From NCBI RefSeq assembly GCF_015278255.1, contig NZ_JADIJC010000008.1, positions 1-64,000 of the forward strand: 64,000 nucleotides of DNA, read 5' to 3'. Position numbers and translations under genes: made by a program. The notes beneath the pieces were generated by a model, which saw only the letters and a program-made list of their open reading frames with translations, was not told where the DNA came from and searched no databases. Positions 1 to 64,000 of this stretch are shown here, one piece after another. Numbering within the stretch: the first letter of the stretch is position 1; each line of letters begins with the position of its first letter. This DNA comes from Microbacterium hibisci (lineage in GTDB: Bacteria > Actinomycetota > Actinomycetes > Actinomycetales > Microbacteriaceae).

Positions 1-244
1 GAAACGCCCCGGCGATCTCGAAACCTCCTGGCGTTTCGTCTGCGGGCGCCAGAGCGCCCTCCGCTCAACGACCGGGAGACCCGGTGCCGGTATCGGGCCG
101 TTGAGCGAGCGAGGCGAACGTCCTCGCCCCCCCGGGTCTGGTCGTTGAGCGAGCGAGGAACGAGCGAGACGAAACGCCCCGGCGAGCCCGAAACCTCCTG
201 GCGTTTCGTCTGCGGGCGCCAGAGCGCCCTCCGCTCAACGACCG
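1..244. repeat. Palindromic intergenic repeats, two direct copies plus half-sites
   Basis: Two direct copies of a 74-bp unit lie at 1-74 and 171-244 (offset 170, two mismatches seen). Each has a core running from GCGTTTCGTCTGC through a GGGCGC/GCGCCC mini-hairpin to GCTCAACGACC. Between them, around 99-115 and 140-176, are the inverted forms (TTGAGCGAGCGAGG, then GTCGTTGAGCGAGCGAGG ending in GAGACGAAACGC). Pairing direct and inverted forms would give long hairpins. The same family recurs at 2164-2204, 2620-2745 and 8106-8460. I see no gene here; open frames across it are by-products of the repeats. Confidence 0.85.
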
Positions 245-481
245 ACTTCCGGTCCCGTCCGCCCCGACGGGGCCGGCCGCACCGGCGAACGCCCAGGCGG
301 GCCCTGATAGGGTGGTGGATCTTGCAGCGCTCCGTTGCGCTTCTCGCGTCGTAGAACGCTTCCCCTCCCGCCGCCGCCCGGCCCTCGCCGCGCGATGCCG
401 GTGATGACTTTCGTACGGCGACCCGTGGGCGAGATCCGCCCCGGCCACCGACAGGGCACCACCGTGCCCGGAGATGTACCC
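245..481 (+). other. Non-coding leader region upstream of the helicase
   Basis: No convincing gene is seen. The helicase frame stays open back to 335, but the extension is a Pro/Arg-rich stretch unlike the family, so I read this as untranslated DNA. Cold-responsive DEAD-box genes often have long leaders, but I could not identify a promoter or a defined structure here. Confidence 0.4.
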
Positions 482-2098
<1,617 letters not shown>

Positions 2099-2119
2099 CC
2101 CGGCACTCACTGGTTCTGC

Positions 2120-2151
2120 AAACGCCCCGCCGCTTCCGCGGCGGGGCGTTT
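2120..2151 (+). terminator. Rho-independent-type hairpin after the helicase
   Basis: A perfect 14-bp stem (AAACGCCCCGCCGC paired with GCGGCGGGGCGTTT) with a TTCC loop begins 21 bases after the helicase stop. The A-rich and T-rich outer ends make it usable in both directions; the T-tract is only three bases, as is common in actinobacteria. Confidence 0.85.
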
Positions 2152-2163
2152 CCGCGTCCCCCC

Positions 2164-2204
2164 GGTCGTTGAGCGAGGGAGCGCCAGCGACCGAGACGAA
2201 ACGC
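2164..2204 (+). repeat. Palindromic repeat half-element, left of the GIY-YIG gene
   Basis: This element begins GGTCGTTGAGCGAG and ends GAGACGAAACGC, the same family as at 1-244. It is in inverted orientation relative to the element that starts two bases after the GIY-YIG stop codon (2620). Confidence 0.8.
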
Positions 2205-2300
2205 TCGAGGTTATCGAATGGCCTGCAACGGTATTCCTCCCCAGCCTTGCTCCCTGCTCGGTGATTCACAGATAGCTGGACTCTTGCCCGCGTCGACGTG

Positions 2301-2618
2301 ATGCCCCGCGACACTGCAACAGTGGCGTTCCTCTATCTCCTCCGCTGTGCCGCCGGCACCTACTACGTGGGCAGCACCATCAACCTCACCCGGCGACTCG
2401 AACAGCACCGGGCAGGGGAAGGCGCCGCATACACGCGTCGCAGGCTCCCCGTCGAATTGGCGTGGCTAGGCGAGTTCGAGCGCATCGACGAGGCGTTCGC
2501 GTGGGAGAAGAGAATCCAGGGCTGGAGCCGCGCCAAGCGTGAGGCGTTCATGTCGGGAGGTCTCGAGGCCGTGACGGGGTGGAGCAAACGGGAGCGCGAG
2601 CGTCGTGCAAAGCCGTGA
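2301..2618 (+). CDS. Small GIY-YIG nuclease domain protein
   Basis: About 105 residues, essentially only a GIY-YIG domain. Visible are the opening strand FLYLLRC, TYYVGST (the YIG half), the conserved Arg in NLTRRLEQH, YTRRRLPVEL, and a downstream Glu in AFAWEKRIQGW that suits the metal-binding position. Known members nick or cut DNA; single-domain forms of this size (YhbQ/UPF0213/URI-like) mostly lack a proven role. The start could be GTG at 2298 or ATG at 2301. The gene is isolated, converges with the GMC gene, and is bracketed by inverted copies of the local palindromic repeat, the right copy beginning two bases after its stop. That placement suggests, but does not prove, a functional link to the repeats. 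Confidence 0.88.
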   Translation: MPRDTATVAFLYLLRCAAGTYYVGSTINLTRRLEQHRAGEGAAYTRRRLPVELAWLGEFERIDEAFAWEKRIQGWSRAKREAFMSGGLEAVTGWSKRERERRAKP

Positions 2619-2619
2619 G

Positions 2620-2745
2620 GCGTTTCGTCTCGCTCGTTCCTCGCTCGCTCAACGACCGGGTGCGGGGTTCCGGTCGTTGAGCGAGTGGCGTCGGTGTATC
2701 GCCGCCGGGGCGCGCGTTTCGTCTCGCTTCGCTCGCTCAACGACC
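2620..2745. repeat. Palindromic repeat cluster, right of the GIY-YIG gene
   Basis: Three half-elements: 2620-2657 (GCGTTTCGTCTCGCTCG to GCTCAACGACC), an inverted piece near 2671-2685 (CGGTCGTTGAGCGAG), and a second full copy at 2714-2745. They fill the 142-bp space between the convergent GIY-YIG and GMC genes and can fold into long hairpins, so they may also serve as transcription terminators. Confidence 0.85.
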
Positions 2746-2760
2746 GGAGCACCGGCGGGG

Positions 2761-4539
2761 TCAGACGCGGCGGCGGAGGATGAGGTCGGCGGCGACCTCG
2801 CCGATGACGATCGACGGGGCATTGGTGTGGCCGCGGATCACGGTGGGCATGACCGAGGCGTCGGCGACGCGCAGGCCCGACACTCCGCGGACGCGGAGCT
2901 CGGGGTCGACGACGGATGCGGCATCCGTCCCCATTCGAGCCGTGCCGACGGGATGATAGAGGGTGTGCGAGTAGCGGCGGAGCGACAGCTCGGCGCGCTC
3001 GGCGGGCGTCAGGTCCTCGCCGTGCTCGGGGACCACCCAGCCGCCGGTCGTGATCTCGCGGAGCGCTGCGGTGTCGAGCAGGCGTTCGCATTCGGCGATG
3101 CCGGCCCGCAGCGTGGCGGCGTCGACGCCCTCGGCGTCGGACAGGTAGGCGGGATCGATCAGCGGCGCCGCCATCGGATCGGCCGACGCGAGGCGGATGG
3201 TGCCGCGGCTGAGCGGCCGCAGCAGGATCGCGGCCACCGTGAGTCCGTGCGCGGGCATCGGGGTCAGCCCCTCGCCGACGAAGGGCCCGGGGACGAAGAT
3301 GATCTCGATGTCGGGGAGACCGTCGGGCACGCCGGCTGTATCGGCGACGGCGGTGCGCACGAACCCGTAGGCCTCTGCCGCGTTCGAGGTCAGCATCCCC
3401 TTCCGCGCGGTCAGGTACCTGACGAGCTCGACCGGTTTCGTGGCGTTGTACAGGGTGCCGCCCGCGGCGGCGGGCGCCAGGCCGGCGACGAGATGGTCCT
3501 GGAGGTTCGCGCCGACGTCCGGTGCATCGACCACCACGTCGATGCCGTGCTCGGCGAGGTGCGCGGCCGGGCCGATGCCGCTCAGCATGAGCAGCTGCGG
3601 CGTGTTGACCGCGCCGCCCGCCAGCACGACCTCGCGGCGCGCGCGGAGGTGCCGCGTGACGCCGCCGATGTCGACGTACACGCCGGTCGCCCGCGGCTCG
3701 GCCTCGTCGCTGCCGGTGGCGAACGTCACGCGCCGCACGTGCGCGTGCGTCACGACCTCGAGGTTCGGGCGCTTCTTCGCCGGCCGCAGGTACGCGTCCG
3801 CCGTCGAGGCGCGCGACCCGCGCCGCTGGCTCACCATGGTCTGCGAGAAGCCCTGGTCGGCGGGTAGATTCGGGGGGGTCAGCGGATGCCCCGCCTCGTG
3901 CGCCGCTGCCAGGAACGCGGCGGTGTGCGGCCGAGGGTCGCGCTGGTGCTCCACCGACTGCGGACCGTCCACGCCCTGAGTCGGGTCGGCGGGGTCGGCG
4001 GTGCGTTCCACGCGCCGGAAGTAGGGGACCAGGGCGTCCCACGACCACGTCGGGCCGGCGGCATCCGCCCACTCGTCGTAGTCGGCGGCGAAACCGCGAA
4101 TCCACATCAGGGCGTTGAGCGACGACGACCCGCCCAGCGTCTTGCCGCGGGGCCAGTACACGGTGCGACCCTCGAGCTGAGGCTGCGGCACGGTGTCGTA
4201 GTTCCAGTCGAACGGCCCGCGGAACAGCTTCGAGAAGGCGGCGGGCACGCGCAGCTCGAGGGAGGTGTCGGGGCCGCCGGCCTCGAGCAGCAGCACCGAG
4301 ACGTTCGGGTCGTCGCTCAGCCGGGCCGCGAGCGCAGCACCTGCCGACCCTGCGCCGACCACGATGTAGTCGGCCTCGAGACCGTCCGCACCGAATCCCG
4401 TCGCTCGGGCACGCGAACCCGGGCGACCCGACCCCGAGCCGCCGCGCCCGCGCGACCCCGAGCCGCCGCGCCCGCGCGACCCCGGGCCGCCGCGCGACCC
4501 CGAGCCGCCGCTCGCGCGGCGGCCGAACGCGGCGCTCAC
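2761..4539 (-). CDS. GMC family FAD-dependent alcohol dehydrogenase/oxidase (choline dehydrogenase-like)
   Basis: About 592 residues. It likely oxidises an alcohol to an aldehyde with FAD. After the N-terminus there is a Rossmann motif (DYIVVGAGSAGAALAARLSD), the GMC signature region YWPRGKTLGGSSSLNAL, and a C-terminal block with YHPVGTARMG and VMPTVIRGHTNAPS that holds the catalytic His. The GTG start at 4539 overlaps the stop of the upstream aldehyde dehydrogenase by GTGA, so the two are translationally coupled and probably act in sequence (alcohol, aldehyde, acid). The first ~50 residues are a Gly/Ser/Arg low-complexity repeat not needed by the fold. No other start codon lies between it and the FAD motif, so it is probably translated. 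The substrate is unknown; BetA-like choline oxidation is one option. Confidence 0.92.
   Translation of the reverse strand: MSAAFGRRASGGSGSRGGPGSRGRGGSGSRGRGGSGSGRPGSRARATGFGADGLEADYIVVGAGSAGAALAARLSDDPNVSVLLLEAGGPDTSLELRVPAAFSKLFRGPFDWNYDTVPQPQLEGRTVYWPRGKTLGGSSSLNALMWIRGFAADYDEWADAAGPTWSWDALVPYFRRVERTADPADPTQGVDGPQSVEHQRDPRPHTAAFLAAAHEAGHPLTPPNLPADQGFSQTMVSQRRGSRASTADAYLRPAKKRPNLEVVTHAHVRRVTFATGSDEAEPRATGVYVDIGGVTRHLRARREVVLAGGAVNTPQLLMLSGIGPAAHLAEHGIDVVVDAPDVGANLQDHLVAGLAPAAAGGTLYNATKPVELVRYLTARKGMLTSNAAEAYGFVRTAVADTAGVPDGLPDIEIIFVPGPFVGEGLTPMPAHGLTVAAILLRPLSRGTIRLASADPMAAPLIDPAYLSDAEGVDAATLRAGIAECERLLDTAALREITTGGWVVPEHGEDLTPAERAELSLRRYSHTLYHPVGTARMGTDAASVVDPELRVRGVSGLRVADASVMPTVIRGHTNAPSIVIGEVAADLILRRRV
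4431..4510 (-). repeat. 24-bp tandem repeat inside the GMC gene
   Basis: A run with a 24-bp period, about three units with the last one shortened, encodes Gly/Arg/Ser repeats of the type RGGSGSRG at the N-terminus of the GMC protein. The period is a multiple of three, so copy-number change keeps the frame. Confidence 0.8.
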
Positions 4540-6350
4540 GCCTGCAGGGCCTTGGTCAGCGTCTTCACGAGTCCCGGAAGCTTGCCGTCGACGAGGTAGC
4601 GCGTCAGCCCGCCGCTCACTTCGGCGCCGGTGCGCGAGTTCACGAACCAGGGCGGCGTGGGCAGGATCGTCGCCTTCGCCGCGCGGCGGCGCCGGACGGT
4701 GTCGCCGACCGACCGCGGGAACGGCCGGAATGGTCCGCGTGCGACCGACCGCTCGACCCGATCGAGCAGCAGCGCGTTGTGAACGACTCCGATGCCGCTC
4801 GAGACGTCGGCGAGGGTCGCGCCCGGGAAGCCGCCCCACGTGAGGCGTGCGGTGGTGAAGATGAACGCCGTCCACGTGTTGATCGTGACCGCCCCGTAGC
4901 GCAGGTCGGCGATGGCCCGTTCGAAGCCGTCGCCGAGCGCCTCCTCGGTCGCGGGATCGATGAGGACGTTGGCGCCGAGGGTGCCCGCGAGCCGGTCGTT
5001 GGCGTGCGCGACCGCCGCGTCGAGGAACTCCTGCCCGGTGCCGGCGACCTCCGCGATGCCGAGGATCGGAGCGAAGTACTCGGTGGTCTCGACCGGTGCC
5101 GGCTCATCCCCGTCCACCCGCACGATCGCGCGGGTGCGGTCGGCCGACCATACGGCGCCGGGATACGCGGATGCCGCGTCCTCCAGCCGCTGCTCGCTCC
5201 GGGGATACCAGACCGGCCGCGGCGGCGCGGCGGCGTACGCGGCCTGCAGCTCGCGGAGGAACTCCTCGCGCTGCGGCCAGTCGGAGCTCACGATCACGAC
5301 CTGGCCGGCGATGCAGTTGTGGCCGGCGTTGACCAGGCGCATGGTGGCGACGTGCGCGGCCTGGTACTTCAGGTCGGCGTCCGACCAGCGGCCAGGCACC
5401 ACGATGATCGGCGAGACGCCGCCGAGCTCCGCCGTGATCGGGACGGTCAGCTGAGGGTCGTCCGATGCGCGGCGGGTCGCGGCATCCGTTCCCGTCCCCC
5501 ACACGATCGCGTCGAAGGTCGCCGCCGATCCCGTGATGTGCACGTGCGAGAAGCCCGGGTGCGCCGTGAGGTAGGCGCCGGTCGCGGGGCCGCCGCGCAC
5601 GATGCGCACGAAGCCGGGCTCGATGAGGGCCGCGAGCGCGCGCTCGAAGACCGGCACGAGCGCGTCCTGGGTCGGATTGACCTTCAGCAGCGCCACGCGG
5701 TTGTGCGCGAAGAGCTCGTAGAGCACGTCGCCGACGGGGATCGAGGTGACGTTGCCCGCGCCCAGCACGAGTCCCACGCCGCCGGGCTCGGTGGGGTGCA
5801 GCTGTCCGAGCCCCGCCGTGCGCCGGGCCTCGGCGGCGGTGACGCCGGGCTCGAACCACACCTCGCCGGTGAATCCCGAGAGCAGGAACTTCTCGGTGCC
5901 GTTCAGGGGGAAGGTGTGCGCCCGGAGCCGGCCGCCCGGCGCCTGGTCGAGCTTCACGCCGTCGAGCGGGCTCTTCCCGGCGGCGATCGCCTCGAGGGTC
6001 TCGCGCAGCGCGTCGAGGATTCCGATGATCGACCAGGGTCCGCCGAGCCACTCCTCTCCGGAGAGCGGATGCCCCGGCTCGAGGCCCTTCGACATCGTGG
6101 CGGCGTCCACCCATTCCTGGGCCACCGCTCCGACCGCGTCGCGCACACGCCCGAGCAGCCGCGCGCGCTGGTCGAGCGTGAGGGCGGTCCACACGCGGGA
6201 GCCGCGCCCGAGCTCGCCGACCGCGGCGTCGAGCGCCGCGCGCTCGTCCGCGGGGAGGGTCGTCGCGGCCGCGCGCTTCGCGGTCGACGTGCGCGGCTTC
6301 TTCGCGCTCTGGGCGGGCGTCGCCGGGGTTGCCGAGGAGGCGGGGGACAT
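4536..6350 (-). CDS. NAD(P)-dependent aldehyde dehydrogenase
   Basis: About 604 residues, some 100 longer than a typical aldehyde dehydrogenase. It oxidises an aldehyde to the acid. The catalytic Glu is seen in AELGGVSPIIVV and the catalytic Cys in NAGHNCIAGQVVIV; the nucleotide-binding part includes GLVLGAGNVTSIP. The N-terminal ~40 residues are Ala/Thr/Lys-rich with no obvious fold. The C-terminal extension (after ITINTWTAF-like sequence) is basic and includes PTPPWFVNSRTG. The start at 6350 has a good ribosome binding site (GAAGGAGAA) and is preferred over an in-frame ATG further up. The stop overlaps the GTG start of the GMC gene. The natural substrate cannot be told from sequence. Confidence 0.92.
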   Translation of the reverse strand: MSPASSATPATPAQSAKKPRTSTAKRAAATTLPADERAALDAAVGELGRGSRVWTALTLDQRARLLGRVRDAVGAVAQEWVDAATMSKGLEPGHPLSGEEWLGGPWSIIGILDALRETLEAIAAGKSPLDGVKLDQAPGGRLRAHTFPLNGTEKFLLSGFTGEVWFEPGVTAAEARRTAGLGQLHPTEPGGVGLVLGAGNVTSIPVGDVLYELFAHNRVALLKVNPTQDALVPVFERALAALIEPGFVRIVRGGPATGAYLTAHPGFSHVHITGSAATFDAIVWGTGTDAATRRASDDPQLTVPITAELGGVSPIIVVPGRWSDADLKYQAAHVATMRLVNAGHNCIAGQVVIVSSDWPQREEFLRELQAAYAAAPPRPVWYPRSEQRLEDAASAYPGAVWSADRTRAIVRVDGDEPAPVETTEYFAPILGIAEVAGTGQEFLDAAVAHANDRLAGTLGANVLIDPATEEALGDGFERAIADLRYGAVTINTWTAFIFTTARLTWGGFPGATLADVSSGIGVVHNALLLDRVERSVARGPFRPFPRSVGDTVRRRRAAKATILPTPPWFVNSRTGAEVSGGLTRYLVDGKLPGLVKTLTKALQA

Positions 6351-6433
6351 GTGTTCTCCTTCGAACTCGCACCCGCGACTCGGATCGGGTGAGTCCGTCT
6401 CGGGGCATCCTACGTCAACGGCCTCGGGCCGCG

Positions 6434-6456
6434 GCACGTGGTCTCATCCCACGTGC
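6434..6456 (-). terminator. Hairpin downstream of the MFS gene
   Basis: GCACGTGG and CCACGTGC form an 8-bp stem with a 7-base loop 20 bases past the transporter stop. There is no T-tract, so termination is inferred from position only. Confidence 0.45.
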
Positions 6457-6476
6457 GACTCCGTCTCACCCCGACG

Positions 6477-8033
6477 TCAGTGGTCGACGTCGGCGCGGCG
6501 CAGCGGGTACCGCGCGAGCGTCACGAGGCTCAGGGCGATCAGGGCGGCCGGCACCAGGCTGAAGCTGACGACGATGCCCGTGATCGCGGCATCCGGCTGC
6601 TCCACCACCTGCCCGCCCACCGACGAGACGTACCCCGTCAGCGTGAGGATGAGGGTCAGCGTGGTCGCGCCGAGGGCGAACCCGACGGTCTCGCCGGCGG
6701 TCCAGATGCCGCTGAACGACCCCGCGCGGCCCGCCCCGTGCGTGCGCTCGTCGTGCGAGATCACATCGGGCAGCATCGCCATGGGCAGCGACTGCATGCC
6801 CGCGTACGCGATGCCGGCGATGCCGACGGGCACGTAGATCCAGTCGCCCGGTGCCCACAGCATGCCGAGGATCGACAGCGCGGCGACCGCGAACACGACG
6901 CTCGCGATCGCGAAGGTGCGCTCCTTGCCGAGGCGCCGCGCGGCGACGCCCCACGCGGGTGCCGCGAGCAGCGCCGGGGCGATGAGTGCGACGAACAGCA
7001 GCTCGACCGCCGCCTGCGAGTGCAGCACCCAGGTCGCGACGTACTGCGCTCCGGCGAGCATCAGGCCCGTCGCGAGCGCTTGCAGCACGAACGTCGAGAG
7101 CAGCAGCCGGAACGGACGGCTGCGCTGCAGCGCACGGATGCCCGACGCGAAGTGCTCCCGGACTCCCGACCCCGTCTCGCTCGTGGCGGCATCCCCGACG
7201 ACTGCCGGGGCCTCGCCGCCGTCCGCCGGGGCTCCGCGTCCGTCCGCCGGTGAGGGTACAACCGGTCGCCGAGATGCGGGATGGTTCCCTCCCTCTCGTC
7301 CGTCAGCTGTACCCTCACCGAACGAGATCAGGCCCGAGGGCGAGGGCGAGGGCGACGGCGAGGGGACGGATGCCGCGGCGCGGGCGACGCCCGTGGCCAC
7401 CAGCATCCCGATCCCGATCACCAGTCCGCAGACGACGCCCACGACGACGTACTGGACGAAGGGGTCGTCCGACACGCGGCGGAGCGCGGGTCCGCCGGCG
7501 CCGAACAGCAGGATCGCGAGGGTGAGCACCACCACCCGCCACGTCAGCAGCCGCGTGCGCTCGTCGTAGCGGGGTGTGAGCTCGGCGGGCAGGGCGATGT
7601 AGGGCACCTGGAAGAGGCTGAACGCGGTCGCCGTGAGCGTGAACGCGACCAGCACCCAGATGCCCGCGACGACCGGACCGAGCGACGGCGGCACCGCGAA
7701 CGTCAGCGCGAACAGCACGGGCAGCGCGAGCGCTCCGATCAGCATGAGCCGACGGCGGCTGCCGTGACGGGCGAGGTCGCGGTCGGTGAGCGCCCCGATG
7801 ACCGGGTCGATGACGACGTCCCACACCTTCGCGACGGTGATGACCGCGCCGGCCGCGAGCGCCGCGACGCCCAGCGAGTCGGTCAGGTAGTACGTGAGCA
7901 CGAGCCCGGGCAGCGTGGCGAAGCCGCCGGTGCCGAGCGATCCGGTCGCGTAGCGCGCGATCGTGCCGCGGCTGAGACGGCCGACGGAGACGGATGCCGG
8001 AACCCCAGTCGCCGGCGGAGCCTCATTGCTCAT
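6477..8033 (-). CDS. MFS transporter, GPH sugar/cation symporter type
   Basis: About 518 residues with roughly twelve hydrophobic segments in two six-helix halves. The N-half carries DVVIDPVIGALTDRD and the RHGSRRRLML loop, typical of the GPH/MelB branch, which imports glycosides with Na+ or H+. The second half repeats the pattern (LPDVISHDERTHGAGRAG). The central cytoplasmic loop (roughly residues 215-290) is unusually long and low in complexity: an SPSPSPSPS run followed by a segment encoded by the 71-bp palindrome-ended element at 7249-7319. The gene stays in frame across this insert. It is not clearly in an operon with the aldehyde dehydrogenase; a hairpin lies between. Substrate unknown. 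Confidence 0.85.
   Translation of the reverse strand: MSNEAPPATGVPASVSVGRLSRGTIARYATGSLGTGGFATLPGLVLTYYLTDSLGVAALAAGAVITVAKVWDVVIDPVIGALTDRDLARHGSRRRLMLIGALALPVLFALTFAVPPSLGPVVAGIWVLVAFTLTATAFSLFQVPYIALPAELTPRYDERTRLLTWRVVVLTLAILLFGAGGPALRRVSDDPFVQYVVVGVVCGLVIGIGMLVATGVARAAASVPSPSPSPSPSGLISFGEGTADGREGGNHPASRRPVVPSPADGRGAPADGGEAPAVVGDAATSETGSGVREHFASGIRALQRSRPFRLLLSTFVLQALATGLMLAGAQYVATWVLHSQAAVELLFVALIAPALLAAPAWGVAARRLGKERTFAIASVVFAVAALSILGMLWAPGDWIYVPVGIAGIAYAGMQSLPMAMLPDVISHDERTHGAGRAGSFSGIWTAGETVGFALGATTLTLILTLTGYVSSVGGQVVEQPDAAITGIVVSFSLVPAALIALSLVTLARYPLRRADVDH
7249..7319. repeat. 71-bp palindrome-ended element within the MFS coding sequence
   Basis: Perfect 12-bp inverted ends GGTGAGGGTACA (7249-7260) and TGTACCCTCACC (7308-7319) flank a 47-bp core. 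It lies in the MFS loop (about residues 239-262) next to a simple GAGGGC repeat. It looks like a tiny non-autonomous insertion or REP-like unit accommodated in frame. I found no second copy in the window. Confidence 0.6.
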
Positions 8034-8105
8034 CGCGCCAGTGTAGGTCAGCGGCGAAACGGCGTGAGCCCGCCTGTGGAGTGCGGGTGCTCAGCTTGGG
8101 TTGCT

Positions 8106-8460
8106 CGTCGGTGCGGGGCGTTTCGTCTCGCTCGTTCCTCGCTCGCTCAACGGCCGGGGCCCGCCGACGGGTCGTTGAGCGGAGGGCGCTCTGGCGCCCG
8201 CAGACGAAACGCGTCGGGGCTGCCCGTCGGTGCGGGGCGTTTCGTCTCGCTCGTTCCTCGCTCGCTCAACGGCCGGGGCTCGCGCCGACCGGTCGTTGAG
8301 CGGAGGGCGCTCTGGTGCCCGCAGACGAAACGCGTCGGGGCTGCCCGTCGGTGCGGGGCGTTTCGTCTCGCTCGTTCCTCGCTCGCTCAACGGCCGGGGC
8401 CCGCCGACCGGTCGTTGAGCGGAGGGCGCTCTGGCGCCCGCAGACGAAACGCGTCGGGGC
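8106..8460. repeat. Three-unit tandem array of the palindromic repeat
   Basis: Units begin at about 8107, 8226 and 8347 (periods 119 and 121). Each unit has two halves facing each other: GCGTTTCGTCTCGCTCG to GCTCAACGGCC, then GGTCGTTGAGCGGAGG through a GGGCGC/GCGCCC hairpin to GCAGACGAAACGC. The units are nearly identical. The array fills the 432-bp space between the kynU stop (8466) and the MFS start (8033) and abuts the kynU stop codon. No gene is seen in this interval. Confidence 0.92.
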
Positions 8461-8465
8461 GCGGG

Positions 8466-9758
8466 TCAGGACTCGGCGCGCACGGCCTCGGCGACCGCCT
8501 CGAGGCCGGCCAGGGTCTCGGCGAACGAGGTCGACAGCGGCGACAGGCCGATGCGCAGCCCGTCGGGGTCGCGGTAGTCGGGGATCACGTCCTGCCTCCA
8601 CAGGCGCGCGGTGACCGCCCGCATCGCGGGGTGCGACAGGGTCAGGTGCCCGCCGCGGGCGTGCGGGTCTCGCGGCGAGGCCACGACCACCCCGAGGGGA
8701 GCGAGCAGCTCGTCCGAGACCTGCACCGCGAACTCGGTGAGGGCGATCGACTTGTCACGCACGGCCTGGATGCCCACCTCCTCGAGCAGGGCGACCGTGT
8801 CCTGCATGGCGAGCATGCCCACGATGGGCGGCGTGCCAGACAGGAAGCGGCGCATGCCGTCGGCGGGCCGGTACGACGGCCCCATCGCGAAGACGTCGGC
8901 GGCGCCCATCCAGCCCTGGATCGGCTGGGCGAGGCGATCCTGAAGACGCTCCGCCACGTAGGCGAAGGCCGGGGAGCCGGGCCCGCCGTTGAGGTACTTG
9001 TACGTGCAGCCGACCGCGAGATCGACCTGCCACGCGTCGGCCTCGACGGGCACGGAGCCGGCGGAGTGGCAGAGGTCCCACAGGATGAGCGCCCCCGCGT
9101 CGTGAGCGATGCGGGTCAGGGTCTCGGCATCCGCCAGATAGCCCGACCGGTACGCGACGTGCGACAGCAGCACGACCGCCGTCTCCGCGCCGACGGCGGC
9201 CCGCAGTGCATCGGCGGTGACGCCGCCGGCGAGGTCGACGTCGATCCACCGCACCCGACCGCCCCGCTCCGCGGCGATGCCCTCGACGAGGAAGCGGTCG
9301 GTGGGGAAATTGTCGCGGTCGACCACGATCTCGACCCGCGATGGATCGGCCGCCACGGCCGCGTCGAACGCCGCGCGCACGAGCTTGTAGAGCAGCACCG
9401 TGGTGGAGTCGCCGATGACCGTCTGACCGGGGGCGGCGCCGATCGCCGCGCGGCCGAGGGCGTCGCCGATGTCGAAGGGCAGCTGCATCCACGACTCGTC
9501 CCAGCCGCGGATGAGGCGGCCGCCCCATTCGTCGCGCGCGAACGCGGCGAGGCGCTCGACGCTCGCGCGCAGCGGGCGCCCGAGCGAGTTGCCGTCGAAG
9601 TACACCAGCGACGTCTCGGCGTCGACGAACGCGTCGCGGTGGGCGCGCAGCGGGTCGGCATCATCGAGGACGGATGCCGCAGCCGCGAGTCGCGCGTCAG
9701 CACCGGCGGCGGCGGAGCGCACGGCGGGGCGGGTGGTCACGGGGTCAGAGGTCGTCAT
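8466..9758 (-). CDS. kynU: Kynureninase
   Basis: About 430 residues, the family's usual length. A PLP enzyme that cleaves kynurenine to anthranilate and alanine. Diagnostic stretches are VYFDGNSLGRP near residue 55, SHVAYRSGYLAD, LWDLCHSAGSVPV, and VGCTYKYLNGGPGSPAF, which holds the PLP-binding Lys. It is the last gene of a three-gene operon and overlaps the preceding amidohydrolase gene by 14 bases, which implies translational coupling. The palindromic array starts only five bases past the stop and may end the transcript. Together with kynA it marks a tryptophan degradation route to anthranilate. Confidence 0.95.
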   Translation of the reverse strand: MTTSDPVTTRPAVRSAAAGADARLAAAASVLDDADPLRAHRDAFVDAETSLVYFDGNSLGRPLRASVERLAAFARDEWGGRLIRGWDESWMQLPFDIGDALGRAAIGAAPGQTVIGDSTTVLLYKLVRAAFDAAVAADPSRVEIVVDRDNFPTDRFLVEGIAAERGGRVRWIDVDLAGGVTADALRAAVGAETAVVLLSHVAYRSGYLADAETLTRIAHDAGALILWDLCHSAGSVPVEADAWQVDLAVGCTYKYLNGGPGSPAFAYVAERLQDRLAQPIQGWMGAADVFAMGPSYRPADGMRRFLSGTPPIVGMLAMQDTVALLEEVGIQAVRDKSIALTEFAVQVSDELLAPLGVVVASPRDPHARGGHLTLSHPAMRAVTARLWRQDVIPDYRDPDGLRIGLSPLSTSFAETLAGLEAVAEAVRAES

Positions 9759-10725
9759 GGACCAGCTCCTCGGTGGGGACGACGGTCGCGGCGCGCAGCC
9801 ACTCGGGCACGTCGTCGAGTCGGGTCGGGGGCGCGCCGGGCACGAACGTGCTCACGCCCGACGGCCGCTCCGTCGCCGGCCACGGGTCCGCCATCGCGGC
9901 GACGAGCGCGGCACCGCGCACGCCGGCGCGGTCGAGCGCCGCGACCTCGGCGGGGTTGACGCCGACGGGCTGGTCGCCGTTGCCGAGGTCGGTGCCGTAC
10001 AGCACACGCCCGCCCGCCGCCGCGAAGCCGGCGAGGTTCACGCGTGCGAACTCCGCGGCCTCGGCGTCCTCGTCGTGGATCGCGAGCGTCGAGATCCACA
10101 CCTGACCCGCGGTGACGGCGTGGGCCGTGAGCGTGCGGCCGACGAACTCGCCGAACGGCGTGTGTGCGAACCCGTCGATGCCCGCGTCGAGCGCGAGACG
10201 CGGCATCCCGTCGCCCTCCGCGTGCGCGATGACGGGCAGCCCGCGTTCGCGCGCGACGTCCACCACGGCGCCGAGCGTCGCGGCGTCGAACACCGGGCCG
10301 GCGGTGCTGTTGAGCGAGATCTTGATGACGGATGCCCCGAACGACGCCTGCTCGTCCACCGCCGTGGCCGCGCCGCCGGGGACGCCCGGGTGCGTCGAGG
10401 GATCGGTGATCTCGCGCGCGATCTCGGGCGGCGCCCACGACCGCCCGACCGGATAGCCGCCCGGAGCGGTGAGGAAGGCGCCGGCATATGCCACGCGCGG
10501 AATGCCGTGGTTCTCGCGTCGTGCGAGTGCGACCGGGTCGCCGCCGAGGTCGACGACGCCGGCGATGCCGCCGGCGGCGAGGCCGGTCTCGTCGATGAGG
10601 TGCAGGTGCACGTGGTGGTCGGTGAACGGGGGCAGCGACACCCCGTGCTCACCCGTGATCGCGCGGCGGCAGAGGGCGGCCTCGGGGCCGAGCAGGGCGC
10701 GCAGCGCTTCGGGATCGTGCGACAT
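9745..10725 (-). CDS. Amidohydrolase superfamily protein, candidate kynurenine formamidase
   Basis: About 326 residues. A metal-dependent hydrolase of the TIM-barrel amidohydrolase superfamily: the metal motif DHHVHLH (residues 36-42), then VIKISLNS, VIAHAEGDG, GFAHTPFGEF and YGTDLGNGDQP, which supply the expected Lys/His/Asp ligands along the barrel. It sits between kynA (overlap TGATG) and kynU (14-base overlap), exactly where N-formylkynurenine must be hydrolysed, and no KynB- or alpha/beta-hydrolase-type formamidase is seen nearby. The formamidase role is inference from position; the fold call is from motifs. The start ATG at 10725 is chosen by the overlap; GTG at 10728 is also possible. 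Confidence 0.85.
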   Translation of the reverse strand: MSHDPEALRALLGPEAALCRRAITGEHGVSLPPFTDHHVHLHLIDETGLAAGGIAGVVDLGGDPVALARRENHGIPRVAYAGAFLTAPGGYPVGRSWAPPEIAREITDPSTHPGVPGGAATAVDEQASFGASVIKISLNSTAGPVFDAATLGAVVDVARERGLPVIAHAEGDGMPRLALDAGIDGFAHTPFGEFVGRTLTAHAVTAGQVWISTLAIHDEDAEAAEFARVNLAGFAAAGGRVLYGTDLGNGDQPVGVNPAEVAALDRAGVRGAALVAAMADPWPATERPSGVSTFVPGAPPTRLDDVPEWLRAATVVPTEELVHDDL

Positions 10726-11573
10726 CACAGCTCCGTCCGCACCGCATACAGCTCGGGGAAGAAGGTGAGGTCGAGCGCCCGCTGCAGGAACGGCACGCCG
10801 CTCGAGCCACCGGTGCCGGTCTTGAAGCCGATGATGCGCTCGACCGTCTTGAGGTGGCGGAAGCGCCAGAGCTGGAAGTTGTCCTCCAGGTCGACGAGCT
10901 CTTCGCACGTCTCGTACGCCGCCCAGTGCGTCTGCGGATCGCGGTAGATCTCGGTGAACACCGGCACGAGCTCGGGGGAGTAGGTCCAGGCGGCGGTGAC
11001 GTCGCGCTCGAGCACCTCGGCGGGGATCGGGTAGCCGGAGCGCGCGAGCATCCGCAGGAACTCGTCGTAGAGGCTCGGCTGCTCGAGCGCGCTCTTCACA
11101 AGTTCGTGCGCGGACGGGTCCGAGGCGAAGACCCGCAGCATGCCGGCGTTCTTGTTGCCGAGGGTGAACTCGACGGCGCGGTACTGCGCGGACTGGAAGC
11201 CGCTCGCGTTGCCCAGCACGCCGCGGAACTGCCCGTACTCGGCGGGAGTGAGCGTCGCCAGCACCGACCACTGCTCGGTGAGCGTCTTCTGGATGTGCTT
11301 GACGCGCGCGATGCACTTGAGCGCCGGCGCGAGCTGGTCGTCGCGGAGCAGCCGGCACGCGGCGCCCAGCTCGTGGAGCACCAGCTTCAGCCACAGCTCG
11401 GTGGTCTGGTGCTGGACGATGAACAGCAGCTCGTCGTGGTGCTCGGGATCGCTGAGAGGGCGCTGCGCCGACAGCAGCGTCTCGAGGTCGAGGTAGCCGC
11501 CGTAGCTCATACGGTCCGCGAAGTCGGTGACGACGGATCCCTCGATCGCCCGGGTATTGCCTTCGACGCTCAC
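10725..11573 (-). CDS. kynA: Tryptophan 2,3-dioxygenase
   Basis: About 282 residues, normal for the family. A heme enzyme that opens the indole ring of tryptophan to N-formylkynurenine. Characteristic sequence: MSYGGYLDLETLLSAQ, HHDELLFIVQHQTTELWLK (substrate/heme pocket), NASGFQSAQYRAVEF, and near the C-terminus FRHLKTVERIIGFKTGTGGS. First gene of the kyn operon. The GTG start at 11573 gives an N-terminus of ordinary length. No clear promoter or ribosome binding site is visible; the leader appears short. Confidence 0.96.
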   Translation of the reverse strand: MSVEGNTRAIEGSVVTDFADRMSYGGYLDLETLLSAQRPLSDPEHHDELLFIVQHQTTELWLKLVLHELGAACRLLRDDQLAPALKCIARVKHIQKTLTEQWSVLATLTPAEYGQFRGVLGNASGFQSAQYRAVEFTLGNKNAGMLRVFASDPSAHELVKSALEQPSLYDEFLRMLARSGYPIPAEVLERDVTAAWTYSPELVPVFTEIYRDPQTHWAAYETCEELVDLEDNFQLWRFRHLKTVERIIGFKTGTGGSSGVPFLQRALDLTFFPELYAVRTEL

Positions 11574-11634
11574 GCGCTCAGCCTAATTCGGACGGATGCC
11601 GCGCCGTCAGGGCCAGGTGCGAACCGGACAGGCC

Positions 11635-11919
11635 TCAGATGAGGGAGAGCTCGCGGAGCTTGGCCTCGACGTCGGCGTTGGACGGCTCGACGTGGTGCGA
11701 GGCATCCGGATACACGACCACGGGGATGTTCGTGCGACCGGAGATGTCACGGGCGACGTCGGCGGCGGAGGGGTCGGCCACGAGGTCGACGTAGGTGTAC
11801 GAGATGCCGAGCTCGTCGAGCTGCTTCTTGGTGCGGATGCAGTCGCGGCACCAGTCCGCGCCGAACATCGTGAGGGTGGACGGGGACGTGGGGGAGGTGG
11901 GGGAAGTCATCCTCTCCAT
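11635..11919 (-). CDS. Glutaredoxin-like protein (mycoredoxin type)
   Basis: About 94 residues, a single thioredoxin-fold domain. The active-site CxxC is seen in FGADWCRDCIRTKKQL, followed by the cis-Pro region TNIPVVVYPD. In actinobacteria such proteins reduce mixed disulphides of mycothiol, so mycoredoxin is likely, but that is family knowledge rather than something seen here. The N-terminus is a short Thr/Ser/Pro run; ATG at 11919 or 11910 are both possible. Confidence 0.88.
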   Translation of the reverse strand: MERMTSPTSPTSPSTLTMFGADWCRDCIRTKKQLDELGISYTYVDLVADPSAADVARDISGRTNIPVVVYPDASHHVEPSNADVEAKLRELSLI

Positions 11920-11984
11920 TGTCCCCCGCCGATCCTGGGCAGGGGCCGGGCGCCCGCCGGGCGTCCGTCAGCGGCGAGTCGGGA

Positions 11985-13442
11985 CTACCAGCTCGTGGGC
12001 TTGGGCGGCTGGTAGGCCCACACGTCGAAGAACGACGTGAGGTCCTGGCGCGAGATCTCCTCCGACAGGGCGATGAAGTCAGCGGTGGTCGCCGTGCCGC
12101 CGGAGAAGCGGGCCACCCACTCCTTGGCGACGTCGAAGAACGCATCGTCGCCGATCTTCACGCGAAGCGCGTGCAGCAGCGCGGCGCCGCGCGTGTACAC
12201 CGGCGTGCCGAACAGCCCCGTGGGTCCGGGGTCGGCGAGCACGGTGTTCCATGGTGCCTGCGACGCCGAGGTCATCACCGCGTCGAACCGCGCCTGTGCG
12301 GTCAGCCCGCCGTTGTGCTCGGTCCAGAGCCACTCCGAATATGTGGCCCATCCTTCGTTGAGCCAGATGTCGGCCCAGCGACCCGGGCTCACCTGGTTGC
12401 CCATCCACTGGTGCGCCAGCTCGTGCGCCACGGTGCCGAGGCCCGCAGAGCCCGAGAAGAACGAGCGCGTCTGGGTCTCGAGGGCGTACCCCACGGAGTC
12501 GTTGTCGACGATGGCCCCGTACGAGACGAACGGGTAGTCGCCGTACAGGCCCTCGAAGAGCGTCAGCATCTCAGCCGTCCGCGCGAGATTGGCGTACTGG
12601 TTCGGCTGGCGCGTCACGTCGATGGCGTCGATGATCGGCGTTCCGTTGGGCGCGGTGTACTGCTGCAGCCGGAAGTTCCCGACGGTGGCCGTGGCGAGGT
12701 AGGCGGCCATGAGATCCGGCGCGTTCCACCGCCACGTCGTCTTGCCGTCCGCCGTCTCGGATCCCTCGAGCAGACCGTTCGCCACCGCCACGCTGCCCTC
12801 GGGCACGGTGATCTCGAACGTGTACGTGGCCTTGTCGGTCGGGTGGTCGCTGACGGGGAACCAGGTCGACGATCCGTCGGGCTCACTCACCACCATCGCG
12901 CCGTCGCGTGTCGTCACCCAGCCGTACAGCTCGCCCTCGATGTCGACCGGACGAGTCGTCGTCCCGCCGTACGAGACGACCACACTCGCCGCCTGGCCGG
13001 CCTTGAGCTTCGGGCGGGGGCTGACGACGAGCTCGTCGCCCTCGTGCGCGAACGCCATGCTCTTGCCGTCCACGACCACCGACGAGACGGTGAGCCCGCG
13101 CAGGTCGAGGTTGAAGCGGTCGAGGTCGGCGGTCGCGATGAGGTCGATCGTCGCGACTCCGGTGAGCTGTCCCTCCAGCGGCGCCGGCGCCGGAGCCGGA
13201 AGCGTGTAGTCGAGATCGAGGTCGTAGTGCTGCACGTCGTAGCCGCCGTTGCCGGCCAGCGGGAAGTACGGATCGCCGGCGCCGTCGGCCCCGGGCGCGT
13301 AGCGCGGTCCGGGTCCGTCGGGCGCGGCGGTGGCGGCGCCGGAGCCGGCGAGCGTGGCCAGCACCACCCCCGCGATCACGCCGCCGACGGCGATCGGCCG
13401 TGCGACTCTTCCAGACGGGCGGTGGATCAGGCGAGCGGGCAC
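11985..13442 (-). CDS. Secreted M1 family zinc metallopeptidase
   Basis: About 485 residues. The zinc site HELAHQW plus the downstream Glu in LNEGWATYSEWL (HExxH-x18-E) identifies the M1/gluzincin fold; family members trim N-terminal residues from peptides. It is shorter than classical aminopeptidase N and lacks the long C-terminal helical domain, as do many secreted actinobacterial versions. The N-terminus has Arg residues, a hydrophobic stretch (VGGVIAGVVLATLAG) and an Ala-rich cleavage region near residue 37, so export is likely. The GTG start at 13442 has a strong ribosome binding site (GGGGAGG); the frame is open further upstream but that part is antisense to the divergent glycosyltransferase. 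Confidence 0.92.
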   Translation of the reverse strand: MPARLIHRPSGRVARPIAVGGVIAGVVLATLAGSGAATAAPDGPGPRYAPGADGAGDPYFPLAGNGGYDVQHYDLDLDYTLPAPAPAPLEGQLTGVATIDLIATADLDRFNLDLRGLTVSSVVVDGKSMAFAHEGDELVVSPRPKLKAGQAASVVVSYGGTTTRPVDIEGELYGWVTTRDGAMVVSEPDGSSTWFPVSDHPTDKATYTFEITVPEGSVAVANGLLEGSETADGKTTWRWNAPDLMAAYLATATVGNFRLQQYTAPNGTPIIDAIDVTRQPNQYANLARTAEMLTLFEGLYGDYPFVSYGAIVDNDSVGYALETQTRSFFSGSAGLGTVAHELAHQWMGNQVSPGRWADIWLNEGWATYSEWLWTEHNGGLTAQARFDAVMTSASQAPWNTVLADPGPTGLFGTPVYTRGAALLHALRVKIGDDAFFDVAKEWVARFSGGTATTADFIALSEEISRQDLTSFFDVWAYQPPKPTSW

Positions 13443-13599
13443 GGCATCCTCCCCGGAATTGCGAGCGTTATCGACGCCAGCATCGTCGCCTTTCCGCCGC
13501 GTGTCGAGACTTCGAGGCCGATCCGTCGTCCGCGTGGCCCCTCCCCGTCGAGGAATCCTCTTCACGATCCGTTCATCCCGCCGTGCGAGGATGATCGCG

Positions 13600-14757
13600 A
13601 TGCAGCTGTCCATCGTCGTCCCGACGTACAACGAGGCTCCCAACATCGCGGAGCTCGTCCGGCGCGTCGCCGCCGCGGTGGCGAACCTCCCGGGCGACGT
13701 CGACGCCGAGATCCTGTTCGTCGACGACAGCACGGATGCCACGCCCGCCGCGGTCCGCGAGGCGGCGGCCACCGCCGCGCTGCCGGTGCGGCTCATCCAC
13801 CGCGAGAAGCCCGAGGGCGGCCTCGGCGGGGCGGTGCTCGAGGGGCTGGCCGCTGCCCGGTCCGACGTGTGCCTCGTCATGGACGGCGACCTCCAGCACC
13901 CGCCCGAGGAGATCCCCGCCCTGTGGCGCCGGTTCTCGGCCGGAGACGTCGACGTCGTCATCGCTTCCCGGTACGCCGGGGGCGGAACGGCTCACGGTCT
14001 CGCCGACCGCACGCGGGTGCTCGTCTCGAAGGCCTCCACCTCGGTGACGCGCGCCATGTTCCCGATCCGGCTGCGGGATGTGACCGACCCGATGACCGGG
14101 TTCTTCCTCATCGACCGCCGCAGCGTCGACCAGGCGCTCCTCCGCCCGCGCGGCTTCAAGATCCTCCTCGAGATCCTCGCACGCCGCCCCATGCGGGTCG
14201 CCGAGGTTCCGTTCGACTTCGCCGACCGGCACGCCGGCGAGTCGAAGGCGTCGGTGCGGCAGGGCCTGCACTTCCTCGCGCAGCTGACCGCGCTGCGCTT
14301 CGGCAAGATGTCGCTCTTCGCCGTGATCGGCGGCCTCGGCGCCGTCGCCAACGTCGCGATCGTGTGGGCGCTCACGCAGCTCGGCGTGGACTACATCATC
14401 GCCGCGATCGTCGCCGCCGAGGCGACCATCATCGGCAACTTCCTGCTGCAGGAGCGCTTCGTCTTCGACGACATGCGCGAGAACGCGTCGGGCGTGTGGC
14501 TGCGCTTCGCCAAGTCGTTCACGTTCAACAACGCCGAGGCGCTCGTGCGCATCCCGATCGTGGCCCTCATGGTCTCGAGCGGCCACATCTCGGCGGTGGT
14601 CGCGACCGCGATCACGCTCGTGCTGGCGTTCTTCGTGCGTTTCCTCTTCCACTCGCTGGTCGTCTACGCGCCCCGCAAGCCGGGGGTCGAGCCGTCGCGT
14701 GCGCGCCGCATCCTGGAGGACATCGACGAAGAGGTCATGCAGCCCGGCGAGCTGTAG
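13600..14757 (+). CDS. Bifunctional GT2 glycosyltransferase with C-terminal GtrA membrane domain
   Basis: About 385 residues. The N-terminal ~240 residues are a family 2 transferase resembling dolichol/polyprenol-phosphate mannosyl- or glucosyltransferases: LSIVVPTYNEAPNI, FVDDSTDAT, VMDGDLQHPPEEIP (metal/substrate DxD-like site) and RPRGFKILLEIL. The C-terminal ~140 residues are a GtrA-like four-helix membrane domain (MSLFAVIGGLGAVANV onward), which flips or anchors the lipid-linked sugar. The fusion suggests it makes and handles a polyprenyl-phosphate sugar, probably for cell-surface glycosylation next to the polysaccharide locus. ATG at 13600 is preferred because AGG at 13588 is correctly spaced; ATG at 13591 is possible. 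Confidence 0.92.
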   Translation: MQLSIVVPTYNEAPNIAELVRRVAAAVANLPGDVDAEILFVDDSTDATPAAVREAAATAALPVRLIHREKPEGGLGGAVLEGLAAARSDVCLVMDGDLQHPPEEIPALWRRFSAGDVDVVIASRYAGGGTAHGLADRTRVLVSKASTSVTRAMFPIRLRDVTDPMTGFFLIDRRSVDQALLRPRGFKILLEILARRPMRVAEVPFDFADRHAGESKASVRQGLHFLAQLTALRFGKMSLFAVIGGLGAVANVAIVWALTQLGVDYIIAAIVAAEATIIGNFLLQERFVFDDMRENASGVWLRFAKSFTFNNAEALVRIPIVALMVSSGHISAVVATAITLVLAFFVRFLFHSLVVYAPRKPGVEPSRARRILEDIDEEVMQPGEL

Positions 14758-14759
14758 AC

Positions 14760-14788
14760 GACGGATGCCGGGGGTCGCGGCATCCGTC
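14760..14788. terminator. Hairpin between convergent genes
   Basis: GACGGATGCCG and CGGCATCCGTC form a perfect 11-bp stem around a 7-base loop three bases after the GT2-GtrA stop. It lies between convergent genes (next gene ends at 14833 on the other strand) and is probably a bidirectional terminator. There is no T-tract. Confidence 0.7.
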
Positions 14789-14832
14789 ATCCCCTGCGCG
14801 TGAGGGTGCCGCCCGCGCCGCCGCGTCCGAAG

Positions 14833-15306
14833 CTAGCCGTGCGTGACGGTGACGCCGTCCGGGAGCGCATCCTCGCGCGGATGCGTCGCGGCCATGATGT
14901 CCAGCGCGTGACGGAGGGCCGTGCTCGAGGTGTGCACCGTGTAGGGGAAGTAGACGACCTCGACACCCACCTCGGCGAACTCGCGCTCGAGGCGGGCTCC
15001 CTTCTCGGTGCCGCGCCAGTCGTCGCCCTTGAAGAAGTGCGTGAAGCGGAGCTGCCGCCACGTCTCGAGCTTGTCGGGCACGTCCTCGACGTGCACCTGG
15101 TCGACGTAGGTGATGCTCCGCACGATCTCGACGCGCTCGGCGGTCGGTATGACGGGCTCGACGTGTTTGACCAGCCGCAGCATCTCGTCGCTGACGACGC
15201 CCGCGATCAGGAAGTCGCAGTTCTCCTTCGCATGTCGGAGGACGTTGAGGTGTCCGACGTGGAAGAGGTCGAATGCCCCGGCGGCATAGCCGATGCGTAC
15301 AGCCAT
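14833..15306 (-). CDS. Cytidylyltransferase family protein (TagD-like)
   Basis: About 157 residues. The nucleotidyltransferase HxGH signature is seen in GAFDLFHVGHLNVLRHA near the N-terminus; FFKGDDWRGTEKG resembles the substrate region of glycerol-3-phosphate and related cytidylyltransferases. Such enzymes make CDP-activated alcohols for teichoic-acid-like polymers or phospho-alcohol decorations. It is divergent from the flippase gene and lies in the same neighbourhood as the CDP-alcohol phosphotransferase at 24653, which could use its product. Start ATG 15306; an in-frame extension to 15336 is unlikely. The exact substrate cannot be told. Confidence 0.88.
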   Translation of the reverse strand: MAVRIGYAAGAFDLFHVGHLNVLRHAKENCDFLIAGVVSDEMLRLVKHVEPVIPTAERVEIVRSITYVDQVHVEDVPDKLETWRQLRFTHFFKGDDWRGTEKGARLEREFAEVGVEVVYFPYTVHTSSTALRHALDIMAATHPREDALPDGVTVTHG

Positions 15307-15503
15307 GATTCCCCCATGTGACCCGCAGTGTCCCACACACCGGGTCTGTAGCGGTCACGATACCTCTCGCTTCCCCGGAACGGGAGGGGCATCGTCGGGA
15401 TACGTGCGCACCATGACGCCACTCGCAGATCGGCTGATGGCGGTGGGGCGCGCGGGCGCATGCCTGGCAGGATGAGCCACGGATGCCGCGGAGAGGCGGG
15501 ACG

Positions 15504-16733
15504 ATGAGAAGCAAGGCCGTCGGTGCCGTCGCGGCGCAGTCGACGCAGGCGCTGATCAGCCTGACGCTGCAGATCATGGTGTCGCGGATCCTCGGCATCG
15601 CGGAATTCGGCCAGTTCGCGATCCTGTACGGCGTCATCGTCCTCGCGACCGCCGTCATCACGGGGCTGGTCGGAGACACGCTGATCGTCCTCGAGAGGTC
15701 ACGCCGCAGCATCCGGGCGGCACTCGAAGGCATCCTCGCCGCCGTGACGGTCGCGGTGGCGGTCTTGGCGGGCTTCATCGCCTCGGTGACGGGGTTCGTC
15801 TCGACTCTCGAAGCCGTGGTCTTCGCGGCGGCGCTCGCCGTCTTCGCCGTCGAGGAGGTCGTGCGGCGCCTGCTGATGGCGTCCATGGCGTTCGGCCGCG
15901 TCATGGCGGCAGACCTGACGGGGTTCGCCATCGCGCTGATCGCCCTCGGCGCGGTATGGCTCGTTCGGCCGCTGACGCTCACTGCCTTCCTGGGTGCGAT
16001 CGCGGCGGGGCAGGTCGTGGCGACGATCGTGGGATGGCTGCTGGTGCCGCGTGAAGACCGGTACCTGGTGGGGCTGCGAGGCGCGGACTACGCCGCCGTC
16101 TGGAAGTACGGCTCGTGGCGCGGCGTCCAGCAGACGCTCCGGCCGGCGATGTTCACGGTCACGCGGCTGCTCGTGCTGGGGTTCGCCGGACTGGTCGCCG
16201 TCGGCCAGCTCGAAGCGGCGCGGACGTACACGTCTCCGCTCATCCTCGTGGTGGGCGGGTTCTCGTCCTTCCTGTTCGTGCGGTTCGCGGGCAAGCGCCG
16301 GGAGGGCGCGGGCGGCTCGCTGCGCGAGGCGGATCTGACCGTCCTCGTGCTGCTCGGCCTCACCGTGGTGATGGGCGCCGTCGCGGTGCTCTGCGCGCCC
16401 TGGCTGGGGCCGCTCCTCTTCGGCGTGCCGCTCGATGTGGTCGCGGTCGTCGCCTGGATCGCGTACGGCACCTCCGTCGCGATGGTCACGCCGTACGGTG
16501 CGCTGAGCGCCGTGTCGGGGAGGCAGGCGGCGGTCTTCGGCATCCGTCTGGGCGACACCGTTCTCGGCCTGATCGCCGCGGCGCTGCTGCTCGCAGCGGG
16601 AGGAACGCCGTCCTGGGTGCCGATCGCGCTCGCGGTCGCGTCGCTCCTCGGCGGGATCGGCCTGCGCTGGCTCGCCGCGGCAGCGGATGAACCGCCCGTG
16701 CCGCGTTCTGATGACACTCCCCCCTCGGGGTGA
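15504..16733 (+). CDS. Wzx-type polysaccharide flippase
   Basis: About 409 residues, nearly all hydrophobic helices (around twelve). The N-terminus GAVAAQSTQALISLTLQIMV and SRILGIAEFGQFAILYG is typical of the polysaccharide transport/MATE-like (MOP) superfamily. It should move undecaprenyl-linked repeat units across the membrane. It is the first gene of the rightward exopolysaccharide arm. ATG at 15504 follows a purine-rich GAGAGGCGGGA stretch; ATG at 15483 is less likely. The 197-bp space between this gene and the divergent cytidylyltransferase gene should hold both promoters, but none is clear. Confidence 0.85.
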   Translation: MRSKAVGAVAAQSTQALISLTLQIMVSRILGIAEFGQFAILYGVIVLATAVITGLVGDTLIVLERSRRSIRAALEGILAAVTVAVAVLAGFIASVTGFVSTLEAVVFAAALAVFAVEEVVRRLLMASMAFGRVMAADLTGFAIALIALGAVWLVRPLTLTAFLGAIAAGQVVATIVGWLLVPREDRYLVGLRGADYAAVWKYGSWRGVQQTLRPAMFTVTRLLVLGFAGLVAVGQLEAARTYTSPLILVVGGFSSFLFVRFAGKRREGAGGSLREADLTVLVLLGLTVVMGAVAVLCAPWLGPLLFGVPLDVVAVVAWIAYGTSVAMVTPYGALSAVSGRQAAVFGIRLGDTVLGLIAAALLLAAGGTPSWVPIALAVASLLGGIGLRWLAAAADEPPVPRSDDTPPSG

Positions 16734-16739
16734 TATCAT
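16711..16739 (+). promoter_or_regulatory. Probable sigma-70-type promoter for the Wzz-like gene
   Basis: ATGACA (16711-16716), 17 bases, then TATCAT (16734-16739): five of six matches in each box. It overlaps the end of the flippase gene and would start transcription near 16746, about 30 bases before the GTG start at 16777. This would uncouple the co-polymerase and later genes from the flippase. Confidence 0.6.
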
Positions 16740-16776
16740 TCGTCCCTCACCTCGGCTGTCGAGTGGGGAGTAGACG

Positions 16777-18357
16777 GTGGAGGACGTTCCCTACGGGCGC
16801 ATACTGCGTGAGGGCTGGCTGATCATGGTGATCGCCGCTCTCCTCGGCGGCGTGGCCGCCTTCGGCATCGCGAAGCTGCTGCCCGAGACGTACAGCGCGA
16901 ATTCGACGCTCCTCCTTCAGGTCGAGTCGAGCGAGGCATCGCTGTTCGAGCGGAACCAGTTCAGCCTCGCGCGGATCAAGACGTACCCGGCGCTCGTCGA
17001 CAGCCCGGACGTGGTCGACGGAGTGCGCGCCGACCTCGACCTGAGCGTCGACGCGTACAGCGACCGTGACATCCGCCGGATGCTGGTGGCCGAGAACGCC
17101 ACCGACACCGTGCTGCTCACGATCCGGGCGGACGCTCCGACGGCATCCCTGGCGGCGGGCATGGCCAACTCGGCGGCACGCAACCTGTCGGAGTTCATCG
17201 AAGACACCGAGAACTCGGCGGGCGACGACCGCTACGACGTGAGCCTCGACCAGATGATCCCCGCCGTCGAGCCCGCCTCGCCGTCGTCGCCGCAGGTGCT
17301 CGCGATCACGGGGCTGGGCCTCATCGCCGGCTTCGCCCTCGGGGCGATCCTCGCGGTGTACCGGACGACCACGAATCGCCGGCTGCGGACCATCTCCGAC
17401 GTGCGCCGGGCGGCGGGACTCTCGGTCGTGGGGCGGATCCCGCGCCGCCCGCGGCGCTCGCGCGCGCGGCGGCAGGGCCAGGAGGAAGTCGCGGAAGCGG
17501 CTGCCTACGCAGACGCGATCAACAGCCTGTTCGCGCTGGGCGGCACCGCGGTCTCGCGGTTCGTGCTGATCCCGGTCGCCGGTGCGATAGTCGACGGCTC
17601 GGTGCTGCAGGGCTTCCTCACCGCGTTCGCCGCCACCGGGCGACGGGCCTGCGTGCTCGACCTCCGCGGCGACACCGGCACGCCGGCGAACGCCCGCTCC
17701 CTGTCTGAACTGCTCGTGGGCGACGTGCCGCCGCGGACGCATCCCGCGCCACCTCATCCCGCACCGCCCCTCCCCGCGGCCGTATCGGACATCTACGCGA
17801 TGACGACGGACATCCCGATGTCGACGCTCGAGAGCGAGGTGCCCGCCCTCGTGGTCAGCCTCGGCCTGGACTTCGACATCGTCCTGGTGGTCGCACCGCC
17901 CAGCGCGTCGGCGCTGGTCGAGGCGACGGCGCGCACGGGCGCGGGGGTCGTGCTCATCGTCCGGCACAACGCCACGTCGGCGACCGATCTCGTGGCGATC
18001 GCCACGAGGCTGCGCGTGATGGGCGTGCGCCCGCTCGGCGTGCTCATGACACACGTCGGCCCGCGTGACGTCGGCGTCGCGGCGGAGAGCTGGCGGGAGT
18101 CGGACCGCGTCGGAATCACCCCGACCGGGGCGCCGGAGCCGCGCGGAAGACACGACCTCGCCATCCCCGTGCCGTCGGAGGAGCCGATCACGCCCACCGA
18201 TGCGCGCGACGCTCGGGATGCCGACGCCCCGGGGACCGCCCCAGGCGCCGTCGGGCCGGAGCCGACGTTCGGCGTCGACCCGGCGGGCGGGCTCGGCGGG
18301 GCATCGCCCGCACCGGCGTCCTATCGCGGGAGCCGCAAGGGCCGTGCTGCGCGCTGA
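16777..18357 (+). CDS. Wzz-like polysaccharide co-polymerase with a degenerate BY-kinase domain
   Basis: About 526 residues. Two membrane helices (about residues 14-32 and 172-190) flank an extracytoplasmic region, the layout of chain-length regulators. The cytoplasmic part (about residues 260-420) resembles a bacterial tyrosine kinase ATPase: FVLIPVAGAIVDGSVLQGF lies where Walker A should be but lacks the GKS/GKT core, while CVLDLRGDTG resembles the A' motif. So it is probably inactive as a kinase. The tail is Pro/Ala/Asp-rich without the usual Tyr cluster. GTG start with GGGGAG upstream; own promoter at 16711. It overlaps the next gene by 14 bases. It likely controls polymer length together with the polymerase downstream. 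Confidence 0.85.
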   Translation: MEDVPYGRILREGWLIMVIAALLGGVAAFGIAKLLPETYSANSTLLLQVESSEASLFERNQFSLARIKTYPALVDSPDVVDGVRADLDLSVDAYSDRDIRRMLVAENATDTVLLTIRADAPTASLAAGMANSAARNLSEFIEDTENSAGDDRYDVSLDQMIPAVEPASPSSPQVLAITGLGLIAGFALGAILAVYRTTTNRRLRTISDVRRAAGLSVVGRIPRRPRRSRARRQGQEEVAEAAAYADAINSLFALGGTAVSRFVLIPVAGAIVDGSVLQGFLTAFAATGRRACVLDLRGDTGTPANARSLSELLVGDVPPRTHPAPPHPAPPLPAAVSDIYAMTTDIPMSTLESEVPALVVSLGLDFDIVLVVAPPSASALVEATARTGAGVVLIVRHNATSATDLVAIATRLRVMGVRPLGVLMTHVGPRDVGVAAESWRESDRVGITPTGAPEPRGRHDLAIPVPSEEPITPTDARDARDADAPGTAPGAVGPEPTFGVDPAGGLGGASPAPASYRGSRKGRAAR

Positions 18358-19618
18358 CCGCCCACCGCACGAGCACGGCGACGGCCGTCGCCCCAGCCGG
18401 CAGCGCGTCTTCATCGTCGGACTGCTCTTCGTCATGGTCATCCTGAGTGTCATCCCCTGGCGGAGCGACACGATCTACCAGGGCGGCGTCGATGCTGTCG
18501 TCGTCGGCAAGGCCGTCGTCGCTCTCTTCACGCTGGGTGCGGCGGTCATGCTGTGGATCCGCACGAGGGTCAGGATCCCGATCGGGCTCGGTCCGGCCGG
18601 CGTCCTCTGCGCGGTCCTGCTGGTCTCGCTGCTCGCCGCCCTCGTCGCCGGCAACGGCGTGCCCACCTTCGTGCTGGTCGTGCGGGTGCTCATCGCGATG
18701 GCGACGATCCTCCTCCTGCTGTCGTCGGTGCGGTGGGAGTTCGCGCTCGGCGGGCTCATGGGGGCGATGGCGTTCTGGGCGCTCATCGCCGCGGCGACGG
18801 GCGTCGGCTCGCTGCCGGCCGAAGGTCGCCTGGGCGGCGACGTGCCCGAGATCCATCCCAACGAGGTCGCGGGCCTCGCCGGGGCGCCGCTCGTCGCCCT
18901 GGTGGTGTGGATCCTGCGCACGAGGGCGCGTCCCTGGCGGGTGGCCCTCGCGGTCGTGCTCCTGGCCGTCGTCGTGGCGAGCGGATCGCGCACGGCCCTG
19001 CTCGGCGTCCTCATCGCGATCCTCGTCGCCTTCGTCGTGAACGGCGTCCACGATCGCGGCGTCGTCTATCTGCTCCTCGTGAGCCTGCCTGTCGCCTACG
19101 GCATCGTGTTCTTCACGGGGATCGTCGACAGCCTGGCGACCCGGGGCGGCTCGACGGATACGACCTCGGCGCTGGATGCCCGATTCGACGCGTGGCGCGT
19201 CGTGCTCGCGTGGGACTGGCGATCCTGGCAGAAGTGGATCGGGATGGGCCTGTCGGTCAAGAAGATCGCGGTCGACATCCGGTGGCGGGACGAGCAGGTG
19301 CTCGACAGCAGCTGGGCGTCCCTGCTCGCCCAGGCGGGACTCATCGGCACGATCCTCGTCGCCGGACTGGTCATCTGGTGTCTCATCGGTGCGCTGGTCT
19401 CGTCCTCGCGCCGCGGCGCGATCCTGCCCCTGCTCGTCCTGCTCGTGCTGCGGTCGACCACGGAGAGCGGGCTCGTCGACAGCGCGGTGCCGTTCGCACT
19501 CCTCGTCGTCATCGCCACGCTCCTCACGCGCCGATCCCGCCACGACGAAGACGGCGGCGTCGCCTCACCGCCTGTCGAGGACTCCCATCGACGGGCATTC
19601 GCCCGTGACTTAGGATGA
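18344..19618 (+). CDS. O-antigen polymerase/ligase-like membrane protein (Wzy type)
   Basis: About 424 residues with about ten hydrophobic helices. Sequence typical of the Wzy_C/O-antigen ligase family includes HPNEVAGLAGAPLVALVVWI and GSRTALLGVLIAILV, with a large hydrophilic loop containing RFDAWRVVLAWDWRSWQKW. It should polymerise lipid-linked repeat units at the outer face of the membrane. The GTG start at 18344 overlaps the co-polymerase stop by 14 bases and has AAGGG upstream. The order flippase, co-polymerase, polymerase is the classic Wzx/Wzy-dependent set. Confidence 0.85.
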   Translation: MLRADRPPHEHGDGRRPSRQRVFIVGLLFVMVILSVIPWRSDTIYQGGVDAVVVGKAVVALFTLGAAVMLWIRTRVRIPIGLGPAGVLCAVLLVSLLAALVAGNGVPTFVLVVRVLIAMATILLLLSSVRWEFALGGLMGAMAFWALIAAATGVGSLPAEGRLGGDVPEIHPNEVAGLAGAPLVALVVWILRTRARPWRVALAVVLLAVVVASGSRTALLGVLIAILVAFVVNGVHDRGVVYLLLVSLPVAYGIVFFTGIVDSLATRGGSTDTTSALDARFDAWRVVLAWDWRSWQKWIGMGLSVKKIAVDIRWRDEQVLDSSWASLLAQAGLIGTILVAGLVIWCLIGALVSSSRRGAILPLLVLLVLRSTTESGLVDSAVPFALLVVIATLLTRRSRHDEDGGVASPPVEDSHRRAFARDLG

Positions 19619-19672
19619 CCGTGATCACGCCGCTTGGGGAGGCGCGACGACCACGGTGCAAGGGATGCACTC

Positions 19673-20329
19673 ATGTCTGACACTGACTCGTCATCCGACC
19701 GCCGCAACGGCTGGATGAGATGGCTCGGTCTCGGGGCGGTCGCGTTGCTGGCCGTCGTCGTCGTGGTCTGGGCGCTGCTGGCCACGCGCCCGGCCGCCGA
19801 GTCCTCGGCCCCGGTGCCCACCGTCAGCGAGACGCCGACGACCTCTCCGACGCCGACGACCCCGACACCGCAGCCCACCGAGTTCGAGACGCCGGAGCCC
19901 GGCGCGACCGAGCCGGTCACCAAGCCGGAGGAGGCGCCCGAGATCCCGCTCGATGCCCGCGCGACGGCGGGCGATGACGTCGTCGTCGAGGTGACCTCCA
20001 TCGAGGCGGTGACCGCCGGACGCGACCTGCCGGGCGAGCAGAGCGGCGCCGCTCTGGCCGTCTCGGTGCGCATCACGAACAACGGCGATGAGGCCGTCGA
20101 CACATCGGGATCGAACGTGAACCTCACCTTCGGCGGCGACGAGCGCGTTCCCGGCGCCGCGCTGACGGGGGACGAGACGGCGGACTGGCCCGCTTCCATC
20201 CCGCCAGGGGAGAACGCGACGGCGGTCTATCTCTTCTCACGATCCGGGGTTCCATCCGGCGAGATCCGTGTTATCGTCGACCTGCTGGCCACCGAGCCAG
20301 ACGTCGTTTTCGTAGGGCCCGAACCCTGA
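19673..20329 (+). CDS. Membrane-anchored DUF4352-like protein
   Basis: About 218 residues. A charged N-terminus, one membrane helix (about residues 16-37), a Pro/Thr linker (TPTTSPTPTTPTPQPTEF) and an extracytoplasmic Ig-like domain with VVEVTSIEAVTAG, AVSVRITNNGDEAVD and a closing EIRVIVDLLA. This layout resembles DUF4352 proteins, small beta-sandwich domains of unknown role. A paralogous lipoprotein sits at the mirror position in the leftward arm (33019-33708). Start ATG 19673 with AAGGG upstream. The 3' end is partly duplicated just downstream (20344-20388). Function unknown; a role in handling exported polymer or proteins is only guessed from context. Confidence 0.75.
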   Translation: MSDTDSSSDRRNGWMRWLGLGAVALLAVVVVVWALLATRPAAESSAPVPTVSETPTTSPTPTTPTPQPTEFETPEPGATEPVTKPEEAPEIPLDARATAGDDVVVEVTSIEAVTAGRDLPGEQSGAALAVSVRITNNGDEAVDTSGSNVNLTFGGDERVPGAALTGDETADWPASIPPGENATAVYLFSRSGVPSGEIRVIVDLLATEPDVVFVGPEP

Positions 20330-20343
20330 GAACGCGACGCGCA

Positions 20344-20388
20344 CTGGCCATCGAGCCAGATGTCGAGATCTCGGGACCCGAACCCTGA
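20344..20388 (+). pseudogene. Relic copy of the DUF4352-like gene's 3' end
   Basis: The 45 bases match 20285-20329, the last codons of the preceding gene, at an offset of 59 with about 36 of 45 identities. Translated, it reads LAIEPDVEISGPEP then stop, against LATEPDVVFVGPEP then stop in the intact gene. It looks like the remains of a second tandem paralogue or a failed duplication. Confidence 0.65.
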
Positions 20389-20410
20389 GACCGACGCACA
20401 TTGGGGGAAT

Positions 20411-20439
20411 GTAGTCGCTGGACTACACGGACGTAGTCC
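20411..20439 (+). promoter_or_regulatory. Overlapping alternative hairpins in the leader of the giant secreted protein gene
   Basis: GTAGTC (20411-20416) can pair with GACTAC (20421-20426); alternatively GGACTAC (20420-20426) can pair with GTAGTCC (20433-20439). The middle segment is shared, so the two are mutually exclusive. They lie 30 bases before the GTG start at 20469, whose ribosome binding site is GGGGAGA. This could be an RNA switch or a cluster of DNA-binding half-sites. Confidence 0.4.
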
Positions 20440-20468
20440 GAGCGACACCGCATCTGGGGAGATGTAGC

Positions 20469-23400
20469 GTGGGCGCCTTCACCACGACGCGCTTCGGCCG
20501 TACCCGCTCGGCGATCACCGCCGTTGCCACGACCATGGCAGTCATCATCGGTTCACTTGTCACACTGGCTCCGGCACGCGCCGACGTCAGCCCGCCGGAG
20601 GGTGTGCCGCCGACCCTCACCGCCGACGCCCTGCCGACGGTGCAGATCAACGGCATCGTGTGGGATCAGGCGATCGTGGGCAATACGGTCTATGCCGCCG
20701 GATCCTTCTCGAGCGCGCGCCCCGCGGGCGCCGCCGCCGGGACGAACGAGACGCCGCGCTCGAACCTGCTCGCCTACGACCTCACGACGGGTGCGCTGAT
20801 CACGACGTTCGCGCCCACGATCAACGGCCAGGTGCGACAGGTCGAGGCGTCCCCGGATGGCTCGCGGCTGTACATCGTCGGCGACTTCACGATGGTCAAC
20901 ACCGCCGCGCGCAATCGCGTCGCCGCCTTCGATCTGCCGGGCGGCACGCTCGCGAGCTTCAATCCGAACTCGAACGGCGCGACGCTGGGCATCGACGCCA
21001 CCGACACGACGGTCTACATCACGGGCACCTTCGGCCGGATGAGCAACCAGGATCGCTTCGGCGCGGCCGCCGTCACGCGCGCCGGTGCGCTCCTGCCCTG
21101 GGCTCCTGTGCTGGAGGGCCGGCAGGGGCGCGTCGTCGTGGTCTCCTCCGACGGCTCCAAGGTCGTCCTCGGCGGCAACTTCACGACACTCAACGGCAGC
21201 GGCAACCCGGGGTATGGACTCGCAATGGTCGACGCGACCAGCGGCGTGCTCCTTCCCTTCCAGACCAACGACGTCATCCGCAACGCGGGCAACGACGCAG
21301 CGATCCTCTCGCTCAAGTCCGACGGCGACGACATCTACGGCACCGGCTACGTCTTCGGCACCGGCGGCAACCTCGAGGGCAGCTTCCGCGCCTCGTGGAG
21401 CACCGGCCGGCTCACCTGGGTCAACGACTGCCACGGCGACCTCTACGACGTGCACCCCTTCGGCGAGGCCGTCTACCAGGCAGGGCATCCGCACTACTGC
21501 GGGAGCCTCGTCGACGGCTTCCCGCAGAGCGACCCCTGGACCTTCTATCGCGGCACGGCGGTGTCGAAGGCCGTCGAGCGGATCACCCCGTACGGCCTCA
21601 ACCTCGGCTACTACGACTTCGGCGGCAATCCCGCCCCCCGGCTGCTCCACTGGTACCCGACGTTCAACGCGGCCAATGTGAGCGGCGCGTCCCAGGGCCC
21701 GTGGACGGTCTCGGCCAGCGGCGACTACGTCGTCTTCGGAGGCGAGTTCACGCGGGTCAACAACACCGGCCAGCAGGGGCTCGTGCGCTTCGCGATCCCG
21801 TCCAAGTCCACCAACGCGCAAGGACCGATCCTCTGGAACACGGCCTGGCCGGCGACGGCGCTGTCGCTGGGCGGATCCATCCGCGTCAGCTGGCCGCTGA
21901 ACTACGACCGCGACAGCGAGTTCCTCAAGTACGAGGTGCTGCGCAACAACGTCGTGATCAAGACGTTCGAGAACGTCCGGTCCAAGTCTCCCGACTGGGG
22001 CCTTCCCCCGATGGCGTTCGTCGACACCAACGTGACCAGCGGAACGTCGTACACCTACCGCGTCCGCGCGACGGATGCCCAGAACCACTCGATCCTGGGC
22101 GGCACCGCAACCATCACGGCCTCCGGCACGACGACCGCAAGCGCCTATCGCGACGCGGTGCTCGCCGACACCCCGCTCGACTACTGGCCCCTGGACGACT
22201 CGTCACCCACGATCTCGTACGACTGGGCCGGTGCGTCCGACCTGGCGGTGCGCAGCGGAGTGACCCGGGGCGCCGATGGCGCGATCCTCGGCGACGCGCG
22301 TGACGCCTCTTCGTTCAACGGCGGCTCGCAGGGCTTCGCATCGACCACGAGCGCCATCGCAGGACCGAACACGTTCGGCCTGGAGGCGTGGTTCAAGACA
22401 ACGACGACTTCGGGCGGCAAGATCCTCGGCTTCGGCAACAGTGCGACGGGCACGTCGAGCAACTACGACCGGCACATCTACATGGAGCCGAACGGGCGGA
22501 TCACGTTCGGCGTCTGGATCGGATCCACGGCGACCGTGACCTCACCGGGCACGTACAACGACGGTCAATGGCACCATGTCACCGCCGGCGAGAGTGAGAG
22601 CGGTCTGGTCCTCTACGTGGACGGCGTCCGCGTCGGTCAGCGCACCGATGTGACCACGGCACAGCCCTACAACGGCTACTGGCGGGTCGGAGGCGACAGC
22701 CCCTGGTCGGGCGACGCCTTCTTCCGGGGCGACATCGACGAGGTGGCGATCTACGCGGCACCGCTTTCGAAGCAGCAGACGCAGGCGCACTACACCGCCT
22801 CGGGTCGCACGATCGCCGGGGCGACGCCGCCCCCGGCCGATGCGTACGGCCAGGCCGTGTACGCCCTCGAGCCTGCGCTGTACTGGCGCCTGAACGAGAC
22901 GACCGGCAGCATCGCCGCGGACGCCTCGGGCTCGAACCAGCGGGGCACCTACTTCGGTGCGGTCAGCAAGGGTGCCGTCGGAGCACTGGTCGGCGTCAAC
23001 GACAAGGCGGCCACCTTCGCCGGCGGACAGGTGATCAGCCAGGGCTCGTTCACCAACCCGCGCTCCTACTCGCTGGAGGCGTGGTTCAAGACGAGCACCA
23101 CGACCGGCGGCAAGATCATCGGCTTCGGCAACAGCCCGGACGGCAACTCCTCGGGGTACGACCGGCACATCTACATGACGCCGGACGGCCACCTGATCTA
23201 CGGGGTATGGGTCGGATTCACCGACACGCTGCAGACCTCGGGCTCGTACAACGACGGCCAATGGCACCACGTGGTCGCGACGCAGGGTCCTCCGGGCATG
23301 AGGCTCTACGTCGACGGCGCCCTGCAGGGCTCCAACGACCACACCGACGCGCAGGACTACACGGGCTACTGGCACGTGGGCGGCGACGTCACGTGGGGTC

Positions 23401-24656
23401 CCGGCGACTGGGAGTTCGACGGAGCGATCGACGAGGTCGCGGTGTACATGACCCCGATCCCGGCGGCCGACGTCGCCTCGCACTACACGCTGGGCTCCAA
23501 CGCGCAGCCGCAGAACGCACCGCCGACGGCGAGCTTCGTCTCGTCGACGGCCAAGCTGCAGGCGAACGTCGATGCCTCGACCTCGACCGACGGCGACGGC
23601 ACGATCACGGGCTACAGCTGGAACTGGGGCGACAACACGCCCACCGGTTCGGGGGTGACGGCCAGCCACACCTACGCGGCGGCGGGCGACTACGCCGTGA
23701 CCCTGACGGTGACGGACGACGACGGCGCGACGGCGACCAAGACCGCCACGGTGACCGTGGCCGCGAACCAGCCGCCGTCAGCCTCGTTCACCGCGACCGC
23801 CACGAACCTCACGGTGGCCCTTGACGCCGGTGCGTCCAGCGATCCGGACGGGACCATCGCCACGTATGCGTGGAAGTACGGTGACGGCGCGACCGGTACG
23901 GGGGTGACGTCTTCCCGCACATATGCCACAGCGGGCACATACGTCGTCGAGCTCACGGTGACCGACGACAACGGGGCGACCAACAGCACCACCCGGTCCG
24001 TCACCGTCACCGCTCCGCCGGCCGGCACGCCGTTCGCCCTGGATGACTTCGGCCGTCCGAACGGGGCGCTCGGCACGGCTCCGACGGGCGGCGCGTGGAC
24101 GCAGACGGCGGGCACGACCAACGTCGCCATCGAGAACGGGTCGGCGCGGTTCACGACGCAGTCGGCGGGTCAGACGCGCAGCGCCACCCTCAACACCGCC
24201 ACATCGACCAGTACCGACCTGACCTTCTCGTTCACGACCCAGGCGACGCCGACCGGTGCGCGGATGTACATCTCCGCCCTCGGCCGCGTGGTCGGGGCGA
24301 ACGACTACCGGGCCCGGTGGCTGATCGGTGCGAACGGCGCCGTCCAGGCGCAGCTGTCGCGCGGCGGCACCGTGATGGTGTGGCAGGACCTTCCCGCAGC
24401 GAACAACATCGTGCCGGGTGTGAAGTACAACGTCCGCCTGCAGGTGTTCGGCACGGGCACCACCACGATCCGGAGCAAGATCTGGGCACAGGGCGCCACC
24501 GAGCCGGTGGCGTGGCAGCTCACGACGACCGATACGACGGCGGCCCTGCAATCCGCCGGCTACACCGGGATGACGACGTACGCCGGCGGCGGGCTGTCGA
24601 GTCTCCCCTACATCGTCCTCTTCGACGACTATCGAGCGACGGGGGTCACGCCCTGA
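20469..24656 (+). CDS. Giant secreted propeller / Fn3 / LamG / PKD protein
   Basis: 1395 residues. Rough order: signal peptide (1-40, ending near APARAD); beta-propeller-like repeats (45-450) with recurring motifs such as VGNTVYAAGSF, GSRLYIVGDFTMVN and SKVVLGGNFTTLN; a fibronectin-III-like domain (451-555); two LamG/concanavalin-like domains (558-785 and 792-1012) each with NDGQWHHV; two PKD domains (1016-1180) with SWNWGD and AWKYGD; and a C-terminal ~210-residue module (from 1187) shared with the two other large secreted proteins here. No sorting signal or membrane anchor is seen, so it is probably released or held by binding glycan. GTG start with GGGGAGA upstream. Paralogue of 28234-32958. 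Likely binds or organises the exopolysaccharide; inference only. Confidence 0.88.
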   Translation: MGAFTTTRFGRTRSAITAVATTMAVIIGSLVTLAPARADVSPPEGVPPTLTADALPTVQINGIVWDQAIVGNTVYAAGSFSSARPAGAAAGTNETPRSNLLAYDLTTGALITTFAPTINGQVRQVEASPDGSRLYIVGDFTMVNTAARNRVAAFDLPGGTLASFNPNSNGATLGIDATDTTVYITGTFGRMSNQDRFGAAAVTRAGALLPWAPVLEGRQGRVVVVSSDGSKVVLGGNFTTLNGSGNPGYGLAMVDATSGVLLPFQTNDVIRNAGNDAAILSLKSDGDDIYGTGYVFGTGGNLEGSFRASWSTGRLTWVNDCHGDLYDVHPFGEAVYQAGHPHYCGSLVDGFPQSDPWTFYRGTAVSKAVERITPYGLNLGYYDFGGNPAPRLLHWYPTFNAANVSGASQGPWTVSASGDYVVFGGEFTRVNNTGQQGLVRFAIPSKSTNAQGPILWNTAWPATALSLGGSIRVSWPLNYDRDSEFLKYEVLRNNVVIKTFENVRSKSPDWGLPPMAFVDTNVTSGTSYTYRVRATDAQNHSILGGTATITASGTTTASAYRDAVLADTPLDYWPLDDSSPTISYDWAGASDLAVRSGVTRGADGAILGDARDASSFNGGSQGFASTTSAIAGPNTFGLEAWFKTTTTSGGKILGFGNSATGTSSNYDRHIYMEPNGRITFGVWIGSTATVTSPGTYNDGQWHHVTAGESESGLVLYVDGVRVGQRTDVTTAQPYNGYWRVGGDSPWSGDAFFRGDIDEVAIYAAPLSKQQTQAHYTASGRTIAGATPPPADAYGQAVYALEPALYWRLNETTGSIAADASGSNQRGTYFGAVSKGAVGALVGVNDKAATFAGGQVISQGSFTNPRSYSLEAWFKTSTTTGGKIIGFGNSPDGNSSGYDRHIYMTPDGHLIYGVWVGFTDTLQTSGSYNDGQWHHVVATQGPPGMRLYVDGALQGSNDHTDAQDYTGYWHVGGDVTWGPGDWEFDGAIDEVAVYMTPIPAADVASHYTLGSNAQPQNAPPTASFVSSTAKLQANVDASTSTDGDGTITGYSWNWGDNTPTGSGVTASHTYAAAGDYAVTLTVTDDDGATATKTATVTVAANQPPSASFTATATNLTVALDAGASSDPDGTIATYAWKYGDGATGTGVTSSRTYATAGTYVVELTVTDDNGATNSTTRSVTVTAPPAGTPFALDDFGRPNGALGTAPTGGAWTQTAGTTNVAIENGSARFTTQSAGQTRSATLNTATSTSTDLTFSFTTQATPTGARMYISALGRVVGANDYRARWLIGANGAVQAQLSRGGTVMVWQDLPAANNIVPGVKYNVRLQVFGTGTTTIRSKIWAQGATEPVAWQLTTTDTTAALQSAGYTGMTTYAGGGLSSLPYIVLFDDYRATGVTP

Positions 24657-25369
24657 GCTTCACGGACTCGTACCAGCGCCTCGCGGCGGCTCAGAAGGGT
24701 CGCGCGCGGGGAGCCCCGGCGTACTCGGTCTACGTCAACCGGCCGGCGGGCCGGATCTTTGCGGCCGCCTCCCACTCGATCGGGCTCACGCCGAATCAGG
24801 TGTCGCTGATCAGCGCCGGATTCACGTTCACGGGGATCGCGCTGCTGGCTCTCGTGCCCGCGAGCCTGCCCCTCGGCGCGCTGGTGTGGCTGCTGCTCGC
24901 GGTCGGGTACGCGTGGGACAGCGCCGACGGCCAGGTCGCGCGGCTGCGAGGCGGCGGATCGCTCGCAGGGGAGTGGCTCGATCACATCCTGGACGCCGCG
25001 AAGCTCGTATCGCTCCACATCGCGGTCGCGATCGGGTGGTACCGGTTCTTCGACCTGGCGGACGTCGCATGGCTGCTCGTGCCGCTCGGATTCGCGGTCG
25101 TGTCGACCGTGACGTTCTTCGGCATGGTCCTCAACGATCTGCTCCGAGGAAAGCGCGGAGTGCCTCAGGCGGCCGAGTCCGGAGGCTCGTCTCCCGTGCG
25201 CTCTCTGCTGGGCCTGCCCATGGACTACGGCGTGTGGTGCCTGGCGTTCGTCTTCTGGGGCGCGACCGGGTGGTTCATGGCCGTGTACACGCTCCTGGCG
25301 CTGGCCGCGCTCGTGCATCTGGCGGCCGCCGTCATGGTGTGGTTCCGGAAGATGAAAGCCCTGGGATAG
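24653..25369 (+). CDS. CDP-alcohol phosphatidyltransferase family membrane protein
   Basis: About 238 residues with about six helices. The complete family motif D-x2-D-G-x2-A-R-x8-G-x3-D-x3-D is present, beginning DSADGQVARLRGGGS. The enzyme transfers a phospho-alcohol from a CDP carrier. No ATG, GTG or TTG stands at a sensible place: the reading frame joins the previous gene at CTG 24653, which overlaps the stop as CTGA and has GGGGG about seven bases upstream, so a CTG start with translational coupling is proposed. A distant GTG well inside the previous gene is the alternative. With the cytidylyltransferase at 14833 it could add a phospho-alcohol to a lipid or to the polymer; substrate unknown. 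Confidence 0.85.
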   Translation: MSFTDSYQRLAAAQKGRARGAPAYSVYVNRPAGRIFAAASHSIGLTPNQVSLISAGFTFTGIALLALVPASLPLGALVWLLLAVGYAWDSADGQVARLRGGGSLAGEWLDHILDAAKLVSLHIAVAIGWYRFFDLADVAWLLVPLGFAVVSTVTFFGMVLNDLLRGKRGVPQAAESGGSSPVRSLLGLPMDYGVWCLAFVFWGATGWFMAVYTLLALAALVHLAAAVMVWFRKMKALG

Positions 25370-25525
25370 CTCGCCCTCCGGTGTGGCGCCTTGGCCCGCC
25401 CAACCGCACGCCGCCGTGAGAATCGTCTCATCCGTACCGGGTTACGACGCGCCGACTGTTATCGTTTTGCAACATTTCCTTTCCCCGGTATGCCTCCTCG
25501 CCCCAGTGCGCCTCGTCGTACGGCA

Positions 25526-25546
25526 TCCGGGATACCCGATCCCGGA
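25526..25546 (+). promoter_or_regulatory. Hairpin covering the ribosome binding region of the beta-helix gene
   Basis: TCCGGGAT and ATCCCGGA form an 8-bp stem with a 5-base loop ending 11 bases before the TTG start at 25558. The only plausible ribosome binding sequence (GGAG, 25544-25547) lies in the stem, so translation may be held back when the hairpin forms. The upstream 25370-25525 holds no gene. Confidence 0.4.
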
Positions 25547-25557
25547 GTTCCATCCTT

Positions 25558-28113
<2,556 letters not shown>

Positions 28114-28130
28114 GCCGACCGCTGACGTAC

Positions 28131-28185
28131 CGCGGGTGAGACCCGCGTCCGAGGGGTGGGGCTGAGCGATCAGCTCCGCCCCTCG
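28131..28185. terminator. Double hairpin between the convergent polysaccharide arms
   Basis: A small hairpin (CGCGGGT/ACCCGCG, 28131-28147) is followed by a 16-bp stem (28150-28165 with 28170-28185, including two G-U pairs) closed by a GCGA tetraloop. It sits between the beta-helix gene and the convergent giant protein gene and should stop transcripts from both sides. Confidence 0.8.
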
Positions 28186-28233
28186 GGCGCTTCACGCCGC
28201 TGGGGCGCTCCGCACGCGTCGGGTGGGCTCGGC

Positions 28234-31200
28234 TTACTGGGCGGGGCCCGCGAAGAAGCCGTCGAAGCTGTACACCACCGGGACCGTGGTGGCACTCGAC
28301 GACAGGTAGCTGTTGATGCCGACGTAGCCGGGCGCCTGCAGGACGGCCGTGCTGTCGGTCGCCGTCAGCGCCCAGGCGGTGGGTTCCGCCGTTCCCGTCC
28401 GCCAGATCTTGGCTCTGAGAGTGGTCGTCCCGGTGCCCGCCACCTGCAGCCGCACGTTCAGGCTGTCGGGTGTCGTGACCGACAGCCCCGGGATCGTGAG
28501 GCTGGTGAGCACGGTCTCGACGCCGCCCACCGTGCGAGTGAGCCACAGTGCGACCGCCCCGGTGGCGGAGACACGGAACTTCGCCCGGTAGTCGTTGAGG
28601 TTGTCGATCTGCCTGCCGATGCCCGAGAAGTAGTAGCCACCGCCCGATGACGGCTGGTTGACCGCCACCGTGAAGCGCTCCTCGGTGTTGGTGGACGCGG
28701 TGGCCCCGGGCAGCGACGCCGTGTAGCTGTTGCCGGGGGAGAGCGTGACCTTCCCCGCACCGCCCGAGACCGAGAACTTGCTCAGCGCCGTGGCGGTGCC
28801 CGGGTTCATCGCCCAGGTCCCGCCGACGCCGGCGGCCCCCCAGCCGCTGATCGTGGAGCGCTCGAACGCGTCCGTCGCCCACACGAGCGGCGCGTTCGCC
28901 GCCACCTGCTTCGCGGCGGTGTTCGTGGCTCCGCGATCGTCGGTCACCGTGAGCGTCACGGTGTACGTGCCCGGCGCCGCGAACGGGTGGGACGTCGTGA
29001 CGCCCGATCCGGTCGTGCCGTCGCCGAAGTCCCAGGCGTAGGACGTGATCGTCCCGTCGGCGTCGGTCGATCCGCCGGCGTCCAGTGCCGTCGTCAGATC
29101 GGTCGTCGTGGCGGTGAAGGATGCTGTCGGCGCCTGGTTGGCAGCGACCGTCACCTCATGCGCCACCGTCGCCACCGCACCCCGGTTGTCGGTCACGGTG
29201 AGCGTCACCTCGTATGTTCCCGCAACGGCATATGTGTGGTCCGCGGTGCGGCCCGTGCCCGTCGACGCATCGCCGAAGTCCCATGCGAAGCCGACGATCG
29301 TGCCGTCCGGGTCGCTCGATGCTGTCGCGTCGACGGCGGCCGTGAGCAGATCGGCCGACACGGTGAACGCGGCGACCGGGGGCGCGTTCGGACCCTCCGT
29401 CACCGTCACGCTCTTCGTGAGGGTGTCGATCGCCCCGTCGTCGTCGCTGACCGTCAGCGAGACCGCATACGTGCCCGCCGAGGCGTACACATGTGAAGGA
29501 GTGACTCCCGTCCCCGTCTGCCCGTCGCCGAAGGTCCACGAATAGCCCGCGATCGTGCCATCGGGGTCGGCGGAGGCGCCGCCGTCGAAGACGACCGACA
29601 GATGCGTCCCCGTCGCGGTGAAGGCCGCGGCCGGCGCCCGATTCGGTGCGACCGACACCGAGCGCGTCGCGGTGCTGCTCAGCGACGTGGCGTCGACGAC
29701 CTTGAGGGTGACGGTGTACGTGCCCGCCTGAGCGTAGGCATGCTCCGCCGTCGGACCCGTCGCGGCGGCGCCGTCGCCGAACGTCCATTCGTACGTCGTG
29801 AGGTTGCCGTCCGCATCGCTGGACGCCGTCCCGTCGACACTCACCGTCAGCTCGTCCGTCACCGCGGTGAACGTTGCGACAGGCGCGCGTTCGCCCGGCG
29901 CGCGCCCGCTCGCCGCGAAGTGCGCACGGATGCGCTGCTCGCTCAGCACTCCCGGATACACGGCGGCCTCATCGAGCGTGGCGTTGATGTAGTTGCTCGC
30001 GGTGCTGCCGAAGGTCCGGTCGCCGCCGATCCGCCAGAAGCCTCGATAACCCTGGGATCCGGTGACGGAATTGCCTCCCACGAGCTTCGTGTCCACCCAC
30101 AGCTTCATGCCGTCGGCGCCCTGCGTCGCGACGACATGGTGCCATTGCCCGTCGTTGTAAGACGTCGGGCTCACGACGCTGACCTGGGCGCCGTTGTTGA
30201 CCCCGAAGCTCAGGCGGCCGTTGCTCTGCATCACGATGTGGCGGTCGTAGCTCGTGCTCAGCCCGGTCGTGGCATTGCCGAAGCCGATGAGCTTGCCGCC
30301 GCTCGTGCTGGTGGTCTTGAACCACACCTCAGCCGTGTAGCTCTTCGGCGAGTTCCACGCCTCCTGCGCGACGACGAGGCCCGACGAGCCGTTGAAGCCG
30401 GTCGCCGTATTGCCGGCGATGGCTCCGGTCTGTCCGCGCGTGACCGTTCCCGTCTGGTTCCCGGTCGTGCCGCCGACCGCGAAGTCGCGGACGATCCCGG
30501 ATGCCGTCTCATCGAGTCGCCAGTACAGGTCGGGCTGATCCGCCGAGACCTCGGTGCCGTAGGCATCGGTCGGCGCCGCCGCCCACGCGGCCGCGCGGCC
30601 GCTGGCCAGGTAGTGAGCCTGGATGTCGCCCTTGCTCAGGGCCTTGTCGTAGACCGCGACATCGTCGATGCTGCCCGCGAGGCCGGCATCGCTCGGCCGG
30701 TTGGCGAAGCCGCCGGTCTGATCGGCGCCGATCCGCCAGTAGCCGTCGTAGGTCTTCGGCGTCGTGTAGTTCTGTTCGCGGCCCACCCGCACGCCGTCGA
30801 CGTAGAGCTCCATGCCTGCGCTTCCGACCGTGCCGACGAGGTGGTGCCATTGCCCGTCGTTGACGCTCGACCGACTGAACAGGGTGCGATACGCCCCGTC
30901 GTTGATGGCGAAGTTCACCCGCCCGGACGCGTCGAGGTAGAGCACCCGATCGGTCATGCCCGAGGTCGACGTGCCCGTCGAGGAGCTGCCGTGGCCGATC
31001 ACGCGACCGCCGCGTGTGCTCGTCGTCTTGATCCACGCCTCGACGGATGCCGCGTTCGCGGCCGCAGCCGGATCAGTCGTCGTCATGCGGGGGTTGCTGC
31101 CGCCCGGCGACGTCACCGCCGCGTCCGAGTCGTTGAGGAGCGCGCCGCCGGCGCCGAGGGTCAGGCCGAGCAGTGTTCCGGGCGCATCGCCGACGTCGTC

Positions 31201-32958
31201 GTACAGCTTCGTTCCGGTGGTCTCGTCGAGACGCCAGAAGTGCGTGGCGCCGCTGGCGCGGATCGCCGAGCGATAGGCGGACGCCGCTGCCCCCGAGACG
31301 GTGAGGTAGGGCGACCACGCGCTCCACTGGATGTTCCCGTCGCCGTCCTTCGCGCGCACCTGATAGCGCACCTGCGCGCCGGGCGTCTGACCGATGTCGG
31401 CGATGCTGAGGCTGGGCAGCTTCCAGAACTCGCTGTCGGAGCGCGTGAACGTCGCGATCTTGGTGGCGGGGCTGCGGAACACGTCGTAGGTGATCGCGAC
31501 GCTGTCACGGTCCCAGACACTGCCGAACGGCACGCGCACGACGCCGGCCTCGTTCGAGAACGGCGCGGGCGTGAACACCGAGTTGTTGATCGGCGCGACC
31601 GCGTGCGGCGAGATGGCCCGCTTCGCGAAGCGGACGAGCCCCTGCTGGGCGGTCGTGTTGACCTTCGGGAACTCGCCGCCCAGCACGATGTAGCTGTCAT
31701 TGCCCGTCACCGACCACGCCGCCTGACGGGCGGCCGTGTACGTCCCGAACTCGAGGTCGGGGTACCAGTGCAGCAGTCCTGAATAGGGCAGTCCCGTGAA
31801 GTCCCACCCGTAGGCGTCCTTCCTGGTGATCGTGCCTATCGGAAAGGTGCGCTCGGCCGTCGCCTTCTGCCAGCGTGAGCGCGGGCTCGTATCGGGGAAC
31901 CCGCCCACGACGGTGCAGTCATGGCGGTGGCCGACGGAGTAGAGCACCTCGCCCTGCGGGAAGCTCGAGTAGGTGTCGCCGAGGCAGTCGTTGACCCAGT
32001 TGAGCTGCCCCGTGTACGGATCGGCGGCGAATGTGCCTTCGAACGACGCGCCGGCGCCGAACGCGTAGCCCGTGCCGTACACCTGGCTGCCGTCCGTGCT
32101 GAGGCTCGAGATCGCCCCGTTGAGTCCAGCCGATCTGATCCTGTCGACCGCGGCCCACGGCTGCGTGCTGCCGGTGACCGCATCGATCGCTCCCATGCCA
32201 TACGCGGTCTGCCCGTTGAGCAGCGTGAACGACCCCCCGATGATGACGCGGGATCGGTCGGGGCTCGTGACCATGTCCCACACGAAGCCGTCGCCCCCGG
32301 CCTCGGGGGCCCAGGCGGTCAGCGTGCCGGTGGTGGAGTTCCACGCCGCGAGCTCTGTGCGAGGCTGGCCGCCGCTCGAGCGGAAGTTGCCGCCGACGTA
32401 GACGGTGTTCCCCGCGAAGGCGAACCCGCGCACCTGTCCGTCGGTGCGAGGCGCCCAGGGGAGGAGAGCGCCCGTCGCGACGTCGAAGGCCGCGACGTGC
32501 GATCGCGCCTGTCCGTCCGCCGACGTGAAGTCGCCGCCGAAGTACACGGTCCTGCCGTCCGGTGAACCGCGCACGATGAGGCCCTGCGCGTCGAGGGAGT
32601 GGCTGAAGTTCGGGATCGGATTGCCGGTCGTGATGTCGAACGCGAAGATGTTGCCGGCGTCGATCTCGCCGGCACCGCCGGCCGGCACCCCCGGAGGACG
32701 CGCCTTGGTGAAGCTGCCGGTCACGTAGACCGTGTTTCCCACCACCGTCTGGCTCCACACGACGCCGTTGATCTGCCACGTCGGCAGCACGTCGGCGGTG
32801 ACCGTGTCAGGAGTCGCGGGGGGATCGGCGGCCGCTGCCGGCGCCGAGGGGATGACGACGGAGGCGAGCGCGGCGATGGTCATCGCCGCTGCTGCGAGCG
32901 TGGCGACGGTGCGGCGGACCATGCCGCGTTCCCCGTCGCGACGGGTGATGCCGTTCAT
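28234..32958 (-). CDS. Giant secreted propeller / LamG / four-PKD protein
   Basis: 1574 residues, a paralogue of 20469-24656 with the same order: signal peptide (1-43, ending AAAADP); propeller-like repeats (about 47-450: VGNTVYVTGSF, GRTVYFGGDFTSADG, GNTVYVGGNFRSSGG); an Fn3-like segment; two LamG-like domains (about 560-780, 796-1020) with NDGQWHH; four PKD domains (about 1023-1355; YEWTFGD, YSWTFGD, FAWDFGD, YAWDFGD) against two in the paralogue; and the shared C-terminal module (1358-1574). ATG 32958 has AGAGGA upstream. No anchor is visible. It converges with the beta-helix gene. It probably binds surface polysaccharide; the different PKD number suggests a different reach. Confidence 0.88.
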   Translation of the reverse strand: MNGITRRDGERGMVRRTVATLAAAAMTIAALASVVIPSAPAAAADPPATPDTVTADVLPTWQINGVVWSQTVVGNTVYVTGSFTKARPPGVPAGGAGEIDAGNIFAFDITTGNPIPNFSHSLDAQGLIVRGSPDGRTVYFGGDFTSADGQARSHVAAFDVATGALLPWAPRTDGQVRGFAFAGNTVYVGGNFRSSGGQPRTELAAWNSTTGTLTAWAPEAGGDGFVWDMVTSPDRSRVIIGGSFTLLNGQTAYGMGAIDAVTGSTQPWAAVDRIRSAGLNGAISSLSTDGSQVYGTGYAFGAGASFEGTFAADPYTGQLNWVNDCLGDTYSSFPQGEVLYSVGHRHDCTVVGGFPDTSPRSRWQKATAERTFPIGTITRKDAYGWDFTGLPYSGLLHWYPDLEFGTYTAARQAAWSVTGNDSYIVLGGEFPKVNTTAQQGLVRFAKRAISPHAVAPINNSVFTPAPFSNEAGVVRVPFGSVWDRDSVAITYDVFRSPATKIATFTRSDSEFWKLPSLSIADIGQTPGAQVRYQVRAKDGDGNIQWSAWSPYLTVSGAAASAYRSAIRASGATHFWRLDETTGTKLYDDVGDAPGTLLGLTLGAGGALLNDSDAAVTSPGGSNPRMTTTDPAAAANAASVEAWIKTTSTRGGRVIGHGSSSTGTSTSGMTDRVLYLDASGRVNFAINDGAYRTLFSRSSVNDGQWHHLVGTVGSAGMELYVDGVRVGREQNYTTPKTYDGYWRIGADQTGGFANRPSDAGLAGSIDDVAVYDKALSKGDIQAHYLASGRAAAWAAAPTDAYGTEVSADQPDLYWRLDETASGIVRDFAVGGTTGNQTGTVTRGQTGAIAGNTATGFNGSSGLVVAQEAWNSPKSYTAEVWFKTTSTSGGKLIGFGNATTGLSTSYDRHIVMQSNGRLSFGVNNGAQVSVVSPTSYNDGQWHHVVATQGADGMKLWVDTKLVGGNSVTGSQGYRGFWRIGGDRTFGSTASNYINATLDEAAVYPGVLSEQRIRAHFAASGRAPGERAPVATFTAVTDELTVSVDGTASSDADGNLTTYEWTFGDGAAATGPTAEHAYAQAGTYTVTLKVVDATSLSSTATRSVSVAPNRAPAAAFTATGTHLSVVFDGGASADPDGTIAGYSWTFGDGQTGTGVTPSHVYASAGTYAVSLTVSDDDGAIDTLTKSVTVTEGPNAPPVAAFTVSADLLTAAVDATASSDPDGTIVGFAWDFGDASTGTGRTADHTYAVAGTYEVTLTVTDNRGAVATVAHEVTVAANQAPTASFTATTTDLTTALDAGGSTDADGTITSYAWDFGDGTTGSGVTTSHPFAAPGTYTVTLTVTDDRGATNTAAKQVAANAPLVWATDAFERSTISGWGAAGVGGTWAMNPGTATALSKFSVSGGAGKVTLSPGNSYTASLPGATASTNTEERFTVAVNQPSSGGGYYFSGIGRQIDNLNDYRAKFRVSATGAVALWLTRTVGGVETVLTSLTIPGLSVTTPDSLNVRLQVAGTGTTTLRAKIWRTGTAEPTAWALTATDSTAVLQAPGYVGINSYLSSSATTVPVVYSFDGFFAGPAQ

Positions 32959-33018
32959 GCGAGGTCCTCTCGTAGTCGTCGGTGCGTCGTCGCGGTGGTG
33001 TGCAGACGCGCGGACATG

Positions 33019-33708
33019 TCAGTTCAGCCCTCCGCGGAAGACGGCGGACGTGTGCCCGGCGTCGAAATCCACCACGAGGGTGATCTGGGAATGCGACTCC
33101 TCAGGAATCGCGAAGGCGTAGACCGCCGTCGCGGTCTCGCCCGAGGCCAGGGTCCCCGCGAAATCGCGAACGCGGGCGTCGTTCGCGTACACGGGCTGAA
33201 CTCGGCTGTCGTCCCTGTCGAGGACGGTCAGGACCGAGGTGCCGAGGTCGATCGTGTCGGGGGAGCCGTTGGCCAGCTCGAGCGTGAGCCGGGCGTAGCC
33301 CCGGCCCGGGAAGCTGCCGGGACCCTGAGCGGTCTCTTCGCCGAACGAGACCTCCGCGATCCGGACGGTCACGCCATCCGGATAGGTGACGGCCTCGGTC
33401 GTCGACCCGGGTTCGGCCGACTGGGCGGGCTCGACCGGGGCGCCGGGTCGTCCGACTTTGGGAACCGGCTGATCGGGGTCGGCGCTCGAGTCGGCATCCG
33501 CCCGCGACCCGGGCTCCGTTCCCGGGGCCGGTTCGACGTCCGGGGCGAGGGGTGATGTCGTGGGCGCCGGGGCCGGGGATGCGCTCGTCATCGGGCGCGT
33601 GTCGTCGGCCCCGGGCGCAGCGGCGCACGCCGCGAGACCGATGCACAGCGACGTCGCTGCGATCGCGGCCAGCCGGCGGCTCAGCCGAGCGTTTCGCGGG
33701 GCCACCAT
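33019..33708 (-). CDS. DUF4352-like lipoprotein
   Basis: About 229 residues. A lipoprotein signal peptide ends at GLAAC, giving a lipid anchor on Cys 26 or so; then a Pro/Ala/Asp-rich linker and a beta-sandwich domain with VRIAEVSFGEETAQG, ARLTLELANGSPDTID and TLVVDFDAG. It parallels the membrane-anchored protein at 19673-20329, but with lipid instead of a helix as the anchor. ATG 33708 has GAGGA upstream and overlaps the end of the glycosyltransferase gene by 28 bases. Function unknown; both arms of the locus having one suggests a role beside the adjacent giant secreted proteins. Confidence 0.78.
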   Translation of the reverse strand: MVAPRNARLSRRLAAIAATSLCIGLAACAAAPGADDTRPMTSASPAPAPTTSPLAPDVEPAPGTEPGSRADADSSADPDQPVPKVGRPGAPVEPAQSAEPGSTTEAVTYPDGVTVRIAEVSFGEETAQGPGSFPGRGYARLTLELANGSPDTIDLGTSVLTVLDRDDSRVQPVYANDARVRDFAGTLASGETATAVYAFAIPEESHSQITLVVDFDAGHTSAVFRGGLN

Positions 33709-34898
33709 CGCACGTCCTCGGCTGGGCTCGGGGCGGGGTGCGCCCGCTCCTCGAGCGCTTCTGACAGGTGGGCGTGGAAGTTGCCGACACTGTGCACTCG
33801 CCGCGCCCGCACGGCATCGCTGCGCGCCGCGAGCCGGTACTCCGCCCATCTCTCGTGCACGCGTCGCAGGCCCGAGGCGAGCGCCTCCTCATCGTCAGGC
33901 GCGACGCGCAGTGCGGCGGTGAAGCCGCTGGCCGCCTCGGCGAGGCCGCTGTGGTCGGCAACGACCACCGGCCGTTCGCTCAGGAGCGCCTCGATCACGA
34001 CGTTGCCGAACGACTCGTCCAGCCGCGACGGCACGACGGCGACGTCAGACGCGGCGAAGTCGTCCCACACGACCTCGTGGAACCCGGCGAACCGCACCGC
34101 GTCGGTGAGATCGAGTTCCTCGACGAGCGCGCGCAGCTGCGCCTCGTACCACTCGTATCCGGGGTAGACCGACCCGACGAGCCGGACGTCCGGCTCGATG
34201 CCGGAATCCCGGAGACGGGCCGCCGCCCGCACGACGAGATCCACGCCCTTGCGAGGCGACAGCCGTCCGACGTAGACGATGCGGAAGACGTCGCCGAGCT
34301 CTTCGCGCGACGGTCGGACCACGGAGGGGCCGGTCACGCCGTTGTGAATGACCCGTCCGCGGCCGCGTCGCTCCAGCCCGGCCCAGCCTGAGACCCGGCG
34401 ACTGGTCTCCGAATTGAAGATGACCCCGTCCGCCAGCCGGAGCGGAGCAGTGAGCAGGGCGCGAGCGGGTCCCGACAGCGCTGCTTCAGCCTCGTGCACG
34501 TACACGATGACCGCCTCGCGGCGGGAGCGGGCGGCCAAGGTCCAGAGGGGCAGCGTCACCGTGTTGGCCAGCATGACGTCCGGACGGACCTCCTGGATGA
34601 GCTGCCGCATGCGGGGGAGTTGCGTCACCACCTCGCCCAGCAGCGACAGCATTCCCCGCACGTTCAGAACGCTCTTGCGCAGGACCGGCACGCCGAGGAT
34701 GACGACGTCGGCGCCGGCGGCACGCAGCTGCGGGACGAGCGGTCCGTCGATCGAGCAGGTGACGACGGTGCGCCACCCGAGCGTCACGAGTCCGCGGGCG
34801 GCCTCCAGCGCCATCCGGTCCGACCCGTACAGGTCTGCAGAGGGGTTGGCGATGAGGACGGTGCCACGGCGGGCCGACAGTTCGCTGGGATGCGTCAT
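33681..34898 (-). CDS. Family 4 glycosyltransferase
   Basis: About 405 residues, GT-B fold. The N-terminal acceptor domain includes LIANPSADLYGSDRMAL; the C-terminal donor domain has FRIVYVGRLSPRKGVDLVVRA and the family's VVPSRLDESFGNVVIEAL with the E-x7-E pair used for the nucleotide-sugar. It should add a sugar to the lipid-linked repeat unit from the cytoplasmic side. The start overlaps the preceding gene by ATGA and has GGGGAGG upstream, so translation is coupled along the leftward arm. Confidence 0.9.
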   Translation of the reverse strand: MTHPSELSARRGTVLIANPSADLYGSDRMALEAARGLVTLGWRTVVTCSIDGPLVPQLRAAGADVVILGVPVLRKSVLNVRGMLSLLGEVVTQLPRMRQLIQEVRPDVMLANTVTLPLWTLAARSRREAVIVYVHEAEAALSGPARALLTAPLRLADGVIFNSETSRRVSGWAGLERRGRGRVIHNGVTGPSVVRPSREELGDVFRIVYVGRLSPRKGVDLVVRAAARLRDSGIEPDVRLVGSVYPGYEWYEAQLRALVEELDLTDAVRFAGFHEVVWDDFAASDVAVVPSRLDESFGNVVIEALLSERPVVVADHSGLAEAASGFTAALRVAPDDEEALASGLRRVHERWAEYRLAARSDAVRARRVHSVGNFHAHLSEALEERAHPAPSPAEDVRWWPRETLG

Positions 34899-35839
34899 GT
34901 CGGCCTCCCCGGCCAGTACTCGTCGACGAGGGCGACCGTCGAGGCGATGTGCGCGCGGCTGGAGGCGCCGAACACGATCGATTCGAGGTTGGGCAGGGTG
35001 CACACCCACTCGATCGCCTCACGGGGCGGCAGTGCCCCGCTCGCGAACACCGACATGGCGACCGCACGGAAGGGGCGCTTCTCGAGTGCGTCGAGATATC
35101 CCTCCATGCCTCCCGACATCCGGAATCCGAGCTTGTTGATGTTGGAGCAGACGAGGGGGTTCACGACGCCGACCCTGTCGAGGTCGTCGAGGAGCCGTGG
35201 CAGGTTCATCGTGATGAACCCCGGCTGCGCGTCGTACCGCGTCCGCACGTGATCGGCGAAGATGCGCAGCGCCTCCGTGAAGCCGAGCCCCGACAGCAGG
35301 TCGACGACGACGTTCTGCATCCAGATGACCGGCGTGTCCAGGCCGGCGAACATCTTGAGCTCGGCGTCGACCAGCAGGGTGGACACGCCCTCGATGTCCT
35401 TGCGCGCGAAGGAGGTCGCACCCCGCGAGATGCTGTCGAGCAGACCCTCCTCGGGGAGGAACCTGCGGATGGCGCCCAGGAAGCCGTCATCGGTCACGGC
35501 GTTGGCGTACTTGTGCGCGTAAGGCATGCCGGGAAAGAACTTCAACCCCTCGTAGTGGCCCGGTTCGGCACGCACCCGGTCGCAGACCTCCGCGATCCGA
35601 TCGTGCGTGGTGCACATGAAGGTCCGGATCCCCTCCGCGTACGCGGCGTCGATCACCTGCATGATCGCGTCGGTGTCCTGGAAGCGGATCTGCTGCGCGC
35701 GGGCCTTCTCCTCCGACATGTGGTTCACGCCGAAGAACTGGTTGTCGCCGAACAGCAGCCGGTCGATCGTCCTGGTGGCGGTGGCGGTCACGCCGCCGCC
35801 CGCGGCGGCGGTCATGTCAGCGCTCATGCCGGTGGTCAT
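34895..35839 (-). CDS. Unrecognised barrel-like protein of the polysaccharide locus
   Basis: About 314 residues, soluble, no signal peptide. The opening LLFGDNQFFGVNHMSEEKA, MQVIDAAYAEGIRTFMCTT and the closing ESIVFGASSRAHI have the rhythm of a TIM barrel, loosely recalling aldo/keto reductases, but I do not see the catalytic Asp-Tyr-Lys-His set in order. It may be an isomerase, epimerase or reductase making a nucleotide-sugar precursor. It is coupled on both sides: one base after the Gfo/Idh oxidoreductase stop, and ATGA overlap with the GT4 gene. The start may be at 35839 or a few codons in (Met 5 or Met 9). Function not known. Confidence 0.7.
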   Translation of the reverse strand: MTTGMSADMTAAAGGGVTATATRTIDRLLFGDNQFFGVNHMSEEKARAQQIRFQDTDAIMQVIDAAYAEGIRTFMCTTHDRIAEVCDRVRAEPGHYEGLKFFPGMPYAHKYANAVTDDGFLGAIRRFLPEEGLLDSISRGATSFARKDIEGVSTLLVDAELKMFAGLDTPVIWMQNVVVDLLSGLGFTEALRIFADHVRTRYDAQPGFITMNLPRLLDDLDRVGVVNPLVCSNINKLGFRMSGGMEGYLDALEKRPFRAVAMSVFASGALPPREAIEWVCTLPNLESIVFGASSRAHIASTVALVDEYWPGRPT

Positions 35840-35840
35840 G

Positions 35841-36950
35841 TCAGCTCCCCACCCTCAGCCCGCGCAGTGCGGCACCGATGCCGCGCCGGGCCGGCACCTG
35901 GGCCCGGATGGAGCTCGTCCGCGTCAGCCGCAAGCTCTCGTGAGACGCATCCTCGCTGATCATCGACAGGACCCGGTCGGTGACGGATGCCGAGGCGAAG
36001 TCGTTCTCGCCTTCGACCGATCCGTCGAGGACCCGCCGGACGAACGCGTCGAGCTGCGCGCTGTACTCCTCGCCGCGGAGATAGAACCACGGTGCCCCGG
36101 TGAGCTCGGTGGTGTACCGGACGTTCCAGCCCACGCGATACCCGTCGGGGACGCGAGCGGTGTCGCGAAGGTACACCTGGATCTCCTGGCGATCGGCATG
36201 GATCCGGCCGTGCGCACCCCACAGCGTGACCGTGGTCGTCATCTTGCGCTGCGACTCGTCGGACCAGTTCGCGGTGAGCTGCGCCGTGCCGCCCGCGTAG
36301 TGCAGGGTGGTCGCGACCGCGTCGTCGATCTGGGCCGAGAAGATGCTCGTCAGCTGACTGCCGCTGACCGACTGCGGAGCGCCGAGGTACCACGTCATGA
36401 GGTTGAGCGGATGAGCCGCGTAGTCGTAGAGGCACCCGCCGCCCGTGGCCCGCTGGCTGCGCCAGGTGTGCCCGGAAGGCTTGAGCACCACGGGGCCGTA
36501 CGCCTCCGCGAGTGCCGTGTTGACTGGGCCGATCGCGTCGAGCGCCAGCAGGCGGTGCACTTCGCGGAAGGCCCCCACGAAGCGGTTGTGATACCCGACC
36601 TGCGTCACCAGCCCCCGCGCAGCGGCAGCGTCCGTCAGCATCGCACTCTCGGCCGGATCGAGCACCAGGGGCTTCTCGCAGAAGACATGGATGCCGCGCT
36701 CGATCGCCGACCCGATCATGCCGGCGTGCAGGTGAGTCGGCGTCGCGACGATGAGCGCTTGCGGACGCGCCTCGTCCAGCATCCGACCGAGATCCTTGAA
36801 CGTGCGCACGCCGGTGTACTTCGCGAGCACATCGAGCAGATAGCCGGTGGCATCGCAGACGCCGACCACATTAACCTCGGGGTGTGCGGTGATCATCGCG
36901 AGATGGGACAGACCCATCTTTCCGAGTCCCACGATTCCGACGTCGATCAT
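35841..36950 (-). CDS. Gfo/Idh/MocA family NAD(P)-dependent sugar oxidoreductase
   Basis: About 369 residues. The N-terminal Rossmann motif is VGIVGLGKMGLSHLAMI; the family Lys is in HVFCEKPLVLDP; the C-terminal domain carries GGGCLYDYAAHPLNLMTWY with the likely catalytic His. Such enzymes oxidise or reduce sugars, often nucleotide sugars in polysaccharide loci. It overlaps the upstream GT gene by ATGA and is followed by the barrel-like protein with one base between, so the two may act in one precursor pathway. Start ATG 36950. Confidence 0.9.
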   Translation of the reverse strand: MIDVGIVGLGKMGLSHLAMITAHPEVNVVGVCDATGYLLDVLAKYTGVRTFKDLGRMLDEARPQALIVATPTHLHAGMIGSAIERGIHVFCEKPLVLDPAESAMLTDAAAARGLVTQVGYHNRFVGAFREVHRLLALDAIGPVNTALAEAYGPVVLKPSGHTWRSQRATGGGCLYDYAAHPLNLMTWYLGAPQSVSGSQLTSIFSAQIDDAVATTLHYAGGTAQLTANWSDESQRKMTTTVTLWGAHGRIHADRQEIQVYLRDTARVPDGYRVGWNVRYTTELTGAPWFYLRGEEYSAQLDAFVRRVLDGSVEGENDFASASVTDRVLSMISEDASHESLRLTRTSSIRAQVPARRGIGAALRGLRVGS

Positions 36951-38104
36951 GCGACGGCTCCTATCTTCTCGGGCACGCGCCCCCTTCGGGTGAGGGCGTC
37001 GACCAGGGCCTGCTCGTATTGCGCGCCGATCTTCGTCCACGTGAACTCGGCGCGGAACCGGTCGCGGGCGGCAGCGCCCATGCGGGCCCGGCGACCCTCG
37101 TCGGGAAGCAGACGACTGAGCAGGCTGTCCAGGCCGCCGGCACCGGAGAAGTAGGCGTTCTCCGGGCCCGCGACCCACGTGTTGTAGGGGTTGTCGTGCG
37201 CCACGATCGCGTTGCCGGCCGCCATCGCCTCGACGAGGGACGGGTTGGTGCCTCCGACCGTGTGGCCGTGCAGGTAGACCGCGGCATGGAATCTGAGAGC
37301 GCGGAGGCGGTCGGCATCGAAGATGGCACCGGGGAAGAGGACCTCATCGGATGCCGCGGCCCTGACCCGTGTCTGATACGGGTCGTCGTCGAGGTAAGGC
37401 CCGACGACGACGAGGGGCATGCCGCGGCGCTCCGCAGACCATGCCGACACGATCTCGAGCACCGAGTTCTCGGGAATGGGGCGGCAGACGACGATCCCAT
37501 AGGCGCCCGGAGTGAGTCCGAGCTCCTGAGCGGCAGTCGCCGGGGCGTGCGTGACCTCGTGGGCGCCGTAAGCGATGGTCTGCACCCGGGAGCGGCCGAA
37601 GTGTCGTTCCAGGTACGTCGCGATGACGGGATGGTCGGCGATCAGCACGTCGCCGACCCATCCCGCGAGCCGCTCGTTCGCGAGCAGGATGCCCTGCTTG
37701 GCGAGTCCCCAGCGCCGCCGGGTCCACTCCATCCCGTCCATGTTCACGACGTTCGGGATGCCTCGAAGCCGGGGGATCACATCGAAGACCCCGGTGTTGT
37801 ATCCGAAGGTGAGCCAGACGTCGCCTGGCTCGTGCACCGTCATCGCGTGCCGGACGGAGGCGAGATCGAAGGCGGACGTGCCCCGCCAGCCCTCCCTGGG
37901 CTCGGGGATCATCGTCCGCGTGACGCCGTTCCACTGGTCGGTCTGGATCGGACCCTCGCCGGTCAGCTGGCAGTACACGTCGACGGTCCATCCCCGGTCG
38001 CGGAGGTGCAGGGCGATGTTCTCCGCCGCGGTCTCGAAGCCGCCGTAGTTCGCCGGCACCCCATGGGTGCCGAGGATGCGCACCGTGGGCGCCACGATGC
38101 TCAC
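36947..38104 (-). CDS. Family 4 glycosyltransferase with DUF1972 N-terminal domain
   Basis: About 385 residues. The N-terminus VRILGTHGVPANYGGFETAAE is diagnostic of the DUF1972/rhamnosyltransferase-like group; the C-terminal donor half includes GGTNPSLVEAMAAGNAIVA with the conserved Glu. It probably adds an early sugar to the undecaprenyl-linked unit. GTG start at 38104 with GGGGAAAGG upstream. It follows the initiating transferase after a 198-bp space (38105-38302) that holds only a short ACCGGGG/CCCCGGT hairpin. Confidence 0.9.
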   Translation of the reverse strand: MSIVAPTVRILGTHGVPANYGGFETAAENIALHLRDRGWTVDVYCQLTGEGPIQTDQWNGVTRTMIPEPREGWRGTSAFDLASVRHAMTVHEPGDVWLTFGYNTGVFDVIPRLRGIPNVVNMDGMEWTRRRWGLAKQGILLANERLAGWVGDVLIADHPVIATYLERHFGRSRVQTIAYGAHEVTHAPATAAQELGLTPGAYGIVVCRPIPENSVLEIVSAWSAERRGMPLVVVGPYLDDDPYQTRVRAAASDEVLFPGAIFDADRLRALRFHAAVYLHGHTVGGTNPSLVEAMAAGNAIVAHDNPYNTWVAGPENAYFSGAGGLDSLLSRLLPDEGRRARMGAAARDRFRAEFTWTKIGAQYEQALVDALTRRGRVPEKIGAVA

Positions 38105-38302
38105 GAGACCTTTCCCCGCGAGGACCGGGGTCCCCGGTGCGCACGCGGCTCTCGCCGACCTGGCTGCGCCGCCCGCCCGCCGTCATGGGAATGACACCTG
38201 CGCGGCCGCGTGATCCCGGCTGTGGGGCTGCAGCTCGGGTGCGTGCCGCGCGGTCGCAGGCGAGCGACGCAGGGACCGGTGGATCGGGAAGACTCGGTCA
38301 TC

Positions 38303-39877
38303 TCAGTACGCCCCCCTCGGCGTGATCATGACCTTCGCGGTGCGCCACATGATCTGGAGGTCGGTGGCGATCGACCAGTTCTCGACGTAGCGCAGGTCCA
38401 GCCGCACGCTCTCGTCCCACGACAGGTCGCTGCGACCGCTGATCTGCCACAGCCCGGTGATGCCGGGCTTGATGTAGAGGCGGCGGTAGACCGTGCCGTC
38501 GTACGCCGTCACCTCCGTCGGGAGGGGTGGGCGCGGACCGACGATGCTCATCTCGCCCCGCAGCACGTTGACGAACTGGGGCAGCTCGTCGATCGAGAAC
38601 TTCCTCAGCACCGCTCCGACGCGCGTGACGCGCGGATCGCGCTTCAGCTTGAACAACGGTCCTGCGCCCTCGTTCGCGGCATGGAGCTCGTCGCGCCGGG
38701 ACTCGGCATCCGCGCACATCGTCCGGAACTTCAGCATCCAGAACCGGCGCCCGTCGCGGCCCACCCGCAACTGGTGGAAGAGTACCGGACCGGGAGAGTC
38801 GAGCTTGATCGCGATCGCGATGAAAGGGGTGACGAGCGCGATCGGCACGAGCGCGAGCAGGGAGAGCACGACGTCCATGCCGCGCTTGATGGCGTGGACG
38901 CCTCCCTCGAAGTCGGGGATCTTCACCTGCACGAGCGGAAGACCGTCGAGCGGGCGCAGCGACAGTCTCGGGCCGGCCACGTCGGTGAGCCGGTTGCAGA
39001 GAACGAGCTCCGCCGCGGTCCCCTCGAGCTCCCAGCCGAGCCGTCGCACGAAGTCGCGATCGCCCTCGGGCGTGCTTGCGACGACGATGGCGTCCGCGCC
39101 CGAGGCGCGGCCGTGGGCCGCGGTCGAGTGGATGGAGCCGATGACGGGGTAGATGACGCCCGCGACGAGGATCGGCTGGGTCGAGGCGTCCGTCGTGGTG
39201 GCCCCGATCACGTGGTAGGCGTGGTGCGGGTCTTCGACGAGCTTCTCGATGACGTACTCGACGTCGTCCCGGGTGCCGGCGACGATCACGCGCGACACGC
39301 ACTCGCCGTGCACGCGGTCGAGGATCAGCTGCTTGCGCCACAGCCAGCGGCTGAACACGAGGGCGATGAGCCCGGCGGGGAGGGCGACGATGAGCTGCGC
39401 ACGCAGTCCGGGCAGCTGCGCGAGGATGAAGACGGTCGACAGGATGCCGAAGGCCAGGCCCGTCGCATGTCCGATGCGCTTGTACTCCGCGGAGCCGGCA
39501 CCGAGCACGGCGGGCTCGCGGGTGTGCGCGAGCCACAGCAGCGTCAGCCACGCGCACACGACGAAGACGCCGATCCGGGCCGGGCCGGCGAGCTCGGCGG
39601 GGCTCACCACCGGTCCGGTCTCGAACATCATCGCTGCCGCGGCGGCGAACGTGACGCTGACGGAGTCGGTCAGGTCCAGCCGCCGTCGGTAGCGCCGCTC
39701 CCAGAGTCGGCGGCGCTCCAGCGACGGCTGGACCCGTGGGGCTGTTGCAGCGGGAAGGACCTCGAAGGCCGGGCGCGACGGGACTGGGCGTCGGCGGAGC
39801 GTTCGGGTCACTCCACCGGCGCCCGCGGGCGCCGCGTCAGACGCGGTCTGATTCAGACCGCGGTCCACCGCGCGCAC
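38303..39877 (-). CDS. Undecaprenyl-phosphate sugar phosphotransferase (WbaP type)
   Basis: About 524 residues. Four membrane helices in the N-half, a CoA-binding-like middle domain (VSRVIVAGTRDDVEYVIEKL), one further helix and the catalytic bacterial sugar transferase domain: RGMDVVLSLLALVPIALVT, SPGPVLFHQLRVGRDGR, FWMLKFRTM, SIDELPQFVNVLRGEMSIV and GPRPPLP. It starts repeat-unit synthesis by moving a sugar-1-phosphate onto undecaprenyl phosphate. GTG start at 39877 with AGGGA upstream; the N-terminal 45 residues are loosely structured. This identifies the locus as lipid-carrier dependent. Confidence 0.93.
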   Translation of the reverse strand: MRAVDRGLNQTASDAAPAGAGGVTRTLRRRPVPSRPAFEVLPAATAPRVQPSLERRRLWERRYRRRLDLTDSVSVTFAAAAAMMFETGPVVSPAELAGPARIGVFVVCAWLTLLWLAHTREPAVLGAGSAEYKRIGHATGLAFGILSTVFILAQLPGLRAQLIVALPAGLIALVFSRWLWRKQLILDRVHGECVSRVIVAGTRDDVEYVIEKLVEDPHHAYHVIGATTTDASTQPILVAGVIYPVIGSIHSTAAHGRASGADAIVVASTPEGDRDFVRRLGWELEGTAAELVLCNRLTDVAGPRLSLRPLDGLPLVQVKIPDFEGGVHAIKRGMDVVLSLLALVPIALVTPFIAIAIKLDSPGPVLFHQLRVGRDGRRFWMLKFRTMCADAESRRDELHAANEGAGPLFKLKRDPRVTRVGAVLRKFSIDELPQFVNVLRGEMSIVGPRPPLPTEVTAYDGTVYRRLYIKPGITGLWQISGRSDLSWDESVRLDLRYVENWSIATDLQIMWRTAKVMITPRGAY

Positions 39878-40083
39878 GACGACGCGTCCCTAGCAGACAT
39901 CAACTTCCCCTGGTCGGCGCGACGTCGTCGTCGGGCTCCGTTGTCGAGTCGACCACCCCAAGTGCGCGAACCCGGCCGGGTTGTCGGGTCGATGGGAACG
40001 TCAGTTCGGGTACTGCGCCCCCCCGCGCGTTTGTCACTGTACGCCCGAGAAGCGGAGACCGGAAGACTTTTTTCTGAAAAGCC

Positions 40084-40111
40084 TTGACACCGCTATCTCA
40101 CCTCCGATAGT
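40084..40111 (+). promoter_or_regulatory. Promoter-like boxes reading antisense to the deacetylase gene
   Basis: TTGACA (40084-40089), 16 bases, GATAGT (40106-40111), preceded by an unusually T/A-rich stretch for this genome (40067-40080). It points into the 3' end of the deacetylase gene on the opposite strand. No rightward gene follows for more than 1.3 kb. The rest of 39878-40135 shows no gene. Confidence 0.3.
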
Positions 40112-40135
40112 GGACTCGGAGTCTCTTCGGGAAGC

Positions 40136-41302
40136 TCACCCGATCAGGTTGATCAGGGCGTCCAGCCCCATGCCGTAGTTGATGCGGATCGTGGGCAGCG
40201 CGAGCTTGTCGGCGCCGATCGTGACGTAGCCGGGCTCGATGGTGCGCGCCATCTCCCAGCCCGCCTGTCGCAGCCCTTCCTTCGCGGTGTCGTTGTAGTG
40301 CCCGAACGGATAAGCCACGATCTCCTTCACGCCGAGCACCCCGTACGACGCCTCCATGTCGGCCACGATCTCGGGCACGCCGAGGTTCGTGATGAGGCCG
40401 TCGCCGTTGGCGCCGGCGCGGTGCATGTCGTGCGTGTGCGAGCGGCGCAGCACGTACGGGCTGGGCGCCGGGTCCTGGCGCCAGGCCGTGATCATGAACG
40501 AGGTCGAGAGCACCTTGTACTTGTCGACCACCGGGACGGCGAGATCGAACCAGCTCTGGTCGGCGTCGTCGTCGGTCACGATCACCGAGTGGGTGGGGAG
40601 GAACAGCCGCCCGTCGATGAACGCCGACAGCTCGTCCCACGTCGGCAGATAGAAGCCGGTCGTGGCGATGTGGTTCAGGTGCGCGTCGAAGTCTCCGATG
40701 AAGGCGTAGTTGCCGCGCAGCCAGCCGCTCTCGCCCTCGGGGTTCGCGGTGAACTGGTGGTACATGAGGATCGGGATGCGGGCGTCCTCGGCCGCGTTCT
40801 GCTCCGGACTGACCCACGCGCCGTGCAGTGTCACCCGCCGGTCGGTGCACACGACCGGCTCGGACCCGTTGATCCGTGCCGGAATCGCGAGGCTTGCGGC
40901 ATCGGCCGGGGTCGCGTACCAGCCGGCGAAGACCAGGCCGTCCCGCGTCGGGATCGGCAGGCCGGTGTAGAGGGCGCCCTGCGTCTGCAGCATGGGGGCG
41001 TCGGAGATGCCGTCGCCCGCGAAGCTCACCGCGCACGCCGCCGGGTCGGTGGTCGCGGCGAGCAGCTGTTCCTCCGCGGTGAGCGGCGTAGGGGTGGGGG
41101 ACGGCGTCGGCGGCTCCGACGCGGCGGGCACGGCATCCGACTCGTCCGCGTCCGCGTCGCTCCCGGCCTGTGCGAAGCCGATCGCCGCGACGGTTCCGCC
41201 GATGACCGCGAGCACGACCACGGCGCCCGCGATGCCCGCGAACAGTCGTCGCCGGCGCACCCGCGCCGACGGCCGCGTGCTGCCCGTGCCGAAGGTGGCC
41301 AT
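40136..41302 (-). CDS. Membrane-anchored polysaccharide deacetylase with an InlB-like repeat
   Basis: About 388 residues. One N-terminal helix (about 20-45), a Pro/Thr linker (PPTPSPTPTPL), a segment resembling a Listeria-Bacteroides/InlB B-repeat (LPIPTRDGLVFAGWYATPAD, ending VTLHGAWV), then a NodB-type domain: ILMYHQF, VIVTDDDADQSWF (where TFDDG is usual), RRSHTHDMHR (metal His pair) and VAYPFGHYND. It probably removes acetyl groups from the exopolysaccharide or peptidoglycan outside the cell. The altered first Asp motif leaves activity open. ATG 41302; it lies upstream of the initiating transferase in the same direction, 258 bp apart. Confidence 0.88.
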   Translation of the reverse strand: MATFGTGSTRPSARVRRRRLFAGIAGAVVVLAVIGGTVAAIGFAQAGSDADADESDAVPAASEPPTPSPTPTPLTAEEQLLAATTDPAACAVSFAGDGISDAPMLQTQGALYTGLPIPTRDGLVFAGWYATPADAASLAIPARINGSEPVVCTDRRVTLHGAWVSPEQNAAEDARIPILMYHQFTANPEGESGWLRGNYAFIGDFDAHLNHIATTGFYLPTWDELSAFIDGRLFLPTHSVIVTDDDADQSWFDLAVPVVDKYKVLSTSFMITAWRQDPAPSPYVLRRSHTHDMHRAGANGDGLITNLGVPEIVADMEASYGVLGVKEIVAYPFGHYNDTAKEGLRQAGWEMARTIEPGYVTIGADKLALPTIRINYGMGLDALINLIG

Positions 41303-41450
41303 GCGACTCCCTGAGTCCCGGACCGCGCATCCCCACGTGCGATCTCCGAGGGGATGCTATCCGGATGCCGCACCCGCGCGCGCGACCGCGACGCGCGTTG
41401 TGGAGAACCGGCGTGACTTCCGGTGCGCCGGATCGCTACGCTCGGTTGCC

Positions 41451-41813
41451 ATGCTCCCTGCCGACTGGATCGAACACCGCCGCGCCGACGGCGAGCTCGT
41501 GGGCTGGATGCGCGCCGACGGCGCCGGCTTCCGGGTCTACGATCTGCTCGGCCGAGACCGCACGCCGGCGCCCGGCGACCCGATCGACTGGCTCGACGCC
41601 GAGGAGCTGCTCGATGAGCTCGGCATCGGCTACCTCGCCGATCGCTGGACGCTGCGCCGCGAGGGCGCGGAGCGCCCGGTGCGGATCGCGGAGGCGAGCC
41701 CCCGGGGCGTGACGGTCGTCGCCGACGAGTACGGGGCGGCGTCGGCCGTCGGGGCGGTGCTGGAGCGCTTCCGGCTGCCCTTCCCGGTCGGCGACGATCT
41801 CCTTCCGGCCTGA
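41451..41813 (+). CDS. Small conserved-looking hypothetical protein
   Basis: About 120 residues, soluble, acidic, no signal peptide or known motif. It begins MLPADWIEHRRADGELVGWM and reads like a compact two-part beta-rich protein with ITLRREG-like strands. Codon use matches neighbours and the frame is free of low-complexity sequence, so I take it as real. Start ATG 41451, with no strong ribosome binding site seen. Convergent with the LVIVD gene. Function unknown. Confidence 0.65.
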   Translation: MLPADWIEHRRADGELVGWMRADGAGFRVYDLLGRDRTPAPGDPIDWLDAEELLDELGIGYLADRWTLRREGAERPVRIAEASPRGVTVVADEYGAASAVGAVLERFRLPFPVGDDLLPA

Positions 41814-41873
41814 TCCCGGACGTCGCGGCGCGGGCAGGTGCGGGGAGCGTTCTTCCGGGCCCCGACGTGACGA

Positions 41874-41901
41874 TGCCCGGCGGTCCGAAGACCACCGGGC
41901 A
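41874..41901. terminator. Hairpin between convergent genes
   Basis: TGCCCGGCGGTC and GACCACCGGGCA pair over 12 positions with one mismatch, closed by CGAA. It lies between the stops of the 120-residue gene and the LVIVD gene and may serve both. Confidence 0.65.
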
Positions 41902-41924
41902 CCGTCGTGCTGTCGCTGCGGGTG

Positions 41925-43706
41925 TCAGCCGAACGTGGCCGACAGAGCCGCGATCGCCTGCGCCAGGTCGGAGTCGGGTGCCGCACCCGACTTGCGCGCC
42001 GCGTTGGCGAGGTGATCGACGACCGACCCGCCGTTGCCCTTCGCGGCGAGCATCTCGGCCTTGTCGAGATGGCCGCGGGCGTCGGTCAGCGCCTTGCCGG
42101 CGAGAGTGCCCGCCCGCTCGGCCTGATCGACGTAGGACCGCACCACCGCGAAGCTGGGCGCGTGCTCGTACCGCGGCTGGGCCTGCGCGTTGAACAGGCC
42201 GACGGAGTACTCACCCGCGGCCGTGATCTCGTTGGCGCTCAGGTGCGCGCTCGGCTGCAGCGCGAGGCTGTCGAACCCGCGGCCGATCTCGTTGCCGTAG
42301 ACGTTGCCGTTGTACCAGTAGGTCGACCAGTAGCCGCCGGTGACGAGGCTCGTCGCGCTCATCGGGCCGCGGTCGAAGTACGCGATCTCGACCGGGTTGG
42401 CGCTGTCGGTGAAGTCGAAGATCGACAGTCCGCCCTGGTACCAGGCCTGCACCATGATGTCGCGGCCGGGCACCGGGATGAGCGAGCCGTTGTGCGCGAC
42501 GCAGTTCTCCTGCGCCGTCTGGACCGCCGGCATCTTGTAGTAGCTGCGGAACTCGAGCTTGCCGTCCACGATGTCGAAGATGGCGTTGGCGCCCCAGTTG
42601 TCGGGGTCCTGCTCGCGGCATCGTGCGCCGCTGCCGCCGCCCCACTCGTCGGTGAAGACGACCTTGGTGCCGTCGTTGTTGAACGTCGCCGAGTGCCAGT
42701 ACGCGAAGCGCGGGTCGGTCACGGCATCGATGCGGACCGGGTTCACCGGGTCGCTGATGTCGATCAGGATGCCGTTGCCCTCGCATGCTCCGGCCGCGAG
42801 GCCGATCGCGGGGTAAGCCGTGATGTCGTGGCACGCGTCGGTGGCCGACGTGCTCTGGAAGCCCTCGCCGTGGCTGCCGCCCGGCCAGAGGCCCGCGGGG
42901 CTGCCGCTCTCGGCAGTGAACAGGCGCGCCTCGTTCACGACCGCCGCCGACGCCGGGTCGGCGAGCGGCACCTTGATGACCTCGACCTGGAAGCGGGCCG
43001 TGTCGATGGGGTTGCCGTTCGCGTCGAGGTAGGCCTCCTCGGTGTTGGCGTTCGTGGGGTTCACGCAGCCTTCGAGCGCGGTGGTCGTCGTGCGGACGCC
43101 CGCGGTTCCCGACACGTAGACGTACACGTTCTCGGTGTCGTCGGGGTCTTCCACGACGGTGTGCGTGTGCGAGCCGCGGCACGTCTGCACCGCGGTGACC
43201 TGCACCGGGTTCAGGATGTCGGAGATGTCGAAGACGCGGACGCCGCGGAAGTTCTGCGGGTCGGTCGCCGAGACGTTCGTCGTGCCGCAGTCGAGGCGGC
43301 CCGGGGCCGACTCGACCGACATGAAGAGCAGGTCGCCGAAGACCGAGACGTCGCCCTGCCCGCCCGGGCACACGAAGGTGCCCTCGAGGCTCGGCGACGC
43401 GGGGTCGCTGACGTCGTAGATCTGGAATCCGTAGTAGTTGCCCGCGATCGCGTAGTCGCCGGTGAACGCGAGATCGGAGTTCGTCGTGAAGGGCGAGGTC
43501 TTCTGCTGCGCCGACAGCAGGGCGATGTTGCTCGCCGCCTGGCCGGCGTCATGCAGTCCGGCGGTCAGGCCTTCGCGGGGGTCGGGGTCGGCGGCGTCGG
43601 CCAGCGCGGTGGTCGCCGTCATCATGGAGAACCCGAGCGCCAGCGTGCCGACGGCGGCAAGCGTGCGAGTGCGCCAATGCGATCTGTGGGGAGATCGTGT
43701 CTTCAT
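41925..43706 (-). CDS. Secreted LVIVD-repeat (propeller-like) protein
   Basis: About 593 residues. Signal peptide (1-35, ending ALADAAD). Repeated segments of the LVIVD type follow: FQIYDVSDPASPSLEGTF, VRVFDISDILNPVQVTAV, GILIDISDPVNPVRID, LSIFDFTDSANPVEIAY. These build a beta-propeller usually exposed on the surface. The C-terminal 90 residues are helical and may be a separate domain (HLDKAEMLAAKGNGGSVVD). Four or more Cys residues suggest disulphides. ATG 43706, with GGAAGG upstream. Function in bacteria is not established; ligand binding is likely. Divergent from the DUF305 lipoprotein. Confidence 0.85.
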   Translation of the reverse strand: MKTRSPHRSHWRTRTLAAVGTLALGFSMMTATTALADAADPDPREGLTAGLHDAGQAASNIALLSAQQKTSPFTTNSDLAFTGDYAIAGNYYGFQIYDVSDPASPSLEGTFVCPGGQGDVSVFGDLLFMSVESAPGRLDCGTTNVSATDPQNFRGVRVFDISDILNPVQVTAVQTCRGSHTHTVVEDPDDTENVYVYVSGTAGVRTTTTALEGCVNPTNANTEEAYLDANGNPIDTARFQVEVIKVPLADPASAAVVNEARLFTAESGSPAGLWPGGSHGEGFQSTSATDACHDITAYPAIGLAAGACEGNGILIDISDPVNPVRIDAVTDPRFAYWHSATFNNDGTKVVFTDEWGGGSGARCREQDPDNWGANAIFDIVDGKLEFRSYYKMPAVQTAQENCVAHNGSLIPVPGRDIMVQAWYQGGLSIFDFTDSANPVEIAYFDRGPMSATSLVTGGYWSTYWYNGNVYGNEIGRGFDSLALQPSAHLSANEITAAGEYSVGLFNAQAQPRYEHAPSFAVVRSYVDQAERAGTLAGKALTDARGHLDKAEMLAAKGNGGSVVDHLANAARKSGAAPDSDLAQAIAALSATFG

Positions 43707-43810
43707 GCAGGTGTGGCCTTCCAAATCAGCATTGCATCATCGATATGTCGGTTTGTTGCTCACGCCGAAGTGCATTCCGCGCCGTCTGGGGGCGGAGCCG
43801 ATCGCACTTC

Positions 43811-43829
43811 GCATACTGCGTCGGTATGC
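43811..43829. promoter_or_regulatory. Inverted repeat in the divergent LVIVD / DUF305 intergenic region
   Basis: GCATAC and GTATGC, seven bases apart, form a perfect 6+6 palindrome in an A/T-richer stretch. The 251-bp space between 43706 and 43958 must hold two divergent promoters; this could be a shared operator. No clear -35/-10 pair was identified. Confidence 0.3.
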
Positions 43830-43957
43830 AGTTATATGAATGGAACGTATCGGTGACGTGTGAGCCACCGCTACAGCAATCATTAACTTTCTGTTTCGTC
43901 GGTCGTCAGGGCCCCTCGGCCGCGCATGATGGAGCAATCCCTACGAGAGGTTCGATC

Positions 43958-44629
43958 ATGTCGACGCCGACCCCGACCCGATTGGTCTTGCTCGGTGCCG
44001 CGGCCCTCCTCATGGTCGGGCTCTCGGCGTGCACGGCAGAGCCGGATGAGGTCGCGCCGCTGCCGACCAGCCCCGTCGTGCAGCTGGGCGCGCCGGGCGA
44101 GCCGAACCGCACGCTGTCGCCGGAGGAGGCGGCCGAGCTCGACTCGCCGACCTACGTCGAGCAGGACGTGCTCTTCGTGCGTGACATGCTCCACCACCAC
44201 TCGCAGGCGATCGAGATGACCGGCTACGTCGACGAGCGCACGACCGACGACGACATCCGGCTGCTGGCCGAACGCATGGCCGTGAGTCAGACCGATGAGA
44301 TCACCCAGCTCGAGACCTGGCTGCAGACGCGGGGCGAACCCGTGCGCGATCCCGACGAGTCCCACGCGCATACGTCCGAGTCGATGCCCGGGCTCCTCAC
44401 CGAGGCCGAGCTCGCCGAGCTGGAGGGCGCCGAGGGCGAAGAGTTCGACCGGCTCTTCCTCACGTACATGATCAAGCACCACGAGGGAGCGATCCAGATG
44501 GTGACCGACCTCTACGCGGAGGGCGGCGGTCAGGAGTCCGACATCGATGTCTTCGCCCGTCATGTCGAGGCCGACCAGGGCATCGAGATCGCCCGCATGG
44601 AGGAGCTGCTCGCCCAGCGCGAGGGCTGA
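43958..44629 (+). CDS. DUF305 lipoprotein
   Basis: About 223 residues. Lipobox GLSAC gives a lipid anchor near residue 25. The domain has two HH-containing halves: FVRDMLHHHSQAIEMTGYV and LTYMIKHHEGAIQMVTDLY, each followed by a helix ending in Glu-rich sequence, which is the DUF305 (ferritin-like helical) pattern. The His/Met-rich helices suit metal binding, often copper, but no proof is visible. ATG 43958 with AGAGG upstream. Confidence 0.92.
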   Translation: MSTPTPTRLVLLGAAALLMVGLSACTAEPDEVAPLPTSPVVQLGAPGEPNRTLSPEEAAELDSPTYVEQDVLFVRDMLHHHSQAIEMTGYVDERTTDDDIRLLAERMAVSQTDEITQLETWLQTRGEPVRDPDESHAHTSESMPGLLTEAELAELEGAEGEEFDRLFLTYMIKHHEGAIQMVTDLYAEGGGQESDIDVFARHVEADQGIEIARMEELLAQREG

Positions 44630-44691
44630 TCCCACGACGTCGCACGGGTCTCCGAGGACCGCTGCTGCGGCACGGTCGGTACAGTGAGCCC

Positions 44692-45204
44692 ATGACGACG
44701 CTCGTGCTCACCGTGGTCGGCGACGACAGGGCAGGACTGGTCGCGGCGGTCGCAGATGTGGTCGGCAACCACGGCGGCAACTGGGAGAACAGTCAGCTGG
44801 CCGAGCTGTCGGGGGCGTTCGCCGGGATCATCGAGGTGTCGATCGCGCCGGAGCGCGCGGCCGAGCTGCGAGAGGCACTCGGCGTGCTCGACGGCCTGCT
44901 CAAGGTCACCGTGCACGCCGGCACCGAGGAGCCGCCCGCGACCGATGCCCGGCCGCTGACGATCGAGGTGATCGGCAACGATCATCCCGGAATCGTGCGC
45001 GACGTCTCGGCCGCGCTCCGCGCCCACGGGGTGAGCATCGACCACCTGAGCACCCGCACCACCGAGGCGGCGATGTACGGCGGCCGACTGTTCGAGGCGA
45101 CGGTCGTCGCCCGGGTTCCGGCATCCGTCGATCTCGCGAAGCTGACCGGCGACCTCGAGCGCCTCGCGACCGAGATCCAGGTCGACGTCACCCTCGGCTC
45201 CTGA
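44692..45204 (+). CDS. Double ACT-domain protein (GcvR-like)
   Basis: About 170 residues made of two ACT domains: LVLTVVGDDRAGLVAAVADVV at the start and IEVIGNDHPGIVRDVSAALR from about residue 87. ACT pairs bind amino acids and regulate metabolism; the closest pattern is the glycine cleavage repressor accessory protein GcvR, which has no DNA-binding domain. No gcv gene is nearby, so the target is unknown. ATG 44692. Confidence 0.88.
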   Translation: MTTLVLTVVGDDRAGLVAAVADVVGNHGGNWENSQLAELSGAFAGIIEVSIAPERAAELREALGVLDGLLKVTVHAGTEEPPATDARPLTIEVIGNDHPGIVRDVSAALRAHGVSIDHLSTRTTEAAMYGGRLFEATVVARVPASVDLAKLTGDLERLATEIQVDVTLGS

Positions 45205-45239
45205 CCGGGCCGCGCCCGCGCGTGTCGCTGCGGGTCCGC

Positions 45240-48200
45240 TCAGGCGAGGTCGCGCAGTCGCGCGGCGAGGCCGGTCTCGTCGCCGGCGCGGCGCTCGTAG
45301 CCGACGGCGATGATGAGGAGCACGACGCCGACGACCGACAGGGTGATCCACCACGGCATCGCCTCGATGCCGCGGCCGATCTGCACCATGAAGGCGAGCA
45401 CGTTCTCGACCGGCAGCACGACGATGCCGATGAGGAACGGCGCCGCGAGCCGCTGCGTCGCGCCGACCAGGATCGCCGCGAGCGCGATCGCCATCACGAG
45501 GATCGCGCGCCACGTGCGCGGGTCGGTGTAGGTCGCCGCGACCGAGGCGCTGAGCATCGTCACGAGCCCGGGAGCGAGCAGTGCCCACGACCCGGTCCAT
45601 CCCGCGGGCCACGAGTCGAGCGTCCGCCGTGGCGCGCCGGTCGCCGGCCGGCCGGAAGGCCCGCCCGCCGGTCGCCGCAGCGCGAGCGCGCCGGCCGCGA
45701 GGAGGAACGCCCCCAGCGGCAGTGAGAACCACTCCACCCGCAGGTCGCGGGGGCTCCAGGCGACCACCGCCGTCACGAACGACACCGCGAACACGAACCA
45801 CACCGGCGGCAGCCCGGTCGGCCCCCGCAGGCTCCGCGCCGCGACCACGACCATGAAGGCGAGCAGCGCCAGCAGCAGCGCCCACATCGTCCAGATCACG
45901 AACCAGTCCCGCTCGATCGCCGGCCACGTCGCGACGCCCAGGATCAGCACGGCGGGGGCCCCGAGCCATCGCGTCTCGGCGAGGGGCGAGTCGGCGGGGG
46001 TCTGCCGGCGCAGCAGCGCGGCGGCGCTCGCCGCGGCGCCGGTGCCCAGCAGCCCGAACGCGAGCGCGGCGACGACCGCGGGATCGCTGGGCGCCGCATC
46101 GAGCCCGACGCCCCAGCGCACGCCCTGCACCGCGGCGGCGGTGGCCGCGAGCACCGCGGCGGCGAGCGTCGGCACGCGCAGCGCGCGGAGGCGCCTGATC
46201 CGCGGGCGGGCGGTCTTCGTGACGACGACGGATGCCGCGACCAGCAGCCAGGCCGCACCCACGAGCCCGTACGCCCGGGCGGGAGAGCCGCCCCCGAGTG
46301 TGAGCACCGGCGGCTCGGCGTACGTCCCCGCGAGGGCGAGCGCGACCAGCACGGGCACGACGGCGACGCCGAGCCCGGCGGCGTACAGGCCCGGAGCCGG
46401 GCGTCCGCGCGCCGTGAGAACCGCCGCGACGAGCGCGGCGACGAGCGCCGGCGGCAGGAGGTACGGCTCCAGGCCCGTGACGCCGGCGATGCCCCACGCG
46501 CTCCACAGCGCCCCCGTGAATGCTGCGCCCGCGAGAGGCCACGCGGAGCGCCGCGGTGAGAGCAGCGCCTCGGCGACGAACCCGATGCCGAGGATCAGGA
46601 GCACGAGCAGCGTCGTGGGAAGTCCGGCCGACGCGCGCACGAGCGACAGCAGCACCGCGATGACGGCGGTGAGGAGAGCGGATGCCTCGACCGCCACCAC
46701 GGCGAGGCGCGCGTGCCGTCGAGGTACACGCCGTCGGAGCGCCTCGCGCAGCGCGTCCGCCGATGCGAGCACGCCCGCGACGAGCGCCGCGATCACCGGC
46801 AGCACGACCGGCGAGCCGCTCATCGGCAGGAGCTCGGCACCGAGGCACACGGCCACCACCGCGGCCGCGGGCACGAGGGTCGCGGCCGCGAGCGTGCGGA
46901 CGACGACGCTCAGACCACGCCTCGTCGTCGTGACGAGCGTCAGAGCCAACAGGAAGACGACGGTCGTCGACAGTGCGGTCCACCCGCTGCGCTGGATCAC
47001 GACCTGCAGCACGCCGATCGCGAACGGCACGGCGGTCACGGCGAGGACGGCGTACCACTCGCGCGAGGGCACACGACGGATGAAGGTCACCGCGATGGCG
47101 ACGGCACCGGCGACGCAGGTGGTGAGGCAGACCACCACGATCGCGTCGGCACCGCTGCGGGCGAGCGCAGTGGCGAACACCACCAGCGCGTACGCGAAGG
47201 CGACGCCGACGTGCACGAACCGCGCCGCGCGCGGCACCGTCGTGGCGAGGACCGCCGTGGTTGCGACGACGGCGGCGCCGGCCCACACGGTCAGCGCGTC
47301 GTCATGCCACGAGAGCACGGCGGCGAACACCACGGCGGCGTGCGCGCCCGCCACGAGGGGCATGCGGACGGCCGCCCCGGCGTCGCGCAGCCCTGCGGCC
47401 ACGACCGCGCTCACGACGACGGCCGCGCCCAGCGCGATCGCGATGCGGGCCGACACCTCGATCTGCGCGAGGGTCAGCACGGTGAGAAAGGCGAGCACGG
47501 CGAACCAGGCCCCGACGAACCCGAGCCGGCGCGTGCCGAGCGGTCGCGGCATCCGGATCCCGTCCGGCTGCTCCGGTCCGTCGGGTTCTTTCGCGGCAGG
47601 GAGATCGGATGCCGCAGCCCCGGCGCCGTCGTCGGTGACGGCGTCACGCGGTGCCGTGAGGGCGGCGAACGCGGCGAGGCCGAGCGCGAGGGCGGCGAGT
47701 CCGGCGGTGAGGCTGAGAGCGGCCGTTTCGGGGAGGATCACGACATCGGCCGACGGGCGTGCCAGCGTGCCCGCGAGCGTGAGGAGCGCCGTCATGGTGG
47801 GGACGACCGCGACGGCCGCCACGACCACGACGGCCCCGCCGAACAGCGGACCCGCCGGCACGGCGCGATGCAGCGGCGACAGTGCTCCGAGGACGACGAG
47901 TCCCAGGGCGGTGGCGACCGGGAAGGCGCCGAGCCACCCGGCCATGGCGGATGAGGGGACGGCGAGCGGCAGCACCGCGAACGCCGCCACGATCGCCGCG
48001 CCGGCGGCGCCCGTCCACACCGCGCCGGCGGGGTGCCGGGCCGAGGCCACCGCGAGCGCCGCGACGCACACGAAGACCGCGGAGGCGAGGACGGCGACCG
48101 GGACGCCGGCGGCGGCATCCGTCCCCCACACGACCAGGAGTGCCGCGGCGGTGAGCCCGAACTGCGCGACGGTCAGGGTGACGCGCTCAGTCGTCAGCGG

Positions 48201-49076
48201 TCGTGCGAAGCCGGCGTCCCCGCGACCGGCGAGCGCGACCAGGGCGCTCGCCGCCGCCGCGGAGGCGAGGCATCCGGTCGTCGCCGCCAGCGGGGAGCCG
48301 GCGGCGAGCGACAGCATCAGCGGCGCGAACGCGAGGGCGAGCGTGCCGCTCCACACCCAGGCGCGGATTCCGACGCGCGGACCGAGCACGCCGAGCGTGC
48401 CGCCGGCGACGAGCGCCGCGAGTCCGGCGAACGCCCACGCGTGGAACGCGGGCGGGAGGAGCGGCAGCGCGGCCGTGACAGTGAGCGCGAGGAAGACCAC
48501 CCCGAGCGCGCCGATGGCCTCGGCCGAGAACCGCAGGCGGCGGCGCGACAGCAGTGCCGAGCCGCCGAGGAAGGCGGCCGCGATCGCGCCGATGATGGCC
48601 GCGCGCGGCAGGGGATCGGCGAGGTCGGGGTTGAAGAACGTGAACACGACGGCCGCGATCGCGACGAGTCCGGCACCCGCGACGGCGAGCACCGACTGCA
48701 CCGTCGCGGAGGCGCCGGAGGGGAGCGCCGCGGATTCGGCGTCTGAGGCGGGTGCGGCCGTGGCGCCGGTGGTGGTCGCGGCGTCAGATGCGGTGGCCGC
48801 GGCGTCCGCCGCGGCGCTGCGGGCGACCCCGTACGTCGAAACGGGCACCTGCTCGAGCAGCGTCTGCCGCGCGCGCAGTGCATCGACGGCCCGCTGCGAT
48901 GCCACCCAGAGGTCGTGTCCGATCGCGCCGGTGAAGTCGGCGCCGCACACGGGACAGCGGCGTTCGGCCACGATGCCCCGCGTGCACACCGGGCACCGCG
49001 CGACGTCGAGCAGTTCCGCGATCGCGGCGTCGTTCCACGCCGGTGCGCTCCAACCTGCGGCCGCGACCGTGCTCAT
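45240..49076 (-). CDS. Giant multi-pass membrane protein with N-terminal zinc ribbon (SCO7613-like)
   Basis: About 1278 residues. The N-terminus has two CxxC pairs (CPVCTRGIVAERRCPVCGAD), a zinc ribbon, then a helical segment and, after an Ala/Thr-rich linker, about 1100 residues of almost continuous hydrophobic helices, probably over thirty, rich in Ala and Val. This layout matches large actinobacterial membrane proteins named for an SCO7613 C-terminal domain. No transport or catalytic motif is seen. The start at 49076 overlaps the HTH gene's stop (ATGA) and has GGAGG upstream, so it is coupled to the DUF2975/HTH pair. Function unknown. Confidence 0.85.
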   Translation of the reverse strand: MSTVAAAGWSAPAWNDAAIAELLDVARCPVCTRGIVAERRCPVCGADFTGAIGHDLWVASQRAVDALRARQTLLEQVPVSTYGVARSAAADAAATASDAATTTGATAAPASDAESAALPSGASATVQSVLAVAGAGLVAIAAVVFTFFNPDLADPLPRAAIIGAIAAAFLGGSALLSRRRLRFSAEAIGALGVVFLALTVTAALPLLPPAFHAWAFAGLAALVAGGTLGVLGPRVGIRAWVWSGTLALAFAPLMLSLAAGSPLAATTGCLASAAAASALVALAGRGDAGFARPLTTERVTLTVAQFGLTAAALLVVWGTDAAAGVPVAVLASAVFVCVAALAVASARHPAGAVWTGAAGAAIVAAFAVLPLAVPSSAMAGWLGAFPVATALGLVVLGALSPLHRAVPAGPLFGGAVVVVAAVAVVPTMTALLTLAGTLARPSADVVILPETAALSLTAGLAALALGLAAFAALTAPRDAVTDDGAGAAASDLPAAKEPDGPEQPDGIRMPRPLGTRRLGFVGAWFAVLAFLTVLTLAQIEVSARIAIALGAAVVVSAVVAAGLRDAGAAVRMPLVAGAHAAVVFAAVLSWHDDALTVWAGAAVVATTAVLATTVPRAARFVHVGVAFAYALVVFATALARSGADAIVVVCLTTCVAGAVAIAVTFIRRVPSREWYAVLAVTAVPFAIGVLQVVIQRSGWTALSTTVVFLLALTLVTTTRRGLSVVVRTLAAATLVPAAAVVAVCLGAELLPMSGSPVVLPVIAALVAGVLASADALREALRRRVPRRHARLAVVAVEASALLTAVIAVLLSLVRASAGLPTTLLVLLILGIGFVAEALLSPRRSAWPLAGAAFTGALWSAWGIAGVTGLEPYLLPPALVAALVAAVLTARGRPAPGLYAAGLGVAVVPVLVALALAGTYAEPPVLTLGGGSPARAYGLVGAAWLLVAASVVVTKTARPRIRRLRALRVPTLAAAVLAATAAAVQGVRWGVGLDAAPSDPAVVAALAFGLLGTGAAASAAALLRRQTPADSPLAETRWLGAPAVLILGVATWPAIERDWFVIWTMWALLLALLAFMVVVAARSLRGPTGLPPVWFVFAVSFVTAVVAWSPRDLRVEWFSLPLGAFLLAAGALALRRPAGGPSGRPATGAPRRTLDSWPAGWTGSWALLAPGLVTMLSASVAATYTDPRTWRAILVMAIALAAILVGATQRLAAPFLIGIVVLPVENVLAFMVQIGRGIEAMPWWITLSVVGVVLLIIAVGYERRAGDETGLAARLRDLA

Positions 49077-49318
49077 GCCCCGGCCTCCGTGGCGGCGATC
49101 GCCGCCGGGTGATCGTCGGGCACCCACTCGAGGATGTCGCCCGGCTGACACTCGAGCACCCGGCAGATCGCGTCGAGCGTCGTGAACCGCACCGCCTTCG
49201 CCCGGCCGTTCTTCAGCACCGAGACGTTGGCGGGCGTGATGTCGATCGCAGCGGCGAAGTCGGTCACCGACATCTTCTTCTTCGCCAGTTGCACGTCGAG
49301 GTTGATGATGATGGGCAT
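49073..49318 (-). CDS. Small Cro/C1-type helix-turn-helix regulator
   Basis: About 81 residues. The helix-turn-helix runs through KKKMSVTDFAAAIDITPANV and the recognition helix NVSVLKNGRAKAVRF, then LDAICRVLECQPGDILEW, the typical XRE/YozG ending. It overlaps the DUF2975 gene (TGATG) and the membrane protein gene (ATGA), so all three are made together. Small regulators of this type are commonly paired with DUF2975 proteins. Likely an autoregulator acting at the repeats at 49802-49831. Confidence 0.92.
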   Translation of the reverse strand: MPIIINLDVQLAKKKMSVTDFAAAIDITPANVSVLKNGRAKAVRFTTLDAICRVLECQPGDILEWVPDDHPAAIAATEAGA

Positions 49319-49794
49319 CACACCACCTCCGAGAGGTCGTGCTCGAGCTGAGAAGCCTTGCGGAGCAGCCCGCGCAGCACCACCAGCAGCAGCGACAATC
49401 CGCAGCCGACCACGATGCCGAGGAGGCACAGCAGCACGACCGACGGCGAGCCGGACGGCGCGGTCCAGATGAAGGCGAGGGTCGCGACGACCAGCACGGT
49501 GGCGATGACGACGGCGGCGAGGCTCACGTCGACCCAGACGAACGCGCGCGGCGTGAAGATGCTGTCGGCGCGCACGAGCGTGAGAAGGCGCCAGACGCAC
49601 ACGAGCACGACCTGGGCGCACAGCGTGAAGATCACGCCGATGATCACGCCCGGCACCTCGAGGTAGGCGAGGTACGGGTACATCCCCGCGAGCGAGCGGG
49701 CCATGCCGGGCAGCACCGCGAACTGGCACACCAGGAGCAGCGCGATCAGCACCGCGATGAGCGCCTTCAGAATCACGATCGTCGTACCGCGCAT
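49318..49794 (-). CDS. DUF2975 membrane protein
   Basis: About 158 residues with four hydrophobic helices (about 8-28, 42-68, 88-112, 120-145). The sequence VWRLLTLVRADSIFTPRAFVWVD between helices 2 and 3 is typical of DUF2975. Its usual partner is a YozG-like HTH protein, present immediately downstream with a one-base overlap. It may sense a membrane signal and control the regulator; this is inference. Start ATG 49794. Confidence 0.88.
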   Translation of the reverse strand: MRGTTIVILKALIAVLIALLLVCQFAVLPGMARSLAGMYPYLAYLEVPGVIIGVIFTLCAQVVLVCVWRLLTLVRADSIFTPRAFVWVDVSLAAVVIATVLVVATLAFIWTAPSGSPSVVLLCLLGIVVGCGLSLLLVVLRGLLRKASQLEHDLSEVV

Positions 49795-49801
49795 GTTTCA
49801 C

Positions 49802-49831
49802 CTATCGATAAACGGCATGTAGCTATCGAAA
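49802..49831 (-). promoter_or_regulatory. Paired CTATCGAWA repeats upstream of the DUF2975 operon
   Basis: CTATCGATA (from 49802) and CTATCGAAA (from 49823) are direct repeats 21 bp apart, two helical turns, in an A/T-rich island just before the operon. This spacing puts both on one face of the helix and suits binding by the operon's own HTH protein. Confidence 0.5.
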
Positions 49832-49928
49832 AACAATAGCCCTAGCATCCGCCCCCGCCGCAAGTGGCGTCGCCGAGGATCTGCCGAGGGGTGGTCGGCG
49901 CGTCGGGTGCCGGGTAGCGTGCGGGAGC

Positions 49929-50486
49929 GTGGGCTCGCTGATCTACTTCAACGCCGCGTCCCTCGACGGCTACATCGCCGGACCCGACGGCCGCTGGGAC
50001 TGGGCCACGCCCGACGCCGAGGTGCACTCGTTCGTCAACGATCTGTTCGCGCCGGCGAAGACGCACCTCTACGGGCGGAACGTGTACGAGGTCATGAAGG
50101 CGTGGGACGACTTCGACCTCGACGAGCTCTCGCCTGCCGAGCGGGAATTCGCCCTGCAGTGGCGCGACATCGACAAGGTCGTCTACTCGGCGAGTCTCGA
50201 TGCGGTCTCGACCCGGCGCACCGAGCTGCGCCGCTCGTTCGACCCCGTCGAGGTGCGGCAGATGACGGATGCCTCGCCCACCCCTGTCGCGATCGGCGGC
50301 GGTCGCCTGGCCTCGGCGGCGGCGCGCGCCGGCGTGCTCGACGAGATGCACATCGTGGTGGCCCCGGCCGTCGTCGGTGGTGGCACGCGGTTCCTCGACG
50401 AAGGGCTGCGCCTCGATCTCGAGCTGCGTGACGAGCGCCGCTTCGGCAACGGCTCGGTATACCTGGCGTACCGCGTGCGGCGGTGA
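49929..50486 (+). CDS. Dihydrofolate reductase family protein (RibD C-terminal domain)
   Basis: About 185 residues. The fold is recognised from IYFNAASLDGYIAGPDGRWD at the start, THLYGRNVYEVM, PVAIGGGRLASAAARAGVLD (nucleotide-binding turn) and EMHIVVAPAVVGGGTRFLD. Stand-alone RibD-C/DHFR-like proteins are NADPH-binding reductases, mostly of unknown substrate. GTG start at 49929. It is a single gene, followed by the LacI gene about 100 bp later. Confidence 0.88.
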   Translation: MGSLIYFNAASLDGYIAGPDGRWDWATPDAEVHSFVNDLFAPAKTHLYGRNVYEVMKAWDDFDLDELSPAEREFALQWRDIDKVVYSASLDAVSTRRTELRRSFDPVEVRQMTDASPTPVAIGGGRLASAAARAGVLDEMHIVVAPAVVGGGTRFLDEGLRLDLELRDERRFGNGSVYLAYRVRR

Positions 50487-50554
50487 CGCGTCGACTGCGG
50501 GGCGGGGCTGACCGTGGCCCGCGCTCCCCGCAGTGCGTGTGGCATCCGCGATAC

Positions 50555-50570
50555 TGGATAGCGTTATCAG
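50555..50570. promoter_or_regulatory. LacI-type operator candidate before the regulator gene
   Basis: TGGATAGCGTTATCAG is an imperfect palindrome centred on CG. Its reverse strand (CTGATAACGCTATCCA) agrees at about 10 of 16 positions with the reverse of the site at 51712. It lies 16 bases before the lacI-type start codon and suggests autoregulation. Confidence 0.5.
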
Positions 50571-50585
50571 CCGCGGAAGGACGAC

Positions 50586-51626
50586 ATGACGCACGCAGCC
50601 AAGCCGCCCACCCTCGCCGACGTGGCGCGCCTGGCGGGCGTGTCGGTGCCCGCTGCCTCCCGGGCCCTCAACGGCGGGGTGCGGGGAAAGCAGAGCGGGT
50701 CGCCCGAACTGCGCAGTCGTGTGGAGGAGGCGGCACGCACCCTGGGCTACTCCGTCAGCCCCGCTGCGCAGGCCATCAAGGGCGGTCGCGCCCGCACCGT
50801 GGCCTTCATCGTGGGCGACATCGACGACTTCGGCTCCGCGACGATGATCTCGGGCATGATGCACGCCGCCGAGGAGCGAGGCATCTCGGTCGCCGTGCGC
50901 ACGACACGTGACGACTCGACGCGCGAGCTCGACATCCTCACTCAGCTCCGCGGCGAGCGCCACTTGGCGGTCGTGATGGCGACGAGCCGCACGACGGACC
51001 CCGCGCGCGAGGCATCCGTCAAGGAGCAGCTGATGGTGCTGCGCGACCATGGCGCGAAGATCGTCGTGATCGGCGACAACGACCTCGGTTTCCCGACGGT
51101 GACCGTCGACAATCGGCATGCGGCTCGCCTGCTGGCCGACGGGCTGGCGGATGCCGGCAAGCGCCGGTTCGCGATCGTCTCCGGGCCCGCGGGCGAAGTC
51201 ACCGCACTCGAACGCGTCGGCGGGTTCGTGGAGGGGCTCGCGGACCACGGGATCCGGATGGCGGAGGAGGACATCGTGCACACGGAGTTCTCGCGCGACG
51301 GCGGATACCGCGCGGTCGATCTTCTCCACGATCGGCTGGGAGAGGTCGAGGTCATCGCGGCGATGAGCGACGCCATGGCCGTCGGGGTCATCGCCCGGCT
51401 TCGCGAGCTCGGCGTCGCGGCTCCGGACGGCATCGAGGTCACGGGGTTCGACCACGTGCCCATGCTCGGCGACGTGCTTCCGGCGTTCAGCACGGTGGAG
51501 GTGCCGCTCGAGGAGTTCGGCGGCGCAGCGCTCGCGCTCGTGCTGGACGAACCCGCTCCGGCGAGGGAGACCGTCGCCCTGACGGCGATTCCGATCCTCC
51601 GGGGCGAGCCGCTCGTGCGGGCGTGA
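50586..51626 (+). CDS. LacI family transcriptional regulator
   Basis: About 346 residues. N-terminal helix-turn-helix with TLADVARLAGVSVPAASRAL, then the hinge helix (SPAAQAIKGGRART) and a periplasmic-binding-like effector domain (TVAFIVGDIDDFG; VTGFDHVPM near the C-terminus). It should repress the downstream glycan-use operon until a sugar or oligosaccharide is bound. Similar palindromes lie before its own gene, before the binding protein gene and before the lyase gene at 61592. Confidence 0.94.
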   Translation: MTHAAKPPTLADVARLAGVSVPAASRALNGGVRGKQSGSPELRSRVEEAARTLGYSVSPAAQAIKGGRARTVAFIVGDIDDFGSATMISGMMHAAEERGISVAVRTTRDDSTRELDILTQLRGERHLAVVMATSRTTDPAREASVKEQLMVLRDHGAKIVVIGDNDLGFPTVTVDNRHAARLLADGLADAGKRRFAIVSGPAGEVTALERVGGFVEGLADHGIRMAEEDIVHTEFSRDGGYRAVDLLHDRLGEVEVIAAMSDAMAVGVIARLRELGVAAPDGIEVTGFDHVPMLGDVLPAFSTVEVPLEEFGGAALALVLDEPAPARETVALTAIPILRGEPLVRA

Positions 51627-51711
51627 CGCCGCCGCAGCGCTCCGCCGGTGGGCGCCGTGCGGGCGTCCGGACGACCCGTGCGGGGCCTCCGAAAGCCGAT
51701 TTCGGAAAGAG

Positions 51712-51727
51712 TGGCAAACGTTGTCCA
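51712..51727. promoter_or_regulatory. LacI-type operator before the binding protein operon
   Basis: TGGCAAACGTTGTCCA, centred on CG, with both arms matching a TGGMAA...TTKCCA-like palindrome. It lies 57 bases before the start codon at 51784 and would overlap a promoter -35 region if TACTCT (51736-51741) is the -10. It is nearly identical to the site at 61526. Confidence 0.7.
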
Positions 51728-51783
51728 CTTTGAGGTACTCTCTCCGGGACGGAAACGTTCCGGCACGAATCAAGGGAGATCAC

Positions 51784-53154
51784 ATGCACGAGGAAACGAC
51801 GCGGGCAGGGGTGCGCGCCCGGCTGCGCCGCCGCTCACAGTGGGTCGTCGGTGGCGCCGCGCTGGCCGCCGCGACGCTCACGCTGGCGGGCTGCACGAGC
51901 GCGAGTGGCGACGGCGACGGCGGCGCGGCTGCCGAGAAGACGACCATCCGCTTCCTGTACGCCACGGGGGACGAGACCTGGAACTCGGTCGTCGACGCGG
52001 TGGTCGAGGCATTCAACGAGCAGAGCGACACCACTTCGGTGCAGCTGGACCCGCTGCCCGCCGGCAGCGACTACGCCACCGCGCTCAAGACCATGGACGC
52101 CACCGGCAACTGGCCGGCCGTCGTCGACATGCGCGACACCCTGACGTACATCAACGCCGGCAAGCTCGCGCCGATCCCCGAGTCGGTGACCGAGCTGATC
52201 GAGCCCGAGGCCGTGGGCAGCGCGTCGGACGGAGAGGTGTACACCGTCCCCTACAGCGCGCTCAACGGCGAGATCGGCCTGAACATCGTCTACAACAAGG
52301 ACTACTTCGAGGAGAACGATCTCGAGGTGCCCGAGACCTACGACGACTTCCTCGACCTGCTGGCCGAGATCAAGGCGAACGGCGATGCGCCCTTGGCCAC
52401 CGCGGCCGCCGAGGTATGGCCGAGCGACCAGCTGTGGAAGCAGCTCGCCGCGCCGTACTTCGCTGAGTACGGCGACGAGGGCGGCTTCTGGACTGCGGCG
52501 CAGAACGGCGACGCGACCATCGACGACCTGCGCGAGCCCCTGCAGGAGCTTCTCGACATCACCAACGAATACGTGCTCGAGGGCTGGCAGTCCACGGCCG
52601 ATGCGCAGACCACCACGCTGCTCGTGAACGACATGGCCGTCATGGCCACGTCGTCCGCCGGCATCGGCCGGCTGAACGACATCAACAAGGTCGACCCCGA
52701 CTTCAACGCGGGGCTGTTCATCGTCCCCGACCAGGACGGCACCATCAACGTGCTGAAGAACGCGGTCAACGGCGACACCGCGGGCGGGCTCGCCATCTCG
52801 GCCCAGGCGGAGGAGGACGACGCCGAGTACGCCTCGGCGACGGAGTTCCTCGAGTTCTTCTATCAGGTCGACACCGCGAACCTCATGGAGGAGAACGGCT
52901 GGCTCGCGCCCAACATCGTGGCGGCCGACGAGATCGAGCGCAATACCTCGATCCCCGGCGCGGCGGACTACTTCGCACTGCTCGAGAACCCGAACCTCGC
53001 CTGGTACGAGAACGTGTCGAACCTCACCACGTTCAGCGCGTTCAACACCTTCTTCCGCCAGGCGCGGATCGAGATGCAGGACGGGCAGAGCTCGATCGAC
53101 GACACCATCGCCAAGGTGCAGGCGGAGTTCGACAAGACGGTCGCCGCGGGCTGA
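51784..53154 (+). CDS. ABC transporter sugar-binding lipoprotein
   Basis: About 456 residues. Lipoprotein signal peptide ending TLAGC, then a two-lobed family 1 solute-binding protein: TTIRFLYATGDETWNSVVDA, GEVYTVPYSALNGEIGLN, IVYNKDYFEENDLEVPETYD. It captures an oligosaccharide and delivers it to the two permeases downstream. ATG 51784 with AAGGGAG upstream. It heads the LacI-controlled operon; the intercistronic hairpin after it may keep its mRNA level high. Confidence 0.94.
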   Translation: MHEETTRAGVRARLRRRSQWVVGGAALAAATLTLAGCTSASGDGDGGAAAEKTTIRFLYATGDETWNSVVDAVVEAFNEQSDTTSVQLDPLPAGSDYATALKTMDATGNWPAVVDMRDTLTYINAGKLAPIPESVTELIEPEAVGSASDGEVYTVPYSALNGEIGLNIVYNKDYFEENDLEVPETYDDFLDLLAEIKANGDAPLATAAAEVWPSDQLWKQLAAPYFAEYGDEGGFWTAAQNGDATIDDLREPLQELLDITNEYVLEGWQSTADAQTTTLLVNDMAVMATSSAGIGRLNDINKVDPDFNAGLFIVPDQDGTINVLKNAVNGDTAGGLAISAQAEEDDAEYASATEFLEFFYQVDTANLMEENGWLAPNIVAADEIERNTSIPGAADYFALLENPNLAWYENVSNLTTFSAFNTFFRQARIEMQDGQSSIDDTIAKVQAEFDKTVAAG

Positions 53155-53164
53155 CCACATGGTC

Positions 53165-53192
53165 GGGTGCCCGAGCTGTCGCCCGGGCACCC
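53165..53192 (+). promoter_or_regulatory. Intercistronic hairpin after the binding protein gene
   Basis: GGGTGCCCG and CGGGCACCC form a 9-bp stem (53165-53173 with 53184-53192) in the 59-bp space between binding protein and first permease. Such hairpins commonly protect the upstream message or partly terminate, giving more binding protein than permease. Confidence 0.65.
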
Positions 53193-53213
53193 ACCGGAGC
53201 CGAGGAGGTCTCC

Positions 53214-54251
53214 ATGACAGATCAGAGCGCCCTGCAGGGCCAGACCGCGGTAGTCGGCACGGCCGTCCGCCTCAGCGGCGAGGGACCGCTCGACGGCGCA
53301 CCCGATGGCGCCGCCGACGACGTCCCCTTCGTGCCGCACGGCTCGCAACGGGAGAAGCGGCGCACCGGACGGTTCCGGTCGGCGCGGTGGGTGATGCTGG
53401 GCTTCATCGCACCGGCGCTGGTGATCTACCTGCTCATGGTGATCATCCCCTCGATCCAGTCCCTCCAGCTGAGCTTCACCGACTGGGACGGCATCAGCCC
53501 CGACTACGACTACGTGGGCACGCGCAACTACGAGGAGATCCTCACGAGCGGACGGTTCTGGAACGCCGTCAAGAACACGCTCATCCTGGGTCTGGGGTCG
53601 GCCGTCATCGTCAACGCGATCTCGCTCGCGGTCGCGCTCATGCTCGACAAGGTGGTGGGACGGTGGCAGGGGCTCTTCCGCACGGCGGTTTATCTGCCGT
53701 CGCTCGTGAGCGCCTTCATCCTCGCGACGGTCTGGAAGTACCTGCTCAACTACAACTTCGGCGCAGTGAACACCTTCCTCCGTGACGCGGGGCTGCCCGA
53801 GTGGGCCCGTGACTGGCTGGGCGACAGCACGATCGTCGTCTGGGTCATCCTCTTCATCACGTGCTTCACGCTCGGCGGCAACACGACGCTCATCTACCTC
53901 GCCAACCTGCAGTCGGTCCCGCAGGAGCTCGTGGAAGCCGCGCGCATCGACGGCGCGAACAGCCGGCAGGTCTTCCGCCATGTCACGTGGCCCATGCTCG
54001 CCGGCGCGGTGACCGTCAATATGACGCTCGCGATGATCGCCGGATGGACCATCTTCGACCAGGTCATGGTGCTGACCTCGGGCGGGCCCGGGTTCGTCAG
54101 CGAGACCATGGCGTTCTTCATCTACAAGGTCGGCTTCGGCGAGTACCGCGCCGGCTTCGGCAGCGCCGCGGCCATCGTGCTGTTCCTCGTCGTGATCGTC
54201 AGCACCGTCGCGGCCAACGCCTACATGCGCAAGAGGGAGATCCAGGCATGA
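53214..54251 (+). CDS. ABC sugar permease, MalF type
   Basis: About 345 residues. A ~60-residue cytoplasmic N-terminus precedes six helices. The ATPase-docking EAA loop is EAARIDGANSRQVFRHVTWP. ATG 53214 with GAGGAGG upstream. It forms the channel with the following permease; the two genes overlap by ATGA. No ATPase gene is present in the operon. Confidence 0.93.
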   Translation: MTDQSALQGQTAVVGTAVRLSGEGPLDGAPDGAADDVPFVPHGSQREKRRTGRFRSARWVMLGFIAPALVIYLLMVIIPSIQSLQLSFTDWDGISPDYDYVGTRNYEEILTSGRFWNAVKNTLILGLGSAVIVNAISLAVALMLDKVVGRWQGLFRTAVYLPSLVSAFILATVWKYLLNYNFGAVNTFLRDAGLPEWARDWLGDSTIVVWVILFITCFTLGGNTTLIYLANLQSVPQELVEAARIDGANSRQVFRHVTWPMLAGAVTVNMTLAMIAGWTIFDQVMVLTSGGPGFVSETMAFFIYKVGFGEYRAGFGSAAAIVLFLVVIVSTVAANAYMRKREIQA

Positions 54252-55144
54252 GCACCCAGACGGAACTCGTCGTTACGCCCGAGCGCGAACGGCGACGCGG
54301 GCGGGGCACCTCGCGGAAGAAGAAGGCGACTCCCGGGCAGATCGTCGTGATGACCGTGCTCGCCGTCCTGGTGGTCATCGTCGCGAGCCCCGTGCTCTAC
54401 GCGCTGCTCAACTCGTTCCGCTCGTACTCCGAGATCACGATGGACCCGATGGGGCTGCCCACGCAGTTCACCCTCGACAACTATGTGCAGCTGTTCCAGC
54501 AGACGGACTACGGCGAGGCGCTGGTGAACACGCTCATCATCACGGTCGTCACCGTCGTGCTGCTCGTGGCCATCGTGCCCATGGCCGCGTACGGCATCGA
54601 GCGCATCGGCGGACGGAGCGCACGCTGGATATACATCCTGTTCATCGCCGGCCTCATGATCCCGTTCCAGGTGCGGATGATCCCGCTGGTCAAGGGCTTC
54701 GATGACGTCGGGCTCTACAGCACTCTGGCGAGCGTCATCCTCGTGCATCTGGGCGGCGCGGCGAGCTTCGGCATCCTGCTCTACTGCAGCTTCATCAAGG
54801 GCATCCCCGTCGAGGTCGAGGAGGCGGCATTCGTGGACGGTGCCGGGCGGTTCCGGACGTTCTGGTCGATCGTCTTCCCGATGCTGCTGCCGGTGACCTC
54901 GGCGTTCGTCATCATCCAGGCCCTCGGCCTCTGGAACGACTTCTTCATCCCGCTGGTGTTCCTCGACTCGTCCTCGGCGGGGACGATCAACGTCGCCATC
55001 AACCGCATGGTCGGCCTGCTCACCTCGCAGTGGCAGCTCATCTACACCGGCGCGATCCTGGCGATCATCCCGTCAGTCGCGATCTTCGCGGCGTTCCAGC
55101 GCTACTTCATCAAGGGCATGTCGATCGGGGCGGTGAAGGGATGA
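54248..55144 (+). CDS. ABC sugar permease, MalG type
   Basis: About 298 residues, six helices after a basic N-terminus (ERERRRGRGTSRKKK). The EAA loop is EEAAFVDGAGRFRTFWSIVF, and the C-terminus FAAFQRYFIKGMSIGAVKG is typical of the MalG/CUT1 group. Translationally coupled to the first permease and, by ATGA, to the DUF624 gene. Confidence 0.94.
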   Translation: MSTQTELVVTPERERRRGRGTSRKKKATPGQIVVMTVLAVLVVIVASPVLYALLNSFRSYSEITMDPMGLPTQFTLDNYVQLFQQTDYGEALVNTLIITVVTVVLLVAIVPMAAYGIERIGGRSARWIYILFIAGLMIPFQVRMIPLVKGFDDVGLYSTLASVILVHLGGAASFGILLYCSFIKGIPVEVEEAAFVDGAGRFRTFWSIVFPMLLPVTSAFVIIQALGLWNDFFIPLVFLDSSSAGTINVAINRMVGLLTSQWQLIYTGAILAIIPSVAIFAAFQRYFIKGMSIGAVKG

Positions 55145-55887
55145 GCGCCACGTCCAACGCGACAGGCCGGACAGGCACAGCCGGCCGCGTCCGCGTGCTC
55201 CTCGCGCTGGACGGCCCGGTCGCCGCGACGATGCTGACCGTCTTCCAGTATTTCGTGGTGTCGATCTCGTTCATCGGATGCCTCGTCCCCGTGGTGGCGT
55301 TCACTGCGCTGGTGGGCTGGCAGCCGACGCATCTCGCGCTGTGGCTGGGGGTGCTCTCGCTGCTGCCGCTCGTGCCCGCGGGGTACGCCCTGCTGCGCAG
55401 CAGTCGACGTCTGCTGGCGGACCGCGCCGACGCGCAGGGCGGGCGCCTGTACTGGCGCTCGTTCGTCGTCGGCTGCCGGACCCTGTGGTGGGCGGCAGCC
55501 GGCGCGAGCGCCGTCGCGCTGCTGCTGGCGTACGACCTGGCCCTGTTCGGGGACTCCGACGCGATGCTGCTGTTCGTGGCGGCCGGCGCGGCCGTGGCTG
55601 TCATGCTGCTCATCGCCGTGTGCGTCGTCGCGGCCGCAGGCGTCGCGGCGGGCGTCGCCCGTCGCCCTATTGAGACGCTCAGCGTCGCCGCGCGGGCCGT
55701 CGCGCGGCGGCCCCATATCGGACTCGCCTGGCTTCTCATCATCGCGCTCGGCCTCATCGGGGCCGGCCTGCCGATCATCGGCTCGGCGTTCGCGCTGTTC
55801 CTGCCGGCCCTGCTGGGTGCCGCCATCCACATCTGCAACGACGCCCTCTGCCTGCCGCTGACCGATGAGACGAGACGAACTCCGTGA
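55141..55887 (+). CDS. DUF624 (YesL-like) membrane protein
   Basis: About 248 residues with about six helices. The first helices (FQYFVVSISFIGCLVPVVAF) and the small soluble linker with LLRSSRRLLADRA fit DUF624 proteins, which often accompany CUT1 sugar transporters and glycosidases. The role is not established. Coupled on both sides (ATGA with the permease, GTGA with the alpha-galactosidase). Confidence 0.82.
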   Translation: MSATSNATGRTGTAGRVRVLLALDGPVAATMLTVFQYFVVSISFIGCLVPVVAFTALVGWQPTHLALWLGVLSLLPLVPAGYALLRSSRRLLADRADAQGGRLYWRSFVVGCRTLWWAAAGASAVALLLAYDLALFGDSDAMLLFVAAGAAVAVMLLIAVCVVAAAGVAAGVARRPIETLSVAARAVARRPHIGLAWLLIIALGLIGAGLPIIGSAFALFLPALLGAAIHICNDALCLPLTDETRRTP

Positions 55888-57992
55888 CCGACACATTCCT
55901 CCCTCCCACCGTCGAAGACCAGACCGACGCCCGCCCGAAGTCCGCCATCGCGTCGCAGCGCACCCCCGTGGGCGGGTTCGAGCTGCGCTGGAACTCCGAC
56001 GCGCCGCTGTCGCTCGTCGTTCCGTCATCGACGCACGTCGGGCGCGAAGGGATCGGGCTGGTCGAGGTCTTCACTGCGGCCGAGCAGCGCGCGCGCACGA
56101 GTCAGGCATACTGGCGGTCCGCGGTCGGCGAGCGGCTGCGGGTGCAGGGCTCGCAGGTCACCACCGATGCCTCCGCAACGCGAGCGGTCGTGGTGCAGAG
56201 AGACGCGGTCAGCGGGATCGAGGTGCGCACGACGGTCACGGCGCCGGCCGGCGCGGCCGTCGTGCGGATCGAGAGCGAGGTGCGCAATGCCGGCCGCGAG
56301 GCGGTCGTGGTGACCGCTGTGACCTCGGCGACGGTGGGCGTCGGAACGGCGAGCGATGTCGGCGACATCAGGTGGGGGCGTGCGGCGAGCGAGTGGCTCG
56401 GCGAGGCCCGGTGGAGCGAGATCGCCCTGCGCGATGAGCTGCCCGACCTCTCGCTCGACCTCCACGGACAGGACGGGCGCGGCCACGCGAGCCTCTCCAG
56501 CCACGGTGCGTGGTCGAGTGGGGAGCACGTGCCGTGCGGCTACCTGGTGCGCGGCGACGGCGAAGCGCTGGCCTGGCAGATCGAGACGAGCGCCGGCTGG
56601 CACGTCGACCTGTGCCAGACCCGTGAAGGCGCCATCCTGTCGCTGCTGGGGCCGACCGACCTCGAGCACCAGTTCGCCCATGCGCTGCTCCCCGGTGAGA
56701 CATTCACCGCGGTGCCGGTCGCGCTCGCGGCATCCGTCCACTCCCGCGACGGCGCGATCGGCGAGCTGACCGGTTACCGCCGGTGGCTGCGCGGACCCGC
56801 CCAGGACGACGAGCTGCCCGTCGTGTACAACGACTTCATGAACACGCTCATGGGGCAGCCGACCACCGAGAAGCTGCTCCCGCTGGTGCGACGGGCCGCC
56901 GAAGCGGGCGCCGAGGTGTTCTGCATCGACGCGGGCTGGTTCGCCGACCCCGAGATCGGCGACTGGTGGTCGACCGTCGGCGAGTGGCGCGAAGCGCCGA
57001 CACGGTTCCCCGACGGTGGGCTGCGCCGGGTCGTCGAAGAGATCCGGCGCGCGGGAATGGCCCCCGGGCTCTGGCTCGAGCCCGAGGTGGTCGGCATCGA
57101 CAGTCCGGCCGCGGCGCGGCTGCCGGACGAGGCGTTCTTCGAGCGGTTCGGGCAGCGCGTGCAGGAGGACCGTCGGTACCACCTCGACTTCCGGCATCCC
57201 GCCGCTCGCGCGCACCTCGACGCGACCGTCGACCACCTTGTCGAGGAGTTCGCCGTCGAGTACCTGAAGCTGGACTACAACATCAATCCCGGGGCGGGCA
57301 CGGAGCGCAACGCGACGACCGCCGGGCATGGCCTGCTCGGGCACACGCGCGCGTTCCGCGACTGGCTGGTGGGCGTGCAGCAGCGGCATCCGTCTCTCCG
57401 CATCGAGAACTGCAGCTCCGGCGCGATGCGTGCGGATTACGCGCTGCTCGCCGTGACCCACCTGCAGTCGACCAGCGACCAGCAGGACTTCCGGCTCTAT
57501 CCGCCGATCGCCGCGTCCTCGCCGGCGTCGATCCTCCCCGAGCAGTGCGGCAACTGGGCGTATCCTGCCGCCGACATGGGCGACGAAGAGACCGTCTTCA
57601 CGCTCGTGACCGGCCTCAGCGGGAGGCTGTACCTGTCCGGGTTCCTGGACGACCTGCGTCCGGATCAGCGCGCCCGTGTCGCCGAGGCGGTGGAGCTGCA
57701 CAAGGCGCTGCGCGACGACCTCGCCGAGGCGACGCCGTTCTGGCCGCTGGGCCTTCCGGAATGGGATGCCGCGACCGTCTGCCTCGGCCTGCGCACGAGC
57801 GGGCGCGACCTGGTGTTCGTGTGGGATCGGGATGCCGAGCCCGCGGCCTTCGTGCTGCCGGGCGTCGCCGACGCCGAGGCGATCTTCCCGGCCGGCGGCG
57901 AGCCCTGGCGGTTCGCTGCGACCGGCGACGGCCTTTCGATCACCACCCCGGCGGGCATCGGCGCGCGGGTGCTGCAGGTGCGTCGTGGCTGA
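55884..57992 (+). CDS. GH36 alpha-galactosidase
   Basis: About 702 residues. An N-terminal beta-sandwich, a central TIM barrel and a small C-terminal domain, as usual for GH36. The barrel shows EVFCIDAGWF, GLWLEPEVVG, EYLKLDYNINPG (nucleophile Asp) and ENCSSGAMRADYALL (acid/base Asp). No signal peptide, so it acts inside the cell on imported oligosaccharides, releasing alpha-galactose. GTG start overlapping the DUF624 stop. The next gene begins inside its last codons. Confidence 0.93.
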   Translation: MTDTFLPPTVEDQTDARPKSAIASQRTPVGGFELRWNSDAPLSLVVPSSTHVGREGIGLVEVFTAAEQRARTSQAYWRSAVGERLRVQGSQVTTDASATRAVVVQRDAVSGIEVRTTVTAPAGAAVVRIESEVRNAGREAVVVTAVTSATVGVGTASDVGDIRWGRAASEWLGEARWSEIALRDELPDLSLDLHGQDGRGHASLSSHGAWSSGEHVPCGYLVRGDGEALAWQIETSAGWHVDLCQTREGAILSLLGPTDLEHQFAHALLPGETFTAVPVALAASVHSRDGAIGELTGYRRWLRGPAQDDELPVVYNDFMNTLMGQPTTEKLLPLVRRAAEAGAEVFCIDAGWFADPEIGDWWSTVGEWREAPTRFPDGGLRRVVEEIRRAGMAPGLWLEPEVVGIDSPAAARLPDEAFFERFGQRVQEDRRYHLDFRHPAARAHLDATVDHLVEEFAVEYLKLDYNINPGAGTERNATTAGHGLLGHTRAFRDWLVGVQQRHPSLRIENCSSGAMRADYALLAVTHLQSTSDQQDFRLYPPIAASSPASILPEQCGNWAYPAADMGDEETVFTLVTGLSGRLYLSGFLDDLRPDQRARVAEAVELHKALRDDLAEATPFWPLGLPEWDAATVCLGLRTSGRDLVFVWDRDAEPAAFVLPGVADAEAIFPAGGEPWRFAATGDGLSITTPAGIGARVLQVRRG

Positions 57993-58884
57993 GCGGGGCG
58001 CGATCGCGCCCGGCCGCCTGTTCGTCGACGACCGTGGCCGCACGGCGCAGCTGCACGGCATCGGGCTGCAGCGCGTCGGCGACCGCTGGTTCGCGTGGGG
58101 CGAGGACAAGACGGCCGGCGACCGGTTCACGGCCGTCGCCTGCTATTCCTCGGCCGACCTCGCCCGCTGGCGGTACGAGGGCGATGCGCTGACCTCCGGC
58201 GACGGTGAGATCGGCGCCGACCGGGTCATCGAGCGACCCAAGGTGCTGCAGCGCCCGGACGGGCGCTGGGTCATGCTCCTCCATGTCGACACCGGCGATT
58301 ACTCGTTGGCGCGGGTCGGCTACGCGATCGCCGATCGACCCGAGGGACCCTATGAGTACGTCGGCAGCGAACGACCGCTCGGCAACCTCAGCCGCGACAT
58401 CGGCGTCTTCCAGGAGGCCGGCGTGGGCTACCTCCTCTCCGAGGACCGCGACGAGGGCCTGCACCTCTACCGGCTCCGCGACGACTACCTCGGCGTGGCT
58501 TCGGTCGTCGCCACGTTGCGCCAGCAGGCGCGGCCCGACATCGGCTACGAGTCGCCCACCCTGGTCGCCCACGACGGGCGCTATTACCTGTTCGGCTCGG
58601 ACCTCACCGGCTGGAGCATGAACGACAACATGTGGACGAGCGCGCCGGCCCTCGAGGGACCTTGGGGCGACTGGCAGCTCATCGCGCCGCCCGGGACGAA
58701 CACCTTCGAGTCCCAGGTCAGCGTCGTCGCGCCGGTGGGCGACGGTTTCGTGTACATCGGCGACCGGTGGACACCGGAGCACCTCGCCGAGTCCGCACCG
58801 GTGTGGCTGCCACTGCAGATCGAGGACGGCCGGGTGCGGCTCGAATGGCGCGAGACCTGGACCATCGAGGAGCTGGGCGCATGA
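57985..58884 (+). CDS. GH43-like glycosidase (five-bladed propeller)
   Basis: About 299 residues, no signal peptide. The sequence IERPKVLQRPDGRWVMLLH, YESPTLVAHDGRYYLFGSD and SQVSVVAPVGDGFVYIGDRW are typical of a GH43 subfamily related to exo-beta-1,3-galactanases. It would trim an imported oligosaccharide. GTG start at 57985 overlaps the alpha-galactosidase end by 8 bases; ATGA links it to the dehydrogenase. The exact linkage cleaved is uncertain. Confidence 0.8.
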   Translation: MAERGAIAPGRLFVDDRGRTAQLHGIGLQRVGDRWFAWGEDKTAGDRFTAVACYSSADLARWRYEGDALTSGDGEIGADRVIERPKVLQRPDGRWVMLLHVDTGDYSLARVGYAIADRPEGPYEYVGSERPLGNLSRDIGVFQEAGVGYLLSEDRDEGLHLYRLRDDYLGVASVVATLRQQARPDIGYESPTLVAHDGRYYLFGSDLTGWSMNDNMWTSAPALEGPWGDWQLIAPPGTNTFESQVSVVAPVGDGFVYIGDRWTPEHLAESAPVWLPLQIEDGRVRLEWRETWTIEELGA

Positions 58885-59864
58885 GGGCGGCGCTGCTGAT
58901 GGATCCCGCGCTGGTGCCGTTCGTCTTCGGTGCGGAGGAACGGGCGCGGCTGGAGGATCTTCTCGAGATCGACATGACGGATGCCGCCACCTTTCTCACG
59001 GGGGTCGCGTCGCCGTCGCAGGTCGTGCTGCTGATCACCGGCTGGGGCGTGCCGTCGATCGGCGACGGCGACCTCGACGCCTTCCCGGCCCTGCGCGGGA
59101 TCGTCCACTGGGGCGGCGGGATCGGATTCCTGGACGCGGCGGCGTCGGCACGCGGCATCCGCATCTCCTCCGCACGCGCCGCCAACGCCGTGCCCGTCGC
59201 GGAGTTCACGCAGGCGATGATCACGCTCGCCGCGAAGGACGCGTTCTGGCTGTCACGGCGGTACTGCGCCGAGCAGGCGTTCGTGAACCGCGAGGCGGCG
59301 GCCCCGCGAGCCGGGCTCTTCCGCACGCGGGTGGGCATCGTCGGAGCCTCCGCCATCGGGACCATGGTGATCGAGAAGCTCGCGGCGAGCGACGTCGAGG
59401 TGCTGCTGTACGACCCCTACGCGACGCGGGAGGCCGCGGAGCGACTCGGAGCCACGCTCGTGGACGACCTGGAGGAACTCGCGCGTCGCAGCGACATCCT
59501 CTCCCTCCATGCGCCCGAGATGCCCGCCACCGTCGGCATGATCTCGCGCGCCGTGCTCGCCGCGCTCCCCGACGGCGCCACTCTCGTGAACACCGCGCGC
59601 GGCGCGCTCGTGGACCAGGACGCCCTCGTGACGGAGCTCCAGGCGGGGCGGCTGCGCGCCGTGCTCGATGTCACCGAGCCGGATGTGCTCGAGCCGGGGC
59701 ATCCGCTGTACAGCCTTCCGAACGTGTTCCTCACGCCGCATCTCGCGGGATCCATGGGCGTCGAGCTGCGGCGGCTCGGCGAGGCCGCCCTCGCCGAGGT
59801 CGAGCGCTTCGTCGCGGGCGCGCCGTTCGCGCACCCCATGACGCCCGCGCCATCCCAGCCCTGA
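58881..59864 (+). CDS. D-isomer specific 2-hydroxyacid dehydrogenase
   Basis: About 327 residues. NAD-binding motif VGIVGASAIGTMVIEKL (GxSxxG form), catalytic Arg in VNTARGALVDQDALV, Glu in LDVTEPDVLEPGHPL and His in LTPHLAGSMG. It reduces a 2-keto acid or oxidises a 2-hydroxy acid. Within this operon it may act on a sugar acid made from the glycan; that is inference. ATG overlaps the GH43-like stop. Confidence 0.9.
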   Translation: MRAALLMDPALVPFVFGAEERARLEDLLEIDMTDAATFLTGVASPSQVVLLITGWGVPSIGDGDLDAFPALRGIVHWGGGIGFLDAAASARGIRISSARAANAVPVAEFTQAMITLAAKDAFWLSRRYCAEQAFVNREAAAPRAGLFRTRVGIVGASAIGTMVIEKLAASDVEVLLYDPYATREAAERLGATLVDDLEELARRSDILSLHAPEMPATVGMISRAVLAALPDGATLVNTARGALVDQDALVTELQAGRLRAVLDVTEPDVLEPGHPLYSLPNVFLTPHLAGSMGVELRRLGEAALAEVERFVAGAPFAHPMTPAPSQP

Positions 59865-59893
59865 TCGTCCGACCTTCCGGAGGAGCGACCGCC

Positions 59894-61483
59894 GTGCCGG
59901 TGATCCACAACCCCGTCCTGCGGGGGTTCAACCCCGACCCCTCGATCCTGCGGGTCGGTCATGACTACTACCTCGCCACAAGCACCTTCGAGTACCACCC
60001 GGCCGTCCGCATCCATCATTCGACCGATCTCGCGCAGTGGACCACCCTCGACCACGCGCTCGCTGACGGGTTCGACCTGCGCGGCGTCCCCGATTCCGGC
60101 GGTGTGTGGGCCCCGAGCCTGTCGTATGCCGAGGGCCGGTACTGGCTCGCGTACTCGATCGTGCGAAGCATGGACGGCGACGACAAGGACATCGACAACT
60201 ACCTCGTGACCGCCGACGCGGTGACGGGGCCGTGGAGCGAGCCCGTCCACCTCGGGTCGCGCGGATTCGACTTCTCGTTCTTCCACGATCCCGACGGAAC
60301 GCACTGGATCGTCGGCGTGCAGTGGGACCAACGGCCGGAGCATCCATCGTTCTCGGGGCTCGTCGTCGAGCAGTACCTTCCCGACGAGGGACGGACGACC
60401 GGGGAGGCCACCGTCATCTACCGCGAGGACGGCCTCGTGGAGGGCCCGAACCTCTACCGGATCGGCGAGTGGTACTACCTCCTGATCGCTGCCGGCGGCA
60501 CGGGGTGGAACCACGGCATCACGGTGGCGCGATCGCGCCGCCTCCTCGGTCCGTACGAGCGGGACGAGAGGGAAGCCGTGCTGACGACCCGCGATGCGCC
60601 GGGACACCCTCTGCAGAAGGCCGGCCACGGCGAACTGGTGCAGACGCCCCACGGCGAATGGATCCTCGCGCACCTCGCCAGTCGTCCGACGCTCCACCTC
60701 GGAGAGCGCTACAGCACCCTCGGGCGCGAGACGTGCCTGCAGCGCGTGGTCTTCGACGACGACGGGTGGCTTCGCCTCGGCGGCGGCGGTCACCACGCGA
60801 GCACGGAGGTGGTGATCGGCGCGGGAGCGGATGACGTGACGGATGCCGCTGCCGCCGCCCGCGCATGGGTCGACGACTTCGACGGGCCGGCGTTGGATTC
60901 CCGTCGCTGGTCGACGCTTCGAGCGGCGCTCCCGCCGGGCGCTGCGGACCTCGACGCCCGGCCGGGATGGCTGCGGCTGCGCGGCGGCCACTCCGCGGCA
61001 TCCGTCTTCGATCAGTCGATGATCCTGACCCGCGTCGAGGAGCGGACGGCCGTCTTCGAGACGACGCTCGAGGCTGACCCGCGAACTCCACGCGAGGCCG
61101 CCGGGCTCATCGCCTGGTACGACCGGTCGGGGTGGATCTGGCTGCAGGTGACCTTCGATGCCGAGCATGGACGGCATCTTCGAGTGGTGCGGCGGGACGG
61201 ATCCGTCACCATCCGCTCGGCGCCGGCGGTGGCTCCGGATGGCCCGCTGCGGCTGCGCGCGGCGCTCGACGGCCCGGCGCTCACCTTCGCGGTCGCTGGT
61301 GCGTCGGGGGAGTGGCAGGACGTGCCCGGCACGTTCCCCGCGTGGACGCTCTCGGACGACCACGGCCCGCGGCTTCGCTTCACCGGGATGTTCCTCGGCG
61401 TGCGCGCGGACGATCTGGACGGCCGCGGATGGACCGTCGACGTGCGACGCGCGGGGGTTCGCTTCGATCCGTCGACGGCCTGA
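59894..61483 (+). CDS. GH43 beta-xylosidase/alpha-arabinofuranosidase-like enzyme
   Basis: About 529 residues, no signal peptide. N-terminal five-bladed propeller with NPVLRGFNPDPSILRVGHDY (catalytic base Asp) and GLVEGPNLYRIGEWYYLL (general acid Glu), then a C-terminal beta-sandwich (from about residue 325, DDFDGPALDSRRW) as in GH43_11 xylosidases. It should remove terminal xylose or arabinose inside the cell. GTG start with GGAGG upstream. Last gene of the binding-protein operon. Confidence 0.92.
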   Translation: MPVIHNPVLRGFNPDPSILRVGHDYYLATSTFEYHPAVRIHHSTDLAQWTTLDHALADGFDLRGVPDSGGVWAPSLSYAEGRYWLAYSIVRSMDGDDKDIDNYLVTADAVTGPWSEPVHLGSRGFDFSFFHDPDGTHWIVGVQWDQRPEHPSFSGLVVEQYLPDEGRTTGEATVIYREDGLVEGPNLYRIGEWYYLLIAAGGTGWNHGITVARSRRLLGPYERDEREAVLTTRDAPGHPLQKAGHGELVQTPHGEWILAHLASRPTLHLGERYSTLGRETCLQRVVFDDDGWLRLGGGGHHASTEVVIGAGADDVTDAAAAARAWVDDFDGPALDSRRWSTLRAALPPGAADLDARPGWLRLRGGHSAASVFDQSMILTRVEERTAVFETTLEADPRTPREAAGLIAWYDRSGWIWLQVTFDAEHGRHLRVVRRDGSVTIRSAPAVAPDGPLRLRAALDGPALTFAVAGASGEWQDVPGTFPAWTLSDDHGPRLRFTGMFLGVRADDLDGRGWTVDVRRAGVRFDPSTA

Positions 61484-61525
61484 AACCCGGTCTTGACGTC
61501 GCGAACCGATGACGCCATCGTTAAC

Positions 61526-61541
61526 TGGCAAACGATATCCA
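61526..61541. promoter_or_regulatory. LacI-type operator before the lyase gene
   Basis: TGGCAAACGATATCCA shares TGGCAAACG and TCCACTT with the site at 51712. It lies 51 bases before the start at 61592, in the 108-bp space after the GH43 gene, and marks a second transcription unit under the same regulator. Confidence 0.65.
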
Positions 61542-61591
61542 CTTCCGATGACGACGGTCGCAGGCCGCCCACGGGACGAGAAGAGAGATCG

Positions 61592-64000
61592 ATGAGGATC
61601 GAACAACGACACTGGACGCACCGTGCGATCGGCGCGCTCACGGCGGGAGCACTGGCTGTGGCCGGCGCCCTGACCGCCGCGCAGCCGGCCGCCGCCGAAG
61701 AGACCACGACACCCCCGCCGATCGTCCGCGGGGTCAGCGACGCGGGCTTCGCCCACCCGGGTATCGGCTTCACGGCCGACCACCTCGAGAACATGCGCAC
61801 CCAGGTGCTCGCCGGCGTTGACCCGTGGTCGAGCTACTACGAGGCGATGACGCAGTCCCGGTACGCGGCCCGCGACTTCCGGGCCGAGAACGCCCAGACG
61901 GGCACCGACACTCCCAAGAACGACGCCTACGCCAGCGCCGGGATGCGGTCGAGCGCGCTGCGCGACAGCCTCGGCGCGATGGCGCAGACGCTCGAGTACG
62001 TCGTGACGGGCGACGAGCAGTACCGCGCGAACGCTCTCCATGTGCTGCGGACGTGGAGCGGTCTCGACCCCGAGAAGTACGCGTACTTCGCCGACGCGCA
62101 CATCCACACCGGTGTGCCGCTGTACTACATGCTGATCGCCGCCGAGGTGCTGCGCGGCACCGAGCCGGCGAACGAGACGCTCGACGGCTACGACCTGCGG
62201 TGGACCGCCGAAGACCAGCAGCGCATCGAGGGCAACCTCGTGCGGCCGGTGCTCGACACGTTCCTGTACTCGAAGAACCGCCTGTGGAACCAGCACCTCT
62301 ACGGCGTGATCGGCATGATCGCGGCGGCGATCTTCCTCGACGACGCCGACCTGTACGCCGAGCGCGTCGAGTGGTTCACCGTCAACGCCGGCTACGAGAG
62401 CGAGCACGACCTGTACGGCGGCGACGTGAACGGCGCACTCGCGTCGCTTTTCCGCGAGATCCCGGCGGACGATCCCCGCAACACCACCGGCGAGTCCTTC
62501 GTCCAGCACATGGAGATGCTGCGCGACCAGGCGCACGGCCAAGGCGACGTCGACCTCCTCGTGGCGCTGGCGCGCCTCGTCGACAACCAGGGAACGACGA
62601 TCGACCCCGTCGCCGGCACCGTCTCCGACGCGGCCGACGCGGTGTCGCCGTATCACTTCCTGGACAACCGGATCCTCGCCGGAGCCGACACGTTCACCGC
62701 GTTCATGATGGGCGAGGAGGTGCCGTACGTTCCCGCGAACGAGGGCGGCACGATCTCGCAGGCGTATCGTGGCCGCCTCGTGGACCCGCTCAGCGAGACG
62801 TATCTGCAGTACCGCTACGTCGCGGGGGTGGACGTCGAGGCGGAGGCGCCGCACGTCGCCGATCTGTACGCGCATCGCGACGGTCCGCTGTTCTACAACG
62901 GCACAGCGGTGCAGAACTTCTGGAACGATCGCGGCTCGGACTACACCGGCGCCGAGTACTGGGTCGCATTCCCGTCGGAGCTGGCAGACGTCGCGGGCTC
63001 CGTCGCGCCGCGCGGCGACAGCCCCCAGCTCCCGCTCGCCAAGTTCGGCACTGCCCTCGGCGCGGGCGCGCAGCACCAGGCAGACGATGGAGGCATGGGA
63101 TTCGTGCGCCTGGATGCCGCCGCCGAGGACGCTGAGGTGGCCGTCCGCCGCGCCGTCTGGGGCGACCGCTCGAAGACGTCGCTGGTCGGCATCAGGCTCC
63201 GCAGCGACGGGTCGGCGACGCTGCAGGCGTCGCGCACCGCGGCTGCGGCGCCCTTCGCTGAGATCGTCGTGCCCGACACCGGCGGCGAGTGGCGGTACGT
63301 GTGGGTCGACCTGCACGTCGACAAGACCCCCGGAGCTGTCGGCGACAACATCCTGTTCCTGCGTGCGACCGGATCGGCCGCGCAGGTGGATGTGTCCGGC
63401 GTACTCGCGCAGGCGAACGGCGTGCTCACACCTCCGGTGTTCACCGACGCGCCCGCGGTCGATGTCGTGGCCGTGAAGGGCGAGCAGTGGACCCGCAGCT
63501 TCGAGGCGACGGATGCCGCGAACGACGCGATCGCGCTCTCGCTGCAGAGCGCACCCGAGGATGCGCGGCTCACGGGTGCGGAGGTGGCCTGGACACCCGC
63601 CAGGCCCGGCGCCGAGGAGCTGCTCGTCGTCGCGTCGGACGGCACCGCCGTGACCGCTCTGCCGGTGAAGATCACGGTCGCGGCGACGCGCGCGGCCGCG
63701 ATGGGGACGCTCCTCGATCGCATCGGCGACGAGGCGAGCTACACGGCTGCGAGCTGGGAGCGCGTCGACGCGCTGTTGGCACAGGTGAAGGACAAGCGCA
63801 AGACGGCCGGTGTCTCCGAGTTCGCAGACCTGCTCGCGCAGCTGGGGCAGGCGATCGCCGAGCTCGAGCTGCTCAATCCGACGCTCTCGGACGGCTCGCT
63901 CGACTTCACCGGCCTTGTCAGCGCGCCTCCGCTCGGCGGCTCGCAGCTGCGTGCCCTGACGGACAGCGACAACCAGACGTCGTGGGGTGACCAGCGGGTG
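61592..64000 (+). CDS. Secreted alginate-lyase-like polysaccharide lyase (3' end cut by the window)
   Basis: At least 803 residues; no stop before the window end. Signal peptide (1-35, AAQPAAAEE). An (alpha/alpha) barrel region follows with ANALHVLRTWSGLDP, YFADAHIHTGVPLYYMLIAA, WNQHLYGVIGMIAAAIFLDD and VQHMEMLRDQAHGQGD, as in the alginate lyase/heparinase-like group. A CBM6-like beta-sandwich (about 480-600, MGFVRLDAAAEDAEV, GEWRYVWVDLHV), Ig-like domain and helical repeats come next. It would cut the polymer outside the cell before import. Substrate uncertain. ATG 61592 with AGAGAG upstream. Confidence 0.82.
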   Translation, partial: MRIEQRHWTHRAIGALTAGALAVAGALTAAQPAAAEETTTPPPIVRGVSDAGFAHPGIGFTADHLENMRTQVLAGVDPWSSYYEAMTQSRYAARDFRAENAQTGTDTPKNDAYASAGMRSSALRDSLGAMAQTLEYVVTGDEQYRANALHVLRTWSGLDPEKYAYFADAHIHTGVPLYYMLIAAEVLRGTEPANETLDGYDLRWTAEDQQRIEGNLVRPVLDTFLYSKNRLWNQHLYGVIGMIAAAIFLDDADLYAERVEWFTVNAGYESEHDLYGGDVNGALASLFREIPADDPRNTTGESFVQHMEMLRDQAHGQGDVDLLVALARLVDNQGTTIDPVAGTVSDAADAVSPYHFLDNRILAGADTFTAFMMGEEVPYVPANEGGTISQAYRGRLVDPLSETYLQYRYVAGVDVEAEAPHVADLYAHRDGPLFYNGTAVQNFWNDRGSDYTGAEYWVAFPSELADVAGSVAPRGDSPQLPLAKFGTALGAGAQHQADDGGMGFVRLDAAAEDAEVAVRRAVWGDRSKTSLVGIRLRSDGSATLQASRTAAAAPFAEIVVPDTGGEWRYVWVDLHVDKTPGAVGDNILFLRATGSAAQVDVSGVLAQANGVLTPPVFTDAPAVDVVAVKGEQWTRSFEATDAANDAIALSLQSAPEDARLTGAEVAWTPARPGAEELLVVASDGTAVTALPVKITVAATRAAAMGTLLDRIGDEASYTAASWERVDALLAQVKDKRKTAGVSEFADLLAQLGQAIAELELLNPTLSDGSLDFTGLVSAPPLGGSQLRALTDSDNQTSWGDQRV

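Follow-up and report, generated by a model that had tools for sequence, protein, structure and literature searches.

Here we report the analysis of a small GIY-YIG nuclease gene of Microbacterium hibisci and of the repeats on its two sides. The window, the whole stretch of 64,000 nucleotides that was analysed, is contig 17 of a 3.97-Mb genome. The helicase and GMC oxidoreductase genes are separated by a spacer of about 660 bp, which contains, in this order, a repeat (+), the GIY-YIG gene (+), a repeat (-), a truncated repeat (+) and a further repeat (-), all of the kind called type A below (Table 1). An earlier note on this DNA had described an inverted bracket around the nuclease gene and had assigned two longer arrays to the same repeat family. 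Its coordinates were correct, with both copies re-located at the positions given in Table 1, and the family assignment of the arrays was borne out.

Table 1. Features of the nuclease locus and its surroundings (positions in the window).
Feature	Position	Strand	Remarks
Type-A repeat array, both orientations	1..244		
DEAD-box helicase gene, left neighbour	482..2098	+	Named by eye; marks the site jointly with the GMC gene
Type-A repeat GGTCGTTGAGCGAGGGAGCGCCAGCGACCGAGACGAAACGC, upstream	2164..2204	+	35-nt core GTTGAG...ACGAAAC plus flanks; tail towards gene
GIY-YIG nuclease gene	2298..2618	+	106 codons from GTG 2298; start more likely GTG 2322 (98 aa)
TGA stop of nuclease gene	2616-2618	+	A single base (2619) separates stop from right repeat
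Type-A repeat GCGTTTCGTCTCGCTCGTTCCTCGCTCGCTCAACGACC, downstream	2620..2657	-	32-nt core, inverted; tail towards gene
Truncated type-A repeat, head only	2672..2689	+	
Type-A repeat, 26-nt core variant	2714..2745	-	
GMC oxidoreductase gene, right neighbour	2764..4341	-	Named by eye; part served as query
Type-A repeat array	8106..8460		32-nt (-) and 37-nt (+) variants alternate, period about 120

The 14-mer GGTCGTTGAGCGAG is present in 56 copies in the 3.97-Mb genome, and the pattern of the whole element has 224 matches; the reversed control gave 0 in both cases. On contigs C1 and C3 (1.0 Mb), the contigs with a complete element list, a 297-bp interval had an element within 120 bp on both sides at none of the positions and on either side at 0.34% of them; the limit of 120 bp was chosen with the distances in the window already known. 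The closeness of gene and repeats is beyond chance.

The element of this genome consists of a fixed head (GTTGAGCG), a variable middle and a fixed tail (ACGAAAC). Its chief variants are 26, 32, 35 and 37 nt long (among the 100 of 224 copies listed), and the elements form inverted pairs as well as arrays in which 32-mers alternate with 37-mers. When four variants were folded as DNA, the 37-mer folded well (-8.8 kcal/mol) and the 26-, 32- and 35-mers no better than shuffled sequences, so that a stable hairpin is not required by every variant. Two repeat types have covarying stems, as seen in sets that were chosen by length from the listed matches: fourteen distinct 36-nt elements of genome G078 have six stem pairs that are 96.4% preserved and show 17 double changes (5.4 in shuffled sets), with a stem covariation of 0.575 (0.123 in shuffles), and twenty-nine distinct 29-nt elements of type B keep 92% of their stem pairs, with a covariation of 0.476 (0.121 in shuffles). 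A three-base GNA loop is found in 13 of the fourteen elements of G078 and in 20 of the twenty-nine of type B. At the loci inspected, the repeats lie outside genes.

The window protein is a GIY-YIG domain (Pfam PF01541, E 2.9e-17) in which YxYxLxC...YVGST, R33, H37 and E70 are conserved (numbering from 2298). An alignment of 28 homologues, in which Y23, G25 and E70 are invariant and R33 is nearly invariant, suggests that GTG 2322 and not GTG 2298 is the start codon; we take these four residues to be catalytic. The closest solved structure is that of the UPF0213 protein BH0048 (1zg2; profile E 1.2e-20, Foldseek E 1e-5, TM about 0.5), and the closest folds to a structure model of the window protein (mean pLDDT 81) are UPF0213 and Slx1. 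Among 12 hand-chosen homologue pairs, dN/dS was 0.05-0.20 in 10 and saturated in two; the protein is therefore in use and under purifying selection.

Homologues have a patchy distribution. They were found in 40 of 99 genomes of the genus (again 40 by profile search) and, order-wide at E <=1e-15, in 19 of 297 genomes, nine of which are Microbacterium. The 51 match rows of the genus correspond to 50 loci, and every one of these was inspected. Repeated words (seen at least 3 times) fill more than 5% of the flanking 2 kb in 42 of the 50 homologue loci and in 1 of 28 control loci, which were GMC-gene loci of the genus and the order (L061-L088). The scores of loci near parAB are raised in this test by parS-like GTTTCACGTGAAAC words. 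One GMC locus with six type-A repeats (L060) was left out of the controls and would count against the association if scored.

The repeats were sorted into type A (TTGAGCG...CGAAA), type B (GAGTA...TATCGA[AG]A), type C (CTGAGCG...CGAAGG), type D (TCGTCGAGCAGAG) and type E (CTGAGCNTGTCGAAG) with patterns that were composed after inspection of the same flanks, and by these patterns exactly one type is present within 1 kb on each side in 48 of the 50 loci. The two type-less loci (L054, L058) hold broken or partial genes. Elements outside the five patterns are present in the flanks of L016, L018 and L026, for example the TGAGC...CGAA element CACTGAGCGAGCGAAGCGAGTCGAAGTG in L018 and L026. A single diverged nuclease inside the A clade (L025, genome G089) is surrounded by the fifth of these types, TCGTCGAGCAGAG...GAGACGGATCGAG.

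The partnership between nuclease clade and repeat type is well supported. On a tree of 45 proteins, from which five broken or fragmentary loci were excluded, repeat type needs four changes, the minimum for five types, compared with a mean of 21.4 after shuffling. Nine genomes carry two nucleases of different clades (G005, G012, G036, G042, G074, G076, G078, G083, G087; the second nuclease is broken in G074 and cut by the contig end in G042), and 18 of their 18 flanks hold, by the patterns, the type of the resident clade alone, a match that relatedness of the hosts cannot yield. The tenth genome with two matches is G089, whose second match is the fragment L058 without any of the five types; a further nuclease fragment, on contig 27 of G042, is outside the flank counts. 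Two intact copies of one clade were found in 0 of the 40 gene-bearing genomes, though some of these hold hundreds of repeats.

Repeat type was also predicted for held-out genes, which were drawn from the best 80 of at least 555 relatives (see below) after removal of the genes of the first set. Where the nearest protein was at least 70% identical, the prediction was correct in 22 of 24 cases, a result that says little on the other types because nearly all 24 genes are of type A. The failures were L122, which is typeless, and L154 (Agromyces), which has the wrong type; L108, with three A elements and one C element, was scored as A. Below about 65% identity, prediction from the nearest protein often failed, with a wrong type or no type as the outcome; specificity thus changes more quickly than fold.

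The abundance of repeats in the same 99 genomes of the genus agrees with this pairing. At least 10 type-A elements were found in 15 of 21 genomes with an A-clade gene and in 7 of 78 without (p 2.6e-8), at least 10 type-E elements in 12 of 12 genomes with an E-clade gene and in 16 of 87 without (p 3.3e-8), and at least 4 type-B elements in 9 of 11 genomes with a B-clade gene (broken genes included) and in 1 of 88 without (p 3.1e-10). The cut-offs were fixed after the counts were known, the p-values are optimistic because the sequences are related, and the counts favour gene-bearing genomes because the patterns derive from gene-bearing loci. In genomes with one of the clades A, E and B only, the median number of own repeats is 37, 109 and 11, respectively, and that of the other repeats is 0-4. 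Six genomes with an A gene gave few matches; in each of them the repeats near the gene have GTCGAAA-like tails, which are missed by the pattern. The earlier note had regarded an abundance of repeats in genomes without the gene as evidence against its proposal; the 7 gene-less genomes for type A and the 16 for type E do count against it in part. Chance or a GC-rich artefact was considered as a source of the matches and ruled out by the reversed type-A pattern, which gave 0 in all 99 genomes, and by the control loci (1 of 28); the reversed patterns gave at most one match per strand for type E and up to six in one genome for type B.

Genome G070, a single contig, has 174 type-E matches without an E-clade gene, genome G058 has 103, and the window genome itself (G000) has type E as a second repeat family, with 29 matches and without an E-clade gene. 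Undetected genes were rejected as the cause of such gene-less repeats: an E-clade profile searched against 19 genomes at E <=1 recovered only the known genes of other clades, plus pieces of one in G042, and no E-clade gene. Repeat families of 38 to 174 matches (34 in G065) without a detectable partner gene were noted in G070, G058, G006, G022 and G065. In genome G014, the type-A nuclease gene (L020) has two internal TAG codons, and the genome keeps 33 type-A repeats.

Inverted bracketing of the gene recurs in the genus. Once the broken L054-L058 are set aside, the types A, B, C and E are represented by 44 loci; 34 of these have an element both upstream and downstream of the gene within 1.5 kb, at a median distance of 95 bp upstream and 33 bp downstream, and in 20 of these 34 loci the nearest pair is inverted with the tails towards the gene (p 2.9e-5 against a one-in-four expectation). 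A neighbourhood that was taken, by eye, for parA/parB close to the origin is common to 15 of the 50 loci and includes five A-clade and ten B-like genes, three of the latter broken (L054-L056). Eleven more loci share neighbours within 1.5 kb in pairs or threes, and 24 of the 50 are without any detected in common. The parA/parB-like loci (L024, L028, L029, L031-L033, L035-L040, L054-L056) lie amid many parS-like GTTTCACGTGAAAC sites.

Sites without the gene were found with the GMC protein as query in 366 genomes of the genus. It matched 88 relatives at E <=1e-150, of which 31 were inspected. The helicase is adjacent to the GMC gene in 17 of the 31, and both the nuclease gene and the type-A repeat are absent at the site in 17 of 17. 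The closest of these relatives, G347 and G349, have spacers of 231 and 220 bp. As to the exact ends of the insertion, the empty spacers compared share with the window only the two gene ends and otherwise do not align. G028 and G280, in which the search showed no helicase next to the GMC gene, have type-A repeats at the GMC end without the nuclease gene.

A wider contig scan yielded at least 555 relatives. The analysis continued with the best 80, nine of which are genes already among the 50 of the genus. According to the record titles, these best 80 of at least 555 belong to Actinomycetota, Bacteroidota, Ignavibacteria, Desulfobacterota, Chloroflexi, Chlorobi, Neomarinimicrobiota and Leptospiraceae, and many are MAGs. 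Repeated words, with the parS-like words excluded in this test, fill more than 5% of the flanks in 57 and more than 2% in 70 of the 80 loci. Homologues do not regularly lack repeats, and the pairing of nuclease and repeats proposed in the earlier note is upheld by these proportions (57 of the best 80 of at least 555 relatives and 42 of 50 genus loci, against 1 of 28 controls) together with the clade-type match, the two-nuclease genomes and the genome-wide counts.

A second kind of repeat is linked to related genes. As defined in the survey of CGTC-REPs (Di Nocera 2013, PMC3733652), these have a CGTC tag, an 8-9 bp stem almost always starting with AT, a 4-5 nt loop and a CCA tail; the survey also states that no dedicated transposase seems to exist for them and that CGTC units flank none of the RAYT or IS200 genes of species with such repeats. 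Hairpins of this kind were first spotted by eye in L203-L205, where the word score is 0, 0.057 and 0. A pattern based on the published definition (CGTC, TGTC or CCTC; stem 8-9 bp; at most 1 mismatch; loop 4-5) was applied to a diverse sample of 25 loci from plasmid records, taken with some overlap from 76 listed rows (two sites are each represented twice, as L205/L224 and as L204/L226). It occurs at least twice within 400 bp of the GIY-YIG gene in 14 of the 25 loci and on both sides in 12, once in Aeromonas, and not at all in 10, including B. subtilis yazA, Salinivibrio, Variovorax and Cupriavidus; the shuffled means are 0.01-0.19. Among the 13 loci fetched after the pattern had been seen, 11 have at least two copies and 9 have copies on both sides. 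Some CCTC-variant matches (L221, L223) look like chance, and Photobacterium, which has more copies further out than near the gene, provides no support. Sphingomonas paeninsulae is a further relative without repeats. The GIY-YIG gene of Neisseria gonorrhoeae has 8 CGTC-tagged repeats within 400 bp and 0 in the outer 2 kb read; we take them for dRS3, which the survey equates with CGTC-1 (PMC3733652).

The N. gonorrhoeae records L215 (NZ_CP119142.1) and NZ_CP119140.1, of about 2.17 Mb, are filed as plasmids and look, by their size, like chromosomes. In Azospirillum lipoferum (L216:2001-2294), the GIY-YIG gene separates sufB from sufC and is flanked left and right by a pair of REPs. The GIY-YIG gene of a Planktothrix plasmid (L212) has an MmeI-type restriction enzyme on one side and a DISARM helicase on the other, with another repeat word, CTCAGAATGACA. 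A quick, unrooted tree with long branches places the CGTC-linked nucleases on one side of a split (99% SH-aLRT) and the Microbacterium and YazA proteins on the other, so that linkage to repeats exists on both sides, with YazA-like members without repeats.

In Sphingobium TomMM15, the GIY-YIG gene lies between two inverted CGTC-REPs. The gene is absent in TomTYG74 and TomTYG64 (91% and 90% identical to TomMM15 in the matched parts), where one REP-like hairpin occupies its place (CGTCACCCCGGGTCAAGCCCGGGGTGACG in TomTYG64 and a variant of CGTCACCCCGGGTCAAGCCCGGGGTGACG in TomTYG74), and TomTYG72 and TomTYG65 have neither gene nor REP at the site. These four strains and the 17 of 17 Microbacterium relatives with the same neighbours provide the unoccupied sites that the earlier note had sought. 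The TomTYG64 sequence corresponds to the outer halves of both TomMM15 REPs and equals a deletion between copies of ACCCCGGG, 8-bp repeats that are 354 bp apart; its hairpin has a CGTC tag at both ends. Among 25 sites with that stem on six plasmids, 22 have the normal tail, 2 a double tag (one of them the empty site) and 1 is a near variant. The fused REP of TomTYG64 may, with caution, be read as the scar of a loss more than as the ancestral target. A second double-tagged REP hairpin, perhaps another scar, is present on a plasmid of Sphingobium TomTYG73 (W02:C1:99435-99463). At an empty site in Shinella, gene and REPs are both absent, and the divergence is too great for exact ends.

The system resembles REP sequences and their RAYT transposases. 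According to excerpts of the literature (PMC3116915, PMC8049555), REPs are dispersed short palindromic repeats, often in inverted pairs, and the single-copy enzyme genes lie beside their own type; several types occur per genome and the closest enzymes in different genomes, repeats are more numerous in gene-bearing genomes, and they persist without the gene. The likeness drawn in the earlier note, with a different nuclease fold, proved apt: dispersed, tagged, palindromic repeats lie beside a single-copy enzyme gene of matching type, with three of the four window-genome variants folding weakly, and the enzyme is GIY-YIG by Pfam and fold and not a Y1 HUH (IS200-like) transposase. The repeat motif also differs (TTGAG...CGAAA in the window, GTAG in RAYT-associated REPs), and the position of the nuclease gene turns over, whereas RAYTs are said in the same excerpts to be vertically inherited. 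Since the enzyme class differs while the organisation is that of REP/RAYT, we regard the system as a variant of the REP/RAYT-like arrangement. CGTC-REPs, like the repeats of this system, are short hairpins that carry a tag and form inverted pairs, and they bracket GIY-YIG genes in alpha-proteobacteria and Neisseria just as the window gene is bracketed by its own repeat. The type-A element has CGTC near the variable part on one strand; compared by eye with the published definition (PMC3733652), the window repeat is without the CGTC-REP stem or CCA tail, and the window nuclease belongs to another clade than the CGTC-linked nucleases.

In sequence, fold, size and tree neighbourhood, the window protein is close to the UPF0213/YazA/BH0048 proteins (1zg2, 1ywl), from which it differs in that B. 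subtilis yazA lies between trmNF and rsmI without repeats. Free-standing GIY-YIG homing endonucleases are encoded by small genes with a patchy distribution and with occupied and empty sites. The window gene is likewise a small, patchily distributed GIY-YIG gene with occupied and empty sites; it differs in that its candidate target is a dispersed repeat and that there is one copy per clade. Work of 2025 in Nat Commun reportedly describes Ssn, site-specific single-strand GIY-YIG nucleases with NTS repeats as genomic target. The nuclease is said to act on such a repeat and on transformation and to cut only single-stranded DNA at the repeat, and the family is said to have many specificities. We presume the GIY-YIG gene of N. 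gonorrhoeae to be Ssn. The window enzyme is like Ssn in being a GIY-YIG nuclease with a probable repeated genomic target; the Neisseria and window proteins are 32% identical over 60 residues (E 5e-9) and belong to separate clades (99% SH-aLRT, in the quick unrooted tree with long branches). A literature search, with most subscription papers outside its scope, found nothing linking Microbacterium repeats to an enzyme, and full-text searches for the repeat words and for Microbacterium, palindromic repeat and GIY-YIG found no paper; in the part of a Neisseria paper covered by a term check (PMC10319059), nothing on Ssn was found.

We consider it probable, on the whole, that the nuclease is a small sequence-specific endonuclease that acts in trans and hydrolytically on the surrounding repeats, which would spread through repair. 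The target would be a REP-like repeat whose head (TTGAG...) and tail (...CGAAA) are fixed and whose middle varies, many copies forming a hairpin there, and a single-copy nuclease would act in trans on many such non-autonomous repeats, as RAYT transposases do on REPs. It would cleave hydrolytically, probably a single strand exposed during replication, repair or DNA uptake; the cut would be repaired from another copy, by which the repeats would be spread and homogenised, and repair might occasionally move the gene together with its flanking repeats. We infer that the enzyme cuts or copies the repeats and that these spread by cutting and repair. The repeat is likely to be cut by the enzyme, probably as a single strand, given the small loops of the hairpins and the reported Ssn work. 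The term 'self-mobilising unit' used in the earlier note is weak as worded, given that two intact copies of one clade occur in 0 of 40 genomes and that repeats persist without the gene.

Other explanations of the pairing were weighed against this one. It is highly improbable that an ordinary repair nuclease of the YazA/YhbQ type lies in a repeat-rich spacer by coincidence; the nearest solved structures are indeed UPF0213 proteins, and some relatives have no repeats beside the gene (B. subtilis yazA, Salinivibrio, Variovorax, Cupriavidus, Sphingomonas paeninsulae), but the clade-type match, the two-nuclease genomes and the genome-wide counts are unexpected by chance, and no C1/C3 interval is bracketed in this way. 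The gene might itself be selfish, cutting the repeat in an unoccupied copy and being copied in by recombination between the flanking repeats. Such homing is consistent with the inverted bracket in 20 of 34 loci, with the 24 of 50 loci without a common detected neighbour within 1.5 kb, by which the gene seems to change place, with the Azospirillum gene flanked by REP pairs between sufB and sufC, and with the single REP-like hairpin exactly at the empty TomTYG64 site. We nevertheless find it unlikely: none of the 40 genomes has two intact same-clade copies despite hundreds of repeats in some, the 17 empty sites in Microbacterium are without a type-A repeat, and the empty Sphingobium allele is double-tagged (exact in 2 of 25), equals an 8-bp-repeat deletion and may be a loss scar.

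Control of DNA exchange in the manner of Ssn is a possibility that we regard as rather doubtful. The nuclease would then influence transformation and recombination by cutting single-stranded DNA, whether incoming or exposed, at the repeats, which would be kept as targets and not spread by the enzyme. The N. gonorrhoeae gene amid 8 CGTC-tagged repeats within 400 bp, with none in the outer 2 kb read, fits this explanation, as does a nuclease that is single-copy per clade and under purifying selection. The window protein, however, groups in the tree with UPF0213/YazA and not with the Neisseria clade; it shares 32% identity with the Neisseria protein over 60 residues. That one genus has five types, and that copy numbers differ widely, suggests that the repeats turn over.

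We tentatively propose, as an idea that may well prove too broad, that bacteria of several phyla have, in the GIY-YIG nucleases, a second and independent class of enzymes by which tagged palindromic repeats are maintained and spread. These nucleases may be the missing dedicated enzyme of the CGTC-REPs and, in actinobacteria and Bacteroidota, also serve the TTGAG/CTGAG...CGAA repeats; the specificities of nuclease and repeat would co-evolve, with at least five pairs in Microbacterium, and the gene with its inverted flanks would enter or leave a site as a unit. The enzyme of the CGTC-REPs was left open by the 2013 survey (PMC3733652). If the nucleases are the partners, the palindromic repeats of several phyla would gain a directly testable mechanism, and in Microbacterium about five nuclease-target pairs provided by nature could be used to decipher how a 100-residue enzyme achieves its specificity. 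Nucleases of this size with sequence specificity, perhaps for single strands, would be useful tools.
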